Below are positions 1 to 64,000 of a stretch of 64,000 nucleotides of DNA, piece by piece (the first letter of the stretch is position 1; each line of letters starts with the position of its first letter). The position numbers and the translations under genes were made by a program. This stretch comes from a bacterium (GTDB taxonomy: Bacteria > Chloroflexota > Dehalococcoidia > Tepidiformales > Tepidiformaceae), in the NCBI GenBank assembly GCA_003577245.1, contig QEVS01000007.1, positions 1 through 64,000 on the forward strand, in the 5' to 3' direction. The notes under the pieces were generated by a model. The model did no database searches. It saw nothing but the letters and a program-made list of their open reading frames with translations, and was not told the DNA's origin.

Positions 1-174
1 AACGGCTGGGCGCCCTTCCAGTACAAGAACTGGGACGGCGAGAACGAGATCGAACCCGGGATGGTGAAGTGGAACGGCTGGGCCGGCGGCTACGGCCAGC
101 TCCGCTACTACTTCCAGCACTGGCAGCCCATCCCCAGCTCCCGCTGGACTCGCTGCGACTTCGAGAAGGCCTGA
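1..174 (+). CDS. C-terminal fragment of an unknown aromatic-rich protein
   Basis: An open frame enters from the left edge and stops with TGA at 172-174, giving the last 57 residues of a protein. The fragment is unusually rich in Trp, Tyr and Phe and in Gly/Asn (for example the stretch WNGWAGGYGQLRYYFQHW). I do not recognise a family, and no catalytic motif is visible. Such aromatic, glycine-rich tails occur in secreted and carbohydrate-binding proteins, but that is only a compositional impression. Codon use matches the neighbours, so it looks like a real gene end rather than noise. The convergent MBL-fold gene follows after about 100 bases with nothing visible between. Confidence 0.55.
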   Translation, partial: NGWAPFQYKNWDGENEIEPGMVKWNGWAGGYGQLRYYFQHWQPIPSSRWTRCDFEKA

Positions 175-280
175 ACTTCAATGGAGGCGGCCGCCGCGAG
201 CTTTCGCCGGTAGCCGCCTCCGGACCTTCTTCCGGCTCAGGACGAACCGGCGGGACACATCGAGCCGGGGTCCCCTGGTA

Positions 281-1252
281 TCAGAACGCGAAAGCCGTGC
301 CGACCGCGTTGTGCACGTATGCCTCGGGGAAGGCGGCCGCGATAGCCTGTTGTGCCCTCCAGCCCGTGCAGTGGCCCGGGACAATCATCGCCGGGCTGAA
401 GGCGCGCAGGGCGTCGATCGTGAGCGGAATCAACGGATCGAAGTAGGCGCCCGACAGGTGAAAGCCACCGAGCACTCCTGCAACGCTCTCAACGCCGGTC
501 AGTTCGACCGCGCGGCGAACGATGTTGACGATGCCGCTGTGGCCGCAACCGGTGAGCACGACAAGGCCTCGCCCGCGCACGTTCACGACCACAGCCTGGT
601 CGTCGAGGAGGTGCGGCTCGGGCTCCCACTGCCCGTTCTCTTCCGCCTGGAAGAAAGGGAAGCCCTGCTCGAAGCCGGTGACGCGAGGCACTTCGCCCGT
701 CACCAGGAGGGCATCCTGGAAGATGAGCGAAGGGTCTTCGGATTCCACCAGCTCGAACCCTGCTCCTTCCAGCGCCGAGCGCGAGGGCGGCGGCAGGGGT
801 AGCGGGCTCACGTTCGGGGGAGCGCTTCGCCGCTTCGTATAGGCTCTCGGGTGGACCAGCAGGGGCAAATTCGCCCTCCCCAGGCGTTCGGCGAGGCCGG
901 CCAACCCGCCCGTGTGGTCGAAGTGCCCGTGGGAGAGCACCACCGCTTCGAGCTCTTTGGGATTGAGTTGAAGGCGGTCCATGTTCTCCATTAGGCCGTG
1001 GCGGGAGAGACCGGCGTCGAACAGAAGCCGGTGACGTTCGCCCCCGGCGGTGACCGTGACGAGGGCCGCAAAACCATGCTCCGCCCGGAGGCTCTCCATG
1101 GTTTCGGGCGAGTCGATCAGCGGGTTGTGGACCCCGCGCACCCACGGATTCCGCCGCACTTGCTCCTCGGCCGGCAAGAGGGCGTCGACCTGGTTGTCGA
1201 CGAGGGTAGTGATCTCGAGGGCGTCTGCTTCAGGGAGGGGGAATGCCGGCAT
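281..1252 (-). CDS. MBL-fold metallohydrolase, COG1237-like
   Basis: A 323-residue metallo-beta-lactamase fold protein. The metal-binding signature SHGHFDH lies at residues 107-113 (H108, H110, D112, H113), followed by the GCGHSGIVN and PGHCTGW motifs in the C-terminal half. That trio is typical of the group annotated as 7,8-dihydropterin-6-methyl-4-(beta-D-ribofuranosyl)aminobenzene-5'-phosphate synthase-like proteins, whose true substrates in bacteria are mostly unknown. It is probably a cytoplasmic dinuclear metal hydrolase; no signal peptide is present. The ATG is preceded by GGAGG at good spacing. It is divergent from ispG, and nothing in its context points to a pathway, so I leave the substrate open. 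Confidence 0.85.
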   Translation of the reverse strand: MPAFPLPEADALEITTLVDNQVDALLPAEEQVRRNPWVRGVHNPLIDSPETMESLRAEHGFAALVTVTAGGERHRLLFDAGLSRHGLMENMDRLQLNPKELEAVVLSHGHFDHTGGLAGLAERLGRANLPLLVHPRAYTKRRSAPPNVSPLPLPPPSRSALEGAGFELVESEDPSLIFQDALLVTGEVPRVTGFEQGFPFFQAEENGQWEPEPHLLDDQAVVVNVRGRGLVVLTGCGHSGIVNIVRRAVELTGVESVAGVLGGFHLSGAYFDPLIPLTIDALRAFSPAMIVPGHCTGWRAQQAIAAAFPEAYVHNAVGTAFAF

Positions 1253-1405
1253 CTGGACCTCCGTGGTTCTGGGAGGAGTTTACGCAATGGGGATTGGGCC
1301 TGATAGCGGTTCTCCCTGCTGACGGGCCGGAAAGGCCGGGAGCGAACAAGGAGACCGCGGTGAGCGTGGGCCGAGGAGTGGGAAGGCCGTTTTCGCTCCC
1401 CCTGC

Positions 1406-1411
1406 TACACT
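1406..1411 (+). promoter_or_regulatory. -10 box of a probable leaderless ispG promoter
   Basis: TACACT sits 7 nt before the ispG ATG and there is no Shine-Dalgarno sequence. That spacing places the expected transcription start at or next to the start codon. The same arrangement recurs at several other genes in this window. No clear -35 element is visible. Confidence 0.5.
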
Positions 1412-1418
1412 CAAGTCG

Positions 1419-2582
1419 ATGAAACGTGCGAGCACGCGCATTGTGAGGGCCGGGACAACCGCGATTGGGGGTGAAAACCCCATCGTCGTCCAGTCGATGT
1501 GCGCCACCCGCACGCAGGATGTTGAAGCCACGGCCGCGCAGGTGAGTATGCTCCATGAGGCGGGGGCGGGGCTTGTCCGGATTGCCGTCGATAGCGCCCG
1601 GGACGTCACCGCCCTGGCGGAGGTCCGGGCCCGCGTGCCGGCCGCAAACCTCGTGGTCGATCTACAGGAGAATTACCGCCTGGCCGAACAGGTGGCGCCG
1701 CACGTCGACAAGATCCGCTACAACCCCGGGCACCTCTTCCACCACGAAAAAGAGCGCCCGGTGCACGACAAGGTGGCATTCATCGCCGGGGTCGCCGAAC
1801 GCAATGACTGCGCCCTGCGCGTGGGCGTCAACTGCGGTTCTGTGGACCCGGCGATGGCGAGCAAGTTCGAAGGCGCCGACCCGCCCGGGCTGGCCGGTGT
1901 CACCGCAATGGTCGAAAGCGCGCTTGAGCACTGCCACTACCTGGACGGCCTCGGATTCAGCCGCTACGTCGTATCCCTCAAGGACAGCGACCCTCGCAAG
2001 GTGATCGAGGGGAACCGGCGATTCGCAGCGGCCCGCCCCGATGTGCCGCTGCACCTCGGCGTCACGGAAGCGGGGATGCTGCCCGACGGGGTCATCAAGA
2101 CGCGCATTGCCTTCGAGCAGCTCCTCAGCCAGGGGATTGGCGATACGCTGCGCGTTTCGCTCACCCTCCCCTTTGCCGAGAAGTGGCGCGAGGTGGAGGC
2201 CGGGCGCCAGATCATCGCGGACGTCGAAGCCGGGCGCTTCCGGTCGGTTCCTGAGTTCCTTGACCACGGACTGAACATCATCAGCTGTCCCAGTTGCAGC
2301 CGTGTGGAGAACGAAGCCTTCATCGAGCTCGCCTTCAAAGTGCGCGAGATGGCGCAGTTCGCGAAGGATTACGACATAACGATTGCGGTGATGGGCTGCC
2401 GCGTGAACGGCCCCGGCGAGACTGACGACGCCGACCTTGGCCTCTGGTGCGGGCCCGTGGCGGTGAATCTCAAGCGTGGTGGCGAGACCGTGGGCGCGTT
2501 TCCCTACGACGCCGTCCTGGAACGCCTGACCGGCGAACTGGAATCGCTGATCGCACGCAAGCGCCAGCTGGCCACGCCCTGA
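1419..2582 (+). CDS. ispG: 4-hydroxy-3-methylbut-2-enyl diphosphate synthase (IspG/GcpE)
   Basis: This 387-residue protein is IspG, the iron-sulfur enzyme of the MEP pathway that reductively opens methylerythritol cyclodiphosphate to HMBPP. The N-terminal TIM-barrel begins with the conserved region around [18 protein letters not shown]. The C-terminal domain carries the [4Fe-4S] ligands: CPSC (C290, C293) and C327 within GCRVNGPGE. Length and motif order match the single-module bacterial type. The start is an ATG just after a TACACT -10 box, with no Shine-Dalgarno, suggesting a leaderless message. DXS, the first enzyme of the same pathway, is encoded about 13 kb downstream. The gene stands alone, converging on a membrane protein gene 33 bases after its stop. 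Confidence 0.96.
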
Positions 2583-2615
2583 GCCGGGGCTGCCACCGCT
2601 AATCGTAGGGCAAGC

Positions 2616-3224
2616 CTAGCTTCGCGCAGGAAGCTCCCGGTGCTGGTAGCCCACGGCCATGAGCCCTGAGGCCGCCGTGGAGCCGCACAGTCCGAGAACG
2701 AGGTCGCCGAGAGTATCGGTGTAGGCGGTTTCCAGCTCGGGTGAGTTGCGGATGAAGGCGAAGTACTCGAGCACCTCCCACGCGATGGCGGTTGCCGCGC
2801 CGAACCCTATCCCGAGGGTGAGGAGGTTCCACCAGGTGAGCCGGAGGGGCCGCACAACGAGCAGGAATGCTGCGGTCAGGAGTCCCCAGTTCACAAAGTG
2901 ATTTGCATCGTCCCACCACCAGATGCTGTTGTAGAGGTTGGCAGCGTTCCCTGCCGTGTCGATGACGAACGGAAGGATGACGACAACGTCGGCGGCGAAG
3001 GGGTAGGGGCGCCCGCGGAAGAAGAGCCACCACCCGGCAGGAACAAGGAGCCCGGAGAGTGGGTAGGTAAGGATTCGGGTGCCAATCGCCTTGCCCTCGA
3101 ACTGCTCCCAATCCGGGAAGACAACGGCCAGCAACAGGAGAACCACGAGCGCGAGCTTGAGCGCGAGGTCGAGGGTGAGGATTGCGCGGCCAGGCGCCAG
3201 CCGCACTGCCGGCTCAGCGGGCAT
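2616..3224 (-). CDS. small multi-pass membrane protein, DUF2238/YjdF-like
   Basis: A 202-residue integral membrane protein with about five hydrophobic segments. The middle carries an acidic/histidine motif, DTAGNAANLYNSIWWWDDAN followed by HF, then AWEVLEYF and YTDTLGDLVLG. That D-N-W-DD-HF pattern resembles the DUF2238/YjdF family of uncharacterised inner-membrane proteins; I consider this a probable but unproven match. The conserved acidic residues near membrane segments could bind a metal or mediate proton movement, but no function is established. The short tail is hydrophilic. It sits alone, convergent with ispG, with an ATG start and no obvious ribosome binding site. Confidence 0.7.
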   Translation of the reverse strand: MPAEPAVRLAPGRAILTLDLALKLALVVLLLLAVVFPDWEQFEGKAIGTRILTYPLSGLLVPAGWWLFFRGRPYPFAADVVVILPFVIDTAGNAANLYNSIWWWDDANHFVNWGLLTAAFLLVVRPLRLTWWNLLTLGIGFGAATAIAWEVLEYFAFIRNSPELETAYTDTLGDLVLGLCGSTAASGLMAVGYQHRELPARS

Positions 3225-3302
3225 GGCGGGGAACCGTGTGACCCACGCCCCGGCATGGGTGGTCGAGCGCGCCGCCCGGCGCCTCAGGCTGCAGACAGAT
3301 CA

Positions 3303-4460
3303 TCATGAATGGCGAACTGCCCGGGCCATCCGGTCGAGCCCTTCTTCCAGGAGACTGCGAGGGCAGGCGAAGTTGAGGCGCACAAATCCATGGCCCTGTT
3401 CGCCAAAGCTGACGCCGTCGCTCAGTCCCACCTTTGCGCGCTCAAGGAAGAAGCGATGTGGGTCGCCCTGCGCGGCGGGCATGGCGCGGCAGTCGAGCCA
3501 TGCCAGGTAGGTGCCTTCAGGAGGAGAGACGCTGATGCCGGGGAGCTCGGTCGCGACATAACGCAGAAGGAAATCGCGGTTTGCCTCCAGATAGCGCATG
3601 AGCTCCGCCAGCCACTCGTCGCAGTCGCGGTAGGCAGAGAGTGCCGCCGTGTAGCCAAGGATGTTAACGGCCTTCACAAGGTCGCCGCGCGCGGCTACGA
3701 ATCGGGCGCGCAACTCCTCGTTGGGGATTACGGCGATCGAGGCCTTGAGCCCCGGCAGATTGAATGTCTTGCTCGGCGCCATGAGCGTGATAGTGCGGGC
3801 CTCGACCTCGGGTGACAGGGTTGCGATGGGGACATGCTCATGACCCGGGTACACGAGGTCGCAATGGATCTCGTCGGAAACGATGAGGATGTTGCGGTCC
3901 AGGCAGACCTCGGCCATGTGGGCGAGCTCGGCGCGTGTGAACACGTGGCCAGTTGGGTTGTGGGGATTGCAGAGCACGAAGACGCGGGTCCGCTCCGTGA
4001 CCGCCGCCTCCAGGACAGCAGGATCGTGGATGTAGCCTCCAGCCGGGCCCCGTACCAGCAGTGCCTCGTGCCGGTCCATCCCGTAGTTGCCGGGGCAGCG
4101 GAGGATGGGCTCGTAGGTTGGCGCGTGCATGAGAACGCCGTCACCCGGGGCGGCGAACTCCCTCACGGCCAGGTTGAACGAAGGGATCACGCCCGGCAGG
4201 AGAACGATCGCTTCGGGCTGTACCGGCCAGCCGTAGCGCCGGGCCAGCCGGGCGCAAATTACCTCGTAGAACTCCGGTTGTTCGGTGCCATATCCGAAGA
4301 AGCCATGCTCGACCCGCTCGTGAAGGGCACGGATGACCGGTTCCGGAGAGCGGAAGTCCATGTCGGCCACGAACATTGGCAGGACGCCCGGCGGGTGGTG
4401 ATGCCACTTGGCACTTTCGGAATTGGTGCGGTCGTAAACGGTGTCGAAGTCGTAGGACAT
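3303..4460 (-). CDS. patB: MalY/PatB-family PLP-dependent aminotransferase / C-S lyase
   Basis: A 385-residue fold-type I PLP enzyme. The protein opens with YDFDTVYDR and shows WVADMDF-like FVADMDF at residues 30-36, the hallmark of the MalY/PatB group. The PLP lysine is K231 in APSKTFNLPGLKAS, with the cofactor-contact motifs CNPHNPTG (164-171) and SDEIHCDL (195-202). Family members act as cystathionine beta-lyases or cysteine-S-conjugate beta-lyases, releasing thiol, pyruvate and ammonia; some are aminotransferases. Which reaction applies here cannot be decided from sequence. It is a single gene divergent from the methyltransferase to its right, about 95 bases away. Confidence 0.88.
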   Translation of the reverse strand: MSYDFDTVYDRTNSESAKWHHHPPGVLPMFVADMDFRSPEPVIRALHERVEHGFFGYGTEQPEFYEVICARLARRYGWPVQPEAIVLLPGVIPSFNLAVREFAAPGDGVLMHAPTYEPILRCPGNYGMDRHEALLVRGPAGGYIHDPAVLEAAVTERTRVFVLCNPHNPTGHVFTRAELAHMAEVCLDRNILIVSDEIHCDLVYPGHEHVPIATLSPEVEARTITLMAPSKTFNLPGLKASIAVIPNEELRARFVAARGDLVKAVNILGYTAALSAYRDCDEWLAELMRYLEANRDFLLRYVATELPGISVSPPEGTYLAWLDCRAMPAAQGDPHRFFLERAKVGLSDGVSFGEQGHGFVRLNFACPRSLLEEGLDRMARAVRHS

Positions 4461-4556
4461 TGCCCGGTGGATTCTGGACTATCCCGGGAGTTGCGCAAGC
4501 GCGGCGCACCGGGCGGATGTCACAATACGCAATCCGCAGACCGCGAGGATGACGCA

Positions 4557-5405
4557 ATGGGCGCCTATGACCAGGAGTCGGTCCGCCGGTTCTTTGACCG
4601 GTTCGGCCAGCGCGAGTGGGAGAGGCTCGAACGCGATGTGGCGGGCCAGGCGAACTACGCGATTCACCGGAAGCTCCTTGCGCCCGAGGTTCAACCGGGG
4701 ATGCGCATCCTCGACGCCGGCTGCGGCCCGGGGCGCTACGCCATTGACCTCATCCGGGCGGGGGCGAGGGTGACCCTGGCTGACCTCTCGCCCGTCCAGC
4801 TCGAACTCGCCGCCGGGAACGTGCGGGATGCAGGCCTCGAAGGCCATGTCGATGGCCGCCACGAGGTCGACATCTGCGACCTGGGAGTGTTCGCAACGGC
4901 GAGCTTCGATGGTGTGGTGTGCTACGGCGGCGCTCTCTCCTATACGCGCGAACGTCACCCGGGGGCGCTCGCCGAGCTCGTGCGGGTCGTGCGGCCCGGA
5001 GGATTCCTGGCCCTCAGCGCGATGTCGCTCTACGGCATTCTGCTGTTGCTCGGCGTTCTCGACATCCCGGGCTTCCTGGAGACCATGCCGCACCACCTCG
5101 ACCTCGGCGATGATCCCTCGGCGCTTCCGGGCTGCGTGATGACCGTGCAGGGTTCGCCCGAATTCCACCAGCCCATGGCGCTGTTCGCGGCGCAGCACCT
5201 CCAGGGTCTCGTCTCAGCGGCGGGGTGCGATATCGTGCGCACCGCCGTCGCGAACCCGCTCTCGTGGGGCCTGGTGGCACTGGAGAAGACCGCGGCCAGC
5301 GCCGCCGCCCGGGAAACCCTTCTCGAACTGGAACTCGCCCTCTGTGAAGACCCCCGCCTCGCCGACCGGGGCGACCACCTCATCGTCATAGCGCGGAAGC
5401 GTTAG
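4557..5405 (+). CDS. class I SAM-dependent methyltransferase
   Basis: A 282-residue methyltransferase. Motif I, the SAM-binding glycine loop, is ILDAGCGPGRYAIDL at residues 51-65, followed by the acidic motif in VTLADLSPVQLELA, a motif around VCYGGALSY and a post-motif VRPGGFLALS. The substrate is unknown; the overall shape resembles small-molecule methyltransferases of the ubiquinone/menaquinone type, but nothing identifies a target. The frame stays open far upstream over patB, but coding begins at the ATG at 4557, which follows GAGGA at suitable spacing and starts the Gly-Ala-Tyr sequence typical of such proteins. A strong hairpin follows the stop codon, shared with the tmRNA gene downstream. 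Confidence 0.88.
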   Translation: MGAYDQESVRRFFDRFGQREWERLERDVAGQANYAIHRKLLAPEVQPGMRILDAGCGPGRYAIDLIRAGARVTLADLSPVQLELAAGNVRDAGLEGHVDGRHEVDICDLGVFATASFDGVVCYGGALSYTRERHPGALAELVRVVRPGGFLALSAMSLYGILLLLGVLDIPGFLETMPHHLDLGDDPSALPGCVMTVQGSPEFHQPMALFAAQHLQGLVSAAGCDIVRTAVANPLSWGLVALEKTAASAAARETLLELELALCEDPRLADRGDHLIVIARKR

Positions 5406-5425
5406 CAGCCGTTGCCGCAAAGCGG

Positions 5426-5456
5426 AACAGGGGCCGCCGTGGTGGCAGCCCCTGTT
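5426..5456. terminator. bidirectional terminator-like hairpin
   Basis: AACAGGGGC at 5426-5434 pairs perfectly with GCCCCTGTT at 5448-5456 (9 bp, 13-nt loop). It lies between the convergent methyltransferase and tmRNA 3' ends, so it can serve both. There is no real U-tract on either side, so intrinsic termination is likely but not proven. Confidence 0.55.
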
Positions 5457-5463
5457 GTGTGAG

Positions 5464-5819
5464 TGGTGGAGACGCGGGGGAGTTGAACCCCCGGTCCAGC
5501 GAAGTTCAGCTCCGGATTGTCCTACAGGCTTTCCCACCGATTCGGGTCTTGCCGGGAGCGTCAGTGGTGGTCCCCATGCCACCCGGCCAGCCGATGAGTC
5601 TTTCGCGGCCGTTATCGGCGTCGAACCGCGGCACCCTGGCATTGCGTCGTTCCCGGTAACCCCACCAGGGCGAGGGTCGCCGGGAACGTCGTCGCTACTT
5701 AAGCGGCGAGAGCGAGTTGGCGATTGCCAGTTATTTTCGGCCGCCTGATTTACGAGGGTGACAGCCAACCTCGGCCTGCTATCCGGCTACCTAGCCCCCT
5801 GTCGAATCCTTTCGTCCCC
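5464..5819 (-). ncRNA. ssrA: tmRNA (SsrA), tag peptide GNRQLALAA
   Basis: Transfer-messenger RNA of about 356 nt that rescues stalled ribosomes together with SmpB, whose gene lies 9.5 kb away. The minus strand begins GGGGACGAAAGGATTCGACA, the classic tmRNA 5' end, and finishes with a T-arm GGTTCAACTCC-type loop and an encoded CCA. The acceptor stem pairs GGGGACG (5819-5813) with CGTCTCC (5474-5468), including the G-U wobble at the third pair expected of tmRNA. The tag frame reads GNRQLALAA then TAA at 5728-5699; ALAA is the degradation signal read by ClpXP. The tag is only nine residues and starts with Gly rather than Ala, as I recall for Dehalococcoides. The spurious frame reading across it is not a gene. 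Confidence 0.95.
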
Positions 5820-5859
5820 GGAGTTGTACCGGAACGGCGGAGCGCCGCCCGGTGTGACC

Positions 5860-5868
5860 ATCATAGCA
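5860..5868 (-). promoter_or_regulatory. extended -10 promoter of ssrA
   Basis: The minus strand reads TGCTATGAT here, an extended -10 element (TG-n-TATGAT) about 41 nt upstream of the mature tmRNA 5' end. It would start transcription near 5853 and leave a short leader to be removed by RNase P. The identical nonamer precedes infC. Confidence 0.5.
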
Positions 5869-5894
5869 CGTCTGTTCGCCGCGGAATGAGCCTC

Positions 5895-6875
5895 TTACGC
5901 CTTGAAGCTCAGGGGCGCGGCGGCGCTCCACGTGGCCGGAGTCTCCTGGACATCGAACTTGACTTCCTTCCACGTGACCACGACCTCGCCTTCAGCGCCG
6001 TTGGGCGCGGGGTCGACCATGACTTCGAACATGCCGTTGCGCAGCTCGTCGGCGGGGCGGGCCAGCACCTGCAGGAAGGAGTGGGCGGCCTCGTGAGTCT
6101 CAAGCATGCGCGGCTGCCAGCGGCCGAAGACCTTGGGATTCTCGGCGTATTCTCCGGTCATGCCGGTGCGCACGAAGGGATACATAACCGAGAAAGCGCT
6201 CACCAGGCTCGACGCCTTGCCAAGATTCGCTTCGAGCACCTTCGGGAGCTGAAGGACGGCCCAGTTGGCGATAGCGTAGCCGGGAACGCTCACCCCGGGG
6301 TCGATGGCCTGGCGCGAAGAGATGTAGACGATCTGCAGCGGCTCGTTCGCGTAAACGGCCTCGCCCGACCAGAGGTGCGTCATGGCGAGAAAGCCGTCGA
6401 TCTTCGTGTCGAGCACGTCGCGCGATTCGACAAGGTTGCTGATGAACGCCTGGCGGACGCGGGCACGGCGCATGGCGCGCGATTCGCCTTCGACTTCGCG
6501 CAGGGCACGGCCAAAGGAGTAGCCCTTCTCCGTAAGACCGGAGTTGCAGATGACGAGGTTTGGGGCGCCTCCCATCTTTTCCATGATGTAGGTGCGGGTG
6601 GCCCAGAGGTCGCCCATGTTCGTGACATCGGCCTGCACGGGGAACGCTTCGACGCCCTGGCTGCGGAGGTAGTCCACGAGATCAAGGCCGTCGTTGTAGG
6701 AACTGTGGAAGTGGACGCCGACGCAGGCGGCGCCATTCAGGCCGGCGGCAAGAGCAAAGCCCTGGCCCATGCTGCCGTCTTTGCCCGCGCCGCTGATCAG
6801 GACACGCTTGCCGCGTACACCCTCCGCAAAGGCTGCGGGGAAACGGAACTTCGACGGATCGACTGTGAAGGCCAC
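5895..6875 (-). CDS. SDR-fold (enoyl-ACP reductase-like) protein with altered catalytic tetrad
   Basis: A 326-residue Rossmann-fold protein of the short-chain dehydrogenase class. The nucleotide-binding glycine motif is SGAGKDGSMGQGFA (residues 28-41), with QADVTN at 81-86 and an NSG motif at 111-113 standing in for NAG. The active-site region has serines 186-187 and Tyr200, but the Lys expected four residues after Tyr is Asn204 (YAIAN). Loss of that Lys normally impairs classical SDR chemistry, so it may catalyse a different reaction or bind without catalysis. Insertions around 115-165 make it longer than usual. It starts with GTG after GAGGAG. No operon partner is visible. Confidence 0.72.
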   Translation of the reverse strand: MAFTVDPSKFRFPAAFAEGVRGKRVLISGAGKDGSMGQGFALAAGLNGAACVGVHFHSSYNDGLDLVDYLRSQGVEAFPVQADVTNMGDLWATRTYIMEKMGGAPNLVICNSGLTEKGYSFGRALREVEGESRAMRRARVRQAFISNLVESRDVLDTKIDGFLAMTHLWSGEAVYANEPLQIVYISSRQAIDPGVSVPGYAIANWAVLQLPKVLEANLGKASSLVSAFSVMYPFVRTGMTGEYAENPKVFGRWQPRMLETHEAAHSFLQVLARPADELRNGMFEVMVDPAPNGAEGEVVVTWKEVKFDVQETPATWSAAAPLSFKA

Positions 6876-7023
6876 GGGCAGAACTCCTCGAGAAGGCTCG
6901 GCGGGCGAGCGAGTGTTGTGAAGCGAAGCCTACAGGCAGGCTGGTATTGACGCCAATGGCGTAGTGGCCTTCATGGTATTTCTTCGGACTATGGGAGTCC
7001 GTTGCCCCGGCGGCAGAGGACCC

Positions 7024-8205
7024 TCAGGCTCGCGGCAGCTTGAGGCGGAACGTCGAGCCCTTTCCGGGAGCGGAGTCCGCGGTCACCTCTCCCCTCATGG
7101 CATGAACCATCTCGCGGACAATCGCCAGCCCCAGCCCGGCGCCGCCATCCTTGCGGTTGCGCCCATTGTCCACCCGGTAGAAGCGATCAAACACGTGTTG
7201 CAGTTCATCGGCGGGGATTCCGTGGCCGTTGTCAGCCACCTCAATGACCACGCGGTCGCCATCTGCGCGAGCACCAATGGTGACTGCGGCGCCCGGTCCC
7301 GCGTACTTGATGGCGTTATCGGCCAGATTGAAGACGCAGCGGTAGAGCATGTCGTCGACGGCGCGAACCTGGAGTCCGGAAGGGACCCGGAGGGCGATGG
7401 ATGTGTCCTTTGCGGCGGCCATGGGCGCGACCTGCCCTGCAACTTCGTGGATGAGTGCGGCAAGTTCGACCGGCTCCGGTGCGGGCACCTCGTGGCTGTT
7501 GCTGGACAGCAGGAGCAGGTCTTCGCTGAGGCGCGTGAGGCGTTCGGTCTGGGTCTTCACGGTTTCGAGCAGGGCGCGGTACTCGTCAGTTGTGACATCC
7601 GGGTCCATCTCGGTCACTTCGATGTTCATGCGGATGGCGGCCAGGGGCGTCCGCAGCTCATGCGAAGCGTCCTGGACGAACTGGCGCTGCTGTTCGAAGG
7701 AGGTTTCGATGCGGGAGATCATGGAGTCGAAGGTATCGGCGAGCAGCTTGAGCTCATCGTCTGGACCCTGGTGGTTAATGCGGCGGCTCAGGTTCGTGGC
7801 GCTAATCTCCGATGCGACCTGGGTGATATCGCGGACCGGCCGCAGCATCAGGCCAGAGAGGACGAAGCCGCCAGCACCGGAAGCGACGGCGAGGCCGATG
7901 ACGGCAAGGAGCGACCAGGCGCGCAGGCGGTCGAGGTTGCGGGAGTAGATCTGGTTTTCCGCCTCTTTGACGATGAAGTTAGGGGTGACCACGGGCTGAA
8001 AGCCGCTGATAGCCTGCCCCGGCCCGGTGCGGATGGGCTGCCATTCGACCTCGTTCATGCGTACGCCTTCGAGCAACACCAGGTGAGGCTGGTCGAGCCG
8101 GGCGGCCACGTTGAGAGCGAGCACAAAGGAGATTCCAAAGACGAGCAGGAGACTCGAATACCAGACCGTCAGCCGGAAGCGGACGGTGCGCACAAGCAGG
8201 GGCAT
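7024..8205 (-). CDS. two-component sensor histidine kinase
   Basis: A 393-residue membrane-bound sensor kinase, partner of the response regulator encoded immediately upstream. Order of parts: transmembrane helix about 13-35, an extracytoplasmic sensor loop of about 60 residues, second helix about 97-121, HAMP linker 122-175, HisKA dimerisation helix with the phosphorylated His182 in FVQDASHELRTPL, then the ATPase domain with N-box NLADNAIK (293-300), G1 ADNGHGIP (324-331) and G2 GGAGLGLAI. The stimulus is unknown; the loop shows no recognisable ligand fold. The start chosen (ATG at 8205) leaves 7 bases after the regulator stop; an upstream in-frame start would overlap it by 35 bases and adds a non-conserved basic stretch. 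Confidence 0.9.
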   Translation of the reverse strand: MPLLVRTVRFRLTVWYSSLLLVFGISFVLALNVAARLDQPHLVLLEGVRMNEVEWQPIRTGPGQAISGFQPVVTPNFIVKEAENQIYSRNLDRLRAWSLLAVIGLAVASGAGGFVLSGLMLRPVRDITQVASEISATNLSRRINHQGPDDELKLLADTFDSMISRIETSFEQQRQFVQDASHELRTPLAAIRMNIEVTEMDPDVTTDEYRALLETVKTQTERLTRLSEDLLLLSSNSHEVPAPEPVELAALIHEVAGQVAPMAAAKDTSIALRVPSGLQVRAVDDMLYRCVFNLADNAIKYAGPGAAVTIGARADGDRVVIEVADNGHGIPADELQHVFDRFYRVDNGRNRKDGGAGLGLAIVREMVHAMRGEVTADSAPGKGSTFRLKLPRA

Positions 8206-8212
8206 GCGCAGC

Positions 8213-8875
8213 CTAGAGGACGTAGCCCTTCCCCCGGATGGTCTCAATGAGCTGTTCGCCGAAGCCTTCGTTGAGCTTGCGGCGCAGGTTGTTCATGTGA
8301 ACCTTTACGGTCTGCGTGAAGGGGTTGGCGTGTTCGTCCCAGATGTGCTCGAGGAGCTCCTCCTGGGGCACGGCCCGGCCTTCGTTTCGAGCCAGGTAGT
8401 AGAGGAGGGAGAACTCCTTGGGCGTGAGGTGGATCTCCTTCCCCTCACGCCGGGCCCGGTTCGTGTTCGGGTCGAGTTCCAGCCCGCGCGTGTTCAGCAC
8501 CGGCTCCCGAAGGCCTCCCTCGCGGCGTGTGACCGCGCGGATGCGGGCGGCCAGCTCGCTGAAGGCAAACGGCTTCACCAGGTAGTCATCGGCGCCGGTG
8601 TCGAGGCCTTCGATGCGGTCCCGGATGCCGCTCCGGGCAGTCAACATAATGATGCCGCCGGCATATCGGTCTTCACGCAGTCGGCGGCAGACCTCGACGC
8701 CGTCCACCCTGGGCAGGTTGAGGTCCAGGCAGATGACGTCGTAGGTGTTGACCGTGGCCTTTTCAAGGGCCTCGGCGCCATCAAAGGCTGTATCGACCGC
8801 GTAGCCGAGCTTGATCAGGCCGCGCTCGATGGCGCTGGCGATCGGCTCTTCATCTTCGACAACGAGAACGCGCAT
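8213..8875 (-). CDS. OmpR/PhoB-family response regulator
   Basis: A 220-residue transcription regulator controlled by the kinase encoded 7 bases downstream. The receiver domain is intact: acidic pocket EDEE at 7-10, phospho-acceptor Asp51 in ICLDLNLP, Thr79 in MLTA and Lys101 in DDYLVKPF. The C-terminal winged helix (about 128-220) has the PhoB-type wing HLTPKEFSLLYYL, the recognition helix TVKVHMNNLRRKL and the closing hairpin IRGKGYVL. It ends flush with the last conserved residues. The gene is first in a two-gene operon; a weak AAGGGG lies 11 nt before the ATG. Its regulon cannot be told from the window. Confidence 0.93.
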   Translation of the reverse strand: MRVLVVEDEEPIASAIERGLIKLGYAVDTAFDGAEALEKATVNTYDVICLDLNLPRVDGVEVCRRLREDRYAGGIIMLTARSGIRDRIEGLDTGADDYLVKPFAFSELAARIRAVTRREGGLREPVLNTRGLELDPNTNRARREGKEIHLTPKEFSLLYYLARNEGRAVPQEELLEHIWDEHANPFTQTVKVHMNNLRRKLNEGFGEQLIETIRGKGYVL

Positions 8876-8952
8876 GCTGATGCGCCCCTTCCCGGGTGAT
8901 TGCTGATTCCAGCGTAGCCTGTCCCGGGCGCAACGAAGGTAAAGGACGCTCC

Positions 8953-10311
8953 TCAGACCGCTGTTTGCACGAGCGGTGGCTCAACCTCCACAGGCGCCTG
9001 GACAACGTGCTCAAGGGTCACCTCGCGAGTGTTGTCAGCCTTGAGCTGGCGGATCAGGAACTCGAACTTGTCCTGGAGGGCGCGGTTGAACTCGCCGCGC
9101 ACCTCGGCCGGAAGGTCCCACGTCTGCTGCTTGAAGGGGCCCCAGAGCTTCTTCCGCGTCTTGTAGAAGAACTGGACGTCGGTTTCGCCCTCGCTGCGCT
9201 CGTTGGCGAAGTTGCCGTCCGCGAATCTCTGCATCTCGTGGAGCAGTGCGGCCGGGAAGCGGGCGTGGTCCATGATGAGGTTCTGGAAGCCCGTCGCGAG
9301 GTGAATCTCCGCGGTCTCCACGGCCGGGAAGCGGTGGAAGAGCTCGTCGGGCAGTGTGCTCGCCCCGTGCTGAACCGCCCCTCCCATGCCGTAGCGCTCG
9401 CGGCCAACCTTCGAAAGCTGCTCCAGCGTGTCGAAGTCGATGGCGACCTTCGCGATTGTGCCATCGGGCAACGGAATACCGCCATGACTGGTGCCCGTCT
9501 GGACGCTGACCTTGGCCAGGCCCGTGAAGCCGGGACCAACAATGTCCCGGAAGCCGTCGACATAACAGATCAGCTCTTCGACGGTGCTGTTGTGTTTGCC
9601 CACCTCACCGATCTCACCGCCAATCGAGATCGTGACGCCGGCAGGCTCAATCTCCCGGATAAGCTTCGCGAGGCGCGCGGTGAGCTTTGCGTTGGGGGCC
9701 TGCTGCTCGGCGACCCGGTCGTAGCTGAGGTCGACCAGTGTGGAGGCATCGATGTCGATACAGTAGAACTGGGCCGCGACCGCCTTCCGAATGAGGTCCT
9801 CAAGCGCGCGTGATTCGCCCTCCGGGTCGGTGGCGAACTTCTTCGCGTTCGCCTGGAAGTGGTCGCCCTGGATGAACACGGGTCCCTGGTAGCCTTCGGC
9901 AATGGCGGCTCCGAGGACCACGGCCGCGATCTCGGCCGGTTCCTGGAATGTGTAGCCCATCTCCGAGCGCGCAAGCTCGAAGATGGTGACAGCGCCATCG
10001 GTCGCCTTGATGGCACGAAAGAGAGCGCGCGACATGTCGTAGGCCATACCGCGGATGTTGACGGCGGGCGCGGTGAAGCCGGACACCTCGCCACGGCCTC
10101 TCGCGGCGTATAGCCCCCAGATGGAGGATGAGACGGCCCCAAGCTGCGGAGCGGCGGCGTGGATGGCGTAGCGGGCGAGCGGCTGTTCCGCCGGGGAGCC
10201 AAAGACGGCGAGGCGGACGATTTCATCGATGTGTTCGCGCACGGCGCCCGCATCGCGGAGCTTCGCGCGCGCTCCGGAGGTGTCGAGGGCAGCGGCGAGG
10301 TACTGGTTCAT
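8953..10311 (-). CDS. fba: class II fructose-bisphosphate aldolase
   Basis: A 452-residue class II (zinc-dependent) aldolase, cleaving or forming fructose 1,6-bisphosphate in glycolysis and gluconeogenesis. Metal and active-site regions are visible: FIQGDHFQ with His151, GGEIGEVGKHN (231-241) and GTSHGG with His276. The protein is about 100 residues longer than E. coli FbaA, with an extended N-terminus and a C-terminal helical tail, as in some long class II aldolases; tagatose-bisphosphate specificity cannot be excluded. Two ATG codons are possible: 10320 and 10311. I chose 10311 because TAGAAT, a good -10 box, ends 7 nt before it and overlaps the upstream ATG, matching the leaderless pattern seen elsewhere here. 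Confidence 0.9.
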   Translation of the reverse strand: MNQYLAAALDTSGARAKLRDAGAVREHIDEIVRLAVFGSPAEQPLARYAIHAAAPQLGAVSSSIWGLYAARGRGEVSGFTAPAVNIRGMAYDMSRALFRAIKATDGAVTIFELARSEMGYTFQEPAEIAAVVLGAAIAEGYQGPVFIQGDHFQANAKKFATDPEGESRALEDLIRKAVAAQFYCIDIDASTLVDLSYDRVAEQQAPNAKLTARLAKLIREIEPAGVTISIGGEIGEVGKHNSTVEELICYVDGFRDIVGPGFTGLAKVSVQTGTSHGGIPLPDGTIAKVAIDFDTLEQLSKVGRERYGMGGAVQHGASTLPDELFHRFPAVETAEIHLATGFQNLIMDHARFPAALLHEMQRFADGNFANERSEGETDVQFFYKTRKKLWGPFKQQTWDLPAEVRGEFNRALQDKFEFLIRQLKADNTREVTLEHVVQAPVEVEPPLVQTAV

Positions 10312-10318
10312 GGCCAGC

Positions 10319-10324
10319 ATTCTA
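10319..10324 (-). promoter_or_regulatory. -10 box of a probable leaderless fba promoter
   Basis: The minus strand reads TAGAAT 7 nt before the ATG at 10311. The box overlaps an alternative upstream ATG, which argues that the downstream start is the one used from this promoter. Confidence 0.4.
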
Positions 10325-10345
10325 CCACCGGCCCGGCAACGGAAA

Positions 10346-10368
10346 GGCCCGCCTGTGAAAGGCGGGCC
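10346..10368 (-). terminator. terminator-like hairpin after the pseudo-receiver regulator gene
   Basis: A 9-bp GC-rich stem (10346-10354 with 10360-10368, loop GTGAA) lies just past the stop of the regulator gene on the minus strand. It is followed by TTTCCG, a short U-run. It separates that gene from fba. Confidence 0.6.
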
Positions 10369-10400
10369 CTCGATGTGCTGAGAGCGGTTTCCGGGGCCTG

Positions 10401-11183
10401 TCAGGCCGCCTGGGCGGCGCGATCGGCTCGCCTTAGACCCCGGCGCTCGAGCATGTAGCCAAAGCCGCGCACGTTGACGATGTAGCTCGGCTCGCTGGGG
10501 TCGGCCTCGATCTTGCGGCGAATGCGGCGGATGTAGACCTTGACGATCTCCTGGGCCTCGCGGTCGGAATAAGTGTAATCCTGCACTGCCCGGAGGATTT
10601 CGACGGGGCTAACGACCTTGCCGGCGTTGCGGGCCAGGTACGCCAGGATCTTGAACTCGGTGGGCGTGAGCGGAATCACTTCGTCTTCGCGTTGTGCCTG
10701 GCAGCGGTCGAAGTCGAGGACGAGGTCGCGAACGGTCACAGTGGCCGGGCCCTCTTCCACGGCTGCGGGAGCCGGGTTGCGGCGGCGCGCCATGGCGGCG
10801 AGCTGGGCGGTCACGACCTCCACCCCGTCGGTGTCGCGCACGCAGACATCGGCGCCGGCGTCGAGGGCGGCGGCAAGCCCCGCCGCATGTGGACCGGGGG
10901 CAATGACCATGACTGCGCTATGGCTCACCCGCGAAACGGAACGCACAAGCGAGATATCGGATTCGAGGCGCGGATCGATGGCGAGCACCACGAGGTCGGG
11001 GTCGAACTGGGTGACCAGCCGTTCGGTTTCGCGGTCATGCGGCCGTTCGGTGGTGGTGAAGCCGTTGCGGGCAAGCGCGGGCAACACGTCGGAGGAGCGG
11101 TACTCCCTGGTGTGGGTTACAAACGCTACTGCGTTGCGAAAGTCGTCTTCGTGCCGTTCAGCCATTTCCTGCACATCCCCCAT
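10401..11183 (-). CDS. OmpR-type winged-helix regulator with degenerate receiver
   Basis: A 260-residue protein with a PhoB-type DNA-binding domain (about 148-250: PLTPTEFKILAYLARN, VKVYIRRIRRKIEAD, VRGFGYMLE) behind a receiver-like domain. The receiver lacks the phosphorylation machinery: no acidic pair after the first strand (AVAFVTHTRE), Ala68 where the phospho-acceptor Asp should be (PDLVVLAIDP), and no Lys in the GADVCVRDTD segment. It probably works without phosphorylation, perhaps by ligand binding or constitutive dimerisation. The start is uncertain among a TTG at 11222, ATG 11183 and ATG 11165; I use 11183. A terminator-like hairpin follows. No kinase is adjacent. Confidence 0.82.
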   Translation of the reverse strand: MGDVQEMAERHEDDFRNAVAFVTHTREYRSSDVLPALARNGFTTTERPHDRETERLVTQFDPDLVVLAIDPRLESDISLVRSVSRVSHSAVMVIAPGPHAAGLAAALDAGADVCVRDTDGVEVVTAQLAAMARRRNPAPAAVEEGPATVTVRDLVLDFDRCQAQREDEVIPLTPTEFKILAYLARNAGKVVSPVEILRAVQDYTYSDREAQEIVKVYIRRIRRKIEADPSEPSYIVNVRGFGYMLERRGLRRADRAAQAA

Positions 11184-11311
11184 CTCGGTGACTGCTCCGC
11201 CAGGTTCATTGCCCGGAGGCAACCGCTCGTGCTATTCCGGTCGGGCGCCTGGACTTCTGGGTGAGCACCCAGACGCACTTCGTGTCAAGAGAATGTTCGG
11301 CAGATTTCTCA

Positions 11312-11324
11312 ACCCTAATAGGGT
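11312..11324. repeat. perfect inverted repeat ACCCTA-A-TAGGGT
   Basis: A 13-bp perfect palindrome with a single central base, about 130 bases upstream of the pseudo-receiver regulator start in a non-coding stretch. Size and position fit an operator, possibly autoregulatory, but no second copy was seen. A TTGACA on the minus strand lies nearby (11288-11283) without a convincing -10. Confidence 0.35.
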
Positions 11325-11415
11325 CCAGGGCACGAATGGTGTCTGCGCTGTGATGCTGCAACGCGATTGCCACCCTGGTGGATGGTCCGTGAGCACGGCC
11401 GGCGCGTGTCGTGCA

Positions 11416-11446
11416 AACTGCCCGGCGCAAGGCGCACCGGGCAGTT
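11416..11446 (-). terminator. terminator-like hairpin after the sigma factor gene
   Basis: AACTGCCCGG (11416-11425) pairs with CCGGGCAGTT (11437-11446) around an 11-nt loop, 28 bases past the sigma factor stop. On the minus strand only TTT-GC follows, so the U-tract is weak. Confidence 0.5.
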
Positions 11447-11473
11447 GTGCCATGGGATTGCGGTGGGGCTGGC

Positions 11474-12274
11474 TCAGGCGGCTTCGCGGAGCAGGGCCCG
11501 GCGCAGGCGTTTGACCGCCTGCGCGTGGAGCTGGCTGACCCGGGTCTCTGAAACAGAAAGGACGAGCGAGATGTCCTTCATCGTCAGATGTTCGACATAA
11601 TACAGTGCTATCACAAGCCGCTCCCGCTCAGGGAGGGTCTGGACCGCGCGGGCGAGCTCCTGGTGAAGCTCTTTCTCCTCGAAGCCACGGGTGAAGTCGA
11701 TGTCCTCGTCCGAAGTTGGCATCTCGGCGGCCGGGAACGAGTCGCCGGCATCGTCTTTGTCGAGAATGCGGTCGAGGGAGATGGTGACCCAGCGGGCGTT
11801 GGCGGAAGCGTCGCGGAACTGGGAGATGGAGATCCCCATATGTTCGGCCGTTTCCTGTTCGCTCGGGGTGCGGCCAAGGCTTGTCTCGAGCTCGCCCTGG
11901 GCGCGCTGAACTTCGCGGGCCTTCTGGCGCATGGTGCGGCTCAGGCGGTCCATGCGGCGGAAGGCGTCGATCATCGAGCCGCGGATGCGCCGGACGGCGT
12001 AGGCGTGGAAGTTGGTGCCCTTGCTGGGGTCGTACCTTCTTACCGCTTCGACCAGCCCGCAGGTGCCATAGCCAACGGCGTCCTCGAATTCGAGCAGCCC
12101 GGGGATCTCCAGCGGGAGAGAGCGTGCCACGCGCCGGACAAGGGGCGCGTACTGCATCACCAGCTGTTGCTGCTCCTCGAGGGAGAGGCGCTGCCCGGTG
12201 TCGACAGCTTCATCGCCCGGGTTGCCGGCCGGGGCGTTTTCGGTGGTTCCAGGACTTTGCGACGGCTCGTACAT
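11474..12274 (-). CDS. RNA polymerase sigma factor, FliA/WhiG (sigma-28) type
   Basis: A 266-residue group 3 sigma-70 protein. After a low-complexity N-terminal tail come region 2 (LVMQYAPLVRRVARSL; LLEFEDAVGYGTCGLVEAVRRYDP; NFHAYAVRRIRGSMIDAFRR), region 3 (QRAQGELETSLGRTPSEQE) and region 4 (TLPERERLVIALYYVEHLTM; SVSETRVSQLHAQAVKRL). The FHAYAVRRIRGSMIDAFR stretch is the signature of the FliA/SigD/WhiG class. No flagellar genes are present in the window, so a WhiG-like or other developmental or envelope role is as likely as motility. The ATG at 12274 follows GGGGGT at 9-10 nt; the frame stays open further upstream but without conserved residues. It is divergent from a beta-propeller gene. Confidence 0.92.
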   Translation of the reverse strand: MYEPSQSPGTTENAPAGNPGDEAVDTGQRLSLEEQQQLVMQYAPLVRRVARSLPLEIPGLLEFEDAVGYGTCGLVEAVRRYDPSKGTNFHAYAVRRIRGSMIDAFRRMDRLSRTMRQKAREVQRAQGELETSLGRTPSEQETAEHMGISISQFRDASANARWVTISLDRILDKDDAGDSFPAAEMPTSDEDIDFTRGFEEKELHQELARAVQTLPERERLVIALYYVEHLTMKDISLVLSVSETRVSQLHAQAVKRLRRALLREAA

Positions 12275-12366
12275 TTTGGCTTGACCCCCAAGGGACCCCT
12301 CACGGCAACCCCTCTGCTTGGTTGTCGTGGGGACTGGCTCCATGTTTCAGGGCCAGCGGGTGACAG

Positions 12367-12398
12367 AACAACGCAGGACCGGTGACGCCTGCGTTGTT
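12367..12398. promoter_or_regulatory. 11-bp perfect inverted repeat in the sigma factor upstream region
   Basis: AACAACGCAGG (12367-12377) and CCTGCGTTGTT (12388-12398) are exact reverse complements with a 10-base spacer. The element lies about 93 bases upstream of the sigma factor and 160 bases upstream of the divergent propeller gene. It has no U-tract, so it is more likely an operator or a 5'-leader stem than a terminator. Confidence 0.45.
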
Positions 12399-12486
12399 GT
12401 TCGGTAACAGGGGCAGACATAAGGGTTTTCCCGCAGGCGAGGAACCGAGCCCCGGACGTCCTCCAGCTTGTGGAACACACATAACT

Positions 12487-12494
12487 GATATAGT
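12487..12494 (+). promoter_or_regulatory. extended -10 promoter for the beta-propeller gene
   Basis: TGATATAGT (from 12486) is an extended -10 element, TATAGT at 12489-12494 preceded by TG. A TTGTGG lies 15 bp upstream. It would give a leader of about 55 nt. Confidence 0.4.
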
Positions 12495-12557
12495 GCGAAG
12501 TTTCCAATTACAGAGAACGGCGGCGCTGACCACTGCTGGAGCTGTCGTGTAACGTTG

Positions 12558-13784
12558 ATGGCCGCAGGGCGCATCGGCGCACGCGGAAAGAAGAAGGCGG
12601 ACAGTCAGGTGGCCACGGGAGTTCCGATTATCGTCTCAGAGCGCAGCGGCGCGATCGCGGTACGGCGGCGCACCGTTTCAGGCGAGTGGGAGCGCAGCCT
12701 GGTCACACCGGCGGCCGTGTGGCCCGTGCTGAATCCTGCGCGTGACGCGGTGGCTGTTTCCGTCGTTGCCCAGGAGGGCGAGTTCCTCCGCAGCAACATC
12801 GAGCTCTTTGCCCTCGACGGAACCCACCTGCGCACTCTGCACCAGACGCCCAGGGGTGTGGGGCCGGTGATCGCGCCGCGAATCCCCCACTACGCGGCGT
12901 GGTCGCCGCGGGGCGATGTTCTCAGTTATGTAGCACAAAGCAGCTATGGGCTGACGCTGTTCCTGAGCGAGATAGACGGCGCCTTCGTATCGGACCCGAT
13001 CATCAACGGGGCGCCCATATTCAGCGCCTGGTGCCCCGACAACAACTTCCTGGGCGTGCACGCAGGCGATGAACTGGCCGTTATCGAGGTCGAAGGCAGC
13101 CGCACGACCGCAAATGTCGCCGAGCGCGCTGTCGGTTTCCGCACGCCCGCCTTCAGCAGCGACGCGAACATCATGGCCTACGCGGTCCCCGCGGAGCCCG
13201 GCGTGGCCATCATGCGGGCGCACTTCCAGGGAACCGGCGGGCGCGAGGTGCATCGCCTGCCCGGCGGCGTGGCGATGGCGTTCAGGCCGGGCACGTGCGA
13301 GCTGACAGTGGCATTGACCCGGCAGCCCGACAGCGGCGTTTTCGACGAGCTCTGGTCCATCGACATGGCCGGCGAGGCCGCCGGCGCACGCTTGCTATGG
13401 CGAGGGCCGCTGGTGGCGTTCTTCTGGGCCCCTCAAGGCGACCGGATGGTAGCGATTGTCCCAACCCACACCGGGGACGGGCGCTTCTCCGCATGGGCGC
13501 TCGACGCCGAGGGGCAGTTTGCCGGGGCCACGGAGCCGTTCGTGCCGTCCGTTGACTATCGCACGGTCCTCGGGTTCTTCGATCAGTTCGCCACCTCACA
13601 CCACCTGTGGTCTCCCGATGGCGAAGGTTTCCTGCTCGCCGGGAGACTCCCCGGCGATGCCGTCTCCGCTGCCTTCGGTGACCCTGTAGGGGATTATGTC
13701 ATGCTATGGGAGGCGCGCCGGGGCGCCCCGGTGGAGGTGGTGGGACCCGGCGACGTTGCCTTCTTCCCGCCTCCGCAGCAGTGA
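12558..13784 (+). CDS. cytoplasmic beta-propeller (TolB/WD40-like) protein of unknown role
   Basis: A 408-residue protein with repeated strands of the form SPRGDVLSYVAQ, CPDNNFLGVHAGDELAVIE, SSDANIMAYAVPAE, WAPQGDRMVAIVP and SPDGEGFLLAGRLPGD, the SPDG-type turns typical of TolB and WD40-like propellers. Roughly six blades can be traced. No signal peptide or membrane segment is present (the N-terminus is basic), so unlike TolB it is probably cytoplasmic. Propellers usually act as interaction platforms; no catalytic residues are evident. It is divergent from the sigma factor gene with a shared 283-base regulatory region, which makes a link to that regulon worth testing. The ATG at 12558 is preferred over a TTG directly before it. 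Confidence 0.72.
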   Translation: MAAGRIGARGKKKADSQVATGVPIIVSERSGAIAVRRRTVSGEWERSLVTPAAVWPVLNPARDAVAVSVVAQEGEFLRSNIELFALDGTHLRTLHQTPRGVGPVIAPRIPHYAAWSPRGDVLSYVAQSSYGLTLFLSEIDGAFVSDPIINGAPIFSAWCPDNNFLGVHAGDELAVIEVEGSRTTANVAERAVGFRTPAFSSDANIMAYAVPAEPGVAIMRAHFQGTGGREVHRLPGGVAMAFRPGTCELTVALTRQPDSGVFDELWSIDMAGEAAGARLLWRGPLVAFFWAPQGDRMVAIVPTHTGDGRFSAWALDAEGQFAGATEPFVPSVDYRTVLGFFDQFATSHHLWSPDGEGFLLAGRLPGDAVSAAFGDPVGDYVMLWEARRGAPVEVVGPGDVAFFPPPQQ

Positions 13785-13918
13785 AGAGGGCCGGCCCGGT
13801 TCGCGCCGCCGTAAACGCCCGGTAAGCCTGCAAATTGCTGGGTCAAATGCGCTGACGCTACACTCGGAGCATCCCCCCGGTCCGGCAAGCGCCGGGGCAC
13901 AAGGCGGCCCCCACACCT

Positions 13919-15244
13919 ATGGACTTTCCGCGCCAAGAACGAGTCGAACCAGGGATTGCCGAGCGCGCCACGCGTGGCGCTGTGGTTGTTTTCCTGTTGC
14001 TCGCGATCATGCTCCTGGCCTTTGCCCTTGGCTGGGGTGTAAAGGACCTGCGCACGGATGACGCCGCCCCGAAGGCGTCCGCGTCTGCTGATGGCGGCTC
14101 AAGCCAGGCCGGGAGCAGCTCGACCTCCGCCGTGGTCGACGAGATCTGCAGCGTCCTCCGTGCACAGCATGTGGACGGCGCCCTCATCACCGATGAGATG
14201 TGCCGGGAGGCGGCCATAAACGGGGTTGTGACGTCGCTCAACGACCCTCACACGGCCTATATCACCCCGGAGGAGATGGAGGGCCCGGGGCTGGACATGG
14301 GTTCCACGTACCAGGGGATTGGCGCCAGCGTCTCCGATGCCACCGGGCAGGTGCAGATAGTGGCTCCCTTCCGCGATTCGCCGGCTGAAAAGGCGGGCAT
14401 CAGGCCGGGCGATATCGTTCTCGAAGTTGACGGGGACCTCACCGATGGCTGGTCCGATTCCGAGGCGGTGAAGCGCATCCGCGGCAAGGCCGGGACACCG
14501 GTGACCCTGAAGGTCAAGCACACGGATGGGACAACCGAGACGGTCACGATCACGAGGGGCGACATCCCCATCACGAGCGTCTACACCGAGCCGAACCTGG
14601 AGATCATCCCCGGCGAGAGCGGGACGCTGCTGGTCGACCGCGACGGCAAGGAAGCCGCGGACATCGCCTACATCGCGATTTCGCAGTTCCACGACAACAC
14701 CATCAACGAGCTGCGCCAGGCCGCGAAGGGACTTGAAGGGAAGGGGTACAAGGGGCTGATCCTTGACCTCCGCTCAAACCCCGGCGGCCTCCTCAGCTCA
14801 GTTGTGGCTGTGGCTGACGAGTTCCTTGATGGGGGCACGATCATCACCGAGGTCGACGCGGCCGGGAAGAGCAAGTCGTGGACCGCGAAGTCCGGAGGAG
14901 CATTGGCCAAGCTGCCGATCGTGGTTATCCAGGACCAGGCGAGCGCGAGCGCTTCGGAGGTGCTGGCAGCAGCCCTCCGCGATAACGGCCGCGCGAAGAT
15001 CGTGGGCACCCGCAGCTTTGGCAAGGGTACGGTCAACCAGCTGATCGAGATCAAGAACTGCAACGACCCCGCCGGGTGCGGGGCGATGTACGTCGCAGTT
15101 GGGCGCTGGCTCACCCCGAAGAACGACCAGATCGAGGGCCTGGGCGTGAAGCCCGACATCGAGGTGGAGATGACCCGCGACGACTACGTCGACAAGGGCG
15201 ACGTCCAGGTGTTCCAGGCCATCGATACGCTGCGCGGGAAGTAG
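13919..15244 (+). CDS. ctpA: S41-family C-terminal processing peptidase
   Basis: A 441-residue membrane-anchored serine protease of the tail-specific (CtpA/Prc) family. One N-terminal transmembrane helix (about 20-40) is followed by an extracytoplasmic linker, a PDZ domain (about 125-205, with GIRPGDIVLEVDG) and the S41 catalytic core. The Ser-Lys dyad is visible as the serine cluster ASASASEVL (342-346) and Lys369 in SFGKGTVNQ. A two-cysteine insertion (NCNDPAGCG) follows and may form a disulfide outside the membrane. Such proteases trim or degrade envelope proteins from the C-terminus. smpB follows 88 bases downstream; no ribosome binding site is apparent before the ATG. Confidence 0.92.
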   Translation: MDFPRQERVEPGIAERATRGAVVVFLLLAIMLLAFALGWGVKDLRTDDAAPKASASADGGSSQAGSSSTSAVVDEICSVLRAQHVDGALITDEMCREAAINGVVTSLNDPHTAYITPEEMEGPGLDMGSTYQGIGASVSDATGQVQIVAPFRDSPAEKAGIRPGDIVLEVDGDLTDGWSDSEAVKRIRGKAGTPVTLKVKHTDGTTETVTITRGDIPITSVYTEPNLEIIPGESGTLLVDRDGKEAADIAYIAISQFHDNTINELRQAAKGLEGKGYKGLILDLRSNPGGLLSSVVAVADEFLDGGTIITEVDAAGKSKSWTAKSGGALAKLPIVVIQDQASASASEVLAAALRDNGRAKIVGTRSFGKGTVNQLIEIKNCNDPAGCGAMYVAVGRWLTPKNDQIEGLGVKPDIEVEMTRDDYVDKGDVQVFQAIDTLRGK

Positions 15245-15332
15245 CCGCCGGCGCTACACTGGAACAGCAGCTCCGCGGCCCCGGCAGCGCGTCTCGTTTC
15301 GCCCGGGCCGCTTCGCACCGCCCGTACGCACT

Positions 15333-15785
15333 ATGAGCGATTCCACCATTGCCCAGAACAGGCGAGCGCGCCACGACTACGACATCCTCGAACGCTTCGA
15401 GGCGGGCATCGTGCTGACCGGGACCGAGATAAAGTCGGTGCGCGAGCACCGCGTGCAGCTGGTAGGGGCCTACGCGCGCATCCGCGACGATGAGGCATGG
15501 CTCCAGGATATGCACATCGCGCCCTATTCCCACGCCGGGTACTCCCACCACGACCCGCGCCGCGACCGCAAGCTGCTCCTCCACAGGAAGGAGATCCGGC
15601 GCGTCCGCGAACTGCTGGAGGAGAAAGGGCTGACGCTCATTCCCCTTTCGCTCTACCTCAAGCGCGGGAAAGCAAAGGTGGAGCTGGGCGTGGCGCGCGG
15701 GCGCAAGCACCATGACCGGCGCGAAGCCATCAAAGAGCGCGAACAGTCGCGCGAGATAGCGCGGGCGGTGCGGCGGAGCGCGTAG
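15333..15785 (+). CDS. smpB: SsrA-binding protein SmpB
   Basis: A 150-residue RNA-binding protein that carries tmRNA into stalled ribosomes. The conserved SmpB elements are all present: QNRRARHDYDILERFEAGIV at the N-terminus, LTGTEIKSVRE, the core AYARIRDDEAWLQDMHIAPY, the RKLLLHRKEIRRV helix and the basic C-terminal tail (RGRKHHDRREAIKERE) that mimics mRNA in the decoding centre. Length is normal. The tmRNA gene itself is in the same window at 5464-5819, so both partners are accounted for. A TACACT box lies about 80 bases upstream; the ATG lacks a clear ribosome binding site. Confidence 0.97.
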   Translation: MSDSTIAQNRRARHDYDILERFEAGIVLTGTEIKSVREHRVQLVGAYARIRDDEAWLQDMHIAPYSHAGYSHHDPRRDRKLLLHRKEIRRVRELLEEKGLTLIPLSLYLKRGKAKVELGVARGRKHHDRREAIKEREQSREIARAVRRSA

Positions 15786-15795
15786 CTTTCTGCCC

Positions 15796-15824
15796 TTGAC
15801 CACGCGGCGGACGAACCATACGTT
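15796..15824 (+). promoter_or_regulatory. sigma-70-like promoter of dxs
   Basis: TTGACC (15796-15801), a 17-bp spacer and TACGTT (15819-15824) form a reasonable sigma-70 promoter directly after smpB. The dxs leader would be about 100 nt. Confidence 0.4.
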
Positions 15825-15933
15825 GATCGTTAGCCCCCTGAGTTGAGTTGCCGCGACCTTCACCGGTAAGCCGCCACACTGCGCATTGACACCGTCTGTG
15901 GCGAACTGATCGCGGCGAGACAAGGACTTTTCG

Positions 15934-17856
15934 TTGGGACGCCTGCTCGATTCCATAGATGACCCCGCAAGCCTGCGCACGCTGTCTTATGCGGAGCTCG
16001 ATGCGCTGGCCGCCGAGATCCGTGAGTTCCTTGTCGAGACCGTGCACTGCATCGGCGGCGGCGGGCACCTGGCCTCAAACCTCGGCGTGGTGGAGCTGAC
16101 GCTCGCGCTCCACCGCATGTTCGATTCACCCCGAGACAAGATCACCTGGGACGTAAGCCACCAGACTTATGTCCATAAGATGCTCACCGGCCGCAAGGAC
16201 CGGATGGCGACCATCCGCCAGTACCAGGGGCTCTCGGGCTTCGCCGACCCCTCCGAAAGCGAGCATGACGCCTTTTCCGCGGGCCACGCCGGCACGGCCA
16301 TCTCGGCTGCCGTCGGCATGGCCGTGGCGCGTGACCTGAAGGGCGAAGACAACCACGTGGTGGCCGTCGTTGGTGACGGCGCTATGACGGCCGGCATGGC
16401 CCTCGAAGCGATGAACCACGCGGGCCACCTGGGGCTCGATCTCATCGTCATCCTGAACGACAACGCGATGTCCATCTCGCCCAACGTGGGCGCGCTGAGC
16501 CGCAACCTGAACAAGCTGCGGGTGGACCCCCTCTATCGCAACGCCAAGGTTGAGCTGGGCAACGTGGTAGAGCACCTTCCCCTGGGCCGGGCGATGTGGC
16601 GCACCGCCAAGAGGCTGAAGACCAGCATGCGCGACCTGCTGGTGCCGGTGCGCTTCTGGGAGCAGTTCGGCTTCGAGTACTACGGTCCGATTGACGGGCA
16701 CAATATCCACGAGCTCGAAGGCACCCTGGACGCAATCAAGAAGGTGCGCCAGAAGCCTGTGCTGCTGCACGTCCTCACGGAGAAGGGGCACGGAATCCCG
16801 GAAGCTGCATCGGACCCCATTCGCAGCCACAGCGGCACCTACTGGATGAAGAAGCCCGGCGAGCCCGGCGCCCCCGTGGCCGGCCCAAGTTACAGCCAGG
16901 TGTTTGCGCAGGCGACGCAGGAGCTGATAGAGCAGGATGAGCGCGTGGTGGCCGTGACCGCGGCCATGCTGGAGGGAACCGGCCTCGCGCCCGTCCATGC
17001 CCGGCACCCCGGGCGCGTGTTCGATGTGGCCATCGCCGAGCAGCACGCCGTCACGTTCGCGGCCGGGCTTGCCACCCAGGGCCTAAAGCCGATCGTCGCA
17101 ATCTATTCCACGTTCCTGCAGCGCGGGTTTGACTCGGTGGTCCACGATGTCGTCGTGCAGAACCTGCCGGTGATACTCGCCATGGACCGCGCAGGGTTCG
17201 TCGGTGACGACGGCAAGACGCACCAGGGTTTCATCGACACGAGCTTCCTGCGGTGCCTGCCCAACATGGTCGTAAGCGCGCCCAAAGACGAAACGGAGCT
17301 CCGCGACCTGCTCTATACCGGGATCATGCACGACGGTCCCTTCTCGCTGCGGTTCCCCCGGGGAGCCGGTCCCGGGGCCCCGGCCGGCCTGCCGATGAAG
17401 GAGATCCCCATTGGCAAGGCCGAGGTGCTGCACGAAGGCAGCGACGTTGCGCTCGTGGGGTTTGGAGCATCGGTAGCGGAGTGCGTGAAAGCGGCCGCCA
17501 TCCTCGCCAATCAGGGTGTGGATGCGACCGTGGTGAACGCGCGCTTCGCAAAGCCACTCGACGAGGCGCTCTTCCTTGACCTGGCACGGAGAATTGGGCG
17601 TGTTGTCACTGTCGAAGAAAACGTTCGCGCAGGGGGTTTCGGCGAGGGCGTGCTGGCGCTGCTTTCGGATCATCAGCTTGCCGGCTCATTCCTGGGGGCG
17701 CTCACGATGCCGGATGCCATCGTCGACCACGGACCGCAGACGACCATGCGCGCGCAGCACTGTGTCGATGCGCGCGGGATTGCAGCTCGCGTGGTTGAGA
17801 TGCTTCGTCCCGACTGCCCCGAGATGAGACCGGGCGAACTCACGCGCTCGCTCTAG
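15934..17856 (+). CDS. dxs: 1-deoxy-D-xylulose-5-phosphate synthase
   Basis: A 640-residue thiamine diphosphate enzyme that condenses pyruvate and glyceraldehyde 3-phosphate, the entry step of the MEP isoprenoid pathway. Conserved elements include SHQTYVHKMLTGR, the AGHAGTAISAAVG stretch, the ThDP/Mg motif GDGAMTAGMALEAMN, ILNDNAMSISPNVG, and in the transketolase-like central domain IAEQHAVTFAAGLA and DRAGFVGDDGKTHQG. Length is typical. The start is a TTG at 15934 preceded by AAGGA at good spacing; there is no in-frame ATG that keeps the conserved LSYAELDALAAEIRE region intact. The prenyl synthase gene begins 2 bases after the stop, so the two are cotranscribed. Confidence 0.96.
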   Translation: MGRLLDSIDDPASLRTLSYAELDALAAEIREFLVETVHCIGGGGHLASNLGVVELTLALHRMFDSPRDKITWDVSHQTYVHKMLTGRKDRMATIRQYQGLSGFADPSESEHDAFSAGHAGTAISAAVGMAVARDLKGEDNHVVAVVGDGAMTAGMALEAMNHAGHLGLDLIVILNDNAMSISPNVGALSRNLNKLRVDPLYRNAKVELGNVVEHLPLGRAMWRTAKRLKTSMRDLLVPVRFWEQFGFEYYGPIDGHNIHELEGTLDAIKKVRQKPVLLHVLTEKGHGIPEAASDPIRSHSGTYWMKKPGEPGAPVAGPSYSQVFAQATQELIEQDERVVAVTAAMLEGTGLAPVHARHPGRVFDVAIAEQHAVTFAAGLATQGLKPIVAIYSTFLQRGFDSVVHDVVVQNLPVILAMDRAGFVGDDGKTHQGFIDTSFLRCLPNMVVSAPKDETELRDLLYTGIMHDGPFSLRFPRGAGPGAPAGLPMKEIPIGKAEVLHEGSDVALVGFGASVAECVKAAAILANQGVDATVVNARFAKPLDEALFLDLARRIGRVVTVEENVRAGGFGEGVLALLSDHQLAGSFLGALTMPDAIVDHGPQTTMRAQHCVDARGIAARVVEMLRPDCPEMRPGELTRSL

Positions 17857-17858
17857 AA

Positions 17859-18881
17859 GTGCCAGCGCTGCCTGCCGCCATTCCGGAGTTCCTGCACACC
17901 CACCGGGTGGACCTGGAGGCCGCTCTCCGCGCGCATGCCGGCGAAGAAGCAACGGAGCTGGCAGCCGCCGCCCGGTACGTCCTCGGCTGGGAGGACGAGC
18001 ACGGGCGCGCGAGCGAGGCCGGGGGGAAGCGAATCCGCCCCCTCCTCTGCCTCTTCGCCGCGGAAACCCTCGGGGCCCCCGTGGCGGACGCCATGCCCGG
18101 GGCGGTGGCTGTCGAGCTGATCCACAATTTCTCGCTGGTGCACGACGACGTGCAGGACCGCGACGCCCTCAGGCACGGCCGCCGAACCGCATGGACACTT
18201 CATGGCGAAGCCCAGGCAATCAACCTCGGCGACTACCTCTACACCCGGGCGGTGGAAGCCCTCGCACGGGCAGAGGGTCCGGTAGGACGCCGCATGGCTG
18301 CGCTGGCGACGCTGCTCGACGCGACGCGCCGCATGATCGAGGGGCAGTGGCTGGACGTCAGCTTCGAATCGCGGGATGCGGTCACAGCGAATGAGTACGT
18401 GGCCATGGTGGCGGGAAAGACCGGGGCCTTGCTGGGAGCATCCCTCGCCATGGGCGCCATCCTTGCCGGCGCGCCTCCCATCTATGCCCCTGCGCTTGCA
18501 CGGTGGGGTGAGCATGCGGGCATCGCCTTCCAGCTTCGCGATGACTACCTTGGGACGTGGGGTGACCCCGGCGAAACCGGCAAGCCAGCAGGGGGAGACA
18601 TCGCGCGGCGCAAGAAGAGCCTGCCGATTGTGCTGGGATTGCAGGATGCAACGGCGGCTGCCGTCATCAGGGAGGTCTACGCCCGCGAAACAGTCGATGA
18701 GGCGGGAGTCGCGGCCGTGCTGGCCGCCCTGGATGCAGCCGGTTGCAGGCGTGCCTGCGAGACGATGGCGGCGGAGCATTCTGCGGGGGCGGCCGCCCTC
18801 TTGCGAGAGATCCCGCTTGCGGCAGAGTCCCGGCAGCGCTTCTCCGAGGTGGCGGCCTACCTGGTGGGGCGCCAGTTCTGA
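17859..18881 (+). CDS. polyprenyl (geranylgeranyl-type) diphosphate synthase
   Basis: A 340-residue trans-prenyltransferase extending isoprenoid chains from IPP and an allylic diphosphate. The first aspartate-rich motif is DDVQD (96-100) in LIHNFSLVHDDVQDRDALRH; the substrate-binding GGKRIRP is at 55-61. The second motif reads FQLRDDYLGTWGD (D228, D229, then G where the last Asp usually sits), a variant common among actinobacterial-type enzymes. Chain length cannot be deduced confidently; the bulky Phe91 and Leu93 region before the first motif fits a short to medium product. It starts with GTG 2 bases after dxs and probably uses the DXS-derived C5 units. Confidence 0.9.
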   Translation: MPALPAAIPEFLHTHRVDLEAALRAHAGEEATELAAAARYVLGWEDEHGRASEAGGKRIRPLLCLFAAETLGAPVADAMPGAVAVELIHNFSLVHDDVQDRDALRHGRRTAWTLHGEAQAINLGDYLYTRAVEALARAEGPVGRRMAALATLLDATRRMIEGQWLDVSFESRDAVTANEYVAMVAGKTGALLGASLAMGAILAGAPPIYAPALARWGEHAGIAFQLRDDYLGTWGDPGETGKPAGGDIARRKKSLPIVLGLQDATAAAVIREVYARETVDEAGVAAVLAALDAAGCRRACETMAAEHSAGAAALLREIPLAAESRQRFSEVAAYLVGRQF

Positions 18882-18884
18882 TGT

Positions 18885-18913
18885 TTGCGCGTTCGCTCCT
18901 GCTGGCCTAGGTT
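18885..18913 (+). promoter_or_regulatory. promoter of the acetyltransferase gene, probably leaderless
   Basis: TTGCGC (18885-18890), 17 bp, TAGGTT (18908-18913), then 6 nt to the GTG at 18920. The spacing implies transcription starting at the GTG. Confidence 0.45.
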
Positions 18914-18919
18914 CCGTCC

Positions 18920-19501
18920 GTGTTCGAGAACGTTCGCGAGGACATTGCCCGGGGGGCCCGGTGGCATGATGTCCCGGCGGTGCGCCGGCTTTTCGGGGAA
19001 TCCGGGGTGCGCGCCGCGGCAGTCGTGCTGTCCGGTCCGCTGCAGGCGGTGCTCCTCTATCGAGCGCAGGCGTGGCTTCGTGTGCACCGGGTGCCTCTCC
19101 TGCCAAACATCTGTCATCGGCTCACGATGCTGGCTGCGGCGGTCTCCATCGGGGACTACGCCAACATCGGGCCCGGGCTCCTCATGGCGCACGGGAATGT
19201 CGTCATCGATGGGCACGTGCGGATTGGCCCGCTCTGCTCGATCTCGCCCTTCGTCACCGTGGGACTGAACACCGGCGGGCCCGACCCGTCGCTGACGGGG
19301 CCAACCATCGGCCGGAACGTTTTCATCGGCACAGGCGCCAAGGTGCTCGGGCCAATCACCATCGGCGACAACGCCCGGATCGGTGCGAATGCCGTTGTGA
19401 TGACCGATATTCCCGCCAACTGCACGGCCGTGGGCGTGCCCGCGCGGGTGCTGGAGCACGATGGGCCCCTGGGCCCCGCGAAGGGACCTGGCAGGCAGTA
19501 G
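18920..19501 (+). CDS. serine O-acetyltransferase-like hexapeptide protein
   Basis: A 193-residue left-handed beta-helix acyltransferase. Hexapeptide repeats fill residues 75-170 (IGDYANIGPG, VVIDGHVRIGP, TIGRNVFIGTGAKVLGPITI, NARIGANAVVMTDIPANCTA, VGVPARVLE), including the closing VGVPA motif of CysE-type enzymes. The helical N-terminal domain is shorter and differs from E. coli CysE; the catalytic His-Gly motif reads MAHGNVVIDG (residues 89-98). Acetylation of serine for cysteine synthesis is the best guess, but sugar or other acceptors are possible. It starts with GTG 6 nt after a TAGGTT box and converges on the TetR gene. Confidence 0.78.
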   Translation: MFENVREDIARGARWHDVPAVRRLFGESGVRAAAVVLSGPLQAVLLYRAQAWLRVHRVPLLPNICHRLTMLAAAVSIGDYANIGPGLLMAHGNVVIDGHVRIGPLCSISPFVTVGLNTGGPDPSLTGPTIGRNVFIGTGAKVLGPITIGDNARIGANAVVMTDIPANCTAVGVPARVLEHDGPLGPAKGPGRQ

Positions 19502-19522
19502 GGCTCGCCGCAGATCGCCCCC

Positions 19523-20044
19523 TCAGGCGCTCTCGGCGCGCTTGAGGCGATGTTCCAGCGTGAATCCGTCGATGAGACGCGCGGTCATGTCGGCAGTCTG
19601 CATCGCGGCCACCGGTCCCATCCCGGCGCTGATGGCCGCGTGGCCGAGAAGGACGAGCCGGCTTTCGCGGAAGGCCTCGAGCTGTTCGCGAATTCCCGGG
19701 TCGAGGACGGCGACCTGCCAGGTTTCAGCCATCACGCCAACATGGATGGCATCGTCCTCCTGCCCAAAGCAGGCGTGTGCGGCGGTGGCGGGGTCGTGCC
19801 CGGCGGCGAGTTCGGCAGCGACACGCTCCAGCCGCTGGCCGGCCCGCTCGAACACCCTCTCCATCACGGCCTGGAGCACTTCGAGCTTGGAGGTGAAGTG
19901 GGCGTAGACGGCCCCCTTTGAGCAGCCAGCCGCCGAGGCGACGGCATCGAGCGAGGTTCCTTCGTAGCCGTAGCGGGCAAAGGAGGCCTCGGCTGCATCA
20001 AGCAGCGCCCCAATGGTCCTAGCCCGTCGCTCGGCCTGGCGCAT
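19523..20044 (-). CDS. TetR-family transcriptional regulator
   Basis: A 173-residue repressor-type protein. The N-terminal helix-turn-helix is canonical: IGALLDAAEASFARYGYEGT, then SLDAVASAAGCSKGAVYAHF and TSKLEVLQAVMER. The C-terminal ligand domain is short for the family and carries no recognisable ligand motif. The chosen ATG at 20044 is preceded by GGAGGAGA at 9 nt and overlaps the end of the HD-GYP gene by 26 bases, indicating translational coupling or at least cotranscription. A regulator cotranscribed with a cyclic-di-GMP hydrolase is an informative pairing, but the operator is not identified. Confidence 0.9.
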   Translation of the reverse strand: MRQAERRARTIGALLDAAEASFARYGYEGTSLDAVASAAGCSKGAVYAHFTSKLEVLQAVMERVFERAGQRLERVAAELAAGHDPATAAHACFGQEDDAIHVGVMAETWQVAVLDPGIREQLEAFRESRLVLLGHAAISAGMGPVAAMQTADMTARLIDGFTLEHRLKRAESA

Positions 20045-21434
20045 CGTTGCGTCTCCTCCACGCAGGCAGGTAGAGGGGACTGGCGCCATGGCCATCCTTC
20101 TCATCCCGCCACCCGGGGAATACCGCTTCGAAGGCCTCGACAACCTTCGGGTCGAACTGGCTGCCCGCACACCTGAGGATCTCCTTGAGCGCTTCGTCGG
20201 GCGATTTGCCGTCCCGGTAGGGGCGGTCGGAGACGATTGCGTCGTAGGTATCGGCCAGGGCGAAGATGCGGGCCCCTAGCGGTATTGCCTCGCCCTTTAG
20301 TCTACGCGGATAGCCGTCGCCGTCCCACCGTTCGTGGTGGGCAAGCACAACGCGGGCAGCGGGGCGCAAGTACGGTACCTGGGCGAGGATGCGGTAGCCC
20401 ATGGTCGGGTGTTTCCGCATGAACAACCACTCGTCATCGGTGAGGGGGCCGGGCTTGCGGAGGATGGCATCGGGCACGCCAATCTTGCCGACATCGTGCA
20501 TCAGCGCGCCCCGGTAGATCATCGTGAGCTCTTCTTCGTCGTTGAGGCCAAGGAGCCGGGCCAGCTCCACAGAATGGTTGGCGACGCGGTTGGAATGGCC
20601 GCGCGTTTCCTGGTCGCGCATGTCGAGCGCGGCCACCAGCGACTCCAGGGTGCCCGTGTAGGCGTCCCGCAGCTCCTCCGACATGTCGCGGATTTCGATG
20701 TAGGCGCTGCGGAGTTGCTGGTTGGACTTTTCGAGACGGAGCACGTTGTCGCGAGTCTTGTCCACTACCTGCTTGATCGAGTAGCGGCTTAGGAGGAGGG
20801 GGATGGTGAGGGCGACGAGGCCGGCCACGCCAAGCTGGCCGTAAACGGCCGACAGGGCTCCGGCCACAAGCCCCAGGGCGACGTAGTGCGGCAGCAGCCA
20901 TGCGAAGTCGGCCCGGTGCGTGGCAAAGAAGTTGCGGCTGGTGGTTATGGAAACCACACCCGCGACCGCCGTGGTCGTCACGGCGAATATGACCAGGCCG
21001 GCGATGGCGCCTTCTGCAACGAGCGCCAGGGGGTTCTGCTCGATGCCCGTGGCCGCGACGCCGGCAATGGCCATCGCTGCGGCAAAAGCCGCCATGTTCT
21101 GCTGTCCGAAGTTGAAGGCGAGCTTCCTCGTTGACCGGTCGGCGAAGAGATAGCCGCCGGTAAGCGCAATGGCGGCTGCCACGAGTGCAGCCGCGGGTGC
21201 GCCAAAGCAGACGGCAGCCATGACCGCCCCGACGAAGCTGATGGAAACGCGGCCGTCGAAATAGAGCTTCACGCCCAGGCGTTCGCTGAGAGCCGTGAGG
21301 GTGACGAGCGCCAATACCCCGGCGGGGTCGTCGATAGGGCGAACGAAGAAGGCCGCCGTGAATGCCATGGCCCCGAGGGCGAAAACGCCCACGATGAACC
21401 ATTCGGCCCTGCCGCGCAGTGAGGGTTCAGGCAT
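20019..21434 (-). CDS. membrane-anchored HD-GYP phosphodiesterase
   Basis: A 471-residue protein with about seven transmembrane segments (residues 12-215), a coiled-coil linker (220-265) and a C-terminal HD-GYP domain. The metal-binding HD is at H313-D314 (MHDVGKIG), with RGHSNRVA at 278-285, HHERWDGDGYPRRLKGE at 366-382 containing the GYP triplet (374-376), and RIFALADTYDAI after it. HD-GYP proteins hydrolyse cyclic di-GMP, and sometimes cGAMP. The membrane part resembles MASE-type sensory modules, suggesting regulation by a membrane-derived cue. The TetR gene overlaps its 3' end. A structured 348-base non-coding region lies upstream. Confidence 0.9.
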   Translation of the reverse strand: MPEPSLRGRAEWFIVGVFALGAMAFTAAFFVRPIDDPAGVLALVTLTALSERLGVKLYFDGRVSISFVGAVMAAVCFGAPAAALVAAAIALTGGYLFADRSTRKLAFNFGQQNMAAFAAAMAIAGVAATGIEQNPLALVAEGAIAGLVIFAVTTTAVAGVVSITTSRNFFATHRADFAWLLPHYVALGLVAGALSAVYGQLGVAGLVALTIPLLLSRYSIKQVVDKTRDNVLRLEKSNQQLRSAYIEIRDMSEELRDAYTGTLESLVAALDMRDQETRGHSNRVANHSVELARLLGLNDEEELTMIYRGALMHDVGKIGVPDAILRKPGPLTDDEWLFMRKHPTMGYRILAQVPYLRPAARVVLAHHERWDGDGYPRRLKGEAIPLGARIFALADTYDAIVSDRPYRDGKSPDEALKEILRCAGSQFDPKVVEAFEAVFPGWRDEKDGHGASPLYLPAWRRRNDAPGRATG

Positions 21435-21705
21435 CGCATTTTCGGTATCGACAGGTTATTGAAGGAATGACAGCCCCAAAGAGCGTATCGGGAACCTGCG
21501 GCAGTAACGAAAGCGCGCATTGTGCGCCCTCCCGGTGCCGCCAGGTGAACGGCCCTGATGGCGGTCCCGGGTCCGGCAGGCGGGACTGCTCCGGCACCCG
21601 GTGAAGCTACCCGGCGTTATTTCCCGGGGCTCAGCCCTCGCCCGGCACGGCGATGGGCGAATTGGTGGGGTGGGAAGGGGCAGTTTGGTGAACAAACGGT
21701 GACTT

Positions 21706-21722
21706 GCGACACCTGTTGTCGC
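21706..21722. promoter_or_regulatory. operator-like inverted repeat
   Basis: GCGACA and TGTCGC are separated by CCTGT, a 17-bp imperfect-centre palindrome about 50 bases upstream of the CaiB -10 box. Size fits a TetR-class operator, and a TetR gene lies 1.7 kb away, but binding is a guess. Confidence 0.35.
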
Positions 21723-21770
21723 CATGATAGGGCGCAGTTCTGGAGTCATGCCCCGCGGCGCCGATGCGAG

Positions 21771-21776
21771 TAGACT
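21771..21776 (+). promoter_or_regulatory. -10 box of a probable leaderless CaiB promoter
   Basis: TAGACT lies exactly 6 nt before the ATG at 21783; no Shine-Dalgarno is present. No -35 consensus is visible. Confidence 0.45.
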
Positions 21777-21782
21777 GCGGAC

Positions 21783-22973
21783 ATGACATCACCCCTCGCC
21801 GGAATCCGCATTCTCGACTTCACGCGCTACCAGCAGGGACCGTTCGCCACGGTGATGCTGGGCGACATGGGAGCGGAAGTCATCAAGATCGAGGAGACGA
21901 CGATTGGCGACTACGGCCGCCGGGTGTGGCGCGAGCGCGACGGTTTCAGCGCGTTCTGGGAGTCACTGAACCGGGGCAAGAAGTCCGTTTGCATCGACCT
22001 CCGAACAGATGCCGGGCGCGAGCTGGCGCTGAAGCTGGGCGAAACGAGCGATGTTGTCATGGAGAACTTCCGCCCGGGGACAATGGAGGGCTGGGGCCTC
22101 GGTTATGAGGACTTCCGTGCCCGCAACCCTCGCATCATCTATGGACAGGCGACGGGCTGGGGAACGAAAGGGCCAATGGCCGGTCTGCCTTCGTTCGACC
22201 AGATAGCCCAGGCCTTCAGCGGCTACGCCCAGCAGTGCGGAGGCGGAATTGGCACACGGCCCGAGGTCCCGTTCCCGGGAGTGGCCGACCAGACGGGCGC
22301 CATGAACTTCGCCTTCGGGATATTGACCGCGCTATTCGTCCGCGAACGGACGGGGGTAGGCCAGAAAGTTGACGTTTCGCTGCTGGGGACGCAGCTGGCA
22401 CTGCAGGCGCCGGCATTGCTGCACGCACTGCATTTCGGCCAGGAGCGCGCCCGGGAGTTCCGTGCCTCACCCACCACGGGCCAGTACGAATGCGCTGACG
22501 GCCGCTGGGTGATGATCGTTGGCATCGACCAGAAGTTCTGGCCGCGGATCGCAAATGCCCTGCAGGTTCCACACCTGATCGAAGACCCCCGGTTTGCTAC
22601 GGGCCATCCGCGTTATGTGAATAAGGACGAACTTGAGTCCCTGCTGGAGCAGGCCTTCCGTGCCTGTCCTTCGGCCTACTGGCTCGACCGGCTGAGGGAA
22701 CACGATGTCCCGGCCTCGCTCGTGCGCAACTACGCCGAAGTAGCCGGCGATGAACAGATCGCGATGAACGGCTACATCGTGGAGCAGGAGAACGCCCGGT
22801 TTGGGCCCCAGAAAGTGGTGGGCCTGCACGTGCAGCTGAGCGAGACGCCCGGGGAGGTTGGTGCGCCAGCGCCCGGGCTCGGCGAGCATACATTCTCAAT
22901 CTTGCGGTCGGCCGGCATTGATGACCGGCGCCTTGCGGAGCTGGCAGAAGCCGGGGTCATCAGAGGATCGTAG
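21783..22973 (+). CDS. CaiB/BaiF CoA-transferase family III protein
   Basis: A 396-residue family III CoA-transferase that would move CoA between two carboxylic acids. It opens with LAGIRILDFTRYQQGPFATV and GDMGAEVIKIEE, has LNRGKKSVCIDLRTDAGRE, and keeps the catalytic Asp of the family in GVADQTGAMN (followed 21 positions later by the RTG motif). C-terminal ENARFGPQKVVG belongs to the usual second domain. Substrates are unknown; family members handle oxalate, carnitine, bile acids, succinate and others. A probable leaderless start is used. It converges on the CysRS/MshC-like gene, with another CaiB fusion beyond, so this may be a small CoA-ester region. Confidence 0.9.
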   Translation: MTSPLAGIRILDFTRYQQGPFATVMLGDMGAEVIKIEETTIGDYGRRVWRERDGFSAFWESLNRGKKSVCIDLRTDAGRELALKLGETSDVVMENFRPGTMEGWGLGYEDFRARNPRIIYGQATGWGTKGPMAGLPSFDQIAQAFSGYAQQCGGGIGTRPEVPFPGVADQTGAMNFAFGILTALFVRERTGVGQKVDVSLLGTQLALQAPALLHALHFGQERAREFRASPTTGQYECADGRWVMIVGIDQKFWPRIANALQVPHLIEDPRFATGHPRYVNKDELESLLEQAFRACPSAYWLDRLREHDVPASLVRNYAEVAGDEQIAMNGYIVEQENARFGPQKVVGLHVQLSETPGEVGAPAPGLGEHTFSILRSAGIDDRRLAELAEAGVIRGS

Positions 22974-22982
22974 GGGCTGCTG

Positions 22983-24191
22983 TCAGGCGGCCGGGCCCTC
23001 CGCGCCCGCGAAACGGAACCCCAGGGTAGCCAGCGCACCGGACAGCGCCAGCTGCTCGCCTTTGAGTGCCGCGCCGGCAAGGACGCGTTTCGCTGCCTCA
23101 TCGAGGTGGTCAAGGGCAGCCGGGACGTTGAAATCGTCGTCCATGGCCGAGGCGAAGCCCTCCCGGACGCGCTGTGCTCCAGGCCCGGGCGCGGCCGGCG
23201 CCTCGGCCGTGATTGCTGAGCGAAGCCGCCCGAACCGGGCCTCAAGGGCCTCCAGAGCGCCTTCGCGGAAGTCCGCGTCGATGCGGTAGTGCGTACTCAA
23301 CAGGTACAGGCGCAGGTGGTCGGGCTCGACCTTCCGCATCAGGTCGCGCGCCAGCACGAGGTTGCCGAGGGACTTGCTCATCTTCACGCCATCGAGCTGG
23401 ACCATGCCGTTGTGCAACCAGTACCCGCAGAAAGGGGCCAGGCCTGTCGTGCACTCTGCCTGGGCGATCTCGTTCTCATGGTGAGGGTAGACGAGGTCGT
23501 GCCCGCCGCCGTGGATGTCAATCTGCTCGCCGAGGTGGGCGATTGACATCGCCGTGCATTCGATGCTCCAGCCGGGCCGGCCGGGTCCCCACGGACTCGC
23601 CCACGACGGCTCGCCGGGCTCCGTCGTCTGCCAGAGCAGGAAGTCGAGCGGTCCCCGCTTCTTGTGCTCGCGCTTGGATTCCGGGTTCTCGCGCTTCGCG
23701 AGCTCGCCAAGGGTCATTCCGCTGAGGGCGCCGTACCGCTCGAACGTGGAGACCTCGAAGAACACATCGCCGCCGGCCTCGTAGGCGAAGCCACGGTCGA
23801 GCAGCCGGGCAGTGGTCTCGATGATCTGGGGGATGTGGTCCGTGGCGTAAGGATTGGCGCTCGGGCGAAGGACATTGAGGCGATCGAGGTCGTGCTGGAG
23901 GATGGCCAGGTTCTCATCGCGTATTTCCGGGATCGGGCGGCCGCCCTGGCGCTTCGAAACCATGATCATGTCGTCGTCGATGTCGGTAACGTTCTGGACG
24001 TACCTCACGTCATTGCCGAGTGAGACAAGGTAGCGGCGGAGAGCATCAAACTGCACGTACGAGAATGCGTGGCCGAGGTGGGTCACGTCGTAGGGGGTGA
24101 CCCCGCAAACGTACATCCTCACCTTGCCGGGCACGACGGTGCGGAATTCGCGGGTCTCATTCCCGAGGGTGGAGTGCAGGCGAAGGGTCAA
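22983..24191 (-). CDS. cysteinyl-tRNA synthetase / MshC-like ligase
   Basis: A 402-residue class I ligase that activates cysteine. The HIGH-equivalent is THLGHA (37-42), KMSKS is at 270-274, and the zinc site is kept (C29, C212 in ECTAMS, the HHENE cluster at 237-241). E. coli CysRS has 461 residues; here only about 128 residues follow KMSKS, so the tRNA anticodon-binding region is shortened or absent. The N-terminal MYVCGVTPYDVTHLGHAFSY is closer to mycothiol ligase MshC (TPYDATHLGHA) than to CysRS, whereas GGHDLVYPHHENEIAQ is CysRS-like. It could be a divergent short CysRS or a thiol-biosynthesis enzyme. TTG start with GGAG 7 nt upstream. Confidence 0.75.
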   Translation of the reverse strand: MTLRLHSTLGNETREFRTVVPGKVRMYVCGVTPYDVTHLGHAFSYVQFDALRRYLVSLGNDVRYVQNVTDIDDDMIMVSKRQGGRPIPEIRDENLAILQHDLDRLNVLRPSANPYATDHIPQIIETTARLLDRGFAYEAGGDVFFEVSTFERYGALSGMTLGELAKRENPESKREHKKRGPLDFLLWQTTEPGEPSWASPWGPGRPGWSIECTAMSIAHLGEQIDIHGGGHDLVYPHHENEIAQAECTTGLAPFCGYWLHNGMVQLDGVKMSKSLGNLVLARDLMRKVEPDHLRLYLLSTHYRIDADFREGALEALEARFGRLRSAITAEAPAAPGPGAQRVREGFASAMDDDFNVPAALDHLDEAAKRVLAGAALKGEQLALSGALATLGFRFAGAEGPAA

Positions 24192-24260
24192 TGGGGTCTC
24201 CGGCGCGGGCTCAACCCAGCGTAGCAGAGCATTCTGGCGGTTGCATAATGCAACTGATAA

Positions 24261-26627
24261 TCATTCCAGCGCACCTGCAGCAACGAGCCCTGCTATCTCA
24301 TCCGGCGAAAGGCCCAGCACCTCTTCCAGTACCTCGAAGGTGTCGGCGCCAAACTCATGCACACCCTGGTAGAGGCCCGGGCGAACGCCGTTGAAACGCG
24401 CGGGGAAGCGGTCGATGCCGGTTGTTCCCCAGCGCTCGCTCTCAACGGCGCCAAAGTAATCGCGTGCTCTGAGCTGGGGGTCCCGGGTGGCCAGGTCTTC
24501 GGCATCCTGGACAGCACCGGCGGCGATACCGGCTGCCTGGCAGGCGGCCATGACCTCGTAGCGGTCCCGTGGGCGCGTCCAGTCCTCCACCACGGCGTCG
24601 AGTGCATCCTGGTTGGCCAGCCGGGCCGTGTGAGTGGCGAAGCGGGGATCGCCGGCGAGCTCCATGCGGGCCATGACTTCGCACAGGGCGCGCCACTGGC
24701 CGTCCCCGCGAACGGCGATAGCAACCCAGCGGTCGTCCCCGGCGCAGCGATAGATGCCGTGCGGGGCCCACGCTCCGAAGGGATGGCGGTTCCCGGCCGG
24801 CTCCGGGTCGATGCCATTCGCCAGGTGGTCGAGCAGAGAGGGGGCCATGATCCCCAGCCCGAGCTCGAACTGGGCCAGGTCAATGGCGAGACCCTCGCCG
24901 GTGCGGTCCCGGTGCTCCAGCCCTTCGAGGGCCGCCACTGCGCAGGCAAGGCCGCTGAGATGGTCGGTCAGCGAAAAGCCGTAGCCGAGGTCGTAGCGTC
25001 CTGGAGGGTTCGTCATGTGCGTGAGCCCGCACAGCGCATGAATGGTCGGGGCATAGGTGACGAAATCCTTCCACGGACCCGACTGCCCCATCCCGCCCAT
25101 GGAGATGACCGTCACACCGGGATGGGTGCTGGCAAGCGAGGGCCTGTCGAGCCCCATGCGGGCAAGCACTCCCGCGCTGAAATTCTCAGTGATTATGTCG
25201 CATTGCCCTGCCAGGCGATGCGCCACCGCGCGCCCTTGCGGGTGTGCGAGGTTGAGCAGGATGTTCCGCTTGTTGCGGTTCCAGCAGACGAAGTACGGGT
25301 GATCGAGAGAGTTCGCGCCCGCGATGCGGCTCGCCGTGCCAACCTTGATGATGTCGGCGCCAAGGTCCCCCAGCACGCGCGTCCCAAAGGGGCCGGCCAG
25401 CACGTGGGTGAAATCCATGACCCGGATGCCGGTGAGCGGTCGCGACGGGTCGGCGGGCGGCTTCGTCCGGGGCGCCGGTGGCCGCACCCCGGACCAGCGA
25501 ATGCTCTCCCAATCTGTCGCCCGGGGCGGTGCGGGATGGGGACCATCGGCGCTGGTGCGGAAGAGACGGCCGGGAAACTGAACCGGGCCAAACCCGGGAA
25601 CGGCCTGTTCCTGGAGGTAGCCGCGCGCCTCGACCTGCGGTATCTCCAGCGCCTGGCGAATGCTCCGTACCAGGCCGAAAGGCTGGTGGCGGCGTTGCGC
25701 CTCGAAAAAGAGCTGCTCCGCATCGTTTGCAGCAACCCACTCGCGGAGCACCTTCATGACGTAGGGCAGGTCGCGGATCATGGCGATGATGTCGGGGTAC
25801 TTCGCGGGGTCTGCCAGGTCCTGCGCTGCGCCTTCCTCCACCAGCCAGGGCAGGAGCACCTGCGCGAAGTTGAGAGCGGCCGTGACCATGATTCCGCCGC
25901 CCGTTTGCCCCTGGTAGACCTCGTAGCCGCCGCTCCAGTGGAGACTGCCCAGTCTCGCGGCGACCGGGCTGGTCCACGCCCCCGCATCAGGGAAGAACCA
26001 TTGCATCAGGACCTGCTCGGTACAGGAGATGAGCGCTTCGTGCGCGGAGAGGTCAACGTGCTGGAACTGGCCGGTAGCCTTCGCGGCGCGGTGCGCGGCG
26101 AGGGCGCAGATGGCCGCGTAGAGCCCCACCGTATGCACCGTTTGGTTGCCGTAACCATTGAGGGGCGGCGTTTCGAGGTTGCCCGTGACGGAAGCAGAAC
26201 CGCAGAGCGCGTTTGCCACCAGGTCGTTCACCTGGAGGTTCGCCCAGGGGCCACCTTCGCCTGCGGGCGAGATGCTCACCCTGGCCAGTGACGGATTAAC
26301 CAAACGGAGGCGCGAGGAATCCAGGGGGCCGTCACCGTCGTCCAGCAGGATGTCGGCGTTCCGCACGAGTTCATGAAAGCGCTCAATTCCCCCCTCGACC
26401 GCTACATTGAGCGGCAGCAGATGCTTTCCGGCGTTGTACCACGTGGCCTGGACGGACTTGCCAGAACTGCCGAAGAAGGGCGGTTCCGAGTCGAGGGGGT
26501 CGCCGGAAGGCGGCACCACACGCACGACATCGGCGCCGCCATCGGCGAGAAGGCGGCCGGCATAGGCGCCGTTCCAGGAGGCGGTTTCGAGAACGCGAAC
26601 GTTGGCGAGCGGCGTTGAACGGGTCAT
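24261..26627 (-). CDS. tandem (fused) CaiB/BaiF CoA-transferase III protein
   Basis: A 788-residue protein made of two complete family III CoA-transferase domains, roughly 1-390 and 400-788; single-domain members are about 400 residues. The second half is well conserved: PLTGIRVMDFTHVLAGPFGT, LGDLGADIIKVG, WNRNKRNILLNL, DIITENFSAG, and the catalytic Asp in GFSLTDHLSG. The first half is divergent (LANVRVLETASWNGAYAGRL, DGGADVVRVVP), and at the aligned catalytic position has Val (GNQTVHTVGL). One active and one inactive half would form a pseudo-homodimer within a chain. The ATG at 26627 lies 8 nt after a TAAGAT box. Substrate unknown. Confidence 0.88.
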   Translation of the reverse strand: MTRSTPLANVRVLETASWNGAYAGRLLADGGADVVRVVPPSGDPLDSEPPFFGSSGKSVQATWYNAGKHLLPLNVAVEGGIERFHELVRNADILLDDGDGPLDSSRLRLVNPSLARVSISPAGEGGPWANLQVNDLVANALCGSASVTGNLETPPLNGYGNQTVHTVGLYAAICALAAHRAAKATGQFQHVDLSAHEALISCTEQVLMQWFFPDAGAWTSPVAARLGSLHWSGGYEVYQGQTGGGIMVTAALNFAQVLLPWLVEEGAAQDLADPAKYPDIIAMIRDLPYVMKVLREWVAANDAEQLFFEAQRRHQPFGLVRSIRQALEIPQVEARGYLQEQAVPGFGPVQFPGRLFRTSADGPHPAPPRATDWESIRWSGVRPPAPRTKPPADPSRPLTGIRVMDFTHVLAGPFGTRVLGDLGADIIKVGTASRIAGANSLDHPYFVCWNRNKRNILLNLAHPQGRAVAHRLAGQCDIITENFSAGVLARMGLDRPSLASTHPGVTVISMGGMGQSGPWKDFVTYAPTIHALCGLTHMTNPPGRYDLGYGFSLTDHLSGLACAVAALEGLEHRDRTGEGLAIDLAQFELGLGIMAPSLLDHLANGIDPEPAGNRHPFGAWAPHGIYRCAGDDRWVAIAVRGDGQWRALCEVMARMELAGDPRFATHTARLANQDALDAVVEDWTRPRDRYEVMAACQAAGIAAGAVQDAEDLATRDPQLRARDYFGAVESERWGTTGIDRFPARFNGVRPGLYQGVHEFGADTFEVLEEVLGLSPDEIAGLVAAGALE

Positions 26628-26812
26628 GGCCGCTGATCTTACGGGGTCGGACGAGGAAGGCAATTCGATGGCGCCGGGGCACCCGCGGGGTGGTGAATAT
26701 GCCGTTACGTTATTGAGCTGGCAGCTGCGAGGAGCCGCTGGGGCGTGTCCAGCCTCTCGCCATTGCGCAACGAAATAGGCAGAGGATTTTACACAAGACG
26801 GTGTTTCGCGGG

Positions 26813-26841
26813 TTGTCCGAAGACGAATGCTCGGTTAGCTT
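26813..26841 (+). promoter_or_regulatory. promoter upstream of the CHAP-SH3b gene
   Basis: TTGTCC (26813-26818), 17-bp spacer, TAGCTT (26836-26841). It would start transcription near 26848, giving a leader of about 33 nt before the ATG at 26881. The surrounding stretch is less GC-rich than average. Confidence 0.4.
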
Positions 26842-26880
26842 GCTTTGCAGTCCTTCGGGAATACTGAAACAGGTGTTGCG

Positions 26881-27780
26881 ATGCCGATGTCCCCGCACCG
26901 GCCGGCCCTGGCAGGGTTCTTGCTGGCGCTGCTTGCCCTAGGATGGGCGGGCGTCGCCGCGCGCGATGCCACTGCCAGCCAGGTCCCCGCAGGCGACCTG
27001 ATTGTCCGGACCGCGCTCTCCGATGAGGGAACTTACCAGGGGCAGTGCTGGCCCTGGGTGCAGCGCGTCGTGTTTGAGGCAACGGGGTTCAGCATCGGCT
27101 GGGACTACCGCGAGGGCTTCTTCGAAGCCGGCGCCACCGAGGTGAAGCTCGCCGAGGCCAGCCGCGGCGACATCGTTCAGATCGCGGACGATGACAACAC
27201 CGCCCCGGACGCCGACTACCCCGGCCTTCATACCGCCATCGTGCTGGAAAACCATGGCGACGGCGTCCTCACCGTGATCGACTCCAACTCGCAGTGGGAC
27301 GGGATTGTGCGTATTCGCAAGGGGTACACTCCCGCCGCCGCAGCCGCCCGGGTGGGGATCGACTACCACGTCTATCGCTTCACGGGCATTCCGGTGCCGG
27401 GAGGACGGACCGGGAATGACGGCGCCACGGCACCCCCGGCGCTGCCCGCAGCCGGGACCAGGCCTGCGCTCAAGGCCGGGGACACGGCCATGGTCTCGGC
27501 GCAGGGTGACTGCCTGAATCTGCGCTGGGCCCCGGGAACGGGAAACAAGGTGGTTGCCTGCATCGCCGACCGCTCGAACCTGAAAGTGGTGGGAGACCCC
27601 CAGTTTGAAGAGGGAAGGTACTGGGTGAGGGTGCTCGTCAACGGCCTGCAGGGTTACGTAGCGGGCGAGTTCCTCGAGTGGGTTTCGTCTCCGTCTGTGC
27701 CCACGAGCGCGGGAGCCACGGGCGGGCCGGCGCCGGTGCTACCGTTCCGGGCATTCGTACCAATGGTCTCGGGCGACTGA
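26881..27780 (+). CDS. secreted CHAP-like domain protein with SH3b domain
   Basis: A 299-residue exported protein. The N-terminus is a signal peptide (hydrophobic 9-26, cleavage near TASQ at 31-34). Residues 45-175 look like a CHAP/NlpC-type cysteine peptidase-amidase: Cys56 in YQGQCWPWVQRV, GDIVQI at 96-101, His117 in LHTAIVLE and an Asn/Asp in VIDSNSQWDG. A Pro/Ala/Thr linker follows, then a bacterial SH3 domain (about 195-285: CLNLRWAPGTGNKVVACI, YWVRVLVNGLQGYVAGEFLE). Such proteins cut or bind peptidoglycan cross-links. Two Cys in the SH3 domain (SAQGDC and VACIA) could pair. The start at ATG 26881 sits in front of the signal peptide. Confidence 0.8.
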   Translation: MPMSPHRPALAGFLLALLALGWAGVAARDATASQVPAGDLIVRTALSDEGTYQGQCWPWVQRVVFEATGFSIGWDYREGFFEAGATEVKLAEASRGDIVQIADDDNTAPDADYPGLHTAIVLENHGDGVLTVIDSNSQWDGIVRIRKGYTPAAAAARVGIDYHVYRFTGIPVPGGRTGNDGATAPPALPAAGTRPALKAGDTAMVSAQGDCLNLRWAPGTGNKVVACIADRSNLKVVGDPQFEEGRYWVRVLVNGLQGYVAGEFLEWVSSPSVPTSAGATGGPAPVLPFRAFVPMVSGD

Positions 27781-27814
27781 GAACGGCCATTACGCTTTGT
27801 CGCGACTCTCAGCC

Positions 27815-27844
27815 CTGACAGTAGCACCGGGCAACGCCTAACCT
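27815..27844 (+). promoter_or_regulatory. promoter upstream of the helicase gene
   Basis: CTGACA (27815-27820), 18-bp spacer, TAACCT (27839-27844). Predicted start near 27851, just ahead of a short upstream frame and the helicase ATG. Confidence 0.4.
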
Positions 27845-27857
27845 GAACTTGTAGACG

Positions 27858-27884
27858 ATGCAGCGGGCACTCGAGCGCACATGA
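27858..27884 (+). CDS. possible 8-residue upstream open reading frame
   Basis: ATG at 27858 reads MQRALERT and stops at TGA 27882-27884, overlapping the helicase start codon as ATGA. It begins about 7 nt after the predicted transcription start. It may couple translation into the helicase gene, which lacks its own ribosome binding site, or be coincidental. Confidence 0.3.
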   Translation: MQRALERT

Positions 27885-29614
27885 CACTGCAGCCGCGCGT
27901 GGCGGCACGGACCACGGTCCCCGGCCGGCTTCGCCCGGGCCAGGCTGAAGCGCTCAAGCGCTGGGCCGAGGCTCTGCGCAATGGTTCCTCGAGCGAGCTC
28001 GTCGTCGTGCCGGTCGGCTACGGCAAGACGATCATCGGTGTGGGCTCGTTTGAAGTCGCGGCCGGGCTGGTTAGCGCCGACACCTGCCTCTACCTGACGC
28101 CGACGGATGTCCTGCGCACCCAGGTCTACAACGGGCTGGAAAAGGCACTCACAACGCTCGGCAGCAGCCGTCCGATCCGCAAGATCCTCGCCGAAAACGC
28201 GGCCATGGGGCGCATCAGGGCAACGGCCGCCAACTTCATCGTTGCAACGTATCAGCAGGTCGCAGCCGCGCCCGCGGGATATGAAGCGCTATGCCGTGAG
28301 CGGCGGGTGCACGTTGTCTGCGATGAGGCTCACCACCTGAGCGAAAGTGGTCGCTGGGCTGCAGCGCTCGGCGCCCTGCGTCCGGTTTCGACCTTGCAGC
28401 TTTCGGCGACACCGGTGCGGCTCGACCGGGCCGAGATCGCTGGAGCGCGTTATGTACAGGACGAGGGCGGCTTAACCATCGACCCCCTTGTGCAGGTTTC
28501 CATGCGCCAGGCGTGGCAGGAACGGCGAATCCTTAAGCACCTGAACATGCAGATGAAGGACTACGCCGTGGAAGTGCGGAGCGCCGACGGCGAGACACGC
28601 ACCTTCACGGCCTCGGAGATGGCAGAGCTGCCAGACTTCGATCAGCGCTTTGTTCGGCAGCAACTTCGCTGGAACGAGGATTACGTGGCGCCACTGGTGA
28701 ACGACTTCGCCACAACCCTGCGGGCGAAGATGGAGCTGGCGCCCCGGCAGCACCAGGGGCTCGTGTTCGCGGCCACAACCGAGCACGCGAATCACCTCCA
28801 GCGGGTCTTTGCCAGGTGGCACCCCTCGCTCCGCTGCGTGGTTGTGCACAGCGTCGAGATTGGCGATGTGGAGAATGAGCGGCGCCTGCGCGACTTCCAT
28901 GAAGGGCGCTATGACGTGCTGATCCAGGTTAAGAAGGCCAACGAAGGCTTCGATGCACCGGCGGTCAGCGTGCTCTTGAAGCTCGATGCCGTCTTCAGCC
29001 GCGAACCGGTCATTCAGCAGTTCGGGCGGGGCCTCAGGTTCAACCATAACCTGCCTGAAGCGCAAAACCTGCTCAATGTGTTCATCGGCCGGGACCCGAG
29101 GTTGGCGCCCATCATCGAGCACCTCGAACGCGAGGTTCCACCGGCTCCCTTGACGCGGCCGGCCGCCGGCGACGGCGAGGACCAGCAAACGCTCACCGGC
29201 GAACCGGCGGAGATCGACGCCGGCGATGAGGATCCACTGCGACCGGAGATCGTGGATGTGGTGGAGGCCGGGGACGCATTCCTCGACCACACGGGCCGCT
29301 TTGTTGAAGGTCAGCAACTCACGATGTTCGGAGTGGAAGCGCCACCACCACCCTCCATGACCGCGCCGGCCCCCGGCGTGGAGGTGGTGGACCTTGCGGG
29401 AGAATTGCAGGCGGCCATCGAATACTGCCGGTCGTGGACCAACCGCGCTGCCCGCGAGCGGGCCTCACGGCGAGGTCCCGGCGAGAACCACTTCGCGACG
29501 CTGAATCTCGCGTACAGTCGCGAGACGGGGCGTAGAGGCACCCTCTCGACCCCGGAACAGTACCGGCACAAGGGCGACTGGATGAAGGCTCGCTACGTGG
29601 AACTGCTGGGGTAA
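27881..29614 (+). CDS. superfamily II DEAD/DEAH helicase (ResIII-type)
   Basis: A 577-residue helicase/translocase. Motif I is VPVGYGKT (43-50), motif II CDEAHH (147-152, DEAH at 148-151), motif III LSATP (174-178), and the second RecA domain has LIQVKKANEGFDAP (347-360) and motif VI IQQFGRGLR (378-386). This arrangement matches stand-alone ResIII/SSL2-like proteins related to the translocase parts of restriction and defence systems. An acidic, proline-rich linker (about 415-520) leads to a basic C-terminal module (CRSWTNRAARERASRRGPGE; KGDWMKARYVELLG) that I do not recognise. No nuclease or methylase gene adjoins. The gene overlaps the convergent hydrolase by 22 bases. Confidence 0.85.
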   Translation: MTLQPRVAARTTVPGRLRPGQAEALKRWAEALRNGSSSELVVVPVGYGKTIIGVGSFEVAAGLVSADTCLYLTPTDVLRTQVYNGLEKALTTLGSSRPIRKILAENAAMGRIRATAANFIVATYQQVAAAPAGYEALCRERRVHVVCDEAHHLSESGRWAAALGALRPVSTLQLSATPVRLDRAEIAGARYVQDEGGLTIDPLVQVSMRQAWQERRILKHLNMQMKDYAVEVRSADGETRTFTASEMAELPDFDQRFVRQQLRWNEDYVAPLVNDFATTLRAKMELAPRQHQGLVFAATTEHANHLQRVFARWHPSLRCVVVHSVEIGDVENERRLRDFHEGRYDVLIQVKKANEGFDAPAVSVLLKLDAVFSREPVIQQFGRGLRFNHNLPEAQNLLNVFIGRDPRLAPIIEHLEREVPPAPLTRPAAGDGEDQQTLTGEPAEIDAGDEDPLRPEIVDVVEAGDAFLDHTGRFVEGQQLTMFGVEAPPPPSMTAPAPGVEVVDLAGELQAAIEYCRSWTNRAARERASRRGPGENHFATLNLAYSRETGRRGTLSTPEQYRHKGDWMKARYVELLG

Positions 29615-30414
29615 GCGCCGGCAACGAACTCGAGGACAGCCCTGGCTACCTCGGCGGGCTTCTCGAGCATGGGCAGGTGCCCGCACTGTGGGATGAGCTC
29701 GAGCTGCGCGCCGGGGATGAGAGCGGCTATCTGGCGGCTGTTTGCGGGGGGCACCATGCCATCATCTTCGCCGCAGATGACCAGGGCCGGGCAGCGCAGC
29801 CCGGGCAGGCGATCGTGAGACGTCCACGGCGCAATGGCCTCCTGCTGGCGAACCACGGCAAAGCGGCGAGGGGGCGCCTCGAGGTCAACGGCAAGGCAGC
29901 GGGCGAACGCTTCCGGGTCCCGCTCACGCCACCCCGGAGCGGCCATGGCGGAGTTCTGGGCGGCGAAGATCTGTTCCCGTGTCATCTCGGGAGTGAAGTT
30001 CATGGCAGCGTCAACTTGCGCGGTGGAGCCAATGGCGCCCGGCCCGCGATGGCTTGTGCCGCTGAGGATGAGCCCGAGCACCCGCTCCGTGCGCGTGAGA
30101 GCGAATTCCTGCGCCAGCATGCCGCCACGCGACCGCCCGTAGACAAACGCCCTGCGCACGTCAGCAGCCTCCAGGACCGCCTCGAGGTCAGCCATCTCGT
30201 CGCCGATTGTGTAGGCTTCGTTGCGCCGCTCGCTCAGGCCCATTCCCCGGCAATCGAAGGTGACAACGAAGAGGTCCCGGGCGAGCAGCCGGGGCAGGCT
30301 CCCCCAGTGGGCCAGCCGGTGCGAGAGCCCGAGGATCATGAGGATGGCCGGGTCGGCAGGGTTCCCCGCTGTCTCGTAGTGGATGTTCCAACCGCTGGCA
30401 GCGGTCTCCGGCAT
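29593..30414 (-). CDS. alpha/beta hydrolase
   Basis: A 273-residue alpha/beta-hydrolase. The nucleophile is Ser95 in the elbow YGRSRGGML, the acid is in VICGEDDGMVPP and the histidine in IPQCGHLPMLEKPAEVA, near the C-terminus. The oxyanion region ILGLSHRLAHW and FDCRGMGLS match the esterase/lactonase and 3-oxoadipate enol-lactonase-like branch, whose members have many substrates; none is indicated here. No signal peptide, so cytoplasmic. The ATG at 30414 follows GGGAGGGG and is preferred to a GTG 24 bases upstream. Its 3' end overlaps the convergent helicase gene by 22 bases, and it is divergent from the potassium channel gene. Confidence 0.88.
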   Translation of the reverse strand: MPETAASGWNIHYETAGNPADPAILMILGLSHRLAHWGSLPRLLARDLFVVTFDCRGMGLSERRNEAYTIGDEMADLEAVLEAADVRRAFVYGRSRGGMLAQEFALTRTERVLGLILSGTSHRGPGAIGSTAQVDAAMNFTPEMTREQIFAAQNSAMAAPGWRERDPEAFARCLAVDLEAPPRRFAVVRQQEAIAPWTSHDRLPGLRCPALVICGEDDGMVPPANSRQIAALIPGAQLELIPQCGHLPMLEKPAEVARAVLEFVAGAYPSSST

Positions 30415-30462
30415 GGCGCCCCTCCCATCGCGGCCCACGGGAACGCTGGGCCGGTGCGTGAT

Positions 30463-30468
30463 TATAAT
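30463..30468 (+). promoter_or_regulatory. TATAAT -10 box of the leaderless channel gene
   Basis: A perfect consensus TATAAT ends 5 nt before the ATG at 30474. The expected transcription start falls on or next to the initiation codon. Confidence 0.55.
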
Positions 30469-30473
30469 CCCCC

Positions 30474-31490
30474 ATGAGGCGAGAACTACTCGACATGCTG
30501 AGGCCGAGCGCGAGGCTCCAGCTGGCGCTCACGATCTTCGTCTCCGTGGTCGTGACGGGTACTGCAGGCTACATGCTCCTCGCCGGGATGTCGTTCGTAG
30601 ACGCCCTCTACCAGACGGTGACCACCCTGAGCACCGTCGGCTTCCGTGAGCTGAAGCCCTTCGACACCACGGAGAAGCTCTTCACCGTTTTGTTGATTCT
30701 CACGGGCGTGGGCTCGGCGCTGTACACGCTCACGCTGATCGTGCAGGAGACGCTTGAGGGAGACATCCGAAGCCGCTTCTACCTGAGGAGGATGCAAATG
30801 CAGATCGAGGAGATGAAGGACCACTACATCCTCTGCGGATTTGGGCGCGTGGGACAGGAGATTGCGCGCGAGCTCTGCGAACGAGGGGTCGACTTCGTCG
30901 TCATCGACCAGACGGCGGAGGCGGTGGAGCGCGCCCGCGCCTTCAACTACCGGGTGATAGAAGGCGACGCCTCCGATGATCGCACGCTCAACCTCGCCGG
31001 ACTGATGCGGGCCCGGTGCCTGCTGGCAGCCAGCGATAGCGATGCGGGCAATACCTACATCACGTTGACCGCAAAATCCGTGAACCCGGCCTGCTTCATC
31101 GTTGCACGGGCCGCGCTCCCCCATAACGAAGAGAAGCTGCGGCTGGCAGGGGCCGACCGGGTGATTTCGCTCTACAGCATGGGCGGCCGGCGGATGGTGC
31201 TTTCAGCGCTTCAGCCCCTCGCTGCCGACTTCATGGACACGCTGGCGGCGGGGCGCCACGGCGACCTGCTCCTGGCCGAGTTCGAAGTGAACGCGCAGAA
31301 CGGGCTGGCAGGCAAGACCTGCGGGGCGCTCATCGAAGGTGCAACCAACGCCACCCTCCTGGGCATTCGCCACCGCTCGGGCACGCTCGAAGTAGGGCCT
31401 CGCAACGACACCGTGCTCCACGAAGGGGACATCGTCATCGTGCTGGCCGAGGAGTCGGACATCGCCGATCTGAGCGCGCCGGTAGTCTGA
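30474..31490 (+). CDS. two-TM potassium channel with RCK (TrkA-N/C) domains
   Basis: A 338-residue ion channel subunit. Two transmembrane helices (about 16-37 and 68-90) flank a pore helix and selectivity filter TTLSTVGFREL (50-60); the filter reads TVGF rather than the classic TVGYG. The cytoplasmic part begins at about 115 with an RCK Rossmann domain (ILCGFGRVGQEIARELCERG, GDASDD, LAASDSDAGN) and ends with a TrkA-C domain (about 250-338). Such tetrameric channels pass K+ and are gated by ligands bound to the RCK ring. The TVGF filter, followed by Arg-Glu, is seen in other prokaryotic channels but selectivity should not be assumed. Its start is a strong example of leaderless architecture. 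Confidence 0.9.
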   Translation: MRRELLDMLRPSARLQLALTIFVSVVVTGTAGYMLLAGMSFVDALYQTVTTLSTVGFRELKPFDTTEKLFTVLLILTGVGSALYTLTLIVQETLEGDIRSRFYLRRMQMQIEEMKDHYILCGFGRVGQEIARELCERGVDFVVIDQTAEAVERARAFNYRVIEGDASDDRTLNLAGLMRARCLLAASDSDAGNTYITLTAKSVNPACFIVARAALPHNEEKLRLAGADRVISLYSMGGRRMVLSALQPLAADFMDTLAAGRHGDLLLAEFEVNAQNGLAGKTCGALIEGATNATLLGIRHRSGTLEVGPRNDTVLHEGDIVIVLAEESDIADLSAPVV

Positions 31491-31552
31491 AAGGCCGTAA
31501 CCTTTGGCCTGCCGCGCGCGTTTCTACTCAAGGTGACGGGCATGGAGGGACC

Positions 31553-31768
31553 ATGGGATCGTCTCTGCGACCGGGGACGCCCGGGCGGCTCGTGCGCTGC
31601 GAACGCTGCGGCGCCCACTACGACTGGCGGAAGTCGTCGAGCTGGACCCTGAAGATGACCTACTGCAGCGCGCTCTGCGAGCAGGGCGACCTGGGCTTCT
31701 CTATCGAGACCCTCTTGCGGGGCACCATGGTTATGCGTTCGGCGTGGCGCGACCTGCTGGTTAACTGA
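31553..31768 (+). CDS. small zinc-ribbon-like protein
   Basis: A 71-residue protein with two cysteine pairs, CERC (C16, C19) and C38-x3-C42 (CSALC), spaced like a treble-clef or zinc-ribbon finger. GGAGG lies 7 nt before the ATG, which supports a real gene. The C-terminal segment LGFSIETLLRGTMVMRSAWR is amphipathic. Function unknown; such small proteins often bind nucleic acid or act as adaptor subunits. It sits between the channel and sirtuin genes on the same strand, but each neighbour has its own spacing and the sirtuin its own promoter. Confidence 0.65.
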   Translation: MGSSLRPGTPGRLVRCERCGAHYDWRKSSSWTLKMTYCSALCEQGDLGFSIETLLRGTMVMRSAWRDLLVN

Positions 31769-31774
31769 GCACGT

Positions 31775-31802
31775 TTGCAGCAACCCGTTTTCCGGGTAGC
31801 CT
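31775..31802 (+). promoter_or_regulatory. promoter of the sirtuin gene, probably leaderless
   Basis: TTGCAG (31775-31780), 16 bp, TAGCCT (31797-31802), then 7 nt to the GTG at 31810. Confidence 0.45.
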
Positions 31803-31809
31803 GCGCGCT

Positions 31810-32592
31810 GTGAGCACTGGCGCTGTCCCGGGTGAGGACGTGGTCGAACGCGTGGCCGGCTGGCTGCGCGAATCGCAACGAGTGGTGGCGCTCACGGGTG
31901 CGGGCATCTCCACGGAGTCCGGGATCCCGGATTTCCGGGGCCCGAAGGGGGTCTGGACCCTCAATCCCGGCGCTGAGCGGGCGGCAACCTTGCAGAACTT
32001 CCTGGCCGACCGCGAAGTGCGGGTTCGCTCCTGGAGAAACCGGCTTGACAGCCCGATGCTCGCCGGCGCCGAGCCGAACGCCGGGCACTTCGCCCTCGCC
32101 GAGCTGGAGCGAAAGGGGCGCCTGCACACGCTGGTGACCCAGAACGTCGACGGGCTGCACCTGAAGGCCGGTTCTTCGCCAGGGCGCATGATCGAGATCC
32201 ACGGCAACGTGCGTGAGTTCACCTGCATGGGCGGGTGCGGCGCGCGTGGGCCCATCTCCGCCGTGCTGGACCGGGTGCGCGGGGGAGAAGAAGACCCGCG
32301 CTGCGGGCGATGCGGGGGAATCCTGAAGACGGCGACGATCTCCTTCGGCCAGAGCCTCGTGGCCGAGGACCTGGAGAGGGCCGGGCGAGCGGCCGCCTCC
32401 TGCGATTGCTTCCTGGCCATCGGCACGTCGCTGACGGTGTATCCAGTCGCCAACCTGCCGAACCAGGCCCTGCGCAACGGGGCGAAGCTGGTCATCCTCA
32501 ACGCGCAGGAAACGCCGTACGACGACGTCGCACACGCCGTATTGCGGCACCAGCTGGGCGAGGCACTGCCCGAAATCGCAGCGCGGGTCTGA
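31810..32592 (+). CDS. cobB: NAD-dependent protein deacylase (sirtuin)
   Basis: A 260-residue Sir2-family enzyme that removes acyl groups from lysines using NAD, releasing nicotinamide and O-acyl-ADP-ribose. The NAD site is ALTGAGISTESGIPDFRG (27-44), followed by TQNVDGLH (110-117), the catalytic His131 in EIHGN, and a zinc module with C139, C143, C165 and C168. The small domain lacks the Tyr-Arg pair of the desuccinylase class in any position I can assign, so simple deacetylation is the default expectation; one target in many bacteria is acetyl-CoA synthetase. Length is normal. It starts with GTG just after a TAGCCT box and converges on the CoA-transferase gene, 4 bases apart. Confidence 0.93.
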   Translation: MSTGAVPGEDVVERVAGWLRESQRVVALTGAGISTESGIPDFRGPKGVWTLNPGAERAATLQNFLADREVRVRSWRNRLDSPMLAGAEPNAGHFALAELERKGRLHTLVTQNVDGLHLKAGSSPGRMIEIHGNVREFTCMGGCGARGPISAVLDRVRGGEEDPRCGRCGGILKTATISFGQSLVAEDLERAGRAAASCDCFLAIGTSLTVYPVANLPNQALRNGAKLVILNAQETPYDDVAHAVLRHQLGEALPEIAARV

Positions 32593-32596
32593 AGCC

Positions 32597-33910
32597 CTAC
32601 AGGCAGTAGAGCTTCTCCGCCTCCCGTCGCAGCTCGGCGCGGAAGTCCGGGTGCGCCACCGAGATGAGCTCTTCGCAGCGCTGGCGCACGGACTTGCCCC
32701 CTACGTGGGCGATGCCGTGCTCGGTGACCACGTAGTCCACGAACGATCGGGGAACGGTGATGACCGTCCCTGCAGAGAGCGTTGGTACGATGCGTGAGTG
32801 GGGCACGCCGTTGACGGTGGAGACCGAGGGCAGCGCGATCACGGAGCGTCCCCCTTCGCTGTACGAGGCGGCAACCGCGAAGGTGGTCTGGCCCCCGGGA
32901 CCGCTGTAGATCCTGCCATTGAGCGTCTCGGCGGTCACCTGGCCGGTGAGGTCGACCTGGAGAGCGTTGTTGATGGCCACGAAGTTCGTTTCGCGCACCA
33001 GCATTCGCAGGTCGTCGGTGTGGCAGAAGTCCCAGAGCTCGAACTTCGGGTTCATGTGGACGCGCCGGGCCTCCTCGTCGGGGATGACGCCGAAGGCCGA
33101 GCCAACGACTTTGCCGGGCGCGACGTCCTTATAGCGTCCCGTGACCACGCCCTGATCCACCAGGTCGACGATGCCTCCGGGGATGATCTCCGTCTGAATG
33201 CCGAGATCGTGGCAATCGCCCAGGTACACTCCGAGGGCGGCAGTCACGTCACCGAACCCGATCTGGAGCGTGTCGCGGTCGTGGATGAGCTCGGTGGCAA
33301 TGAGAGTGCCGACTACTTCGGTCGCCAGGATCACTTCATCGGTGCGCGGGGGAACGGGCATCTCCTGGTCGTGGCCCGCGTTGTGTTCAACGAGGGCCGT
33401 TACCTCTGACATGTGAATGTAGTTTTCGCCGAAGGTTCGGATCAGCCGGTCATCGACTTCACAGATGATGGTCTTACCGACGTCCAGCGCCGTCCGGTTG
33501 GCCCAGAGGGCCGTGCCCATGCTCAGGTAGCCGTTTTCGTCGGGTGGCGACGTCTTGATGCAGACGACGTCGAAGGGACCGATTGCCGCCTGGATCCATG
33601 ACTGGCGGAAGTTGCCAATGGGCAGGTAGTCGCCCATGCCCGCTGCAATCTGCGCGCGGTCGGCGGGCGTTGTGAAGCACGTAACCAGGTGAAAGGCCTC
33701 CTGCGTATCGGGGCGCGACCAGACGAAAGGCGACACGTAATGGTGCACCTCGACTGCCCGGACCTCGTCTTTCCGTGCCAGGAGAGCGTTCGAGAAGGTG
33801 TTTGGACAGCTGGTGAACATGCCGAGCCAGATCCGGTCCCCGGATTTCACCAGGCCGGCGGCATCTTCCGGCGACATGAGATACTTGCCGTAGCGCACTT
33901 TCCAGTCCAT
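32597..33910 (-). CDS. class I CoA-transferase / acetyl-CoA hydrolase family (4-hydroxybutyrate CoA-transferase-like)
   Basis: A 437-residue family I CoA-transferase related to 4-hydroxybutyrate CoA-transferase and acetyl-CoA hydrolase. Recognisable segments are IKTSPPDENGYLSMG, the glycine stretch LQIGFGDVTAALGVYL, the catalytic-glutamate region DLGIQTEIIPGGIVDLVDQG, and near the C-terminus SGPGGQTTFAVAASYSEGGRS followed by VVTEHGIAHVGGKSVRQRCE. These enzymes use a glutamyl-CoA intermediate to exchange CoA between acyl donors and acids. The precise acid is unknown. GGAGGAG precedes the ATG by 10 nt. A crotonase gene lies divergently upstream, and an acyl-CoA dehydrogenase follows that, suggesting a shared acyl-CoA pathway. 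Confidence 0.88.
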   Translation of the reverse strand: MDWKVRYGKYLMSPEDAAGLVKSGDRIWLGMFTSCPNTFSNALLARKDEVRAVEVHHYVSPFVWSRPDTQEAFHLVTCFTTPADRAQIAAGMGDYLPIGNFRQSWIQAAIGPFDVVCIKTSPPDENGYLSMGTALWANRTALDVGKTIICEVDDRLIRTFGENYIHMSEVTALVEHNAGHDQEMPVPPRTDEVILATEVVGTLIATELIHDRDTLQIGFGDVTAALGVYLGDCHDLGIQTEIIPGGIVDLVDQGVVTGRYKDVAPGKVVGSAFGVIPDEEARRVHMNPKFELWDFCHTDDLRMLVRETNFVAINNALQVDLTGQVTAETLNGRIYSGPGGQTTFAVAASYSEGGRSVIALPSVSTVNGVPHSRIVPTLSAGTVITVPRSFVDYVVTEHGIAHVGGKSVRQRCEELISVAHPDFRAELRREAEKLYCL

Positions 33911-34063
33911 GGGCGGATGCTCCTCCTCGATTGATGGCCGGGTCCGCTCGCTGCGCAGAGGCCAGATTCTAGGCGATCTGAGAGCGCGATTGCACCATCG
34001 TGACTAGAATTGGGCGGCCTCCGTTGCAACGGACAGCGGATGGAGACCTTATGGAGAGAGCCC

Positions 34064-34825
34064 ATGACCACGATCCTGGTTGAGACCAGCGGCCCCGTAA
34101 TGACCGTGACGTTGAACCGCCCCGAAAAGCGGAATGCCCTCGACTCCGGGATGCTGAAGGCGATCAAGGAGGCCTTCGATGCGCCGCCGGGGCCGGGAGT
34201 ACGGGTCGCCGTGATTCGCGCCAGGGGGCAGGGATTCTGCTCCGGCCTGGACCTGCGCGAAATCACCGAAGGTGGCGGCACGCGCGGGGCGCCATCGGTG
34301 GAGGAGGCTTTCCATTCGGTGCAGGAGTACCCGCTTCCCGTTGTGGCCGTTGTGCAGGGCGATGCCATTGCCGGCGGCAACGAGCTTGCTCTGCACTGCG
34401 ACCTCGTGGTGGCATCGAAGCGGGCGCGTTTTGGCATGTCGCTCGCCCAGATCGGCCTGGCGCCGCCCTGGGAGCTCTCCTGCAAGCTGCTCGAAGTTGG
34501 GGGCCCGGTGGCTGCGCGCGAGGTGTTGTTCCTTGGCGACCCCCTGCCGGCCGAGCGGATGCACGCGCTGGGCATCATCTCCTTCATCGCCGAGCCCGGC
34601 GACCTGGAGGCCGTCGCCCAGAAGGTTATCGACCGGCTGGCGGCCAATGCGCCCATCTCTCTGCGCACGATCAAGGCGACCCTGTTGCGAGGCATGAGCT
34701 ACCGCCAGGAGATCCCCCATGCGGACATCAACGGACTGGTGGCTGCCGCCCGGCGAAGCGCCGACGCCCAGGAAGGGATCACCGCGCGGCTAGAGCGCCG
34801 GACCGCCGTTTTCCGGGGCGAGTGA
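34064..34825 (+). CDS. enoyl-CoA hydratase/isomerase (crotonase) family protein
   Basis: A 253-residue crotonase-fold protein. The CoA-binding and oxyanion-hole parts are present: VTLNRPEKRNALDS, GQGFCSGLDLREI and GDAIAGGNELALHCDLVVAS, with the first catalytic Glu of hydratases in GNELAL. The second Glu, which hydratases carry in the FGxPE-type segment, is not seen: the corresponding stretch reads FGMSLAQIGLAPPWELS. The reaction may therefore be isomerisation, C-C cleavage or hydrolysis rather than simple hydration. The ATG at 34064 is preceded by GGAGAGAG; an upstream in-frame ATG lies in poorly conserved sequence. It is divergent from the CoA-transferase gene. Confidence 0.88.
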   Translation: MTTILVETSGPVMTVTLNRPEKRNALDSGMLKAIKEAFDAPPGPGVRVAVIRARGQGFCSGLDLREITEGGGTRGAPSVEEAFHSVQEYPLPVVAVVQGDAIAGGNELALHCDLVVASKRARFGMSLAQIGLAPPWELSCKLLEVGGPVAAREVLFLGDPLPAERMHALGIISFIAEPGDLEAVAQKVIDRLAANAPISLRTIKATLLRGMSYRQEIPHADINGLVAAARRSADAQEGITARLERRTAVFRGE

Positions 34826-34830
34826 GCCGT

Positions 34831-34859
34831 TTGCGACGCGGCCGGGGCGAACGTAGACT
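34831..34859 (+). promoter_or_regulatory. promoter of the GIY-YIG gene, leaderless
   Basis: TTGCGA (34831-34836), 17 bp, TAGACT (34854-34859), then 6 nt to the ATG at 34866. This is the best-formed example of the leaderless arrangement here, with both hexamers at canonical spacing. Confidence 0.55.
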
Positions 34860-34865
34860 CCCGCC

Positions 34866-35192
34866 ATGCAACTGCGGCTGACCAGACCGTGGCGCGACCT
34901 GAATGAGGCCGAGGTTTCGCGCCTGCCGGGCCAACTCGGCGTGTACGAGCTGGCCGATGAGGACGGGCAGGTCATCTACGTGGGGTACGCCGGGGGAAAG
35001 TCTCTCTTCGGCCTGCGTAGCGCGGTCCAGGGGCACATTGGTTCAACGCGTGCCGCCAGGTTTCGCTACGAAGTGAACAGCCAGTACATGAGCCGTTACC
35101 ACGAGTTGCTGATGCTGCACGCGCGCGACGACGGTGACATCCCAGAACTGAACCGGGCGACCCATTCGCGGCGGCCCAGCCCCGTGGGTTGA
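34866..35192 (+). CDS. minimal GIY-YIG-fold protein
   Basis: A 108-residue protein that consists almost only of a GIY-YIG-like core: GVY at 25-27 (LPGQLGVYELADEDG), YVG at 38-40 (QVIYVGYAGG), Arg51 in FGLRSAV and Glu80 in SRYHELLMLHA, matching the order of the catalytic Tyr, Tyr, Arg and Glu of that nuclease fold. There is no UvrC-like or endonuclease partner domain. Small GIY-YIG proteins (YhbQ/UPF0213-like) have poorly known roles in DNA processing. A well-formed leaderless promoter precedes it; the acyl-CoA dehydrogenase gene follows 28 bases later. Confidence 0.72.
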   Translation: MQLRLTRPWRDLNEAEVSRLPGQLGVYELADEDGQVIYVGYAGGKSLFGLRSAVQGHIGSTRAARFRYEVNSQYMSRYHELLMLHARDDGDIPELNRATHSRRPSPVG

Positions 35193-35220
35193 GACCCTAA
35201 CCTGAACGCGAGGCGAACCG

Positions 35221-36387
35221 GTGGACCTTGAGCTTTCGGAAGAGCAACGCCTGATTGTCGACACCGTGCGCAAGTTCGTGCGCGAGGAGATCGTCCCGCT
35301 CGAAGCAGACCTGGACCCCGACGCCAGCGACCTGGAGCCAGCGGACTACGCGAGGCTGGCGGCCCAGACGAAGGAGATGGGGTTCTACGGGCTCGATATC
35401 CCGGCCGAGTACGGCGGCCCCGGGATCGACACCACCACGCGCACCCTCATGGCCATCGAGATGTCGCAGCATCGCGCCGGGCTTTATGCACCCTGCTACG
35501 GCGTCTTCGGCGGCGCGGGCCTGGCGCAATTGTACGAGGCCAACGACGACCAGAAGCAGCGCTACCTCTACCCCACCCTGCGCGGCGAAAAGCAGGGCTT
35601 CTTTGGACTGACCGAGCCCTCCGGCGGCAGCGACCCCGCCCGCGCCATCCAGACCAGCGCCGTGAAGGACGGCGACGACTGGGTTCTCAACGGCTCGAAG
35701 ATCTTCATCAGTGGCGCCGATACGGCCGACTTCGGCATCGTCTTCGCCCGCAGCGACGCTGCCAGGGGGCGTGAGGGCATCACCTGCTTCATCGTCGACG
35801 CGGACATGCCCGGATTCCACGTCCGCCGGGTGGTGCACACGCTCCGCTCCACGCACTACGCCACCGAGCTGCAGTTCGACAACCTGCGTGTGCCGGCCGC
35901 CAATGTCCTGGGCGAGGTGAACCGCGGCTTCGCCATTGCCAACGATCGGCTCACGCGCCAGCGAATCCCCTATGCGGCCGGGTGCATCGGTGTGGCCGTG
36001 AAGGCGCAGGAGATGGCGATCGCCTATTCAAAGCAACGGGAGACCTTCGGCGACCTCCTCGCCAACCGCCAGGCGATCCAGTGGATGATCGTCGACAACG
36101 AGATCGACATCCGCACCAGCCGGTGGTTGACCCTCCACGCCGCCGACCTGGCAGACCGGAACCGGCCCTTCCGGACGGAGGCGGCGATGGCGAAGCTCGT
36201 GGCCAGCGAAGCGGGGGGCCGGGTTGTAGACCGCTCGATGCAGATTCACGGCGGCTATGGCATGACCAAGGACCTCCCTCTCGAACGGTGGTACCGGGAG
36301 ATTCGCATCCGCCGCATCGGCGAAGGGCCCAGCGAGGTGCAGCGCCACATCATGGCCCGCGACCTGCTGGGGAGCTCATTCCACTAG
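35221..36387 (+). CDS. acyl-CoA dehydrogenase
   Basis: A 388-residue FAD flavoprotein that oxidises acyl-CoA to enoyl-CoA and passes electrons to electron-transfer flavoprotein. Conserved parts are FGLTEPSGGSDPARA, DWVLNGSKIFISGA, the QRETFGDLLANRQAIQW helix, MQIHGGYGMTKDLPLERWYRE and the closing IGEGPSEVQRHIMAR, which contains the catalytic-base Glu position (EG-x-x-E). Chain-length preference cannot be read from sequence. Starts with GTG; a TAACCT box lies 17 bases before it. With the crotonase and CoA-transferases nearby it supports beta-oxidation-like metabolism of organic acids. Confidence 0.93.
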   Translation: MDLELSEEQRLIVDTVRKFVREEIVPLEADLDPDASDLEPADYARLAAQTKEMGFYGLDIPAEYGGPGIDTTTRTLMAIEMSQHRAGLYAPCYGVFGGAGLAQLYEANDDQKQRYLYPTLRGEKQGFFGLTEPSGGSDPARAIQTSAVKDGDDWVLNGSKIFISGADTADFGIVFARSDAARGREGITCFIVDADMPGFHVRRVVHTLRSTHYATELQFDNLRVPAANVLGEVNRGFAIANDRLTRQRIPYAAGCIGVAVKAQEMAIAYSKQRETFGDLLANRQAIQWMIVDNEIDIRTSRWLTLHAADLADRNRPFRTEAAMAKLVASEAGGRVVDRSMQIHGGYGMTKDLPLERWYREIRIRRIGEGPSEVQRHIMARDLLGSSFH

Positions 36388-36535
36388 CATTCCCCCTTGA
36401 CCGGCACGCTACGATCGGTCGTGGGGGCCCGGGAAACGGCCGTGCGCCCCTGCCCGGCGGGCCGGTTGGGCCTCGCAGGGCGAGTCGCTTTCGCCCACGC
36501 TATGCAGCGTGCGAAGCACCATGAGGAGGGTTCTG

Positions 36536-36889
36536 ATGGCTGAACGGCCCGTTCCAGTAGGCAATTACGAGCTTCTCGAAGACTTCGAAAGCCCGGCCGC
36601 GACCGTGCGTGTGCTGCGCATGGCGCGTACGGGGCAGGCGGTAGAGCGCCACGTGCACGAACGATCGGCCCAGATTTACGTTGCCCTGCAAGGGCGCGTG
36701 CGCGTGGAGATCGACGGGCGGGTGGCGGAGCTCGAGCCGTACCACGCCATGAACGTCCCCGCCGGGGCTGTCCATGGGGCGGCACCGGTAGGCGAAAGCG
36801 CCATTGTGATGAACATCTCCGTGCCCCCGCTCGGCGCCGACGATCAGATTCCCGTTCCCCGGTTCGAGCCTGCAATGGAAGCCGGGTAG
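36536..36889 (+). CDS. single-domain cupin protein
   Basis: A 117-residue small beta-barrel. Cupin motif 1 is ERHVHERSAQIYVALQGRVR (His39 and His41, then Gln46 replacing the usual Glu) and motif 2 is around MNVPAGAVHGAAPVG. It probably binds one metal ion. Small cupins serve as sugar isomerases, dioxygenases or sensors, and nothing here selects among them. The ATG at 36536 follows GAGGAGG at 8 nt; an upstream in-frame start is not conserved. The kinase fusion gene begins 24 bases downstream on the same strand, so the two are likely cotranscribed. Confidence 0.8.
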   Translation: MAERPVPVGNYELLEDFESPAATVRVLRMARTGQAVERHVHERSAQIYVALQGRVRVEIDGRVAELEPYHAMNVPAGAVHGAAPVGESAIVMNISVPPLGADDQIPVPRFEPAMEAG

Positions 36890-36913
36890 ACCTTTCGCCA
36901 CGCAAAGGCGGGT

Positions 36914-38575
36914 ATGACACCGTTCGGCGGCACCCATGATCACCCCCCGGCGGCGCTGCTGAAGGCGCTGCGAGACCCGGCCTTCTACGCGGCTGACGGC
37001 CCCGTCGAGGTGCGAGAAACGCACGCTTCGCTCGTGTTCCTCGTTGGGGCCGACGCGTACAAGCTGAAGAAGCCGGTCGACTTCGGGTTCCTGGACTATT
37101 CCACGCTCGCGCGTCGGCGGCTGATGTGCCGGCGAGAGGTCGAGCTGAACCGGCGGCTGGCCCCGGGCGTCTACCTCGGGGTTGTCCCCGTGACTCGGGA
37201 GCGGGAGGGGTTCGCGCTGGGTGGGCGTGGAGCAGTCATCGATTGCCTGGTGCACATGCGGCGGCTCAACGACGGGAATTCGCTGTCGGCGCTGGTCAGG
37301 CGGAGAGAGGCGACGGAGGCCGGGGTGCGCCGCGTGGCCCGGAAGATCGCGGCGTTTCACTCCGGGGCAGGGCGCGGCCCCGCGATTGACGCCTTTGGAC
37401 GCCCTTCCGCGATCGCGCGCAACCACGAAGAAAACTTCGCCCAGGTGCGCCCATTCGTGGGGCACGCCATTCCCGGGGAGACCTTCACGGAGATCACCGA
37501 AGCGGCGCGCAGGTTCCTCAAGGAGCAGCGGCCGGCCCTGCTGGCCCGCATCGCGGGAGGACACATCCGCGACGGCCATGGCGACCTCCGGGCCGAACAC
37601 GTCTACATGGAGAACGGCGTGGAGATCATCGACTGCATCGAGTTCACCCGCCGCTTCCGTTACGCCGACACGGCCGCCGATGCCGGCTTCCTTGCGATGG
37701 ACCTGGAGGCGCATGGAGTCCCCGATCTGGCCCGTGCGTTCGTGGCTGAGTACACCCACGCGTCGGCGGACGAGATGGGACCGGTACTGGGCTTCTACCA
37801 GTGCTACCGGGCGTTTACGCGCGGCAAGGTAGCCTGCCTCCGGTGGGCACAGCCCGGCCAGGAGCAGGCGGCGCGCGATTCAGAGCTGGCGGAAGCGCGG
37901 CGCTTCTTTCACCTCGCGCTCAAGTACGCGCGGGGAGGCGGAGGCCCGGTGCTCATTCTGATGTGCGGGCTGACGGGGACCGGCAAATCGACCCTGGCCG
38001 CGGCGCTCGGGGAGGTCCTGGCGGCCGAGGTTGTCACAGCGGATGAGGTGAGAAAACGGATGGCGGGAGTTCCCGCAGAGGCAGGCCGGGATGAGCCGCT
38101 CGACACCGGCCTGTATGCGCCCGCCATGAACGCGCAGGTCTACGAGGCTCTCCATGCCGCCGCCGAATGCACACTCAGACGCGGCCGGAACGTCATCCTT
38201 GACGCGACCTACCGCCGCCGGAGCGACCGCGCGGCGGCCGGAACGATGGCGCGACGCCTGGGCGCTGAGCTGTTTGTGATTGAATGCACTGCTCCAGAAC
38301 GGGCCGTGCGCGAACGGATCGAGCGCCGGCGCAACGAAGGTGGAGGCTGGTCCGATGGCCGTTGGGAGGTTTACCTGCAGCAGCGCGCCGCGTTCGAGCC
38401 TCTGGAGGAGCTGCGCGAGAGGGAGCGAATTGCCATCGACACCACGCAGCCTCTCGCCGTCCAGGTCGCCGAAGCGCTGTGGGCCCTTGAGCACCGCCTG
38501 CAGGCGGTGTCACCGTCCCGCGAGGGCGCCAGCCGGGTGCAGGTGCCTGGCAAACCAGTCGATGGTGGCCTCTGA
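36914..38575 (+). CDS. bifunctional APH-like phosphotransferase / AAA P-loop kinase fusion
   Basis: A 553-residue two-domain protein. Residues 1-335 form an aminoglycoside-phosphotransferase-like kinase fold: AYKLKKPVDFGFLDY near the ATP site, catalytic HGDLRAEHV (222-230) and the metal-binding DCIEF (240-244). Residues 345-530 are a P-loop kinase with Walker A GLTGTGKST (352-360) and ILDATYRRR as the second motif. The same fusion is widespread in bacteria (COG2187 plus COG0645) and its substrate is unknown; calling it antibiotic resistance would be unjustified. The last 66 bases overlap the convergent hydrolase gene. Upstream cupin likely cotranscribed. Confidence 0.88.
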   Translation: MTPFGGTHDHPPAALLKALRDPAFYAADGPVEVRETHASLVFLVGADAYKLKKPVDFGFLDYSTLARRRLMCRREVELNRRLAPGVYLGVVPVTREREGFALGGRGAVIDCLVHMRRLNDGNSLSALVRRREATEAGVRRVARKIAAFHSGAGRGPAIDAFGRPSAIARNHEENFAQVRPFVGHAIPGETFTEITEAARRFLKEQRPALLARIAGGHIRDGHGDLRAEHVYMENGVEIIDCIEFTRRFRYADTAADAGFLAMDLEAHGVPDLARAFVAEYTHASADEMGPVLGFYQCYRAFTRGKVACLRWAQPGQEQAARDSELAEARRFFHLALKYARGGGGPVLILMCGLTGTGKSTLAAALGEVLAAEVVTADEVRKRMAGVPAEAGRDEPLDTGLYAPAMNAQVYEALHAAAECTLRRGRNVILDATYRRRSDRAAAGTMARRLGAELFVIECTAPERAVRERIERRRNEGGGWSDGRWEVYLQQRAAFEPLEELRERERIAIDTTQPLAVQVAEALWALEHRLQAVSPSREGASRVQVPGKPVDGGL

Positions 38576-39151
38576 AGCGCGCTGGAGGGCGCCGGTCTCT
38601 TCGAAAAGGTGCCCTGCGCCCGGGATCACTTCGAGCTTGACCATGGGCACGCCTTCGGCCGCGGCCCTCACGCCCCAGAGCAGCGGGTCGGCCGATCCGA
38701 TTATCACCAGCGTGGGCACATGAACACTGCGGAGCTCGCCCGCCATGATGGGCGGGGCGCGGAGAACCATGGCGGCGGGCGCGATTCTTCCGCCGGCCAG
38801 CGCTTCGAGCGCGAGCACTCCGCCCAGGCTTGAACCGGCGATGCCCACACGCTGCGCGTCTATCTCCGGCAGGGCACGCGCCCGGTCGAAGGCGGCGATC
38901 ACGTCCTCGGCCGAACCCGCCAAACCGGACGGGTCAGGGTCGGACTGCCCGTGGCCGCTCAGGTCAAAGAGCAGGGCCGCGATGCCGTGATCGACGAGGT
39001 GCCCGGCAATGACCACGTTTCGCGGCGAGTCGCTGTCGCTGCCGAGGCCATGGACAAAGAGCACGCAGGGAAACGCGCCGCTCCCTTGAGGGGTGAGAAG
39101 CCGCGCCGCAAGCCGCACACCATCGCGCTGGACGGTTACTTCGCGGCTCAC
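38510..39151 (-). CDS. alpha/beta hydrolase (dienelactone hydrolase/acyl-peptidase-like)
   Basis: A 213-residue alpha/beta-hydrolase. FVHGLGSDSDSPRN supplies the oxyanion region, Ser108 in IAGSSLGGVLA is the nucleophile, GSADPLLWG carries the acid and PGAGHLFEE the histidine. Similar enzymes are small esterases or dienelactone-hydrolase relatives with broad substrates. Its ATG overlaps the stop of the phosphoribosyltransferase gene by 4 bases (ATGA), so they form a translationally coupled pair; this pairing of a phosphoribosyltransferase with an alpha/beta-hydrolase is common in bacterial genomes and sometimes occurs as a fusion. The 3' end overlaps the convergent kinase fusion by 66 bases. 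Confidence 0.88.
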   Translation of the reverse strand: MSREVTVQRDGVRLAARLLTPQGSGAFPCVLFVHGLGSDSDSPRNVVIAGHLVDHGIAALLFDLSGHGQSDPDPSGLAGSAEDVIAAFDRARALPEIDAQRVGIAGSSLGGVLALEALAGGRIAPAAMVLRAPPIMAGELRSVHVPTLVIIGSADPLLWGVRAAAEGVPMVKLEVIPGAGHLFEETGALQRASEATIDWFARHLHPAGALAGR

Positions 39152-39798
39152 CCCGCCACCGTGCCCTGTTGGAACCCGGCGAGGCAGCGCCGCACTTCGT
39201 CATCGCCGATGGGACGGAAGTCCACGTAGAACTGCCCAATCGCGTAGAAATCCCCCTCAATGAACGGGCAGACTACCTGGTCGGCTTCCTCCCGCATGCG
39301 CTCAAGTGACTCCGGTGGCGCCACCGGCACGGCGAGGATGACGCGCCGCGCCCCTGCTGCCTTCATGGCGCGGATGGCCGCCAGGGCGGTGGCCCCGGTG
39401 GCCAGGCCATCATCAACAACGAGCACGGTGCGGCCTGCGGCCGGCGGGCGCCGGTGGCCATCAAAGACCTCCTCGCGGCGGCGCGCCTCTCCTGCCTGGA
39501 ACTGCTTCTCCTGCTCCAGGTAACGGTCGTCGGCTCCCGCGGCAACCGCGAGTGACTCGTTGATCCAGGCCACGCCGTCCGACGTAATCGCACCGATGGC
39601 GAGCTCGGGCTGGTGGGGAGCGCGCAGCTTGCGGGCCACCACAACTCCGAGGTCGCCGTTGAGTTCACGGGCAACTGCGGCGGCGACAACAACACCGCCG
39701 CGCGGGATGCCAAGCACCAGGGGGTGGTCGAGCAGCAATGGACGGAGAGCCTGAGCCAGGCGTTGGCCGGCGTCGTCACGGTCTCGAAAAAGCGTCAT
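39148..39798 (-). CDS. phosphoribosyltransferase family protein
   Basis: A 216-residue type I phosphoribosyltransferase-fold protein. The PRPP-binding loop is VLVVDDGLATGATALAA (125-141); VLGIPRGGVVVAAAVARELN (28-47) and ARKLRAPHQPELAIGA (55-70) are typical of the group sometimes fused to hydrolases. The nucleobase acceptor is unknown, and many of these proteins have no demonstrated transferase activity. The ATG at 39798 follows GGAAGGAGG, a strong ribosome binding site; an upstream extension would be unconserved. It is translationally coupled to the hydrolase through a 4-base overlap. Confidence 0.88.
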   Translation of the reverse strand: MTLFRDRDDAGQRLAQALRPLLLDHPLVLGIPRGGVVVAAAVARELNGDLGVVVARKLRAPHQPELAIGAITSDGVAWINESLAVAAGADDRYLEQEKQFQAGEARRREEVFDGHRRPPAAGRTVLVVDDGLATGATALAAIRAMKAAGARRVILAVPVAPPESLERMREEADQVVCPFIEGDFYAIGQFYVDFRPIGDDEVRRCLAGFQQGTVAG

Positions 39799-39909
39799 GG
39801 CCCGCCTCCTTCCGAGACTGATCGCCTCGGGGTGAGCGTAGGTACGGCGGCGCATCCCGCGTCATGGCCAATGGTGCCCGGATTATGGCACCGAATGAAC
39901 CCTCGGTGT

Positions 39910-41184
39910 CTAGCGAATTACACCCTTGCTCCGCATGTGGTCGATATCCTCGGGCGTGAACCCGGCATGCATAAGCACCGAGTCCGTGTTCCCGCCGAGG
40001 GTTGGGCTCGGCCCCTGCGGCGCAAGGGGCGTTTCCGACATCTGGAAGGGCGGCCCCACCATGCGCATATGGCCAAGGAGCTCATGGTCCAGCTCCGCGA
40101 CCAGGCCGTTCTCGAGCGTCTGCGGGTGCTCGAACAGCTCCTCGATGAAGTGGAGGGCGCCCGCGGGAACGCCATGGTCTTCAAAAGTCTGCGCCCATTC
40201 CTCGGTTGACCGCGTCATGAAGAGCGCCTCGGCTTCGGCCACCAGGCGGGGCCCTTCTTCGTCCCAGCCTTCGGGCGCCACCTCGAAGCCCCCGTTTGGC
40301 CTGAAACGCGAATCCTTCAGTCCGGTAGCTGCGAGCACCTTCAACCGGAGGGCATTGCTCAGGGCGCCAATGGCGATGAAGCCATCGCTAGTCTGGTAGA
40401 CGCGGTAGTAGATGTTGCCTGCCACAACCGGGCGGAAGCGGTTGTGGACCTGGACCTGTTCCAGGAACGATTGGCGGTCGAGCCGGGCCTGGTGGACGTG
40501 TTGCAGCATCTGGGGCAGCGTCTCGCCATCCCAGGCGTCAATGAAGGTGAACTGCGAGGTCTGCATCGCGATGGCCGTACCCATCAACGTGCTGTCGATG
40601 CGCTGTCCCTTGCCTGTCTTTTCGCGGACGTAGAGGGCGGCAGAGATGCTGTTGGCCATCTGAATGCCGGTGGCGTAGTCGGCCACGGCCGGGTAGATGT
40701 AGGTGGGGACTTCGCCCGACATCTTCGCCTCACCGGCCATGAGGCCCGTCATGGCCTGGACGACGATGTCATAGCCGCCACGGCGGGCGAGGGGGCCCTT
40801 GCGCCCGAAGGCGGTGTTCTCGCAGTAGATGAGGCGCGGGTTGAGGGCGCTCAGGGTTTCGTAGTCAATGCGAAGCTGCTCAGCGACACCCGGCCGGTAG
40901 TTAATGACAACTACGTCCGCATCTTTCACCATGCGGTGGATTGCGTCCTGGGCTTCCGGGCGCGACATGTCCATGGCAACGCCCTTCTTGCCCCGGTTGA
41001 GGCTGGCGAAGACGCGCGATTCCTTCGGAACGAGTTCGACCATAAGGCGCCAGGGCTCGCCTTCGAGCGGCTCGAACTTGACGACGTCTGCTCCCATGTC
41101 AGCCAGTAACATGCAACAGAAGGGGCCGGCGATGATCTGGGTGAACTCCAGGACCTTGACGCCAGCGAGCGGACCGGATGCCAT
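39910..41184 (-). CDS. CaiB/BaiF CoA-transferase family III protein
   Basis: A 424-residue family III CoA-transferase, third of its kind in the window. It begins PLAGVKVLEFTQIIAGPFCC, LADMGADVVKFEPLEGEPWR, has LNRGKKGVAMDMSRPEAQDA, the NYRPGVAEQLRIDYE region and the catalytic Asp in AVADYATGIQMAN, 21 positions before the KTG motif. The substrate pair is unknown. GGGGGA precedes the ATG at 41184 at 6 nt; an ATG 12 bases further upstream overlaps that site. It is divergent from the cyclase gene. Confidence 0.92.
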   Translation of the reverse strand: MASGPLAGVKVLEFTQIIAGPFCCMLLADMGADVVKFEPLEGEPWRLMVELVPKESRVFASLNRGKKGVAMDMSRPEAQDAIHRMVKDADVVVINYRPGVAEQLRIDYETLSALNPRLIYCENTAFGRKGPLARRGGYDIVVQAMTGLMAGEAKMSGEVPTYIYPAVADYATGIQMANSISAALYVREKTGKGQRIDSTLMGTAIAMQTSQFTFIDAWDGETLPQMLQHVHQARLDRQSFLEQVQVHNRFRPVVAGNIYYRVYQTSDGFIAIGALSNALRLKVLAATGLKDSRFRPNGGFEVAPEGWDEEGPRLVAEAEALFMTRSTEEWAQTFEDHGVPAGALHFIEELFEHPQTLENGLVAELDHELLGHMRMVGPPFQMSETPLAPQGPSPTLGGNTDSVLMHAGFTPEDIDHMRSKGVIR

Positions 41185-41297
41185 ACATTCCCCCATTCAG
41201 CGATGCTGCGAAGTGGGGCAATTCTAACGTGAACGTCAGATTCTCGCGCCAGCAGCCGAGTGGCCCGGACGCAACCTGCCTTGAGGAGGGCCGAACC

Positions 41298-41927
41298 GTG
41301 AAATTCTTCGACATTTCGGTTCCCATCCGGGGAGGGATGCCGGTGTACCCCGGGGACCCGCCCGTCGTGGTCGAGCAGGTGGCCTCAATCGCCAATGGTG
41401 ACGGGCTCAACCTTTCTCTCGCCACGTTCGGGCTGCACACGGGAACCCACGTCGACGCTCCGCTGCACTTCATCGACGGAGCACCAGGGGCAGATGCTCT
41501 TCCCCTGGAGGCGCTCATCGGGCCGGCGCTGGTGGTAGACGCGACGGTATTCGCGGGCGACATCGGCGAGGCAGAATTCCAGGCGCTGGCCGTGCCACCC
41601 TCTGCGAGGCGCGTCCTGCTGAAGACTGGGAACTCCTCGTTGTGGGACCGGGATGGCTTCTCTTCGGAGTTCGTGGGCCTTACCGCCGAGGCAGCGAACC
41701 TGCTGGTGGGCCTCGGCGTTCGGCTGGTGGGGATCGACTACCTGTCCATCGCTACCGCATCGGACCCCGCGCCGGCGCACATGGCGCTGCTGCGGGCGGG
41801 CGTCGTCATCGTCGAAGGACTCGACCTGCGCAACATCGAAGCGGGCGAGTACATGCTCGCCTGCCTGCCCCTGAGAATCGCCGGGGCCGATGGAGCACCG
41901 GCAAGGGCCGTGCTCTGGCGCGCTTAG
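41298..41927 (+). CDS. cyclase family / kynurenine formamidase-like metal hydrolase
   Basis: A 209-residue member of the cyclase superfamily. The metal-binding signature HTGTHVDAPLHF occupies residues 47-58 (H47, H51, D53, H57). FFDISVPIRGGMPVYPGDPP at the N-terminus and GIDYLSIATASDPAPAHMALLRAGVVIVEGLDL in the second half (quoted by its key points: Asp-Tyr, His, Glu) match bacterial kynurenine formamidase and isatin hydrolase relatives. No tryptophan-degradation genes are nearby, so the substrate remains open. I chose the GTG at 41298, directly before the conserved region and after GGAGG; a longer frame upstream is unconserved. Confidence 0.87.
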   Translation: MKFFDISVPIRGGMPVYPGDPPVVVEQVASIANGDGLNLSLATFGLHTGTHVDAPLHFIDGAPGADALPLEALIGPALVVDATVFAGDIGEAEFQALAVPPSARRVLLKTGNSSLWDRDGFSSEFVGLTAEAANLLVGLGVRLVGIDYLSIATASDPAPAHMALLRAGVVIVEGLDLRNIEAGEYMLACLPLRIAGADGAPARAVLWRA

Positions 41928-41934
41928 GCCCCGG

Positions 41935-42075
41935 TCAGGCTACCTTCTGACCCCACGGCCACCACTTGCGAGCCTTCTTCTCCTTCACCACGGGTCCGGC
42001 GAACCCCCGTCCGCATCCCTGGCAGTAGGAATACACGTTCAGGTTCATCCGGCCGCACCACAGGCACTCACGCAT
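41935..42075 (-). CDS. 46-residue zinc-ribbon protein
   Basis: A short frame running from ATG 42075 to TGA 41935 encodes 46 residues with two CxxC pairs, CLWC (C4, C7) and CQGC (C18, C21), followed by a basic and tryptophan-containing tail (KEKKARKWWPWGQK). The four cysteines at 10-residue separation form a typical zinc-ribbon knuckle, unlikely by chance. GAGAAGA precedes the start. The gene fits exactly between the cyclase stop (8 bases away) and the upstream aldolase-like gene on the same strand, so it may be the last gene of that transcript. Function unknown; nucleic-acid or protein binding is the usual role. Confidence 0.6.
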   Translation of the reverse strand: MRECLWCGRMNLNVYSYCQGCGRGFAGPVVKEKKARKWWPWGQKVA

Positions 42076-42137
42076 GGAATCTTCTCGCTAGCTTGATGTC
42101 AGCATCGTAACGCTGCGCCCGCGTTCGCTGAAGGCCG

Positions 42138-43205
42138 CTACTTGAACTTCCGGGCGCCGAGGATGGGCCATTCGTCCACGACCTGGCCGTTGCGGACGAC
42201 GTGGTAGACGTCGTGGAGGTTGAGCGTGGTGTCGCCGTGGCTGGGAACCAGCTCCACCTTCTGGCCGGGGCCCAGGGCTGCAATGCCGGGACCGGTCAGG
42301 TGCGCATGCTCCTCCGAAAGCCGGGCGGCCTTGAACGTGCCATCGCGGGAGAACGAAGGGCCGTGGTCGTTGGAAAGCGACTTCATGCCCGTATCGCAGA
42401 CGGCGTAGCGGTCGCGCACCGTGATGACCGTGGTGAGGAGGGTCAGAGCATACCGGAAGATCCCGGGAGTGAACGCCTCGTGGTGGCTGTCGTGGAAGAT
42501 GTAGGTGCCCGCCTGGAGCTCGGTGATGCCGGGCGTTTGGGAGGCGATGGCCGTGCTGGCGGAGCCGCTGGTCGACACGATGCCCGGCGGCAGTCCCGCT
42601 TCGGCGAGGGCCTCGGCGTGGCGATTGACGGCTCCGAGGGCGGCTTCAATGAGCTGTCGGCGCGGCTCCTCCTCGGGCTGGGCGTACATGTGCCCCTCGT
42701 AGCCCATGATGCCCCGGTAGCCGATACCCTCGCCGGCGAGCATGCGCGCCAGTGCGACGGTTTCCGCGGGCGTCGAAGTACCGCAACGGCTCATGCCGGC
42801 GTCAACTTCGATGACGGCGGCCGGTCGCTGACCACTCCGCCGGGCGCCCTCGGCCAGCTCACGCACGTTGAATTCGGATTCGACTGCTACTGTTATGTCC
42901 ACACCACGGGCCAGCAGGGCCATGAGACGATCGATCTTGGTGCGGCCCACGACCTGGTTGGCCATGAGGATAGGCCCAAGGCCCGCATCGGCCAGCACTT
43001 CCGCTTCGCCCAGCTTGGCCACGGTGATCCCGATTGCCCCGGCTTCAAGCTGCAAACGGGCCACCTGCGGGCACTTGGGGGTCTTGAAGTGCGGTCGCAG
43101 GGCCACACCGGTACCGGCGAGGCTGGCCATCATGGCGGCGATGTTGTGTTCTACAGCATCGAGGTCGAGGAGGAGGCAGGGGGTATCCAGTTCGTGGGCG
43201 TCCAT
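42138..43205 (-). CDS. DSD1-family PLP enzyme (D-threonine aldolase / D-serine dehydratase-like)
   Basis: A 355-residue fold-type III PLP enzyme with an alanine-racemase-like barrel. The PLP lysine is Lys41 in ALRPHFKTPKCPQVA; IEVDAGMSRCGT and YEGHMYAQPEEEP follow in the barrel, and the metal-binding C-terminal motif is in VPSHGDTTLNLHDVYHV. D-threonine aldolases and eukaryotic-type D-serine dehydratases share these features and need a divalent metal; which activity applies cannot be told. The ATG at 43205 is preferred over an in-frame TTG 9 bases upstream. It sits 47 bases from the typA stop on the same strand. Confidence 0.88.
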   Translation of the reverse strand: MDAHELDTPCLLLDLDAVEHNIAAMMASLAGTGVALRPHFKTPKCPQVARLQLEAGAIGITVAKLGEAEVLADAGLGPILMANQVVGRTKIDRLMALLARGVDITVAVESEFNVRELAEGARRSGQRPAAVIEVDAGMSRCGTSTPAETVALARMLAGEGIGYRGIMGYEGHMYAQPEEEPRRQLIEAALGAVNRHAEALAEAGLPPGIVSTSGSASTAIASQTPGITELQAGTYIFHDSHHEAFTPGIFRYALTLLTTVITVRDRYAVCDTGMKSLSNDHGPSFSRDGTFKAARLSEEHAHLTGPGIAALGPGQKVELVPSHGDTTLNLHDVYHVVRNGQVVDEWPILGARKFK

Positions 43206-43252
43206 GGCCTGCAATTAAGCCACAGGTGCGGCGTGGCGCGCACGCCCGTGCA

Positions 43253-45097
43253 TCAGGATGAGCCGACGGCGGCGAACTTGGCCCGCTTGGCCTCTCGCGC
43301 GCGCAGGGTGGGGTTCAACTCCGTCTTGCGCAGGCGCAGCGACTTCGGGGTCACTTCAACCATCTCATCCGGCCCGATGAGCGACAGGCTGCGCTCGAGG
43401 CTGGGCGGCGAGGGCGGCGTGAGCTTGACCGCGATGTCGCTGGTGGAGCTGCGGATATTCGTGAGTTGCTTTGTCTTGCAGACGTTCACGTCAAGGTCGT
43501 TCTCGCGGCTATGGAGGCCGACGATCATGCCCGTGTACACGTCCGTGCCGGGCTCGATGAAGAGCATGCCTCGCTCCTGGGCGTTGGCGATGCCGTAGGA
43601 GACGGCGGTGCCGATCTCGGCCGCGACGAGGGCACCGTTGCGGTGCCGCTGGATGTCGCCCGCCCACGAGCGATAGCCCAGGTACTCGGTGTTCATGATC
43701 CCTTCGCCCGCGGTTCCGCTGATGAAGGTGTCCCGAAAGCCGATGAGCCCGCGCGTGGGGACGTCGAAGTCGATGCGCACATTGCCGTTGTGGTCCGAAT
43801 GCATGCCGATCATCTGTGCGCGCCGGCCAGAGAGCGTCTCGATGAGGAAGCCTGTGGCCGATTCGGGCGCTTCAACGTAGAGCCTCTCGAAAGGCTCTTC
43901 GCGCCCGTGGTCGCCGTGGCGCACGATCACTTCGGGGCGCGTGACCGCGAACTCATAGCCTTCGCGGCGCATGGTCTCGACAAGAATCGCGAGGTGGAGC
44001 TCGCCGCGGCCGCTCACGATGAAGGCATCCGCCGTCTCGCCATCTTCAACGCGGAGCGCGACGTTGGTCTCAACCTCGCGGTAGAGGCGCTCGCGGAGCT
44101 GGCGGCTGGTAACGTACTGGCCCTCGCGCCCGGCGAATGGCGAATCGTTCACGCGGAAGGTCATCTTCATGGCGGGCTCTTCAATGGCGATGACCGGGAG
44201 CCGTTCGGTGACCGAGGGGTCGGCAAGGGTTTCGCCAATGAGGACGTCGGAAATCCCGGTGATTGCCACGATGTCGCCCGCCACACCTTCGGCCAGCTCG
44301 ACACGGCCGAGCCCCTGGAAGCCGAAGACCTGGGCGACACGGTGCGTCGAACCGGCGCCCTCGTGGTCGAAGCGGACTATGGCCTCGCCGGGGTGAACGG
44401 CGCCGTCGGTGATGCGGCCGACCGCGGTGCGCCCTCGGAAGCTGTCGTACTGGAGCGTGGTGACGAGCATGCGAAAGGGCTGGCTGCGGTCGCAGGCTGG
44501 TCCGGGGGTGTGCGCGATGATGGTCTCGAAGAGGGGCTGCATGTCGCCGGTTGTGGCTCCGGGCTGAAGCGACGCGTAGCCATCGCGGGCGTTGGCGTAG
44601 ACAACCGGGAAGTCGAGCTGGTGTTCTTCGGTGGCCAGGTCGAGGAAGAGGTCGGAGGTTTCGTGGATCACCTCTTCGATGCGCGCGTTGGGCCGGTCGA
44701 TCTTGTTCACGACCACAATGGCGTGGAGGCCCATCTCCAGGGCCTTCCGCAGAACGAACTTGGTCTGGGGCATGGGGCCTTCAACGGCATCGACCAGGAG
44801 GAGGCAGCCATCGGCCATGTTGAGGACGCGTTCGACTTCGCCGCCGAAATCGGCGTGGCCGGGCGTGTCGATGATATTGATGCGCACGCCGCGGTATTCC
44901 ACCGAGGCGTTTTTGGCCATGATGGTGATGCCTTTTTCGCGTTCGAGTGGATTCGAGTCGAGGATGAGGGCGCCGACCTGCTCGTTGGCGCGGAAGACGT
45001 TGGACTGCTTGAGCAGGGCATCGACGAGCGTCGTCTTGCCATGGTCGACGTGGGCAATGATGGCGAGATTGCGAATATCTTCGCGGCGAGATTGCAT
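43253..45097 (-). CDS. typA: GTPase TypA/BipA
   Basis: A 614-residue ribosome-associated translational GTPase involved in stress adaptation and 50S assembly. G motifs are complete: AHVDHGKTTL (15-24), the [12 protein letters not shown] switch, DTPGHADFGGE and NKIDRPNAR. Beyond the G domain are the domain II strands, DAFIVSGRGELHLAILVETMRREGYEF, GRRAQMIGMHSDHNGNVR and the BipA-specific C-terminal RGMLFIEPGTDVYTGMIVG and CKTKQLTNIRSS. Length is typical. It lies downstream of the infC-rpmI-rplT operon, separated by a terminator-like hairpin. Confidence 0.96.
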   Translation of the reverse strand: MQSRREDIRNLAIIAHVDHGKTTLVDALLKQSNVFRANEQVGALILDSNPLEREKGITIMAKNASVEYRGVRINIIDTPGHADFGGEVERVLNMADGCLLLVDAVEGPMPQTKFVLRKALEMGLHAIVVVNKIDRPNARIEEVIHETSDLFLDLATEEHQLDFPVVYANARDGYASLQPGATTGDMQPLFETIIAHTPGPACDRSQPFRMLVTTLQYDSFRGRTAVGRITDGAVHPGEAIVRFDHEGAGSTHRVAQVFGFQGLGRVELAEGVAGDIVAITGISDVLIGETLADPSVTERLPVIAIEEPAMKMTFRVNDSPFAGREGQYVTSRQLRERLYREVETNVALRVEDGETADAFIVSGRGELHLAILVETMRREGYEFAVTRPEVIVRHGDHGREEPFERLYVEAPESATGFLIETLSGRRAQMIGMHSDHNGNVRIDFDVPTRGLIGFRDTFISGTAGEGIMNTEYLGYRSWAGDIQRHRNGALVAAEIGTAVSYGIANAQERGMLFIEPGTDVYTGMIVGLHSRENDLDVNVCKTKQLTNIRSSTSDIAVKLTPPSPPSLERSLSLIGPDEMVEVTPKSLRLRKTELNPTLRAREAKRAKFAAVGSS

Positions 45098-45133
45098 CGT
45101 TTACATCATGGACGCTGAGGGCACTGCTTCAAA

Positions 45134-45150
45134 GCGGCGAGGCTCGCCGC
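45134..45150 (-). terminator. terminator of the infC-rpmI-rplT operon
   Basis: On the minus strand GCGGCGA-GCC-TCGCCGC is a perfect 7-bp stem with a 3-nt loop, followed directly by TTTGAAG. It lies about 80 bases past the rplT stop. Confidence 0.6.
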
Positions 45151-45231
45151 CAGGAGAGGCCATTGAAGAAGGGCGGCTTCCGGGAAGACTCCTTCAGCCA
45201 CCCGCACAGGGCCAGTGAGGCAGGCGCGAAC

Positions 45232-45588
45232 CTATGCGAGCGCGGCCTTTGCCTGCCCGGTGAGCTGCTCGAAGGCATCGGGCCGCGTCACGGCAATGTC
45301 GGCGAGCATCTTGCGGTCGAGGTCGACCCCGGCCAGCTTGAGGCCGTGGATGAGGCGGCTGTAGCTGAGGCCGTGCAGCCGGGCAGCAGCGTTGATGCGC
45401 ATGATCCAGAGCTCTCGGAAGTCGCCCTTGCGGTCCTTGCGGTCGACGTAGTTGTAGCGCAGGGCATGGAGCATGCTTTCGTTGGCGCGCTTGATGATGC
45501 GATGCCGCTGCCCGCGATGGCCCTTCGTGAGGCCAAGGATCTTCTTATGTCGGCGGTGCGCGGTCACTCCGCGCTTTACTCGGCTCAT
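45232..45588 (-). CDS. rplT: 50S ribosomal protein L20
   Basis: A 118-residue ribosomal protein that binds 23S rRNA early in 50S assembly. The sequence [20 protein letters not shown], then [40 protein letters not shown] and the [16 protein letters not shown] end are those of a canonical L20. It is the last gene of the infC-rpmI-rplT operon, 19 bases after rpmI. In several bacteria L20 represses this operon by binding its leader; no L20-binding mimic was identified here because the leader appears very short. Confidence 0.98.
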
Positions 45589-45607
45589 TGGAATTCCCTC
45601 GTTGCGG

Positions 45608-45805
45608 CTACTGGCCGGCGAGCAGCTGGCGAATGCGCGATGCGCGCTCCGGCGCCACTTCGACGGTGCGGCCGAAGAGGACCGTGACGGGCTTCCGCTT
45701 CTTGCGGCGGAAGTTGTTGCGGCTGCCGTACATACGCATGATCTTGCCGCTTCCGGTTACGCGAAAGCGGGCGGCGGTTCCCTTGTGGGTCTTGAGCTTG
45801 GGCAC
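45608..45805 (-). CDS. rpmI: 50S ribosomal protein L35
   Basis: A 65-residue ribosomal protein with the L35 signature [20 protein letters not shown] and [18 protein letters not shown]. Start codon is GTG, 2 bases after the infC stop, indicating tight translational linkage. Length and composition are normal for the family. Confidence 0.97.
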
Positions 45806-45807
45806 GT

Positions 45808-46542
45808 TTACTCTCCGGTGGTCCCGGTTTCGGCGTCGTCCTCATCTTCGAGGTCTTCGTCGCCGGGGTCGTCATCCTGGTCCTCGTCGCTCACAACCGG
45901 TGCGGCTGCGGCGGCGGCGAGAACCGCTTCGTCTTCTTCTTCGACTGCCACGGCGCCGTTGGCGGCGGTCGCGGCAGCCCTGGCCTGGGCGGCGATCTTC
46001 TTCTTGTCGGGCGCCAGGATGATCGTCATGTGGCGGCCTTCAAGCATGGCGGGCTTTTCGAGGATGGAAATCGCCTCGAGGCTGCCCATGACGCGGTCGA
46101 GCAGGTTCTTGCCGATCTGCGGGTGGGTGATTTCCCGGCCGCGGAACATGACAGTGACCTTGACTTTGTCGCCCTGCTTGAGGAGCTTCGCCGCGGTGCG
46201 GGTCTTGAAGTCGATATCGTGCTCGTCGATCTTCGGCTTCATGCGGACTTCCCGCAGCTGGACGTTGACCTGGTGCTTCTTGGCCTCCCGTTCCTTCTTG
46301 GATTGCTCGTACTTGTAGCGCCCAAAGTCCATGAGACGGGCTACGGGCGGACTGGCCTGGGCTGCGACCTCGACGAGATCAACATCGCGCTGGCGGGCCA
46401 TGGCGATTGCCTCGGCGGTACGCACCACCCCTATTTGCCGGCCCTCCTCATCGATCAGGCGGACCTCTGGTACCCTGATGCGCTCGTTGATGCGTGGCTC
46501 AGGTGCTGGCGGCTTTGGTGGTGGCTTTGGTCGTTTCCTCAA
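45808..46542 (-). CDS. infC: translation initiation factor IF-3 with acidic C-terminal extension
   Basis: A 244-residue IF-3, which keeps the 30S subunit free of 50S and monitors initiator tRNA. The two domains are visible: N-terminal RINERIRVPEVRLIDEEGRQ through PPVARLMDFGRYKYEQSKKE, C-terminal LREVRMKPKIDEHDIDFKTR and KVTVMFRGREITHPQIG. After the normal end (LAPDKKK, about 180) comes an extra tail of about 60 residues rich in Ala, Asp and Glu. The start is TTG; no ATG is available downstream without truncating the domain, and an in-frame stop lies five codons upstream. Non-AUG starts are known for infC and make it sensitive to its own product. GGGAA precedes the start. Confidence 0.95.
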   Translation of the reverse strand: MRKRPKPPPKPPAPEPRINERIRVPEVRLIDEEGRQIGVVRTAEAIAMARQRDVDLVEVAAQASPPVARLMDFGRYKYEQSKKEREAKKHQVNVQLREVRMKPKIDEHDIDFKTRTAAKLLKQGDKVKVTVMFRGREITHPQIGKNLLDRVMGSLEAISILEKPAMLEGRHMTIILAPDKKKIAAQARAAATAANGAVAVEEEDEAVLAAAAAAPVVSDEDQDDDPGDEDLEDEDDAETGTTGE

Positions 46543-46574
46543 ACTGCTTCCCGATTAGATTCGAACAAGACGGG

Positions 46575-46583
46575 ATCATAGCA
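46575..46583 (-). promoter_or_regulatory. extended -10 promoter of infC
   Basis: The minus strand reads TGCTATGAT, identical to the element upstream of ssrA. The predicted start near 46568 leaves a leader of about 26 nt, too short for a classical attenuator. Confidence 0.5.
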
Positions 46584-46629
46584 TCCGGGCGTCGCTCGTG
46601 TATATCCAGTTACTTGCGCCCACCTTACC

Positions 46630-47520
46630 ATGACCTTCATGGCGAGCATCAGGAAGGCGGTCATTCTGGCGGCAGGGATGGGTACCAGGATGTTGCCCGC
46701 GACCAAGGCAGTGCCGAAAGAGATGCTGCCGGTGGTGGACAAGCCCCTTATCCAGTACGCGGTGGAGGAAGCGGTCGCCTCGGGAATCGAGGAGGTTGTC
46801 TTCGTGCTCGCCGAAGGCAAAGAGGCGATCACCGAGCATTTCGGACACCTCAGCCGGGTGGAGGCCTTCGTCCGGGAGAAGGGAGACAGGGACCTGCTCG
46901 CCCAGGTGCGCGCGCCGAGCAACCTCGCCCGTTACGAGTACGTGCTCCAGGACAGGCCGGCCGGGATTGCACACGCCGTGGCCTGCGCACGTGAGTTCGT
47001 GGAAGGCGAGCCGTTCGCGCTCATCTTCCCCGACGACCTTATCGTCTCCCGCACGCCGTGCACCGCCCAGCTCGTCGACGCATACACCTCCTGTGGCGGA
47101 AGCGTTATCGCCGTCGAGCAGGTGACGCCCGAGGAAGTCCCCTCGTATGGAATCGTCGACCCGGTGGGCAGCGGAAACCCGGTGCGCCTCAAGGGTCTGG
47201 TCGAGAAACCGGCGGCTGCAGATGCCCCATCGAACCTGGGGGTGGTTGGCCGCTACATCCTCGGCCCATCGATCTTCCAGCACATTGAGCGAACTCCCCC
47301 CGGCAAGAACGGGGAGTACCAGCTCACCGATGCGCTCGCCTCGCAGGTGGCGGCCGGCGAACCGGTCTGCGCCTACGCCTACGAGGGCAGGCGCTTTGAC
47401 ACGGGCCGGCCCCTGGGGCTCCTGGTGGCCGGCGTGGAGGTGGCCCTCTGCCGGCCGGAGTTGCGCGAGAAGCTGCTCCCCCACCTGCACCGGCTGACGG
47501 AAAGGAGCGTCACGGGTTGA
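46630..47520 (+). CDS. galU: UTP-glucose-1-phosphate uridylyltransferase
   Basis: A 296-residue nucleotidyltransferase making UDP-glucose from UTP and glucose 1-phosphate. The nucleotide-binding loop KAVILAAGMGTRMLPATKAV (residues 9-28), PKEMLPVVDKPLIQYAVEEA, the FPDDLIV Mg-binding segment, GLVEKPAA and GEYQLTDAL with YAYEGRRFDTGRPLG are all canonical GalU features. Length is normal. Either ATG 46630 or ATG 46639 may be used. The gene is divergent from infC and overlaps the next gene at TTGA, a translational-coupling arrangement. UDP-glucose feeds envelope polysaccharides and possibly glycogen. Confidence 0.95.
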   Translation: MTFMASIRKAVILAAGMGTRMLPATKAVPKEMLPVVDKPLIQYAVEEAVASGIEEVVFVLAEGKEAITEHFGHLSRVEAFVREKGDRDLLAQVRAPSNLARYEYVLQDRPAGIAHAVACAREFVEGEPFALIFPDDLIVSRTPCTAQLVDAYTSCGGSVIAVEQVTPEEVPSYGIVDPVGSGNPVRLKGLVEKPAAADAPSNLGVVGRYILGPSIFQHIERTPPGKNGEYQLTDALASQVAAGEPVCAYAYEGRRFDTGRPLGLLVAGVEVALCRPELREKLLPHLHRLTERSVTG

Positions 47521-48872
47521 GGCTGCTGGCAATCGGATACCCGCTTCCGCACCCGGAAGTGGACAACTACAACGTGCTCACCGCTCCCAGCTACTTCGAC
47601 TACGATGCCGTCTTCGTTGACCCGGCGAGCATCACCCGCACGGTCGCACAGCTGCTGGATGGCAGCGAGACGTTCGAGGCCTTCGATGGCCGCCCGGTCG
47701 TGAACGCCCCATCGACGGCTTCCGCGGTTTCGGCCGCGGAGCAGGTGCGGCGAAGGCTGGACGAGACGCAGCGGTTCCTTGAATCCGGGGGCGCTCTCGT
47801 TGTGGTGGCCCGGCCGAACGCGACCATCAGCGGCCTGGCGGGCTTTGAGGGCTGCGATCGGTACAGCTGGCTCCCGGCCCCGGCAGGGGTAGCCTGGAAC
47901 CCTCCCATGCTCCGCGCAGCAGAAGGCAAGACGGTGCGCGTTGTCGACGACCAGCATCCGCTGGCCGGGGTGTTCCGCAACTTCCGTTCCGAGATCGCCT
48001 ACCGCGCCGTGTTCGACGATCGAAACACCGCTCTGCGGCAGGCGGGCAGAACCCTGGCCATGGGAGGCGCAGGGATGCCCATCGCCATGGAGTTCCCGGT
48101 TCTCGGGGGACGAGTGGTTTTCGTCCCCGCTCTCTCGGATTCGGTGGGTGCGACCCGGCTCGATATCGCCGAGGCGGTGGTGGGCGCCATGCGCCTGCTT
48201 GTGGGGAACGCGGGCCCGGAAGACGCGCCGTGGTGGACCGCCAGCGTGCCTGTCCCGGGCCTCGAACAGGTCGAAGCCGAGCTTGAGGAAGCCCGCCTGG
48301 CTGCAAGCGATGCAAATGCCCGGGAGACCTCCGTGCGCGAACGCCACGACCTGCTGGCCGCGCATCGGCGCCTCCTCTGGGCCGAGGGCCCTGCCTTCAC
48401 CGACGCGGTAGCGAACGCGTTCACCGTCCTTGGGTTTTCGGCAACCAGCAAGGCAGGCGAGCCACTGGTGCTGGAGGGCGAAGGCCGGGCGGTGTTCGTT
48501 GAATGCGAAAGCTCGAAAGACCAGATCGTGGAATGGCCGTATGTGCGGCTGCAGCGGCGGCAAGAGGAACGGCTGCTGGCCGAAAAGCAGTCCGCGGCCG
48601 GGGTTGTCGTCGTGAACGGCTACCGTGCGCACGCCCTTGAGTCGCGCGGGGAGCAGTCCACCGAGCCCCTGCGTATTGCCTGCGAGAACTATCGCTACTC
48701 GCTGCTGACCGGGGAGACCCTCTTTGCGCTCGTCCAACGTGCGCTCGGCGGCGCCGGCGAGGCCGAGCTGAGCGGCTTTCGGCGGCGCATCCTCGGCCGC
48801 GCGGGGCTGCTCCCACGCGAAGTGGCCCTCGGAGAAGTGGAAGAAGAAAGCGACTCCGGCCCGATCTTCTAA
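47517..48872 (+). CDS. unknown two-part protein with C-terminal restriction-endonuclease-like domain
   Basis: A 451-residue protein with no named family that I can give. The N-terminal 230 residues look like an alpha/beta Rossmann-like or GATase-like domain (MRLLAIGYPLPHPEVDNYNV; SGGALVVVARPN). A charged coiled-coil (about 240-285) follows. The C-terminal part (about 285-430) has the pattern of a PD-(D/E)xK-like fold: RLLWAEGPAFTDAVANAFTVLGF, then VLEGEGRAVFVECESS, and GVVVVNGYRAHALESRGEQ before a final helix LLTGETLFALVQRAL. The Lys of the nuclease motif is replaced (ECES), so activity is uncertain. It begins with TTG overlapping the galU stop, with AAGGAG upstream. Confidence 0.6.
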   Translation: MRLLAIGYPLPHPEVDNYNVLTAPSYFDYDAVFVDPASITRTVAQLLDGSETFEAFDGRPVVNAPSTASAVSAAEQVRRRLDETQRFLESGGALVVVARPNATISGLAGFEGCDRYSWLPAPAGVAWNPPMLRAAEGKTVRVVDDQHPLAGVFRNFRSEIAYRAVFDDRNTALRQAGRTLAMGGAGMPIAMEFPVLGGRVVFVPALSDSVGATRLDIAEAVVGAMRLLVGNAGPEDAPWWTASVPVPGLEQVEAELEEARLAASDANARETSVRERHDLLAAHRRLLWAEGPAFTDAVANAFTVLGFSATSKAGEPLVLEGEGRAVFVECESSKDQIVEWPYVRLQRRQEERLLAEKQSAAGVVVVNGYRAHALESRGEQSTEPLRIACENYRYSLLTGETLFALVQRALGGAGEAELSGFRRRILGRAGLLPREVALGEVEEESDSGPIF

Positions 48873-48876
48873 GGAT

Positions 48877-48904
48877 TGGCGCCGGGGGGCCGCGCCCCGC
48901 CAAG
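48877..48904. terminator. terminator-like hairpin between convergent genes
   Basis: TTGGCG (48877-48882) and CGCCAA (48899-48904) form the base of a GC-rich hairpin between the convergent 451-residue protein gene and the RAM-domain gene. No U-tract is present. Confidence 0.4.
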
Positions 48905-48912
48905 GCCAAGCC

Positions 48913-49161
48913 TTAGTTGCTATTCCCTTCCGGGAAGGTCACGCAGGTGGTCGTGCTTTCGATGCCATCGACAGCACGGATGTGCCGGCTGATGACGGAT
49001 GGGACGTCGGTCAGGGTGGGCACGTCGATCACCGCCACGATGTCGTACGGCCCCATCACCTGGTAGACCTCGCTGATCCCCTGCACTGCCCTGAGCTTGT
49101 TGAAGACGTCAATCGTCTTCGCGGGGTCGACAACGATGAGGACAAACGCCTTGATGGACAT
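48913..49161 (-). CDS. stand-alone Lrp/AsnC ligand-binding (RAM) domain protein
   Basis: An 82-residue alpha-beta sandwich equal to the effector domain of Lrp/AsnC regulators without the DNA-binding part: SIKAFVLIVVDPAKTIDVFN, the turn VQGISEVYQVMGPYDIVAVI and the closing GIESTTTCVTFPEG. Such stand-alone RAM (SMLA) proteins form oligomers and bind amino acids; they may act by mixed assembly with full-length regulators. TAGGAG lies 9 nt before the ATG. The gene follows lepA by 11 bases, so the two are cotranscribed. Confidence 0.87.
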   Translation of the reverse strand: MSIKAFVLIVVDPAKTIDVFNKLRAVQGISEVYQVMGPYDIVAVIDVPTLTDVPSVISRHIRAVDGIESTTTCVTFPEGNSN

Positions 49162-49172
49162 CCCGGTTGCTC

Positions 49173-50999
49173 CTATTCACCGCGTAGCCGCAGGACGGCC
49201 ATGAACGCCTCCTGCGGGATCTCGACATTGCCGACCCGCTTCATGCGCTTCTTCCCCTCGGCCTGCTTTTCGAGCAGCTTCCGCTTGCGGGTGATGTCGC
49301 CGCCGTAGCACTTGGCGAGGACGTTCTTGCGCATGGCCCGGATCGTCTCGCGCGCAATGATACGGCCGCCAACGGCAGCTTGCAGGGGGACTTCGAACAT
49401 CTGGCGCGGAATGAGGTCGCGAAGCTTTGCCACAAGCTGGCGGCCTTCGCGGTGGGCGTTGGCGCTATGGGTAATGAGGGAGAGGGCATCGACCGCGACG
49501 CCGTTGACGAGAATATCGACCTTCACCAGGTTTGCGGCCCGGTACTCGCTCACGTGATAGTCAAGGCTGGCGTAACCGCTCGTTGAGCCCTTCAACTGGT
49601 CGTAGAAGTCCACCAGGATCTCCGCCATGGGGATGTCGTACTCGAGCATTACCCGGGCCTCGCCGGGGGCAAGGTCGCTCTCCGCCTCCAGGTACTCCAT
49701 GCGCACGAACTGGCCGCGGCGGGTGGTCACCAGCTCCATCACCTGGCCAATGAAGCGGCTGGGGGTGATCACATCGATTCGTGCCCACGGCTCGCGGATC
49801 TCCGCGGTCTTCGAGGGGTCGGGGAGCGCCGCCGGGTTGTCGACCACAATCTCTTCGCCGCCGGTGGTGGTGACTTCGTACTCGACGCTGGGAGCAGTCG
49901 TGAGCAACCGGAGGCCGTACTCCCGTTCCAGGCGCTCGGCCACGATCTCCAGGTGCAGGAGCCCCAGGAAGCCACAGCGAAAGCCGAACCCGAGGGCCAC
50001 CGACGATTCGGGCTCGTAGACCAGCGAGGCGTCGTTCAGGCTCAGCCGGGCCAGCGCTTCGCGCAACTCCTGGTACTGGTCGGAATCCGTAGGGTAGATG
50101 CCCGCGAACACCATGGGCTTGGACTGGCGGTAGCCGGGCAGGGGCTCGCCGGCAGGGCCCGAAGCGAGGGTAATCGTGTCGCCCACACGGCATTCGGCGA
50201 CGTCCTTCAGGCCGGTGGCGACATAGCCGACTTCGCCACAGCCGAGCGCGGGGAGAGGGCGCATCTGGGGGCTGAAGATCCCGTATTCGAGCGGTTCAAA
50301 GGAGGAGCCTGTCTGCATGAGAGCGAGGGTCTTCCGTCCTTCCATGGCGCCCTCGAACACGCGCACGTGGGCAACCACGCCCTTGTAGGCGTCGTATTTC
50401 GAATCGAAGATCAGGGCTCTTAGCGGCGCGTGCGGGTCTCCAGCGGGCCGGGGAATGCGCTGGTGGATGGCCTCCAGGATCTCATCGATGCCGGTGCCCT
50501 CTTTGGCGCTGGCGAAGATGACTTCGTCGCGGTCGAATCCGACGACACGCTCGAGCTCGTGGGCGACTCGCTCTGGCTCGGCGTGGGGAAGGTCGATCTT
50601 GTTGACCACGGGGATGAGCCGCAGGTCCTGGTTCATCGCAAGGTAGACATTGGCCAGGGTCTGCGCCTCGATCCCCTGCGATGCATCCACGACCAGGAGG
50701 GCGCCTTCGCAGGCCGCCAGGGAGCGCGAGACTTCGTAGGCGAAGTCGACGTGGCCGGGTGTGTCGATGAGGTTGTACTCGTATGTCTGGCCGTCGGCCG
50801 CGGCGTAGGTCATGCGGGCGGCGGCAGCCTTGATGGTGATGCCCTTTTCGCGCTCGAGGTCCATGGAGTCGAGCAGCTGCTCGGCCATCTCGCGGCGGCT
50901 GACCGTGCCCGTGCGCTCGAGGAGGCGATCGGCCAGGGTCGACTTCCCGTGGTCGATGTGGGCGATGATGCAGAAGTTGCGGATGTGGGACTGGTCCAC
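49173..50999 (-). CDS. lepA: elongation factor 4 (LepA)
   Basis: A 608-residue translational GTPase that can back-translocate ribosomes and aids 30S biogenesis. G motifs: [15 protein letters not shown] near the start, [23 protein letters not shown] and NKIDLPHA. LepA-specific parts follow: [20 protein letters not shown], the C-terminal domain with [39 protein letters not shown] and [21 protein letters not shown] chose the GTG at 50999, which gives a normal length and lies 6 nt after a TACGCT box; a longer frame upstream adds 31 unconserved residues. The RAM-domain gene follows. Confidence 0.95.
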
Positions 51000-51005
51000 G
51001 GAATC

Positions 51006-51011
51006 AGCGTA
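51006..51011 (-). promoter_or_regulatory. -10 box of a probable leaderless lepA promoter
   Basis: On the minus strand TACGCT ends exactly 6 nt before the GTG at 50999. This decides the lepA start over longer alternatives. Confidence 0.4.
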
Positions 51012-51112
51012 TAGCGGACGGCCGATAGACGTTAGGAAGAGGCGCGACGCGGGTTCGTTGGCTGGCCCCATGATACCCTGCCCAAAGCACAATTCCGTCC
51101 GAGGGGAAACAA

Positions 51113-52054
51113 ATGGCCCGCAAGAAGGTCACGATTATTGGCGCAGGGATGACCGGCGGCGCGATGGCGCAGCGCCTGGTCGAACGCGATATCTGCGACG
51201 TTGTCCTGCAGGATGACCCGCAGTTTGCGGGAACCATGCACTTCGGCAAGGCGCTCGATGAATCACAGGCAGCGCCGTGGGAAGGCTTCAGTCACCGCAT
51301 CTCCGCCACCGACGGCTGGGAAGAGACGCGCAACTCAGATGTCGTCATCTGCACGGCAGGCGCGCCCCGCAAGCCGGGGATGAGCCGCGAAGAGCTTCTG
51401 AACAACAACGCCGCCATCGTCAGGGCCAAGGTCTCGGAGGCCGCCAGGAACTCCCCCAACGCGGCCATCATCATCTTCGCCAACCCCATGGACGCGATGT
51501 GTCACGTCGCCCTGAAAGCAAGCGGATTCCCGCGCGAACGGATCATCGGCCAGGGTGGCATGCTCGACAGTGCCCGCTACCGGCACTTCGTGGCCGATGC
51601 GCTGGGGGTCTCGCCCGTGGATGTGCACGGCTACGTCATTGGCGGCCACACTGACACGACCATGGTTCCCGTCGTCAGCCAGACGCGCGTGGGTGGGGTG
51701 CCTCTCACCGACCTGCTGCCCCCGGACCGCGTACAGGAGATCGTGGCTCGCGCAATGCGCGGCGGCGCGGAGATCACGGAGCTCTACAAGGCGGGCAGCG
51801 CCTACTACGCGCCGTCGGCCGCCACCGTGGCCATGGCCGAGGCGATCCTGCTCGACCAGCGCCGCCTGATGCCGTGCTCCGTGTACCACAAGGGCGAGTA
51901 CGGTATCCGCGACGTCTCGTCGGGGACGGTGTGCCAGCTCGGTGAAGGCGGCATCCAGCGCACGTTCGAGCTTCCTCTCACTGCAGAAGAACGGGCGAAG
52001 GTCGTGGCTGCCGCCGAAGCCACGCGTGAGCTTGTGAAGCTAATCCAGGACTGA
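51113..52054 (+). CDS. mdh: malate dehydrogenase
   Basis: A 313-residue NAD-dependent dehydrogenase interconverting malate and oxaloacetate. The Rossmann loop is [12 protein letters not shown] (8-19), the NAD-specifying Asp is in LQDDP, and the substrate-specificity loop reads [16 protein letters not shown] (81-96) with Arg86, which marks malate over lactate. Catalytic His179 is in [12 protein letters not shown]. The sequence belongs to the lactate-dehydrogenase-like tetrameric MDH group common in Chloroflexota and alpha-proteobacteria. GAGGGGAAACAA precedes the ATG. It is a single gene, serving the citric acid cycle. Confidence 0.95.
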
Positions 52055-52210
52055 CGGCGCCCCGTGGGCCGCGCGCGTGCCGGGTCCGAGGGCCCGGCGC
52101 CTGCGCCTGCGCTCTTGCTGCATGGTCTCGGAGTGGCCCATTGGCTATGGCTGCAATTCTGCGCTCCGGCGGCAGCAGCCCCTCCTCATGGACCCAATCC
52201 GGATCGCTGC

Positions 52211-52216
52211 TACGAT
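52211..52216 (+). promoter_or_regulatory. -10 box upstream of the SHOCT membrane protein gene
   Basis: TACGAT ends 8 nt before the GTG at 52225, a near-leaderless arrangement that supports this start over upstream frames. Confidence 0.35.
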
Positions 52217-52224
52217 CCGCAACC

Positions 52225-52923
52225 GTGATCGGTACTGAGTCGGCGCGGACCCCACGGGCGGGCGTGGCCGCGTCGCTCACGGTGTTTATGTCACTCGCGG
52301 CCGTCGTTTGTGGCATCACGCTGCTCTTCCTGGCGATGCGCAGCATCATGGAGATCGGCGGTTCCTGTGGCAGCGATGGGGTCCACATTCCCGTCCGGCC
52401 GTGCCCGGAGGGTGTTCCGCTGGCCGCCATGGGCGGGATCTTCGGCGGTGTCATCGCCCTCTTCGTCTATATCTGGGCTACAGCGAAGTACGGTGTCCCG
52501 GCCTGGGCATGGCTGGGTTGGCCGGCCCTCTTTCTCTCCCTTGGCTGGAACTTCCTCGAGTTTGGGATAGACCCCCCGGGAACAGGCGAGCTCGCCTGGG
52601 GCTGGCTCGTCTGCGGCGTCGTGTTCGTCGCGATGGGCGGTGTGCCGCTGGTCGCCTTTGCGAAACCCCTGGCGCGGGCCATCCTCCCTCTGCCCGCCAG
52701 GCCCGAGTATCCTTACCCGGGCTACCAGCGCCCACGCAAAGAGCCTGTCGTGCTCGTGGAGCCCACGTACGATCCGGGCCCGCCCGGCGACCGGATGGGG
52801 AGCTCAGGCGAAGCCTCGGTGGTTGCCGCGCTTGAACGGCTCTCCGAGTTGCACCGGTCCGGAGCGCTTACCGACGAGGAATTCAGCGCCGCGAAGGAGC
52901 GCGTGCTCGAGGAGGGCGCTTGA
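52225..52923 (+). CDS. membrane protein with C-terminal SHOCT domain
   Basis: A 232-residue protein with four hydrophobic segments (about 18-42, 68-88, 96-116 and 125-150), a proline-rich cytoplasmic linker and a C-terminal SHOCT motif, LERLSELHRSGALTDEEFSA followed by AKERVL. SHOCT segments are short helical modules found at the ends of membrane proteins and thought to mediate oligomerisation. An extracytoplasmic loop carries two Cys (GGSCGSDG, RPCPEG) that could form a disulfide. Function unknown. A tiny coding frame overlaps its stop. Confidence 0.68.
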   Translation: MIGTESARTPRAGVAASLTVFMSLAAVVCGITLLFLAMRSIMEIGGSCGSDGVHIPVRPCPEGVPLAAMGGIFGGVIALFVYIWATAKYGVPAWAWLGWPALFLSLGWNFLEFGIDPPGTGELAWGWLVCGVVFVAMGGVPLVAFAKPLARAILPLPARPEYPYPGYQRPRKEPVVLVEPTYDPGPPGDRMGSSGEASVVAALERLSELHRSGALTDEEFSAAKERVLEEGA

Positions 52924-53018
52924 GCACACGCACGAAATGGTTCTGGTTCCTGCTTCAGCTGGCGGCAGCCGGGGCCGGCATCGTTGGCGGGATGCAGATC
53001 TTCGACGCGATCACGTGA
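52920..53018 (+). CDS. possible 32-residue single-pass membrane peptide
   Basis: A TTG at 52920 overlaps the TGA of the SHOCT protein gene (TTGA) and opens a 32-residue frame: a basic start STRTK, then WFWFLLQLAAAGAGIVGGMQ, a plausible membrane helix, and a short tail. GGAGG lies 5 nt upstream inside the SHOCT gene, so the spacing suits translational coupling. The same TTGA overlap is used by the gene after galU. It ends 10 bases before the argH stop on the other strand. No homology can be claimed at this size. Confidence 0.45.
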   Translation: MSTRTKWFWFLLQLAAAGAGIVGGMQIFDAIT

Positions 53019-53028
53019 CCGCTGCCGG

Positions 53029-54399
53029 TCAGAGTGCGGCGCGCAGCTGCTTGGCGGCGAGAAGAACCTGCCGCGGGGCGGTTCCGCCGGGGAGATCCCT
53101 GGCGGCCAGGGCGGCGTCCACGTCCAGGGCGAGGATGTCAGGCTCGAAGAGGCCGCTGGCAGCGCGATACACGGCCAGGGGGAGCTGGTTAAGCTCGCAC
53201 CCGCGTGCCTCGCACTCCTTCACGAGCTGTCCTACCACGCTGTGGGCCTCGCGGAAGGGCATGCCCTTCTTGACGAGGTAGTCCGCTACATCGGTGGCAA
53301 GCGAGAAGGACTGCCCCGCCGCCTCGCGCATCCGGGGGAGCTCGAACTCCAGGGCCGGCACCATGGCCGCGAAGATAACAAGGCTCGGCTCAACCACCGC
53401 TGCCGCGTTCAGCACGGCTGTCTTGTCTTCCTGGAGGTCGCGGTTGTAGGCGAGCGGCAGGCCCTTGAGATTCACGAGCATGCTGATCAGCTCTCCGTAG
53501 ACCCGGCCGGTGCGTCCGCGGGCGAGTTCGGCGACATCGGCGTTCTTCTTCTGCGGCATCATGCTCGACCCGGTGGCGAAGGCGTCGGGGAGGCGCACGA
53601 AGCCGAACTCGGCGCTGGCCCAGAGGACGATCTCCTCCGCGAAGCGGGAGAGGTGCATCTGCGTGATGGCGCAGGCCGCCAGGAACTCGGCGATGAAGTC
53701 GCGGTCCGAAGTGGCATCAAGGCTGTTGCGTGAGATGGCGTCGAAGCCAAGCTCCTTGGCAACCATGTGGCGGTCCAGCGGGTAGGGCGAGCCCGCCAGC
53801 GCGCCTGAGCCAAGGGGCAGCACATTGGTCCGCCCCCGGCAATCGCGGAAGCGGTCGCGGTCGCGCAGGAACATCTCGCCATAGGCCAGGAGATGGTGCC
53901 CCAGCGTCACGGGCTGGGCGCGCTGGACGTGGGTGTAGCCCGGCATCGGGTCTGCGGCGTGCTCTTCGGCAAGGTCGCAGAGCGCCGAGGTAAGGCCCTC
54001 CGAGGCCTTGATCAGCCGATCGCAGCGCTCCCGGACGAGCAGCCGGTTGAGGAGAGCGACCTGGTCGTTGCGGGACCGGGCGGTGTGCAGGCGGCCGGCC
54101 GCTTCGCCGATCCTCTCCCGGAGGAGGGCCTCCACGTGGGTGTGGATATCTTCCAGCTCGGGGCGCCAAACGACCCTGCCGGCGCGGAACTCCTGAAGGA
54201 CTTCGTCCAGGCCTCGCACGATGGCATCGGCATCGGCAGCAGGGATGATGCCCCGGCGGCCAAGCATGCGAGCGTGCGCAATGGAGCCCGCGATGTCGTG
54301 TTCGTACAGGTCCCGGTCGCTCCCGGCGGTGTAATCGCGCGTGAGCGAGTCCATATCACCCTCGAAGCGGCCGCCCCAGGTGCGTTGCTCACCTGCCAT
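53029..54399 (-). CDS. argH: argininosuccinate lyase
   Basis: A 456-residue enzyme that splits argininosuccinate into arginine and fumarate, the last step of arginine synthesis. It opens with WGGRFEGDMDSLTRDYTAGS, has HTARSRNDQVA and PGYTHVQRAQPVTLGHHLLA, and carries the superfamily signature GSSMMPQKKN near residue 280. Length is normal. Its ATG overlaps the HAD hydrolase stop by one base (TGATG), so the two are translationally coupled. No other arginine gene lies in the window. Confidence 0.96.
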   Translation of the reverse strand: MAGEQRTWGGRFEGDMDSLTRDYTAGSDRDLYEHDIAGSIAHARMLGRRGIIPAADADAIVRGLDEVLQEFRAGRVVWRPELEDIHTHVEALLRERIGEAAGRLHTARSRNDQVALLNRLLVRERCDRLIKASEGLTSALCDLAEEHAADPMPGYTHVQRAQPVTLGHHLLAYGEMFLRDRDRFRDCRGRTNVLPLGSGALAGSPYPLDRHMVAKELGFDAISRNSLDATSDRDFIAEFLAACAITQMHLSRFAEEIVLWASAEFGFVRLPDAFATGSSMMPQKKNADVAELARGRTGRVYGELISMLVNLKGLPLAYNRDLQEDKTAVLNAAAVVEPSLVIFAAMVPALEFELPRMREAAGQSFSLATDVADYLVKKGMPFREAHSVVGQLVKECEARGCELNQLPLAVYRAASGLFEPDILALDVDAALAARDLPGGTAPRQVLLAAKQLRAAL

Positions 54400-55154
54400 C
54401 AGCCAGGCCCCGCGAGGATGGGCAGGCCGAGCAGTTCGGCCAGCTCATCGAAAACGTAGTCCGGGGTAACCCCTTCGGCATCGGGGGCCGAGCGCCGCCA
54501 TGCGGCCGGGATACCCATCTGCTGGGCTCCGAGGACGTCTTCGGCCAGGGAGTTCCCAACCATGAGCGCCTCTCCAGGGGGAATGCCCAGGCGGTGAAGA
54601 GCGTACTCGAAGATAGCCGGGTGCGGTTTGAGGAAGCCCACCTCGACGGAAACCGCTTCCGCATCCCAGCCAATGTCGAGGCCGGCGTCCCGCAGGTCGG
54701 TGCGGAAGCGCTCTCCACCAAACGCACGGTTGGTGACAGTAGCCAGCCGGAATCCCCGGCGACGGAGCTCCGTGAGCGTGCTCAGGGCATCGGCGAAGGG
54801 GGCCTTGCCACCCTCGATCCCGGAGATGTAGGTGGATTCGAGGAGAGCGGCCGCCTCCTCGCGCGACAGGTCGAGGCCGATTCCCGCGAGCGCCCGCTGT
54901 GACACGAGTCCGTAGTCCGGCTCGGCACAATCGGTGGCGCGCGCGGTGCGCATCGCCTCTTCCATGGCCACCCACGCGGTGCGAGCGACGAGCGAAGGGT
55001 CTTCGTGATGGATGCCGAACTCGCGGAGTGCAGCCGCCGCACGGCCGGCCGCCAGGCGGCGGAATTCACCCGGAGGGGGAGCGGCACGCGAATGCCACAG
55101 CGTGTCGCCGATGTCGAAGAGTACGGCGCGAATGTGATGTGGCGGGCGGGGCAT
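54399..55154 (-). CDS. HAD-superfamily hydrolase
   Basis: A 251-residue HAD-fold phosphatase. Motif I is VLFDIGDTLW (11-20) with nucleophile Asp14, motif II the Thr in LATVTNRAFGG, motif III the Lys in GFLKPHPAIFEYAL and motif IV the acidic cluster VGNSLAEDVLGAQ. The helical cap between motifs I and II is of the C1 type, as in phosphoglycolate phosphatase and haloacid dehalogenase. Substrate unknown. The ATG at 55154 follows GGAG at 10 nt; an ATG at 55169 is also possible. argH follows with a one-base overlap, and glgP is divergent. Confidence 0.88.
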   Translation of the reverse strand: MPRPPHHIRAVLFDIGDTLWHSRAAPPPGEFRRLAAGRAAAALREFGIHHEDPSLVARTAWVAMEEAMRTARATDCAEPDYGLVSQRALAGIGLDLSREEAAALLESTYISGIEGGKAPFADALSTLTELRRRGFRLATVTNRAFGGERFRTDLRDAGLDIGWDAEAVSVEVGFLKPHPAIFEYALHRLGIPPGEALMVGNSLAEDVLGAQQMGIPAAWRRSAPDAEGVTPDYVFDELAELLGLPILAGPG

Positions 55155-55279
55155 GCTCTGGAGCTCCATCGGGCGCGAAGCACTGCGCCCCGGGGTGTGA
55201 ATGATCGCACGCACAGGGTGTGCGGACAATGCGCGGCCGCGCCGGGATGGAGAGCAATGGGGCCTAGCGCGTTCCCCGT

Positions 55280-55285
55280 TACAAT
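55280..55285 (+). promoter_or_regulatory. -10 box of the leaderless glycogen operon promoter
   Basis: TACAAT ends 6 nt before the glgP ATG at 55292, and no ribosome binding site is present. It likely drives the four-gene glycogen operon. Confidence 0.5.
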
Positions 55286-55291
55286 GGCGCC

Positions 55292-57847
55292 ATGCCCGTC
55301 CGCGCGCTGCGAACCTTCCGCGTCGAACCCGCATTGCCGCCCGAGCTTGAGCCACTGCGCACTCTCGCAGGCAACCTCTACTGGACGTGGAATACAGGCG
55401 CCGCCGCGCTCTTCCAGAGAATGGACCGGGAACGCTGGGAGGCCTGCGGACACAACCCGGTGCATCTCCTGCAGACGATTCCCGCCGAGGAACTGGCGCG
55501 GCTGGCGAAGGACAACGGGTTCCTGCTTCAGCTACGGGAAGTGGCGGAGGCGTTCGGCGAATACATGGCCGGCGCGCCCCGCCTGCTGGTCCCGGGCACG
55601 AGCGAGACGGAGGTGATCGCCTACTTCTCGCTTGAATTCGCCCTGGCTGAGAGCCTCCCGAACTATTCCGGGGGCCTTGGCGTGCTCGCCGGGGACCACC
55701 TCAAGTCGGCCAGTGACCTTGGCCTCCCCCTGGTGGGTGTGGGCCTGCTCTACCAGCAGGAGTACTTCCGGCAGGTGCTTGGCCCCGACGGCTGGCAACG
55801 CGAGGAGTACCAGGACATCGACGTGGCCGGCCAGGCGGTACGCCGGGTGCGCGATAGCCATGGTGAGCCGCTCACCGTGAAGGTCCCCTTCGACTCCCGC
55901 GACGTGCTGGCGGGCGTGTGGCGGATGGAAGTGGGGCGCACCCCTCTCTTCCTGCTCGATTCCAACCTGGAAGCGAATCAGCCTGCCGACAGGACAATCT
56001 CCAGCCGCCTCTACGGTGGAGACCTGGAGACGCGCATTCAGCAGGAGATGCTGCTGGGAATTGGTGGCATCCGCGCTCTCACCGCCGTGGGCCTCCGTCC
56101 CGCGGTCTGCCATATGAACGAAGGGCACTCCGCGCTCCTGGGTGTCGACCGCATCCGCTCCCTCATGGAGGAGACCGGCGCAAGCTTCGATGAGGCGCGC
56201 CTTCCGGTCTCCGCGGCCACCGTTTTCACAACGCACACGGCCGTCGCTGCCGGGATCGACCTGTTTCCGCCCGACCTGGTGCGCAAGCACCTCGGCCACT
56301 ACTACACGAGCATGGGCCTCGACGACCATTCCTTCATCGGGCTTGGAAGGACACACCCGGCCGATGACCACGAGCCCTTCTCGATGGCCCTGCTCGGTCT
56401 CCGGCTGAGCGGTTTCCGGAACGGTGTTTCGAAAGTTCACCGCACCGTTTCGCGCAGGCTATGGGCATCGTCGTGGCCGGACCTGCCAATCGAGCAGGTG
56501 CCCATCGACTCGATCACCAACGGCGTGCACTTGCCCACCTGGGTTTCGCACGAGATGGGAAACCTGTTCGACCGCTATATCGGAGCGGGCTGGCGGAGCG
56601 AGCCCGACGAGCCCCGGCCGTGGGAGCAACTCAGCGCAGTGCCCAACCAGGAGCTCTGGGAGGTGCACGAACGGCAGCGCGAGCGGCTCATCAATCGCGC
56701 CCGGACGCAGCACCGCGACAGCTCCGTGCGGCTGGGGCTGGCGGGAACTTCCGAGATGTGGGGCCAGGTGCTTGACCCGGGGGTGCTCACTATCGGTTTC
56801 GCCCGGCGCTTCGCCGGCTACAAACGGGCGACCCTGCTCTTTCGCAACCCTGAGCGCCTGGCCCGCCTGGTAAACCACCCCGAGCGGCCCATGCAGATCA
56901 TCTTTGCGGGAAAGGCGCACCCAAGGGATGAACCCGCGAAGCAGCTCATCCGTGAAGTTGTGGAGATGAGCCGGAAACCAGAGTTCCGTGACCGGCTGGT
57001 GCTGCTGGAGCGTTACGACCTCGAACTGGCGCGTGCGCTTGTCCATGGTTCGGATGTCTGGCTGAACACGCCCCTGCGACCGCTCGAAGCGAGCGGGACC
57101 AGCGGCATGAAGGCGGCGGCCAATGGCGTGCTCAACTTCAGCGTCCTTGATGGCTGGTGGGCCGAGGCCTACAGGCCCGGGCTGGGCTGGGCAATCGGCC
57201 GCGACCGCGGCGACGACGACCCCGAGGTGCAGGACTCGATCGATGCCGAATCAATCTACGACCTGCTGGAGCAGGAGATTGCCCCGGCCTTCTACGAGCG
57301 CGATGCCGACGGCGTGCCTGTGCGCTGGGTGGAATGGATGAAGCAGTCGATCATGGCGCTCGCACCCCGGTTCAATACAAACCGCATGGTGGGCGAATAC
57401 GCCAGGGGGGCGTATTCCTCCGCTGCGGCCTCGTGGCACAGACTGCGGGAGGATGGATTGCGCCCGGCGCGTGACCTGGCCGCATGGCTGTCGCGGATGG
57501 CGGCAGGCTGGCCGGCGGTGAAAGTCCTTTCCGTGGAGGACGACCTGGCGGGGGTGCCTGCATCGAACGCGCCTGTGACCGTAACGGTGCAGGCGCACTT
57601 TGGGGTCCTTCGCCATGAGGATGTGCAACTCGAAGTTGCCTACGGTCCGGTGCTGCGGAACGGAGAGATCGAAATCGCGGGCATGGCGCCACTGGCTTTC
57701 CAGGAGATGCGCGAAGATGGGTCTTGCCGGTTTGCGGGTACGTTCGTGGCAGGGACCGGAGGGAGGATGGGGTATGCCATCCGCCTCACCCCCAGGCACC
57801 CGGACCTGCATGATCCTTTTCTGCCGGGCCTCGCCCGCTGGGCGTGA
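55292..57847 (+). CDS. glgP: alpha-glucan phosphorylase (GT35, DUF3417-type)
   Basis: An 851-residue PLP-dependent phosphorylase that releases glucose 1-phosphate from alpha-1,4-glucans. The N-terminal 110 residues are the DUF3417 module (LRTLAGNLYWTWNTGAAALF) of the short alpha-glucan phosphorylase branch. Then IAYFSLEFALAESLPNYSGG and LGVLAGDHLKSASDLGLPLV, the MNEGHSALL segment, and the C-terminal PLP site EASGTSGMKAAANG with Lys607. It is first of an operon with two GH57 proteins and glycogen synthase; the next gene begins 11 bases after its stop. It may also run in reverse to extend chains. Confidence 0.95.
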   Translation: MPVRALRTFRVEPALPPELEPLRTLAGNLYWTWNTGAAALFQRMDRERWEACGHNPVHLLQTIPAEELARLAKDNGFLLQLREVAEAFGEYMAGAPRLLVPGTSETEVIAYFSLEFALAESLPNYSGGLGVLAGDHLKSASDLGLPLVGVGLLYQQEYFRQVLGPDGWQREEYQDIDVAGQAVRRVRDSHGEPLTVKVPFDSRDVLAGVWRMEVGRTPLFLLDSNLEANQPADRTISSRLYGGDLETRIQQEMLLGIGGIRALTAVGLRPAVCHMNEGHSALLGVDRIRSLMEETGASFDEARLPVSAATVFTTHTAVAAGIDLFPPDLVRKHLGHYYTSMGLDDHSFIGLGRTHPADDHEPFSMALLGLRLSGFRNGVSKVHRTVSRRLWASSWPDLPIEQVPIDSITNGVHLPTWVSHEMGNLFDRYIGAGWRSEPDEPRPWEQLSAVPNQELWEVHERQRERLINRARTQHRDSSVRLGLAGTSEMWGQVLDPGVLTIGFARRFAGYKRATLLFRNPERLARLVNHPERPMQIIFAGKAHPRDEPAKQLIREVVEMSRKPEFRDRLVLLERYDLELARALVHGSDVWLNTPLRPLEASGTSGMKAAANGVLNFSVLDGWWAEAYRPGLGWAIGRDRGDDDPEVQDSIDAESIYDLLEQEIAPAFYERDADGVPVRWVEWMKQSIMALAPRFNTNRMVGEYARGAYSSAAASWHRLREDGLRPARDLAAWLSRMAAGWPAVKVLSVEDDLAGVPASNAPVTVTVQAHFGVLRHEDVQLEVAYGPVLRNGEIEIAGMAPLAFQEMREDGSCRFAGTFVAGTGGRMGYAIRLTPRHPDLHDPFLPGLARWA

Positions 57848-57858
57848 AGGAGGGCTGA

Positions 57859-59481
57859 ATGAGCCGCGGATTTGCCACGTTTGTCCTGCATACGCACCTG
57901 CCCTATTGCCGGCTCGCGGGCCGCTGGCCGCACGGGGAGGAGTGGCTCCACGAAGCAATGCTCGAATGCTACCTGCCGCTGGTGCGTGCCTTTCGCCGGG
58001 CGGGCCGTGACTGCAAGGGCTCGCTCGGCGTGACCATCAACATCACGCCTATCCTGGCAGAGCAGCTGCGTGACCCGCTGGTACAGGCGCACTTCCGGAC
58101 CTACCTCAGGGAGCGCATCGAAGGCGCCGAGTCGGATTCCAGGCGCTTCAGCGATGCACCGGGACTACGCTGCACCACCGCCGACTTCCACCGGGACCGC
58201 TACCGGGCAATCCAGGCCTTCTTCGAAGATGAGATATCGGGCGACGTGATAGGCGCGCTGGCGGAGCTGGAAGACGCCGGGCACATCGAGGTGGCCACCT
58301 CGGCCGCCACGCACGGGTACCTCCCTCTGCTGGGCGATGACGCCGCCGTGCGCTTCCAGGTGGAGACTGGCGTCGCCTCCCACATCCGGAACTTCGGCCG
58401 GGCGCCGCGCTCGTTCTGGCTCCCCGAGTGCGCCTACCGGCCAGGCCTGGAGCAGTTCCTCCAGGGTGCGGGAATCCGCGTGTTCTTCTCCGAGACGCAC
58501 CTGGTGACAGGCGGGCTCGCACGCGGCAAGGCCCGGGGAGGAATGCACGGGCCGTACCCCGAGTCGCACTACGTTTCGTCACACATGGCGGAGGGCCCGG
58601 CCCGAGGGGGGACAACTTTCCGCGCCTACATGGTTGGGCACTCGCAGGTGGCGGTCATGGGCCGGAACGAGCGCACCGGGATGCAGGTCTGGTCGGCAGC
58701 GCACGGCTACCCGGGCGACCCGGCCTACCGCGAATTCCACAAGAAGGATGACGAAACCGGCCTTCACTACTGGCGGGTTACCGGCGCCGGCGTGGACCTG
58801 GGCGAAAAGGCCGAATACGACCCCGCGGTCGCACGTGACGTTGCTCTGCGTCATGCTGGCCACTTCGCCGGCGTGGTGCAGAGCGAGATCGATGCCTATG
58901 GGGAAGGTGGCGGCAACGGCGGTATCGTCCTCAGCGCCTACGACACGGAACTCTTCGGGCACTGGTGGCTCGAGGGGGTGGACTGGCTGGAAGCCACGCT
59001 GCGCCACCTCGCCGCCAACCCTGAGATTGAGCTGGTGTCTGCGGGCGACTTCGTCACGTCACACCCGCCGCGCGAGATGATCGAGCTGCCGGAGGGCTCG
59101 TGGGGCGCCGGTGGAGACCACGGGACATGGATGAACAGCGAGACCGCCTGGACGTGGCCTGAGATCGGCGTCCGGCAGGAGCGCGCCCGCAGCCTGCTGG
59201 GCACATCGACGCCCGCCACCCGCCAGCTGGCGCGCGAACTGCTGCTACTACAGTCATCGGACTGGCAGTTCCTGATGACCACCGGGCAGGCCCACGACTA
59301 CGCGATCGAGCGCTTCCGCAGCCATGCGGAGCGATTCGACTGCCTTGCCAGCGCCATCGAGTCAGGTGACCCGGAGGGAGACCGGCTTGCGGCGGAAATA
59401 GGCGAACTGGACAACCCCTTCCCGGCAATCGACCCATGTCGCTATTCCCCCGTGCAGCCGACACCAGTGGTGAGAGGTTGA
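57859..59481 (+). CDS. GH57 1,4-alpha-glucan branching enzyme
   Basis: A 540-residue glycoside hydrolase family 57 protein of the branching-enzyme subgroup (with DUF1957 at the C-terminus). The first motif is FVLHTHLPYCR, the catalytic nucleophile is Glu190 in SFWLPECAYRPGLE, and the acid/base is Asp362 in LSAYDTELFGHWWLEG. It would cut alpha-1,4 links and rejoin them as alpha-1,6 branches in glycogen. GGAGGGCTGA precedes the ATG. It is the second gene of the operon, between the phosphorylase and a second GH57 protein, which argues for glycogen building and remodelling rather than starch digestion; no signal peptide is present. Confidence 0.92.
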   Translation: MSRGFATFVLHTHLPYCRLAGRWPHGEEWLHEAMLECYLPLVRAFRRAGRDCKGSLGVTINITPILAEQLRDPLVQAHFRTYLRERIEGAESDSRRFSDAPGLRCTTADFHRDRYRAIQAFFEDEISGDVIGALAELEDAGHIEVATSAATHGYLPLLGDDAAVRFQVETGVASHIRNFGRAPRSFWLPECAYRPGLEQFLQGAGIRVFFSETHLVTGGLARGKARGGMHGPYPESHYVSSHMAEGPARGGTTFRAYMVGHSQVAVMGRNERTGMQVWSAAHGYPGDPAYREFHKKDDETGLHYWRVTGAGVDLGEKAEYDPAVARDVALRHAGHFAGVVQSEIDAYGEGGGNGGIVLSAYDTELFGHWWLEGVDWLEATLRHLAANPEIELVSAGDFVTSHPPREMIELPEGSWGAGGDHGTWMNSETAWTWPEIGVRQERARSLLGTSTPATRQLARELLLLQSSDWQFLMTTGQAHDYAIERFRSHAERFDCLASAIESGDPEGDRLAAEIGELDNPFPAIDPCRYSPVQPTPVVRG

Positions 59482-59503
59482 TCCAAACCGGACGCCAACG
59501 CCG

Positions 59504-60760
59504 ATGACCTACTGGGCTCAGCTCCTCCATTTCTATCAGCCGCCGACGCAAACCCACGAGGTGCTGCGACGGGTGGCGGATGAGTCATACCGGCCGCTGC
59601 TGGCGGTGCTCAAGGAGCACCCCGGAGCGAAGCTGGCCATCAACATGAACGGCGTGCTCACGGAGCTGCTGGAAGAGCACGGCATGGGCGACATCACCGC
59701 CGGGCTCCGCGAGCTCGGGGAACGCGGCCAGGTGGAGTTCGTCGGCAGCGGGAAGTTCCATCCCATCCTGCCGCTGATACCGCAGGGTGAGCGCGTGCGC
59801 TCCATCGCCGACAACGCGCGCACGAACCGCCGGGCTTTCGGGGAGGCGTGGAGACCGCGCGGATTCTTCCCCCCCGAGATGTGCTACAGCAGCGACATCA
59901 TGCTCGCCATCGCCGCGGCGGGACACGACTGGGTGATTCTCAGCGGGGTGGCGAGCCCCGGGGAATGGCCCCTCAACGTCGTCTGCCGCGCCCCGGCCAA
60001 CGGGCGGAACGTGCACGTCCTCTTCCGTGACGATGTGCGCAGCAACCGTATCTCCTTCCGTGAGACCGATGCCGTCCATTTCATCGAAGACCTTGCCCGG
60101 GCCGGCGCCGGGGAGGACACCTACGTGGTCACGGCCATGGACGCCGAGACCTACGGGCACCACATCCGCGGCTGGGAGCGCGAATTCCTGGGGGCGGCCT
60201 TCGAAGGGATAGCCGCGCAGCAGAGCGCGCCTCTCCGAGACGAACGGCGCCGCACGACCCGCGTAACGATGGTGATGCCGAGCGAACTGCCCTCGCTCTT
60301 CCCGGATGGCCCCGTGATCGAGCCCCTTGCATCTTCGTGGAGCACGACTCGCGACGATATTGCGGCCCGGAACCCGTATCCCCTCTGGCACTCGCCCGGC
60401 AACCGCCTCCATGACCTGCAGTGGGAGTACGTCGGGCACTGCCTCGACCTGTTGGCCATCGCCAGACGCTATTCGGAGCGCGAGCCGGCCCAGAAGTTCC
60501 TGAACGTCGCAGAGAACCGCCTCCAACCCGCGCTCCACAGCTGCCAGTTCTGGTGGGCCAGCCGCCGCCCGATGTGGGACGTGACCATGGTGCACCGCGG
60601 CTTCTTGCTCTTGAACGAAGTCGCCATAAACGCCATGAAGGCAGTCACGCTGGGCGCCGCCTCGGATGTCGTGAAACGTGAGGCCGCCTGGCGGATCGCC
60701 GCCGCCAACGAGGCCCGCTGGCAGATCGAAAGGCTGCTGTTCATGGACGGGACCACGTGA
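59504..60760 (+). CDS. GH57 glycoside hydrolase (alpha-amylase/4-alpha-glucanotransferase-like)
   Basis: A 418-residue GH57 family enzyme distinct from the branching enzyme. LLHFYQPPTQTHEVLRR starts the barrel, Glu125 in GFFPPEMCYSSD is the predicted nucleophile and Asp213 in VTAMDAETYGHHIRGW the acid/base. No signal peptide, so it acts inside the cell. Related proteins are annotated as alpha-amylases, but exact activity (amylase, glucanotransferase or debranching) is not decidable here. It ends with TGA overlapping the GTG of glgA by 4 bases, so it is translationally coupled to glycogen synthase. Confidence 0.88.
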   Translation: MTYWAQLLHFYQPPTQTHEVLRRVADESYRPLLAVLKEHPGAKLAINMNGVLTELLEEHGMGDITAGLRELGERGQVEFVGSGKFHPILPLIPQGERVRSIADNARTNRRAFGEAWRPRGFFPPEMCYSSDIMLAIAAAGHDWVILSGVASPGEWPLNVVCRAPANGRNVHVLFRDDVRSNRISFRETDAVHFIEDLARAGAGEDTYVVTAMDAETYGHHIRGWEREFLGAAFEGIAAQQSAPLRDERRRTTRVTMVMPSELPSLFPDGPVIEPLASSWSTTRDDIAARNPYPLWHSPGNRLHDLQWEYVGHCLDLLAIARRYSEREPAQKFLNVAENRLQPALHSCQFWWASRRPMWDVTMVHRGFLLLNEVAINAMKAVTLGAASDVVKREAAWRIAAANEARWQIERLLFMDGTT

Positions 60761-62124
60761 GGGTCCTCTTCGTGTCGGCCGAGGCCGACCCTTTTTCAAA
60801 GGTTGGCGGGCTGGCCGATGTAGCGGCAGCGCTCCCTGCTGAGCTGGCAGCGATGGGCCACGACGTGCGGGTGATCACACCCTGCCACGCCAGCGCCATG
60901 GACGTGTTCCGGGCCGCTGACGACCGCCAGTTTCTACAGGTACCGGACTTTGCCGGCATGCGAACCGTGGAGCTCGCGACCGTGCCAGGCCACGGCGGCG
61001 TGCCCGTGACGCTCGTACACCAGCCGCACTATTTCGGGAGGCCAGGCGTCTATGGCGACCCGGACGACCTGCTGCGCTACCGCTTCTTCTGCCGGGTGGT
61101 GGGAACGGCCCTGCGGGAGAAGGCATGGATACCCGAGATCCTCCACCTGAACGACTGGCACACGGCTCCGCTGGCCTTTGCCCTGCGGAACTTTGCCTGG
61201 AGCCACCCGGCCCTGCGGGGAACCGCATCGGTGCTGACCATTCACAACCTGCGCTACCGCGGCCCTGACGACTTCAATGACTACCTGGCCCAGGGCATCT
61301 ACTACAGCGATTTCGTGACCACCGTGAGCCCGGCATACGCCCGGGAGATCCTTTCTCCCGAGTCGGGCGAAGGGCTGGACCGCCTCCTGCGCCTGCGGGG
61401 CGATTCACTCGTGGGGATACTCAATGGACTGAGCTTCGCCGCCTACGACCCCGCCACCGATACTCGCATCGCTGCCCGGTTTGGTGCCCGAACCATCGAC
61501 AACCGGGCTTCGAACACGGGCGCCCTGCGGGCCGCGGCCGGTCTTGAGCCGGCCGCAGGGCCCCTGCTGGGGATGGTGACCCGCCTCACAGAGCAGAAGG
61601 GGATTGACCTTGTGATCGAGGCGGCGCCGGCCATGATCGCCCGGGGCGCCGAGCTGGTGGTCCTGGGGCAGGGCGACGACGCGCTTGCCACAGCCCTGCG
61701 CGCGCTTGAGGCCACGTATCCGGGAAGGGTGAGGCTGGTCGACGATTTTGATGAAGGCCTGGCACGCCGCATCTACGCAGGTTCCGACATGTTTCTCATG
61801 CCCTCGCGGTTCGAGCCTTGCGGGCTCGGCCAGCTCATCGCCATGCGATACGGGAGCATCCCCATCGGGCGCCGGACGGGCGGCCTCGCCGACACGATCG
61901 TGGACCCGCAAGAGAACGCGGAGAACGCCACCGGCTTCCTTTTCGACGACTTCGCACCCGGGGCGCTACTGGCGGCGTTCGAGCGCGCCCGGGCAGCATT
62001 CGATGACCTGCCGCTGTGGCGCCAACTGCAGGCGAACGGGATGCAGGCTGACATGTCGTGGGGACCTTCGGCCAAGCGTTATGTTGAGGTGTACGAGCGG
62101 GCGCTGCGCCAGCGCGGGGCATAA
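60757..62124 (+). CDS. glgA: glycogen/starch synthase (GT5)
   Basis: A 455-residue family 5 glycosyltransferase that adds glucose from a nucleotide sugar to alpha-1,4-glucan. The donor-binding loop is SKVGGLADVAAALP (14-27, Lys15), followed by LHLNDWHTAPL, TIHNLRYRG, a long insertion-free hinge, then LGMVTRLTEQKGIDLVIEAA and the C-terminal PSRFEPCGLGQLIAMRYGSI with GGLADTIVD. The acceptor-side motifs match GlgA rather than GT4 enzymes. Whether it prefers ADP- or UDP-glucose is open; no glgC is in the window but galU is. GTG start inside the GTGA overlap with the GH57 gene. Confidence 0.94.
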   Translation: MRVLFVSAEADPFSKVGGLADVAAALPAELAAMGHDVRVITPCHASAMDVFRAADDRQFLQVPDFAGMRTVELATVPGHGGVPVTLVHQPHYFGRPGVYGDPDDLLRYRFFCRVVGTALREKAWIPEILHLNDWHTAPLAFALRNFAWSHPALRGTASVLTIHNLRYRGPDDFNDYLAQGIYYSDFVTTVSPAYAREILSPESGEGLDRLLRLRGDSLVGILNGLSFAAYDPATDTRIAARFGARTIDNRASNTGALRAAAGLEPAAGPLLGMVTRLTEQKGIDLVIEAAPAMIARGAELVVLGQGDDALATALRALEATYPGRVRLVDDFDEGLARRIYAGSDMFLMPSRFEPCGLGQLIAMRYGSIPIGRRTGGLADTIVDPQENAENATGFLFDDFAPGALLAAFERARAAFDDLPLWRQLQANGMQADMSWGPSAKRYVEVYERALRQRGA

Positions 62125-62138
62125 GAGCCCACCGGGCC

Positions 62139-62144
62139 TATACT
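62139..62144 (+). promoter_or_regulatory. -10 box of the leaderless mazG promoter
   Basis: TATACT ends exactly 6 nt before the mazG ATG at 62151, with no Shine-Dalgarno. Confidence 0.5.
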
Positions 62145-62150
62145 CGCCGC

Positions 62151-63572
62151 ATGGCTATTCACGTCGCGGGGCTCGGCCCCGGGCCGGCGGATTTGCTCAC
62201 CATCGAGGTGCGGCAGCTCCTGGGCAGCGGCATGCCGGTCATCCTGCGCACGCGCCATCACCCGTGCATTGCCGAGGTTGACCCGGGCCAACAATTCCGG
62301 GACTGCGACGACCTCTACGCTGCGGGCGCCTCCTTCGAGGATCTCTACGCCGCCATCGCCCGCCGGGTGCTGGACGCTGCTGCCGGGGGGAATGTGGTGT
62401 ACGCGGTCCCGGGACACCCGCTCGTGGCCGAGCGCAGCGTCAGTGAGCTCATGGCGCAGGCCGTCAGCGCAGGCGTTGAGGTCACCATCCACCCCGGCCT
62501 TGCCTACGTGGATGTGGCGGCGGTGGCGCTGCGGATGGACCTTGGTGGCATCCAGCTTTGCGACGCCCTTGACCTGCGCATCGATGCGCAGCGCCCGGCG
62601 CTTGTGAGCCAGGTGTACAGCCGCGAGGTGGCCACCGCGCTCAAGCTCGCCCTGCTCGACATCTACCCCGCGGAGCACCCGGTCACCGTGCTGTCTGCCC
62701 TCGGAACCAGCGACGAGTCTGTACGTGGAGTGCCCCTTTCAGAGCTGGACCACCGCCCGCTGGGCTACCTCGACACGGTTTACGTCCCCGCGCTTGAGGC
62801 AATCGAGGACTTGAGACGATTCGATGGGCTCTACGCCGTGGTCGAACGCCTGCACGCGCCCGATGGCTGCCCGTGGGATCGGGAGCAGACGCATGAATCA
62901 CTGCGACCACACCTGCTCGAGGAAAGCTACGAGACGCTGGAGGCAATCGACTCTGACGCACCGGAGAGGCTGGCGGAGGAGCTCGGTGACCTGCTGCTGC
63001 AGGTGCTTATGCACGCTGCCGTGGCCAATCGACTCGGCCGGTTCACCTTCGCCGATGTCGCGGAACACATTGCGCGGAAGCTGATCCGGCGCCACCCGCA
63101 CGTATTCGGCGAAGCCACGGCAAAGACGGCCGAGGAAGTTTGGCAGTCGTGGGAAGCGCTCAAGAAGGCGGAGAAACCCGGCGCGTCGATACTGGACGGG
63201 GTCCCGGCAACGCTGCCCGCCCTTGCCGCTTCGCAGTCGATCCAGGGGCGGGCGCGGCGCATCGGTTTCGACTGGCCGGACGTTGACGGTCCCCTGGCGA
63301 AACTGGTGGAAGAGGTCGAGGAGTTCGCCCGCGCCGGTAGCGTGGACGAGCGCGAGGACGAGTTCGGAGACATCCTGTTCGTGCTGGCGAACATCGGACA
63401 GAGGATGGGTGTCGATGCCGAGCAGGCGCTCCGGGGCGCCAATGAGAAGTTCCGGCGCCGGTTCCGGACGGTGGAGGAGCTGGCGGCCGGCCGGGGTGTG
63501 GACTTGAAGGACCTTGACCTGGCCGGGCTGGACGCCCTCTGGGACGAAGCCAAGGCCGCGAACGCCCCCTAG
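62151..63572 (+). CDS. mazG: fused tetrapyrrole-methylase-like / MazG nucleotide pyrophosphohydrolase
   Basis: A 473-residue protein with two parts, like YabN. Residues 1-215 resemble a SAM-dependent tetrapyrrole methylase domain (IHVAGLGPGPADLLT at the start, VYAVPGHPLVAE). Residues 222-460 hold a duplicated MazG fold: LHAPDGCPWDREQTHESLRP, HLLEESYETLEAID, the EELGDLLLQVL motif, and a second copy with EEVEEFARAG and EDEFGDILFVLANI. MazG hydrolyses nucleoside triphosphates, cleaning up aberrant nucleotides; the methylase half has no known target in such fusions. It has its own promoter box 26 bases after glgA. Confidence 0.93.
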   Translation: MAIHVAGLGPGPADLLTIEVRQLLGSGMPVILRTRHHPCIAEVDPGQQFRDCDDLYAAGASFEDLYAAIARRVLDAAAGGNVVYAVPGHPLVAERSVSELMAQAVSAGVEVTIHPGLAYVDVAAVALRMDLGGIQLCDALDLRIDAQRPALVSQVYSREVATALKLALLDIYPAEHPVTVLSALGTSDESVRGVPLSELDHRPLGYLDTVYVPALEAIEDLRRFDGLYAVVERLHAPDGCPWDREQTHESLRPHLLEESYETLEAIDSDAPERLAEELGDLLLQVLMHAAVANRLGRFTFADVAEHIARKLIRRHPHVFGEATAKTAEEVWQSWEALKKAEKPGASILDGVPATLPALAASQSIQGRARRIGFDWPDVDGPLAKLVEEVEEFARAGSVDEREDEFGDILFVLANIGQRMGVDAEQALRGANEKFRRRFRTVEELAAGRGVDLKDLDLAGLDALWDEAKAANAP

Positions 63573-63642
63573 CCGGTTGTTTGCGGCGGCGCCAGCAGCG
63601 TAGGCTGGGGTTACAACTCGTACGTTTCCGAAGGAGGAGCAG

Positions 63643-64000
63643 ATGGCCCAGGCAACAGGTTCCGTGATCACAGTTGAGCGCTTTGCGAAGGGCAAGACGT
63701 TCCAGGAGTACCTCGACAGCGGCATTCGCAATCGTGACCTGTTTGAGCGCAACTACGAAGGCACAGTTGTGACATCCGCGCAGGGCGCAGCCCTCCAGGC
63801 GCTGGCCGCGAAGCCGGGTGGCCCCCATCGCATGGTGGTCATTGGCGAGGACTGGTGCCCCGATGTCTACCGCGGGCTGGGGGTTGCCCAGCGCATTGCG
63901 GAGAGCCTGGGCGTGGAGCTTCGCATGTTCGAGCGCGACCAGAACCGCGACATGATCGCCGAGTACCTCAAGGACGGGGAGTTCGAGTCAATCCCCGTGT
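63643..64000 (+). CDS. thioredoxin-like protein, 3' end missing
   Basis: The window ends inside this gene after 119 codons. AAGGAGGAGCAG before the ATG is one of the best ribosome binding sites here. The visible part has a helical N-terminus (ERFAKGKTFQEYLDSGI) and then a thioredoxin-fold strand and motif, RMVVIGEDWCPDVYRG with a single Cys72, where thioredoxins have CxxC. It fits the thioredoxin_9 type family, in which one cysteine remains and the redox role is uncertain. The end FESIPV would correspond to the cis-Pro loop, just at the edge. Confidence 0.78.
   Translation, partial: MAQATGSVITVERFAKGKTFQEYLDSGIRNRDLFERNYEGTVVTSAQGAALQALAAKPGGPHRMVVIGEDWCPDVYRGLGVAQRIAESLGVELRMFERDQNRDMIAEYLKDGEFESIPV

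Follow-up and report, generated by a model that had tools for sequence, protein, structure and literature searches.

The gene at positions 22983 to 24191 of the window, by which we mean the whole analysed stretch of 64,000 nucleotides from a member of the Tepidiformaceae (Chloroflexota), encodes a protein that resembles both cysteinyl-tRNA synthetase (CysRS) and the mycothiol ligase MshC. It raises the question of whether this protein charges tRNA or attaches cysteine to a small molecule. The gene was identified from the open reading frame call, profile searches and trees, and the ribosome-binding signal was identified by direct reading of the sequence. The zinc ligands, the THLGH motif and the KMSKS motif named in the original prediction were all located, with C29, C212, H237 and E241 as zinc ligands according to the protein sequence and alignment:

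22983..24191, minus strand: gene for the 402-aa short CysRS/MshC-type ligase, with a TTG start at 24191
24198..24201, minus strand: Shine-Dalgarno-like GGAG, six bases 5' of the TTG start
24066..24113, minus strand: YVCGVTPYDVTHLGHA, containing the first zinc ligand C29 and the HIGH-type ATP motif (THLGH)
23556..23558, minus strand: C212, the second zinc ligand, in GRPGWSIEC
23469..23483, minus strand: H237-E241 (HHENE), the third zinc ligand plus a fourth one of the CysRS type
23370..23384, minus strand: KMSKS loop, residues 270-274

Against the NCBIfam profiles, the short ligase scored 387 bits to TIGR00435 (CysRS), above the cut-off of 340, and 334 bits to TIGR03447 (MshC), below the cut-off of 485, so automatic annotation would call it a cysteinyl-tRNA synthetase; genes of this kind are prone to such misannotation. 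The eight MshC proteins from named Actinobacteria reached 628-745 bits to TIGR03447. The genome that contains the window (2.16 Mb, 72% complete) carries a separate full-length cysS (C6:135919-137307; 467 aa, 478.6 bits to TIGR00435). The short ligase is therefore a second copy, a case that the original prediction had considered, and the possibility that it is the sole housekeeping cysS was ruled out. It is 65 residues shorter than this CysRS, close to the 60 or so estimated originally. Approximately 130 residues follow its KMSKS motif, and short forms in general have about 125-145, versus about 180-240 in CysRS, which indicates that the C-terminal anticodon-binding domain is missing. All Chloroflexota short forms that we examined were about 400 residues long and lacked this domain. 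In a structural search, the alignment of the AlphaFold model of the short ligase (pLDDT 92.6) to E. coli CysRS stopped at residue ~399 of 461. Since the structural Z scores were nearly equal (53 to CysRS and 48 to MshC), the fold cannot decide between the two, and the structural search was dropped as a discriminator. Each of the 18 other family genomes contained an ortholog of the short ligase with intact motifs (69-85% identity; 85% within the genus), and 17 of them had a second CysRS-type match; the remaining genome (G141) showed the short form alone. Homologs of about 50% identity occurred in other families of the class.

The phylogenetic analysis used catalytic-domain columns alone, so that the missing C-terminus has no effect. 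In the first tree (83 proteins, including the eight MshC proteins from named Actinobacteria, all above the MshC cut-off), the short forms fell on one side with actinobacterial MshC, a protein from an actinobacterial metagenome-assembled genome and a Levybacteria protein, with branch support of 100/99. On the opposite side were all 50 CysRS, among them the cysS product of the window's genome, which clusters with the CysRS of two named Dehalococcoidia; the assignment of the host to Chloroflexota rests on this placement. The second tree, to which short forms from the wider phylum were added, split completely, with support of 100, into 64 short proteins (including the eight actinobacterial MshC) and 59 full-length CysRS. 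Within the mostly Chloroflexota short clade the actinobacterial MshC formed one long-branched group, and the branching order inside the clade was weakly supported. A constraint that made the short forms and Chloroflexota CysRS a clade was rejected (p-AU 0.0067). The short ligase thus lies in the same clade as MshC and outside that of CysRS. According to the original prediction, a genome with no other cysS and a position within bacterial CysRS would make this protein the housekeeping enzyme; a second cysS is present and the protein groups with MshC, so both grounds fell away.

Several further genes were noted. Candidatus Levybacteria (Patescibacteria) encodes at L078:1432-2664 a short ligase of 410 aa that falls in the MshC clade, alongside a full-length CysRS (L198) in the same genome. 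The Dehalococcoidia genome UBA2588 (G255) contains two CysRS-type genes of different kinds (L068/L187 and L199), one of them a close relative of the Levybacteria CysRS, and this pair reflects either an acquired copy or contamination. In Microtetraspora niveoalba (G246), a divergent CysRS-like gene of 448 aa (L200) lies beside cysS and mshC.

The positions equivalent to C43, T46, H55, T83, W227, C231, D251 and H256 of MshC, with roles as in the M. smegmatis structure PDB 3C8Z, were invariant across the short forms. At the positions that discriminate MshC from CysRS, the short forms mostly had the CysRS letter or a letter of their own. The fourth zinc ligand is Glu in the short forms (E241), as in CysRS, whereas actinobacterial MshC has Ser there and lacks a corresponding ligand; similarly, the short forms share DIHGGG with CysRS, while MshC has DIQGGG. 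Because the MshC-specific letters are mostly absent and the score stays under the MshC cut-off, the short ligase is best described, at the level of sequence, as a deep variant and not as an MshC equivalog or a proven MshC. The first active-site segment had been predicted to be MshC-like. The TPY...H.GHA pattern is indeed present, but it was also found in ordinary Chloroflexota CysRS, for example as YVCGVTPYSESHVGHA in the full-length cysS of the same genome, and it was abandoned as a sole MshC marker. The diagnostic features are protein length and the tree.

As described originally, CoA-transferase family III genes flank the short ligase gene in the window. At the f1 loci the neighbouring genes encode CoA-transferases, a helicase and an HD-domain protein; in the f95 genomes the neighbour is a TatD nuclease. 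No conserved pathway partner adjoined the ligase across these loci, and genomic context was dropped as functional evidence. Within the 64-kb window the gene is unlinked to mshA or to a PIG-L deacetylase gene; a PIG-L gene within about 5 kb of the short ligase was seen at three f2 loci only. The window also contains a tmRNA gene (5464-5819, minus strand; tag peptide GNRQLALAA), and dxs (15934-17856) immediately upstream of a polyprenyl synthase-like gene (17859-19501, plus strand), whose nearest NCBIfam match, to a family 2 encapsulin cargo, scores 309 bits and so falls under the cut-off of 450. A CysE/EpsC-like hexapeptide acetyltransferase gene follows.

The search for mshA, mshB and mshD yielded MshA-like and PIG-L (MshB-type) genes, none above the curated cut-offs. 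All 14 short-ligase genomes that were tested within the class had one strong MshA-like glycosyltransferase, as did 15 of 16 elsewhere in the phylum (29 of 30 in total), the exception being G275 of lineage f86. In the window's genome this gene (C15:290924-292108) scored 355 bits to TIGR03449 (MshA; cut-off 462) and 112 to BshA. Its product is about equally close overall to C. glutamicum MshA and to the cyanobacterial Tll1590, a sucrose-phosphate synthase. Its acceptor-site residues are GGMN, K78, Y110, T134 and R154, matching C. glutamicum MshA, whereas Tll1590 has GGQN, R, Y, S and R at the corresponding positions. The GGMN/K/Y/T/R set, which binds inositol phosphate in structure 3C4Q, was kept in most phylum members compared. 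The residue comparison was used instead of a tree of MshA-like proteins, which was uninformative, with the single MshA reference forming a long branch and with weak support.

Directly downstream of the MshA-like gene in the same genome lies a PIG-L deacetylase gene with the AHPDDAE motif, an adjacency that is found in most class members tested. The PIG-L proteins scored below every thiol-deacetylase cut-off and were nearest to BshB. Inositol-phosphate synthase was detected in 38 of 39 genomes, including that of the window, with PF01658, which replaced PF07994 because the latter missed the actinobacterial type (the C. glutamicum control was silent). For MshD, the best match in the window's genome, which is 72% complete, reached 27 bits versus a cut-off of 163, and matches of 77-91 bits were seen in some other Chloroflexota. 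An acyltransferase-like gene, assigned to PF13480 in relatives, lies upstream of mshA both here and in Dehalococcoides-like genomes; its product could replace MshD. BshC was detected in none of 38 genomes, with a positive B. subtilis control.

A cluster of PF13480 acyltransferase, MshA-like and PIG-L genes was also observed where no short ligase was found, at L171:8873-11798 and L172:8839-11763 in two Dehalococcoides-like genomes (G013 and G098) and at L285; FemAB-like aminoacyltransferases are among the relatives of PF13480. Conversely, G275 of lineage f86 and the Levybacteria genome G254 have a short ligase and no MshA-like gene at E<=1e-60. As the ligase and the MshA-like/PIG-L cluster do not always co-occur and the ligase gene in the window is unclustered, either the acceptor varies by lineage or other enzymes do some of the steps. 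In lineage f86 (L309, L312 and L313) the conserved neighbours of the short ligase gene encode a membrane protein with DUF2269 and a protein of 178 aa that has no Pfam match, and the ligase of this lineage possibly uses another acceptor.

The second copy, the absent anticodon-binding domain, the grouping with MshC, the conserved active site and the candidate genes for earlier steps are computed results, and from them we infer which reaction takes place, with which acceptor and to what product. The short ligase is probably an MshC-type cysteine ligase that works independently of tRNA, for which GlcN-inositol is the most likely acceptor and Cys-GlcN-Ins, perhaps N-acylated, the product. The enzyme would select cysteine through a zinc-bound thiolate and react it with ATP at the HIGH/KMSKS site to give Cys-AMP. 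The MshA-like glycosyltransferase encoded elsewhere in the genome would form a conjugate from UDP-GlcNAc and inositol phosphate, which the PIG-L deacetylase, together with loss of the phosphate, would turn into GlcN-inositol. The cysteinyl group would then be transferred to the amine of this glucosamine conjugate, and the resulting Cys-GlcN-Ins, if N-acylated, would yield mycothiol or a variant of it as the small thiol of the cell.

The same type of ligase could instead act on another amine, such as GlcN-malate, another amino sugar or a small amine, and thereby make a new thiol or another cysteine-containing metabolite. We regard this as unlikely. In its favour, the active site has CysRS-type residues where MshC has specific ones, the MshC cut-off is not reached, the PIG-L proteins score nearest to BshB, and in lineage f86 and Levybacteria the ligase occurs where no MshA-like gene reaches E<=1e-60. 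These points are set against the MshA-like protein of the window's genome, which resembles MshA far more than BshA (355 versus 112 bits) and keeps the inositol-phosphate-binding residues, and against the presence of inositol-phosphate synthase.

A role in translation seemed considerably less probable. A second, truncated CysRS could charge tRNA-Cys or an unusual tRNA, in the manner of CysRS* of Desulfobacterales, a documented precedent, and the short ligase does pass the TIGR00435 cut-off and has a zinc site of the CysRS type. Nevertheless, the trees, which covered short forms, MshC and full-length CysRS, group it with MshC, and no special tRNA is linked to it: the 64-kb window has only the tmRNA, and ordinary tRNAs lie near other copies. 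CysRS* is, moreover, described from Desulfobacterales only. Finally, the short ligase, as a shortened paralog beside an intact cysS, might be a recent duplicate or a decaying remnant of that gene with no distinct function. We consider this refuted, with a negligible chance of being correct, by the conservation of orthologs with intact motifs throughout the family and by the rejection of a clade with the local CysRS, as given above. The original prediction, a ligase that may form a small cysteine-containing thiol, is supported.

The protective small thiol mycothiol has until now been assigned to Actinobacteria only, and a related ligase is now found in Chloroflexota. Both the short ligase and an MshA-like gene are present in genome G361, which we take to be that of Chloroflexus aurantiacus J-10-fl. 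A 2018 survey found mshA-D confined to Actinobacteria (PMC6282198), and a 2019 commentary (PMC6336425) named Chloroflexus aurantiacus as one of the anaerobes whose novel thiols are unidentified. In the titles and abstracts of the literature searched, we found no report of mycothiol genes in Chloroflexota. For the main thiol of this phylum, the genes described here offer a concrete candidate pathway that can be tested. Our results suggest an origin of the mycothiol ligase outside Actinobacteria or prior to their divergence from these lineages. Whether much of the phylum, probably including Chloroflexus aurantiacus, makes a mycothiol-type or a new cysteinyl-glucosamine thiol through an ancestral form of MshC with a four-ligand zinc site, from which the actinobacterial MshC would have branched off as a derived form, is a proposal to which we give about even chances.

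Among the known systems, the bacillithiol pathway (BshA/BshB/BshC) likewise combines a GT4 glycosyltransferase, a PIG-L deacetylase and a cysteine ligase acting on glucosamine. However, BshC, a protein unrelated to CysRS, was absent from all 38 genomes, and the glycosyltransferase found here matches MshA and not BshA. CysRS* of Desulfobacterales is a truncated enzyme without an anticodon-binding domain that serves selC*-type tRNAs. The short ligase is also a CysRS paralog lacking this domain, but it has no linked selC*-type tRNA and groups with MshC; the comparison is with the published description of CysRS*. With CysRS itself (TIGR00435; PDB 1LI5, 1U0B) the short ligase shares the catalytic fold, four zinc ligands, KMSKS, a score above the cut-off and a slightly higher structural Z, and it differs in the missing anticodon-binding domain, in being a second copy beside a full-length cysS and in its place outside the CysRS clade. 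From actinobacterial MshC (PDB 3C8Z, 8HFM) it is set apart by its score (334 bits versus the cut-off of 485), the Glu as fourth zinc ligand and DIHGGG, its phylum, a gene unclustered with the pathway and a genome without a clear MshD. Nevertheless, it shares with MshC the clade, a length of about 400 residues without an anticodon-binding domain, the cysteine/ATP site, the TPYD.TH.GHA segment, and the co-occurrence with MshA-like, PIG-L and inositol-phosphate synthase genes.
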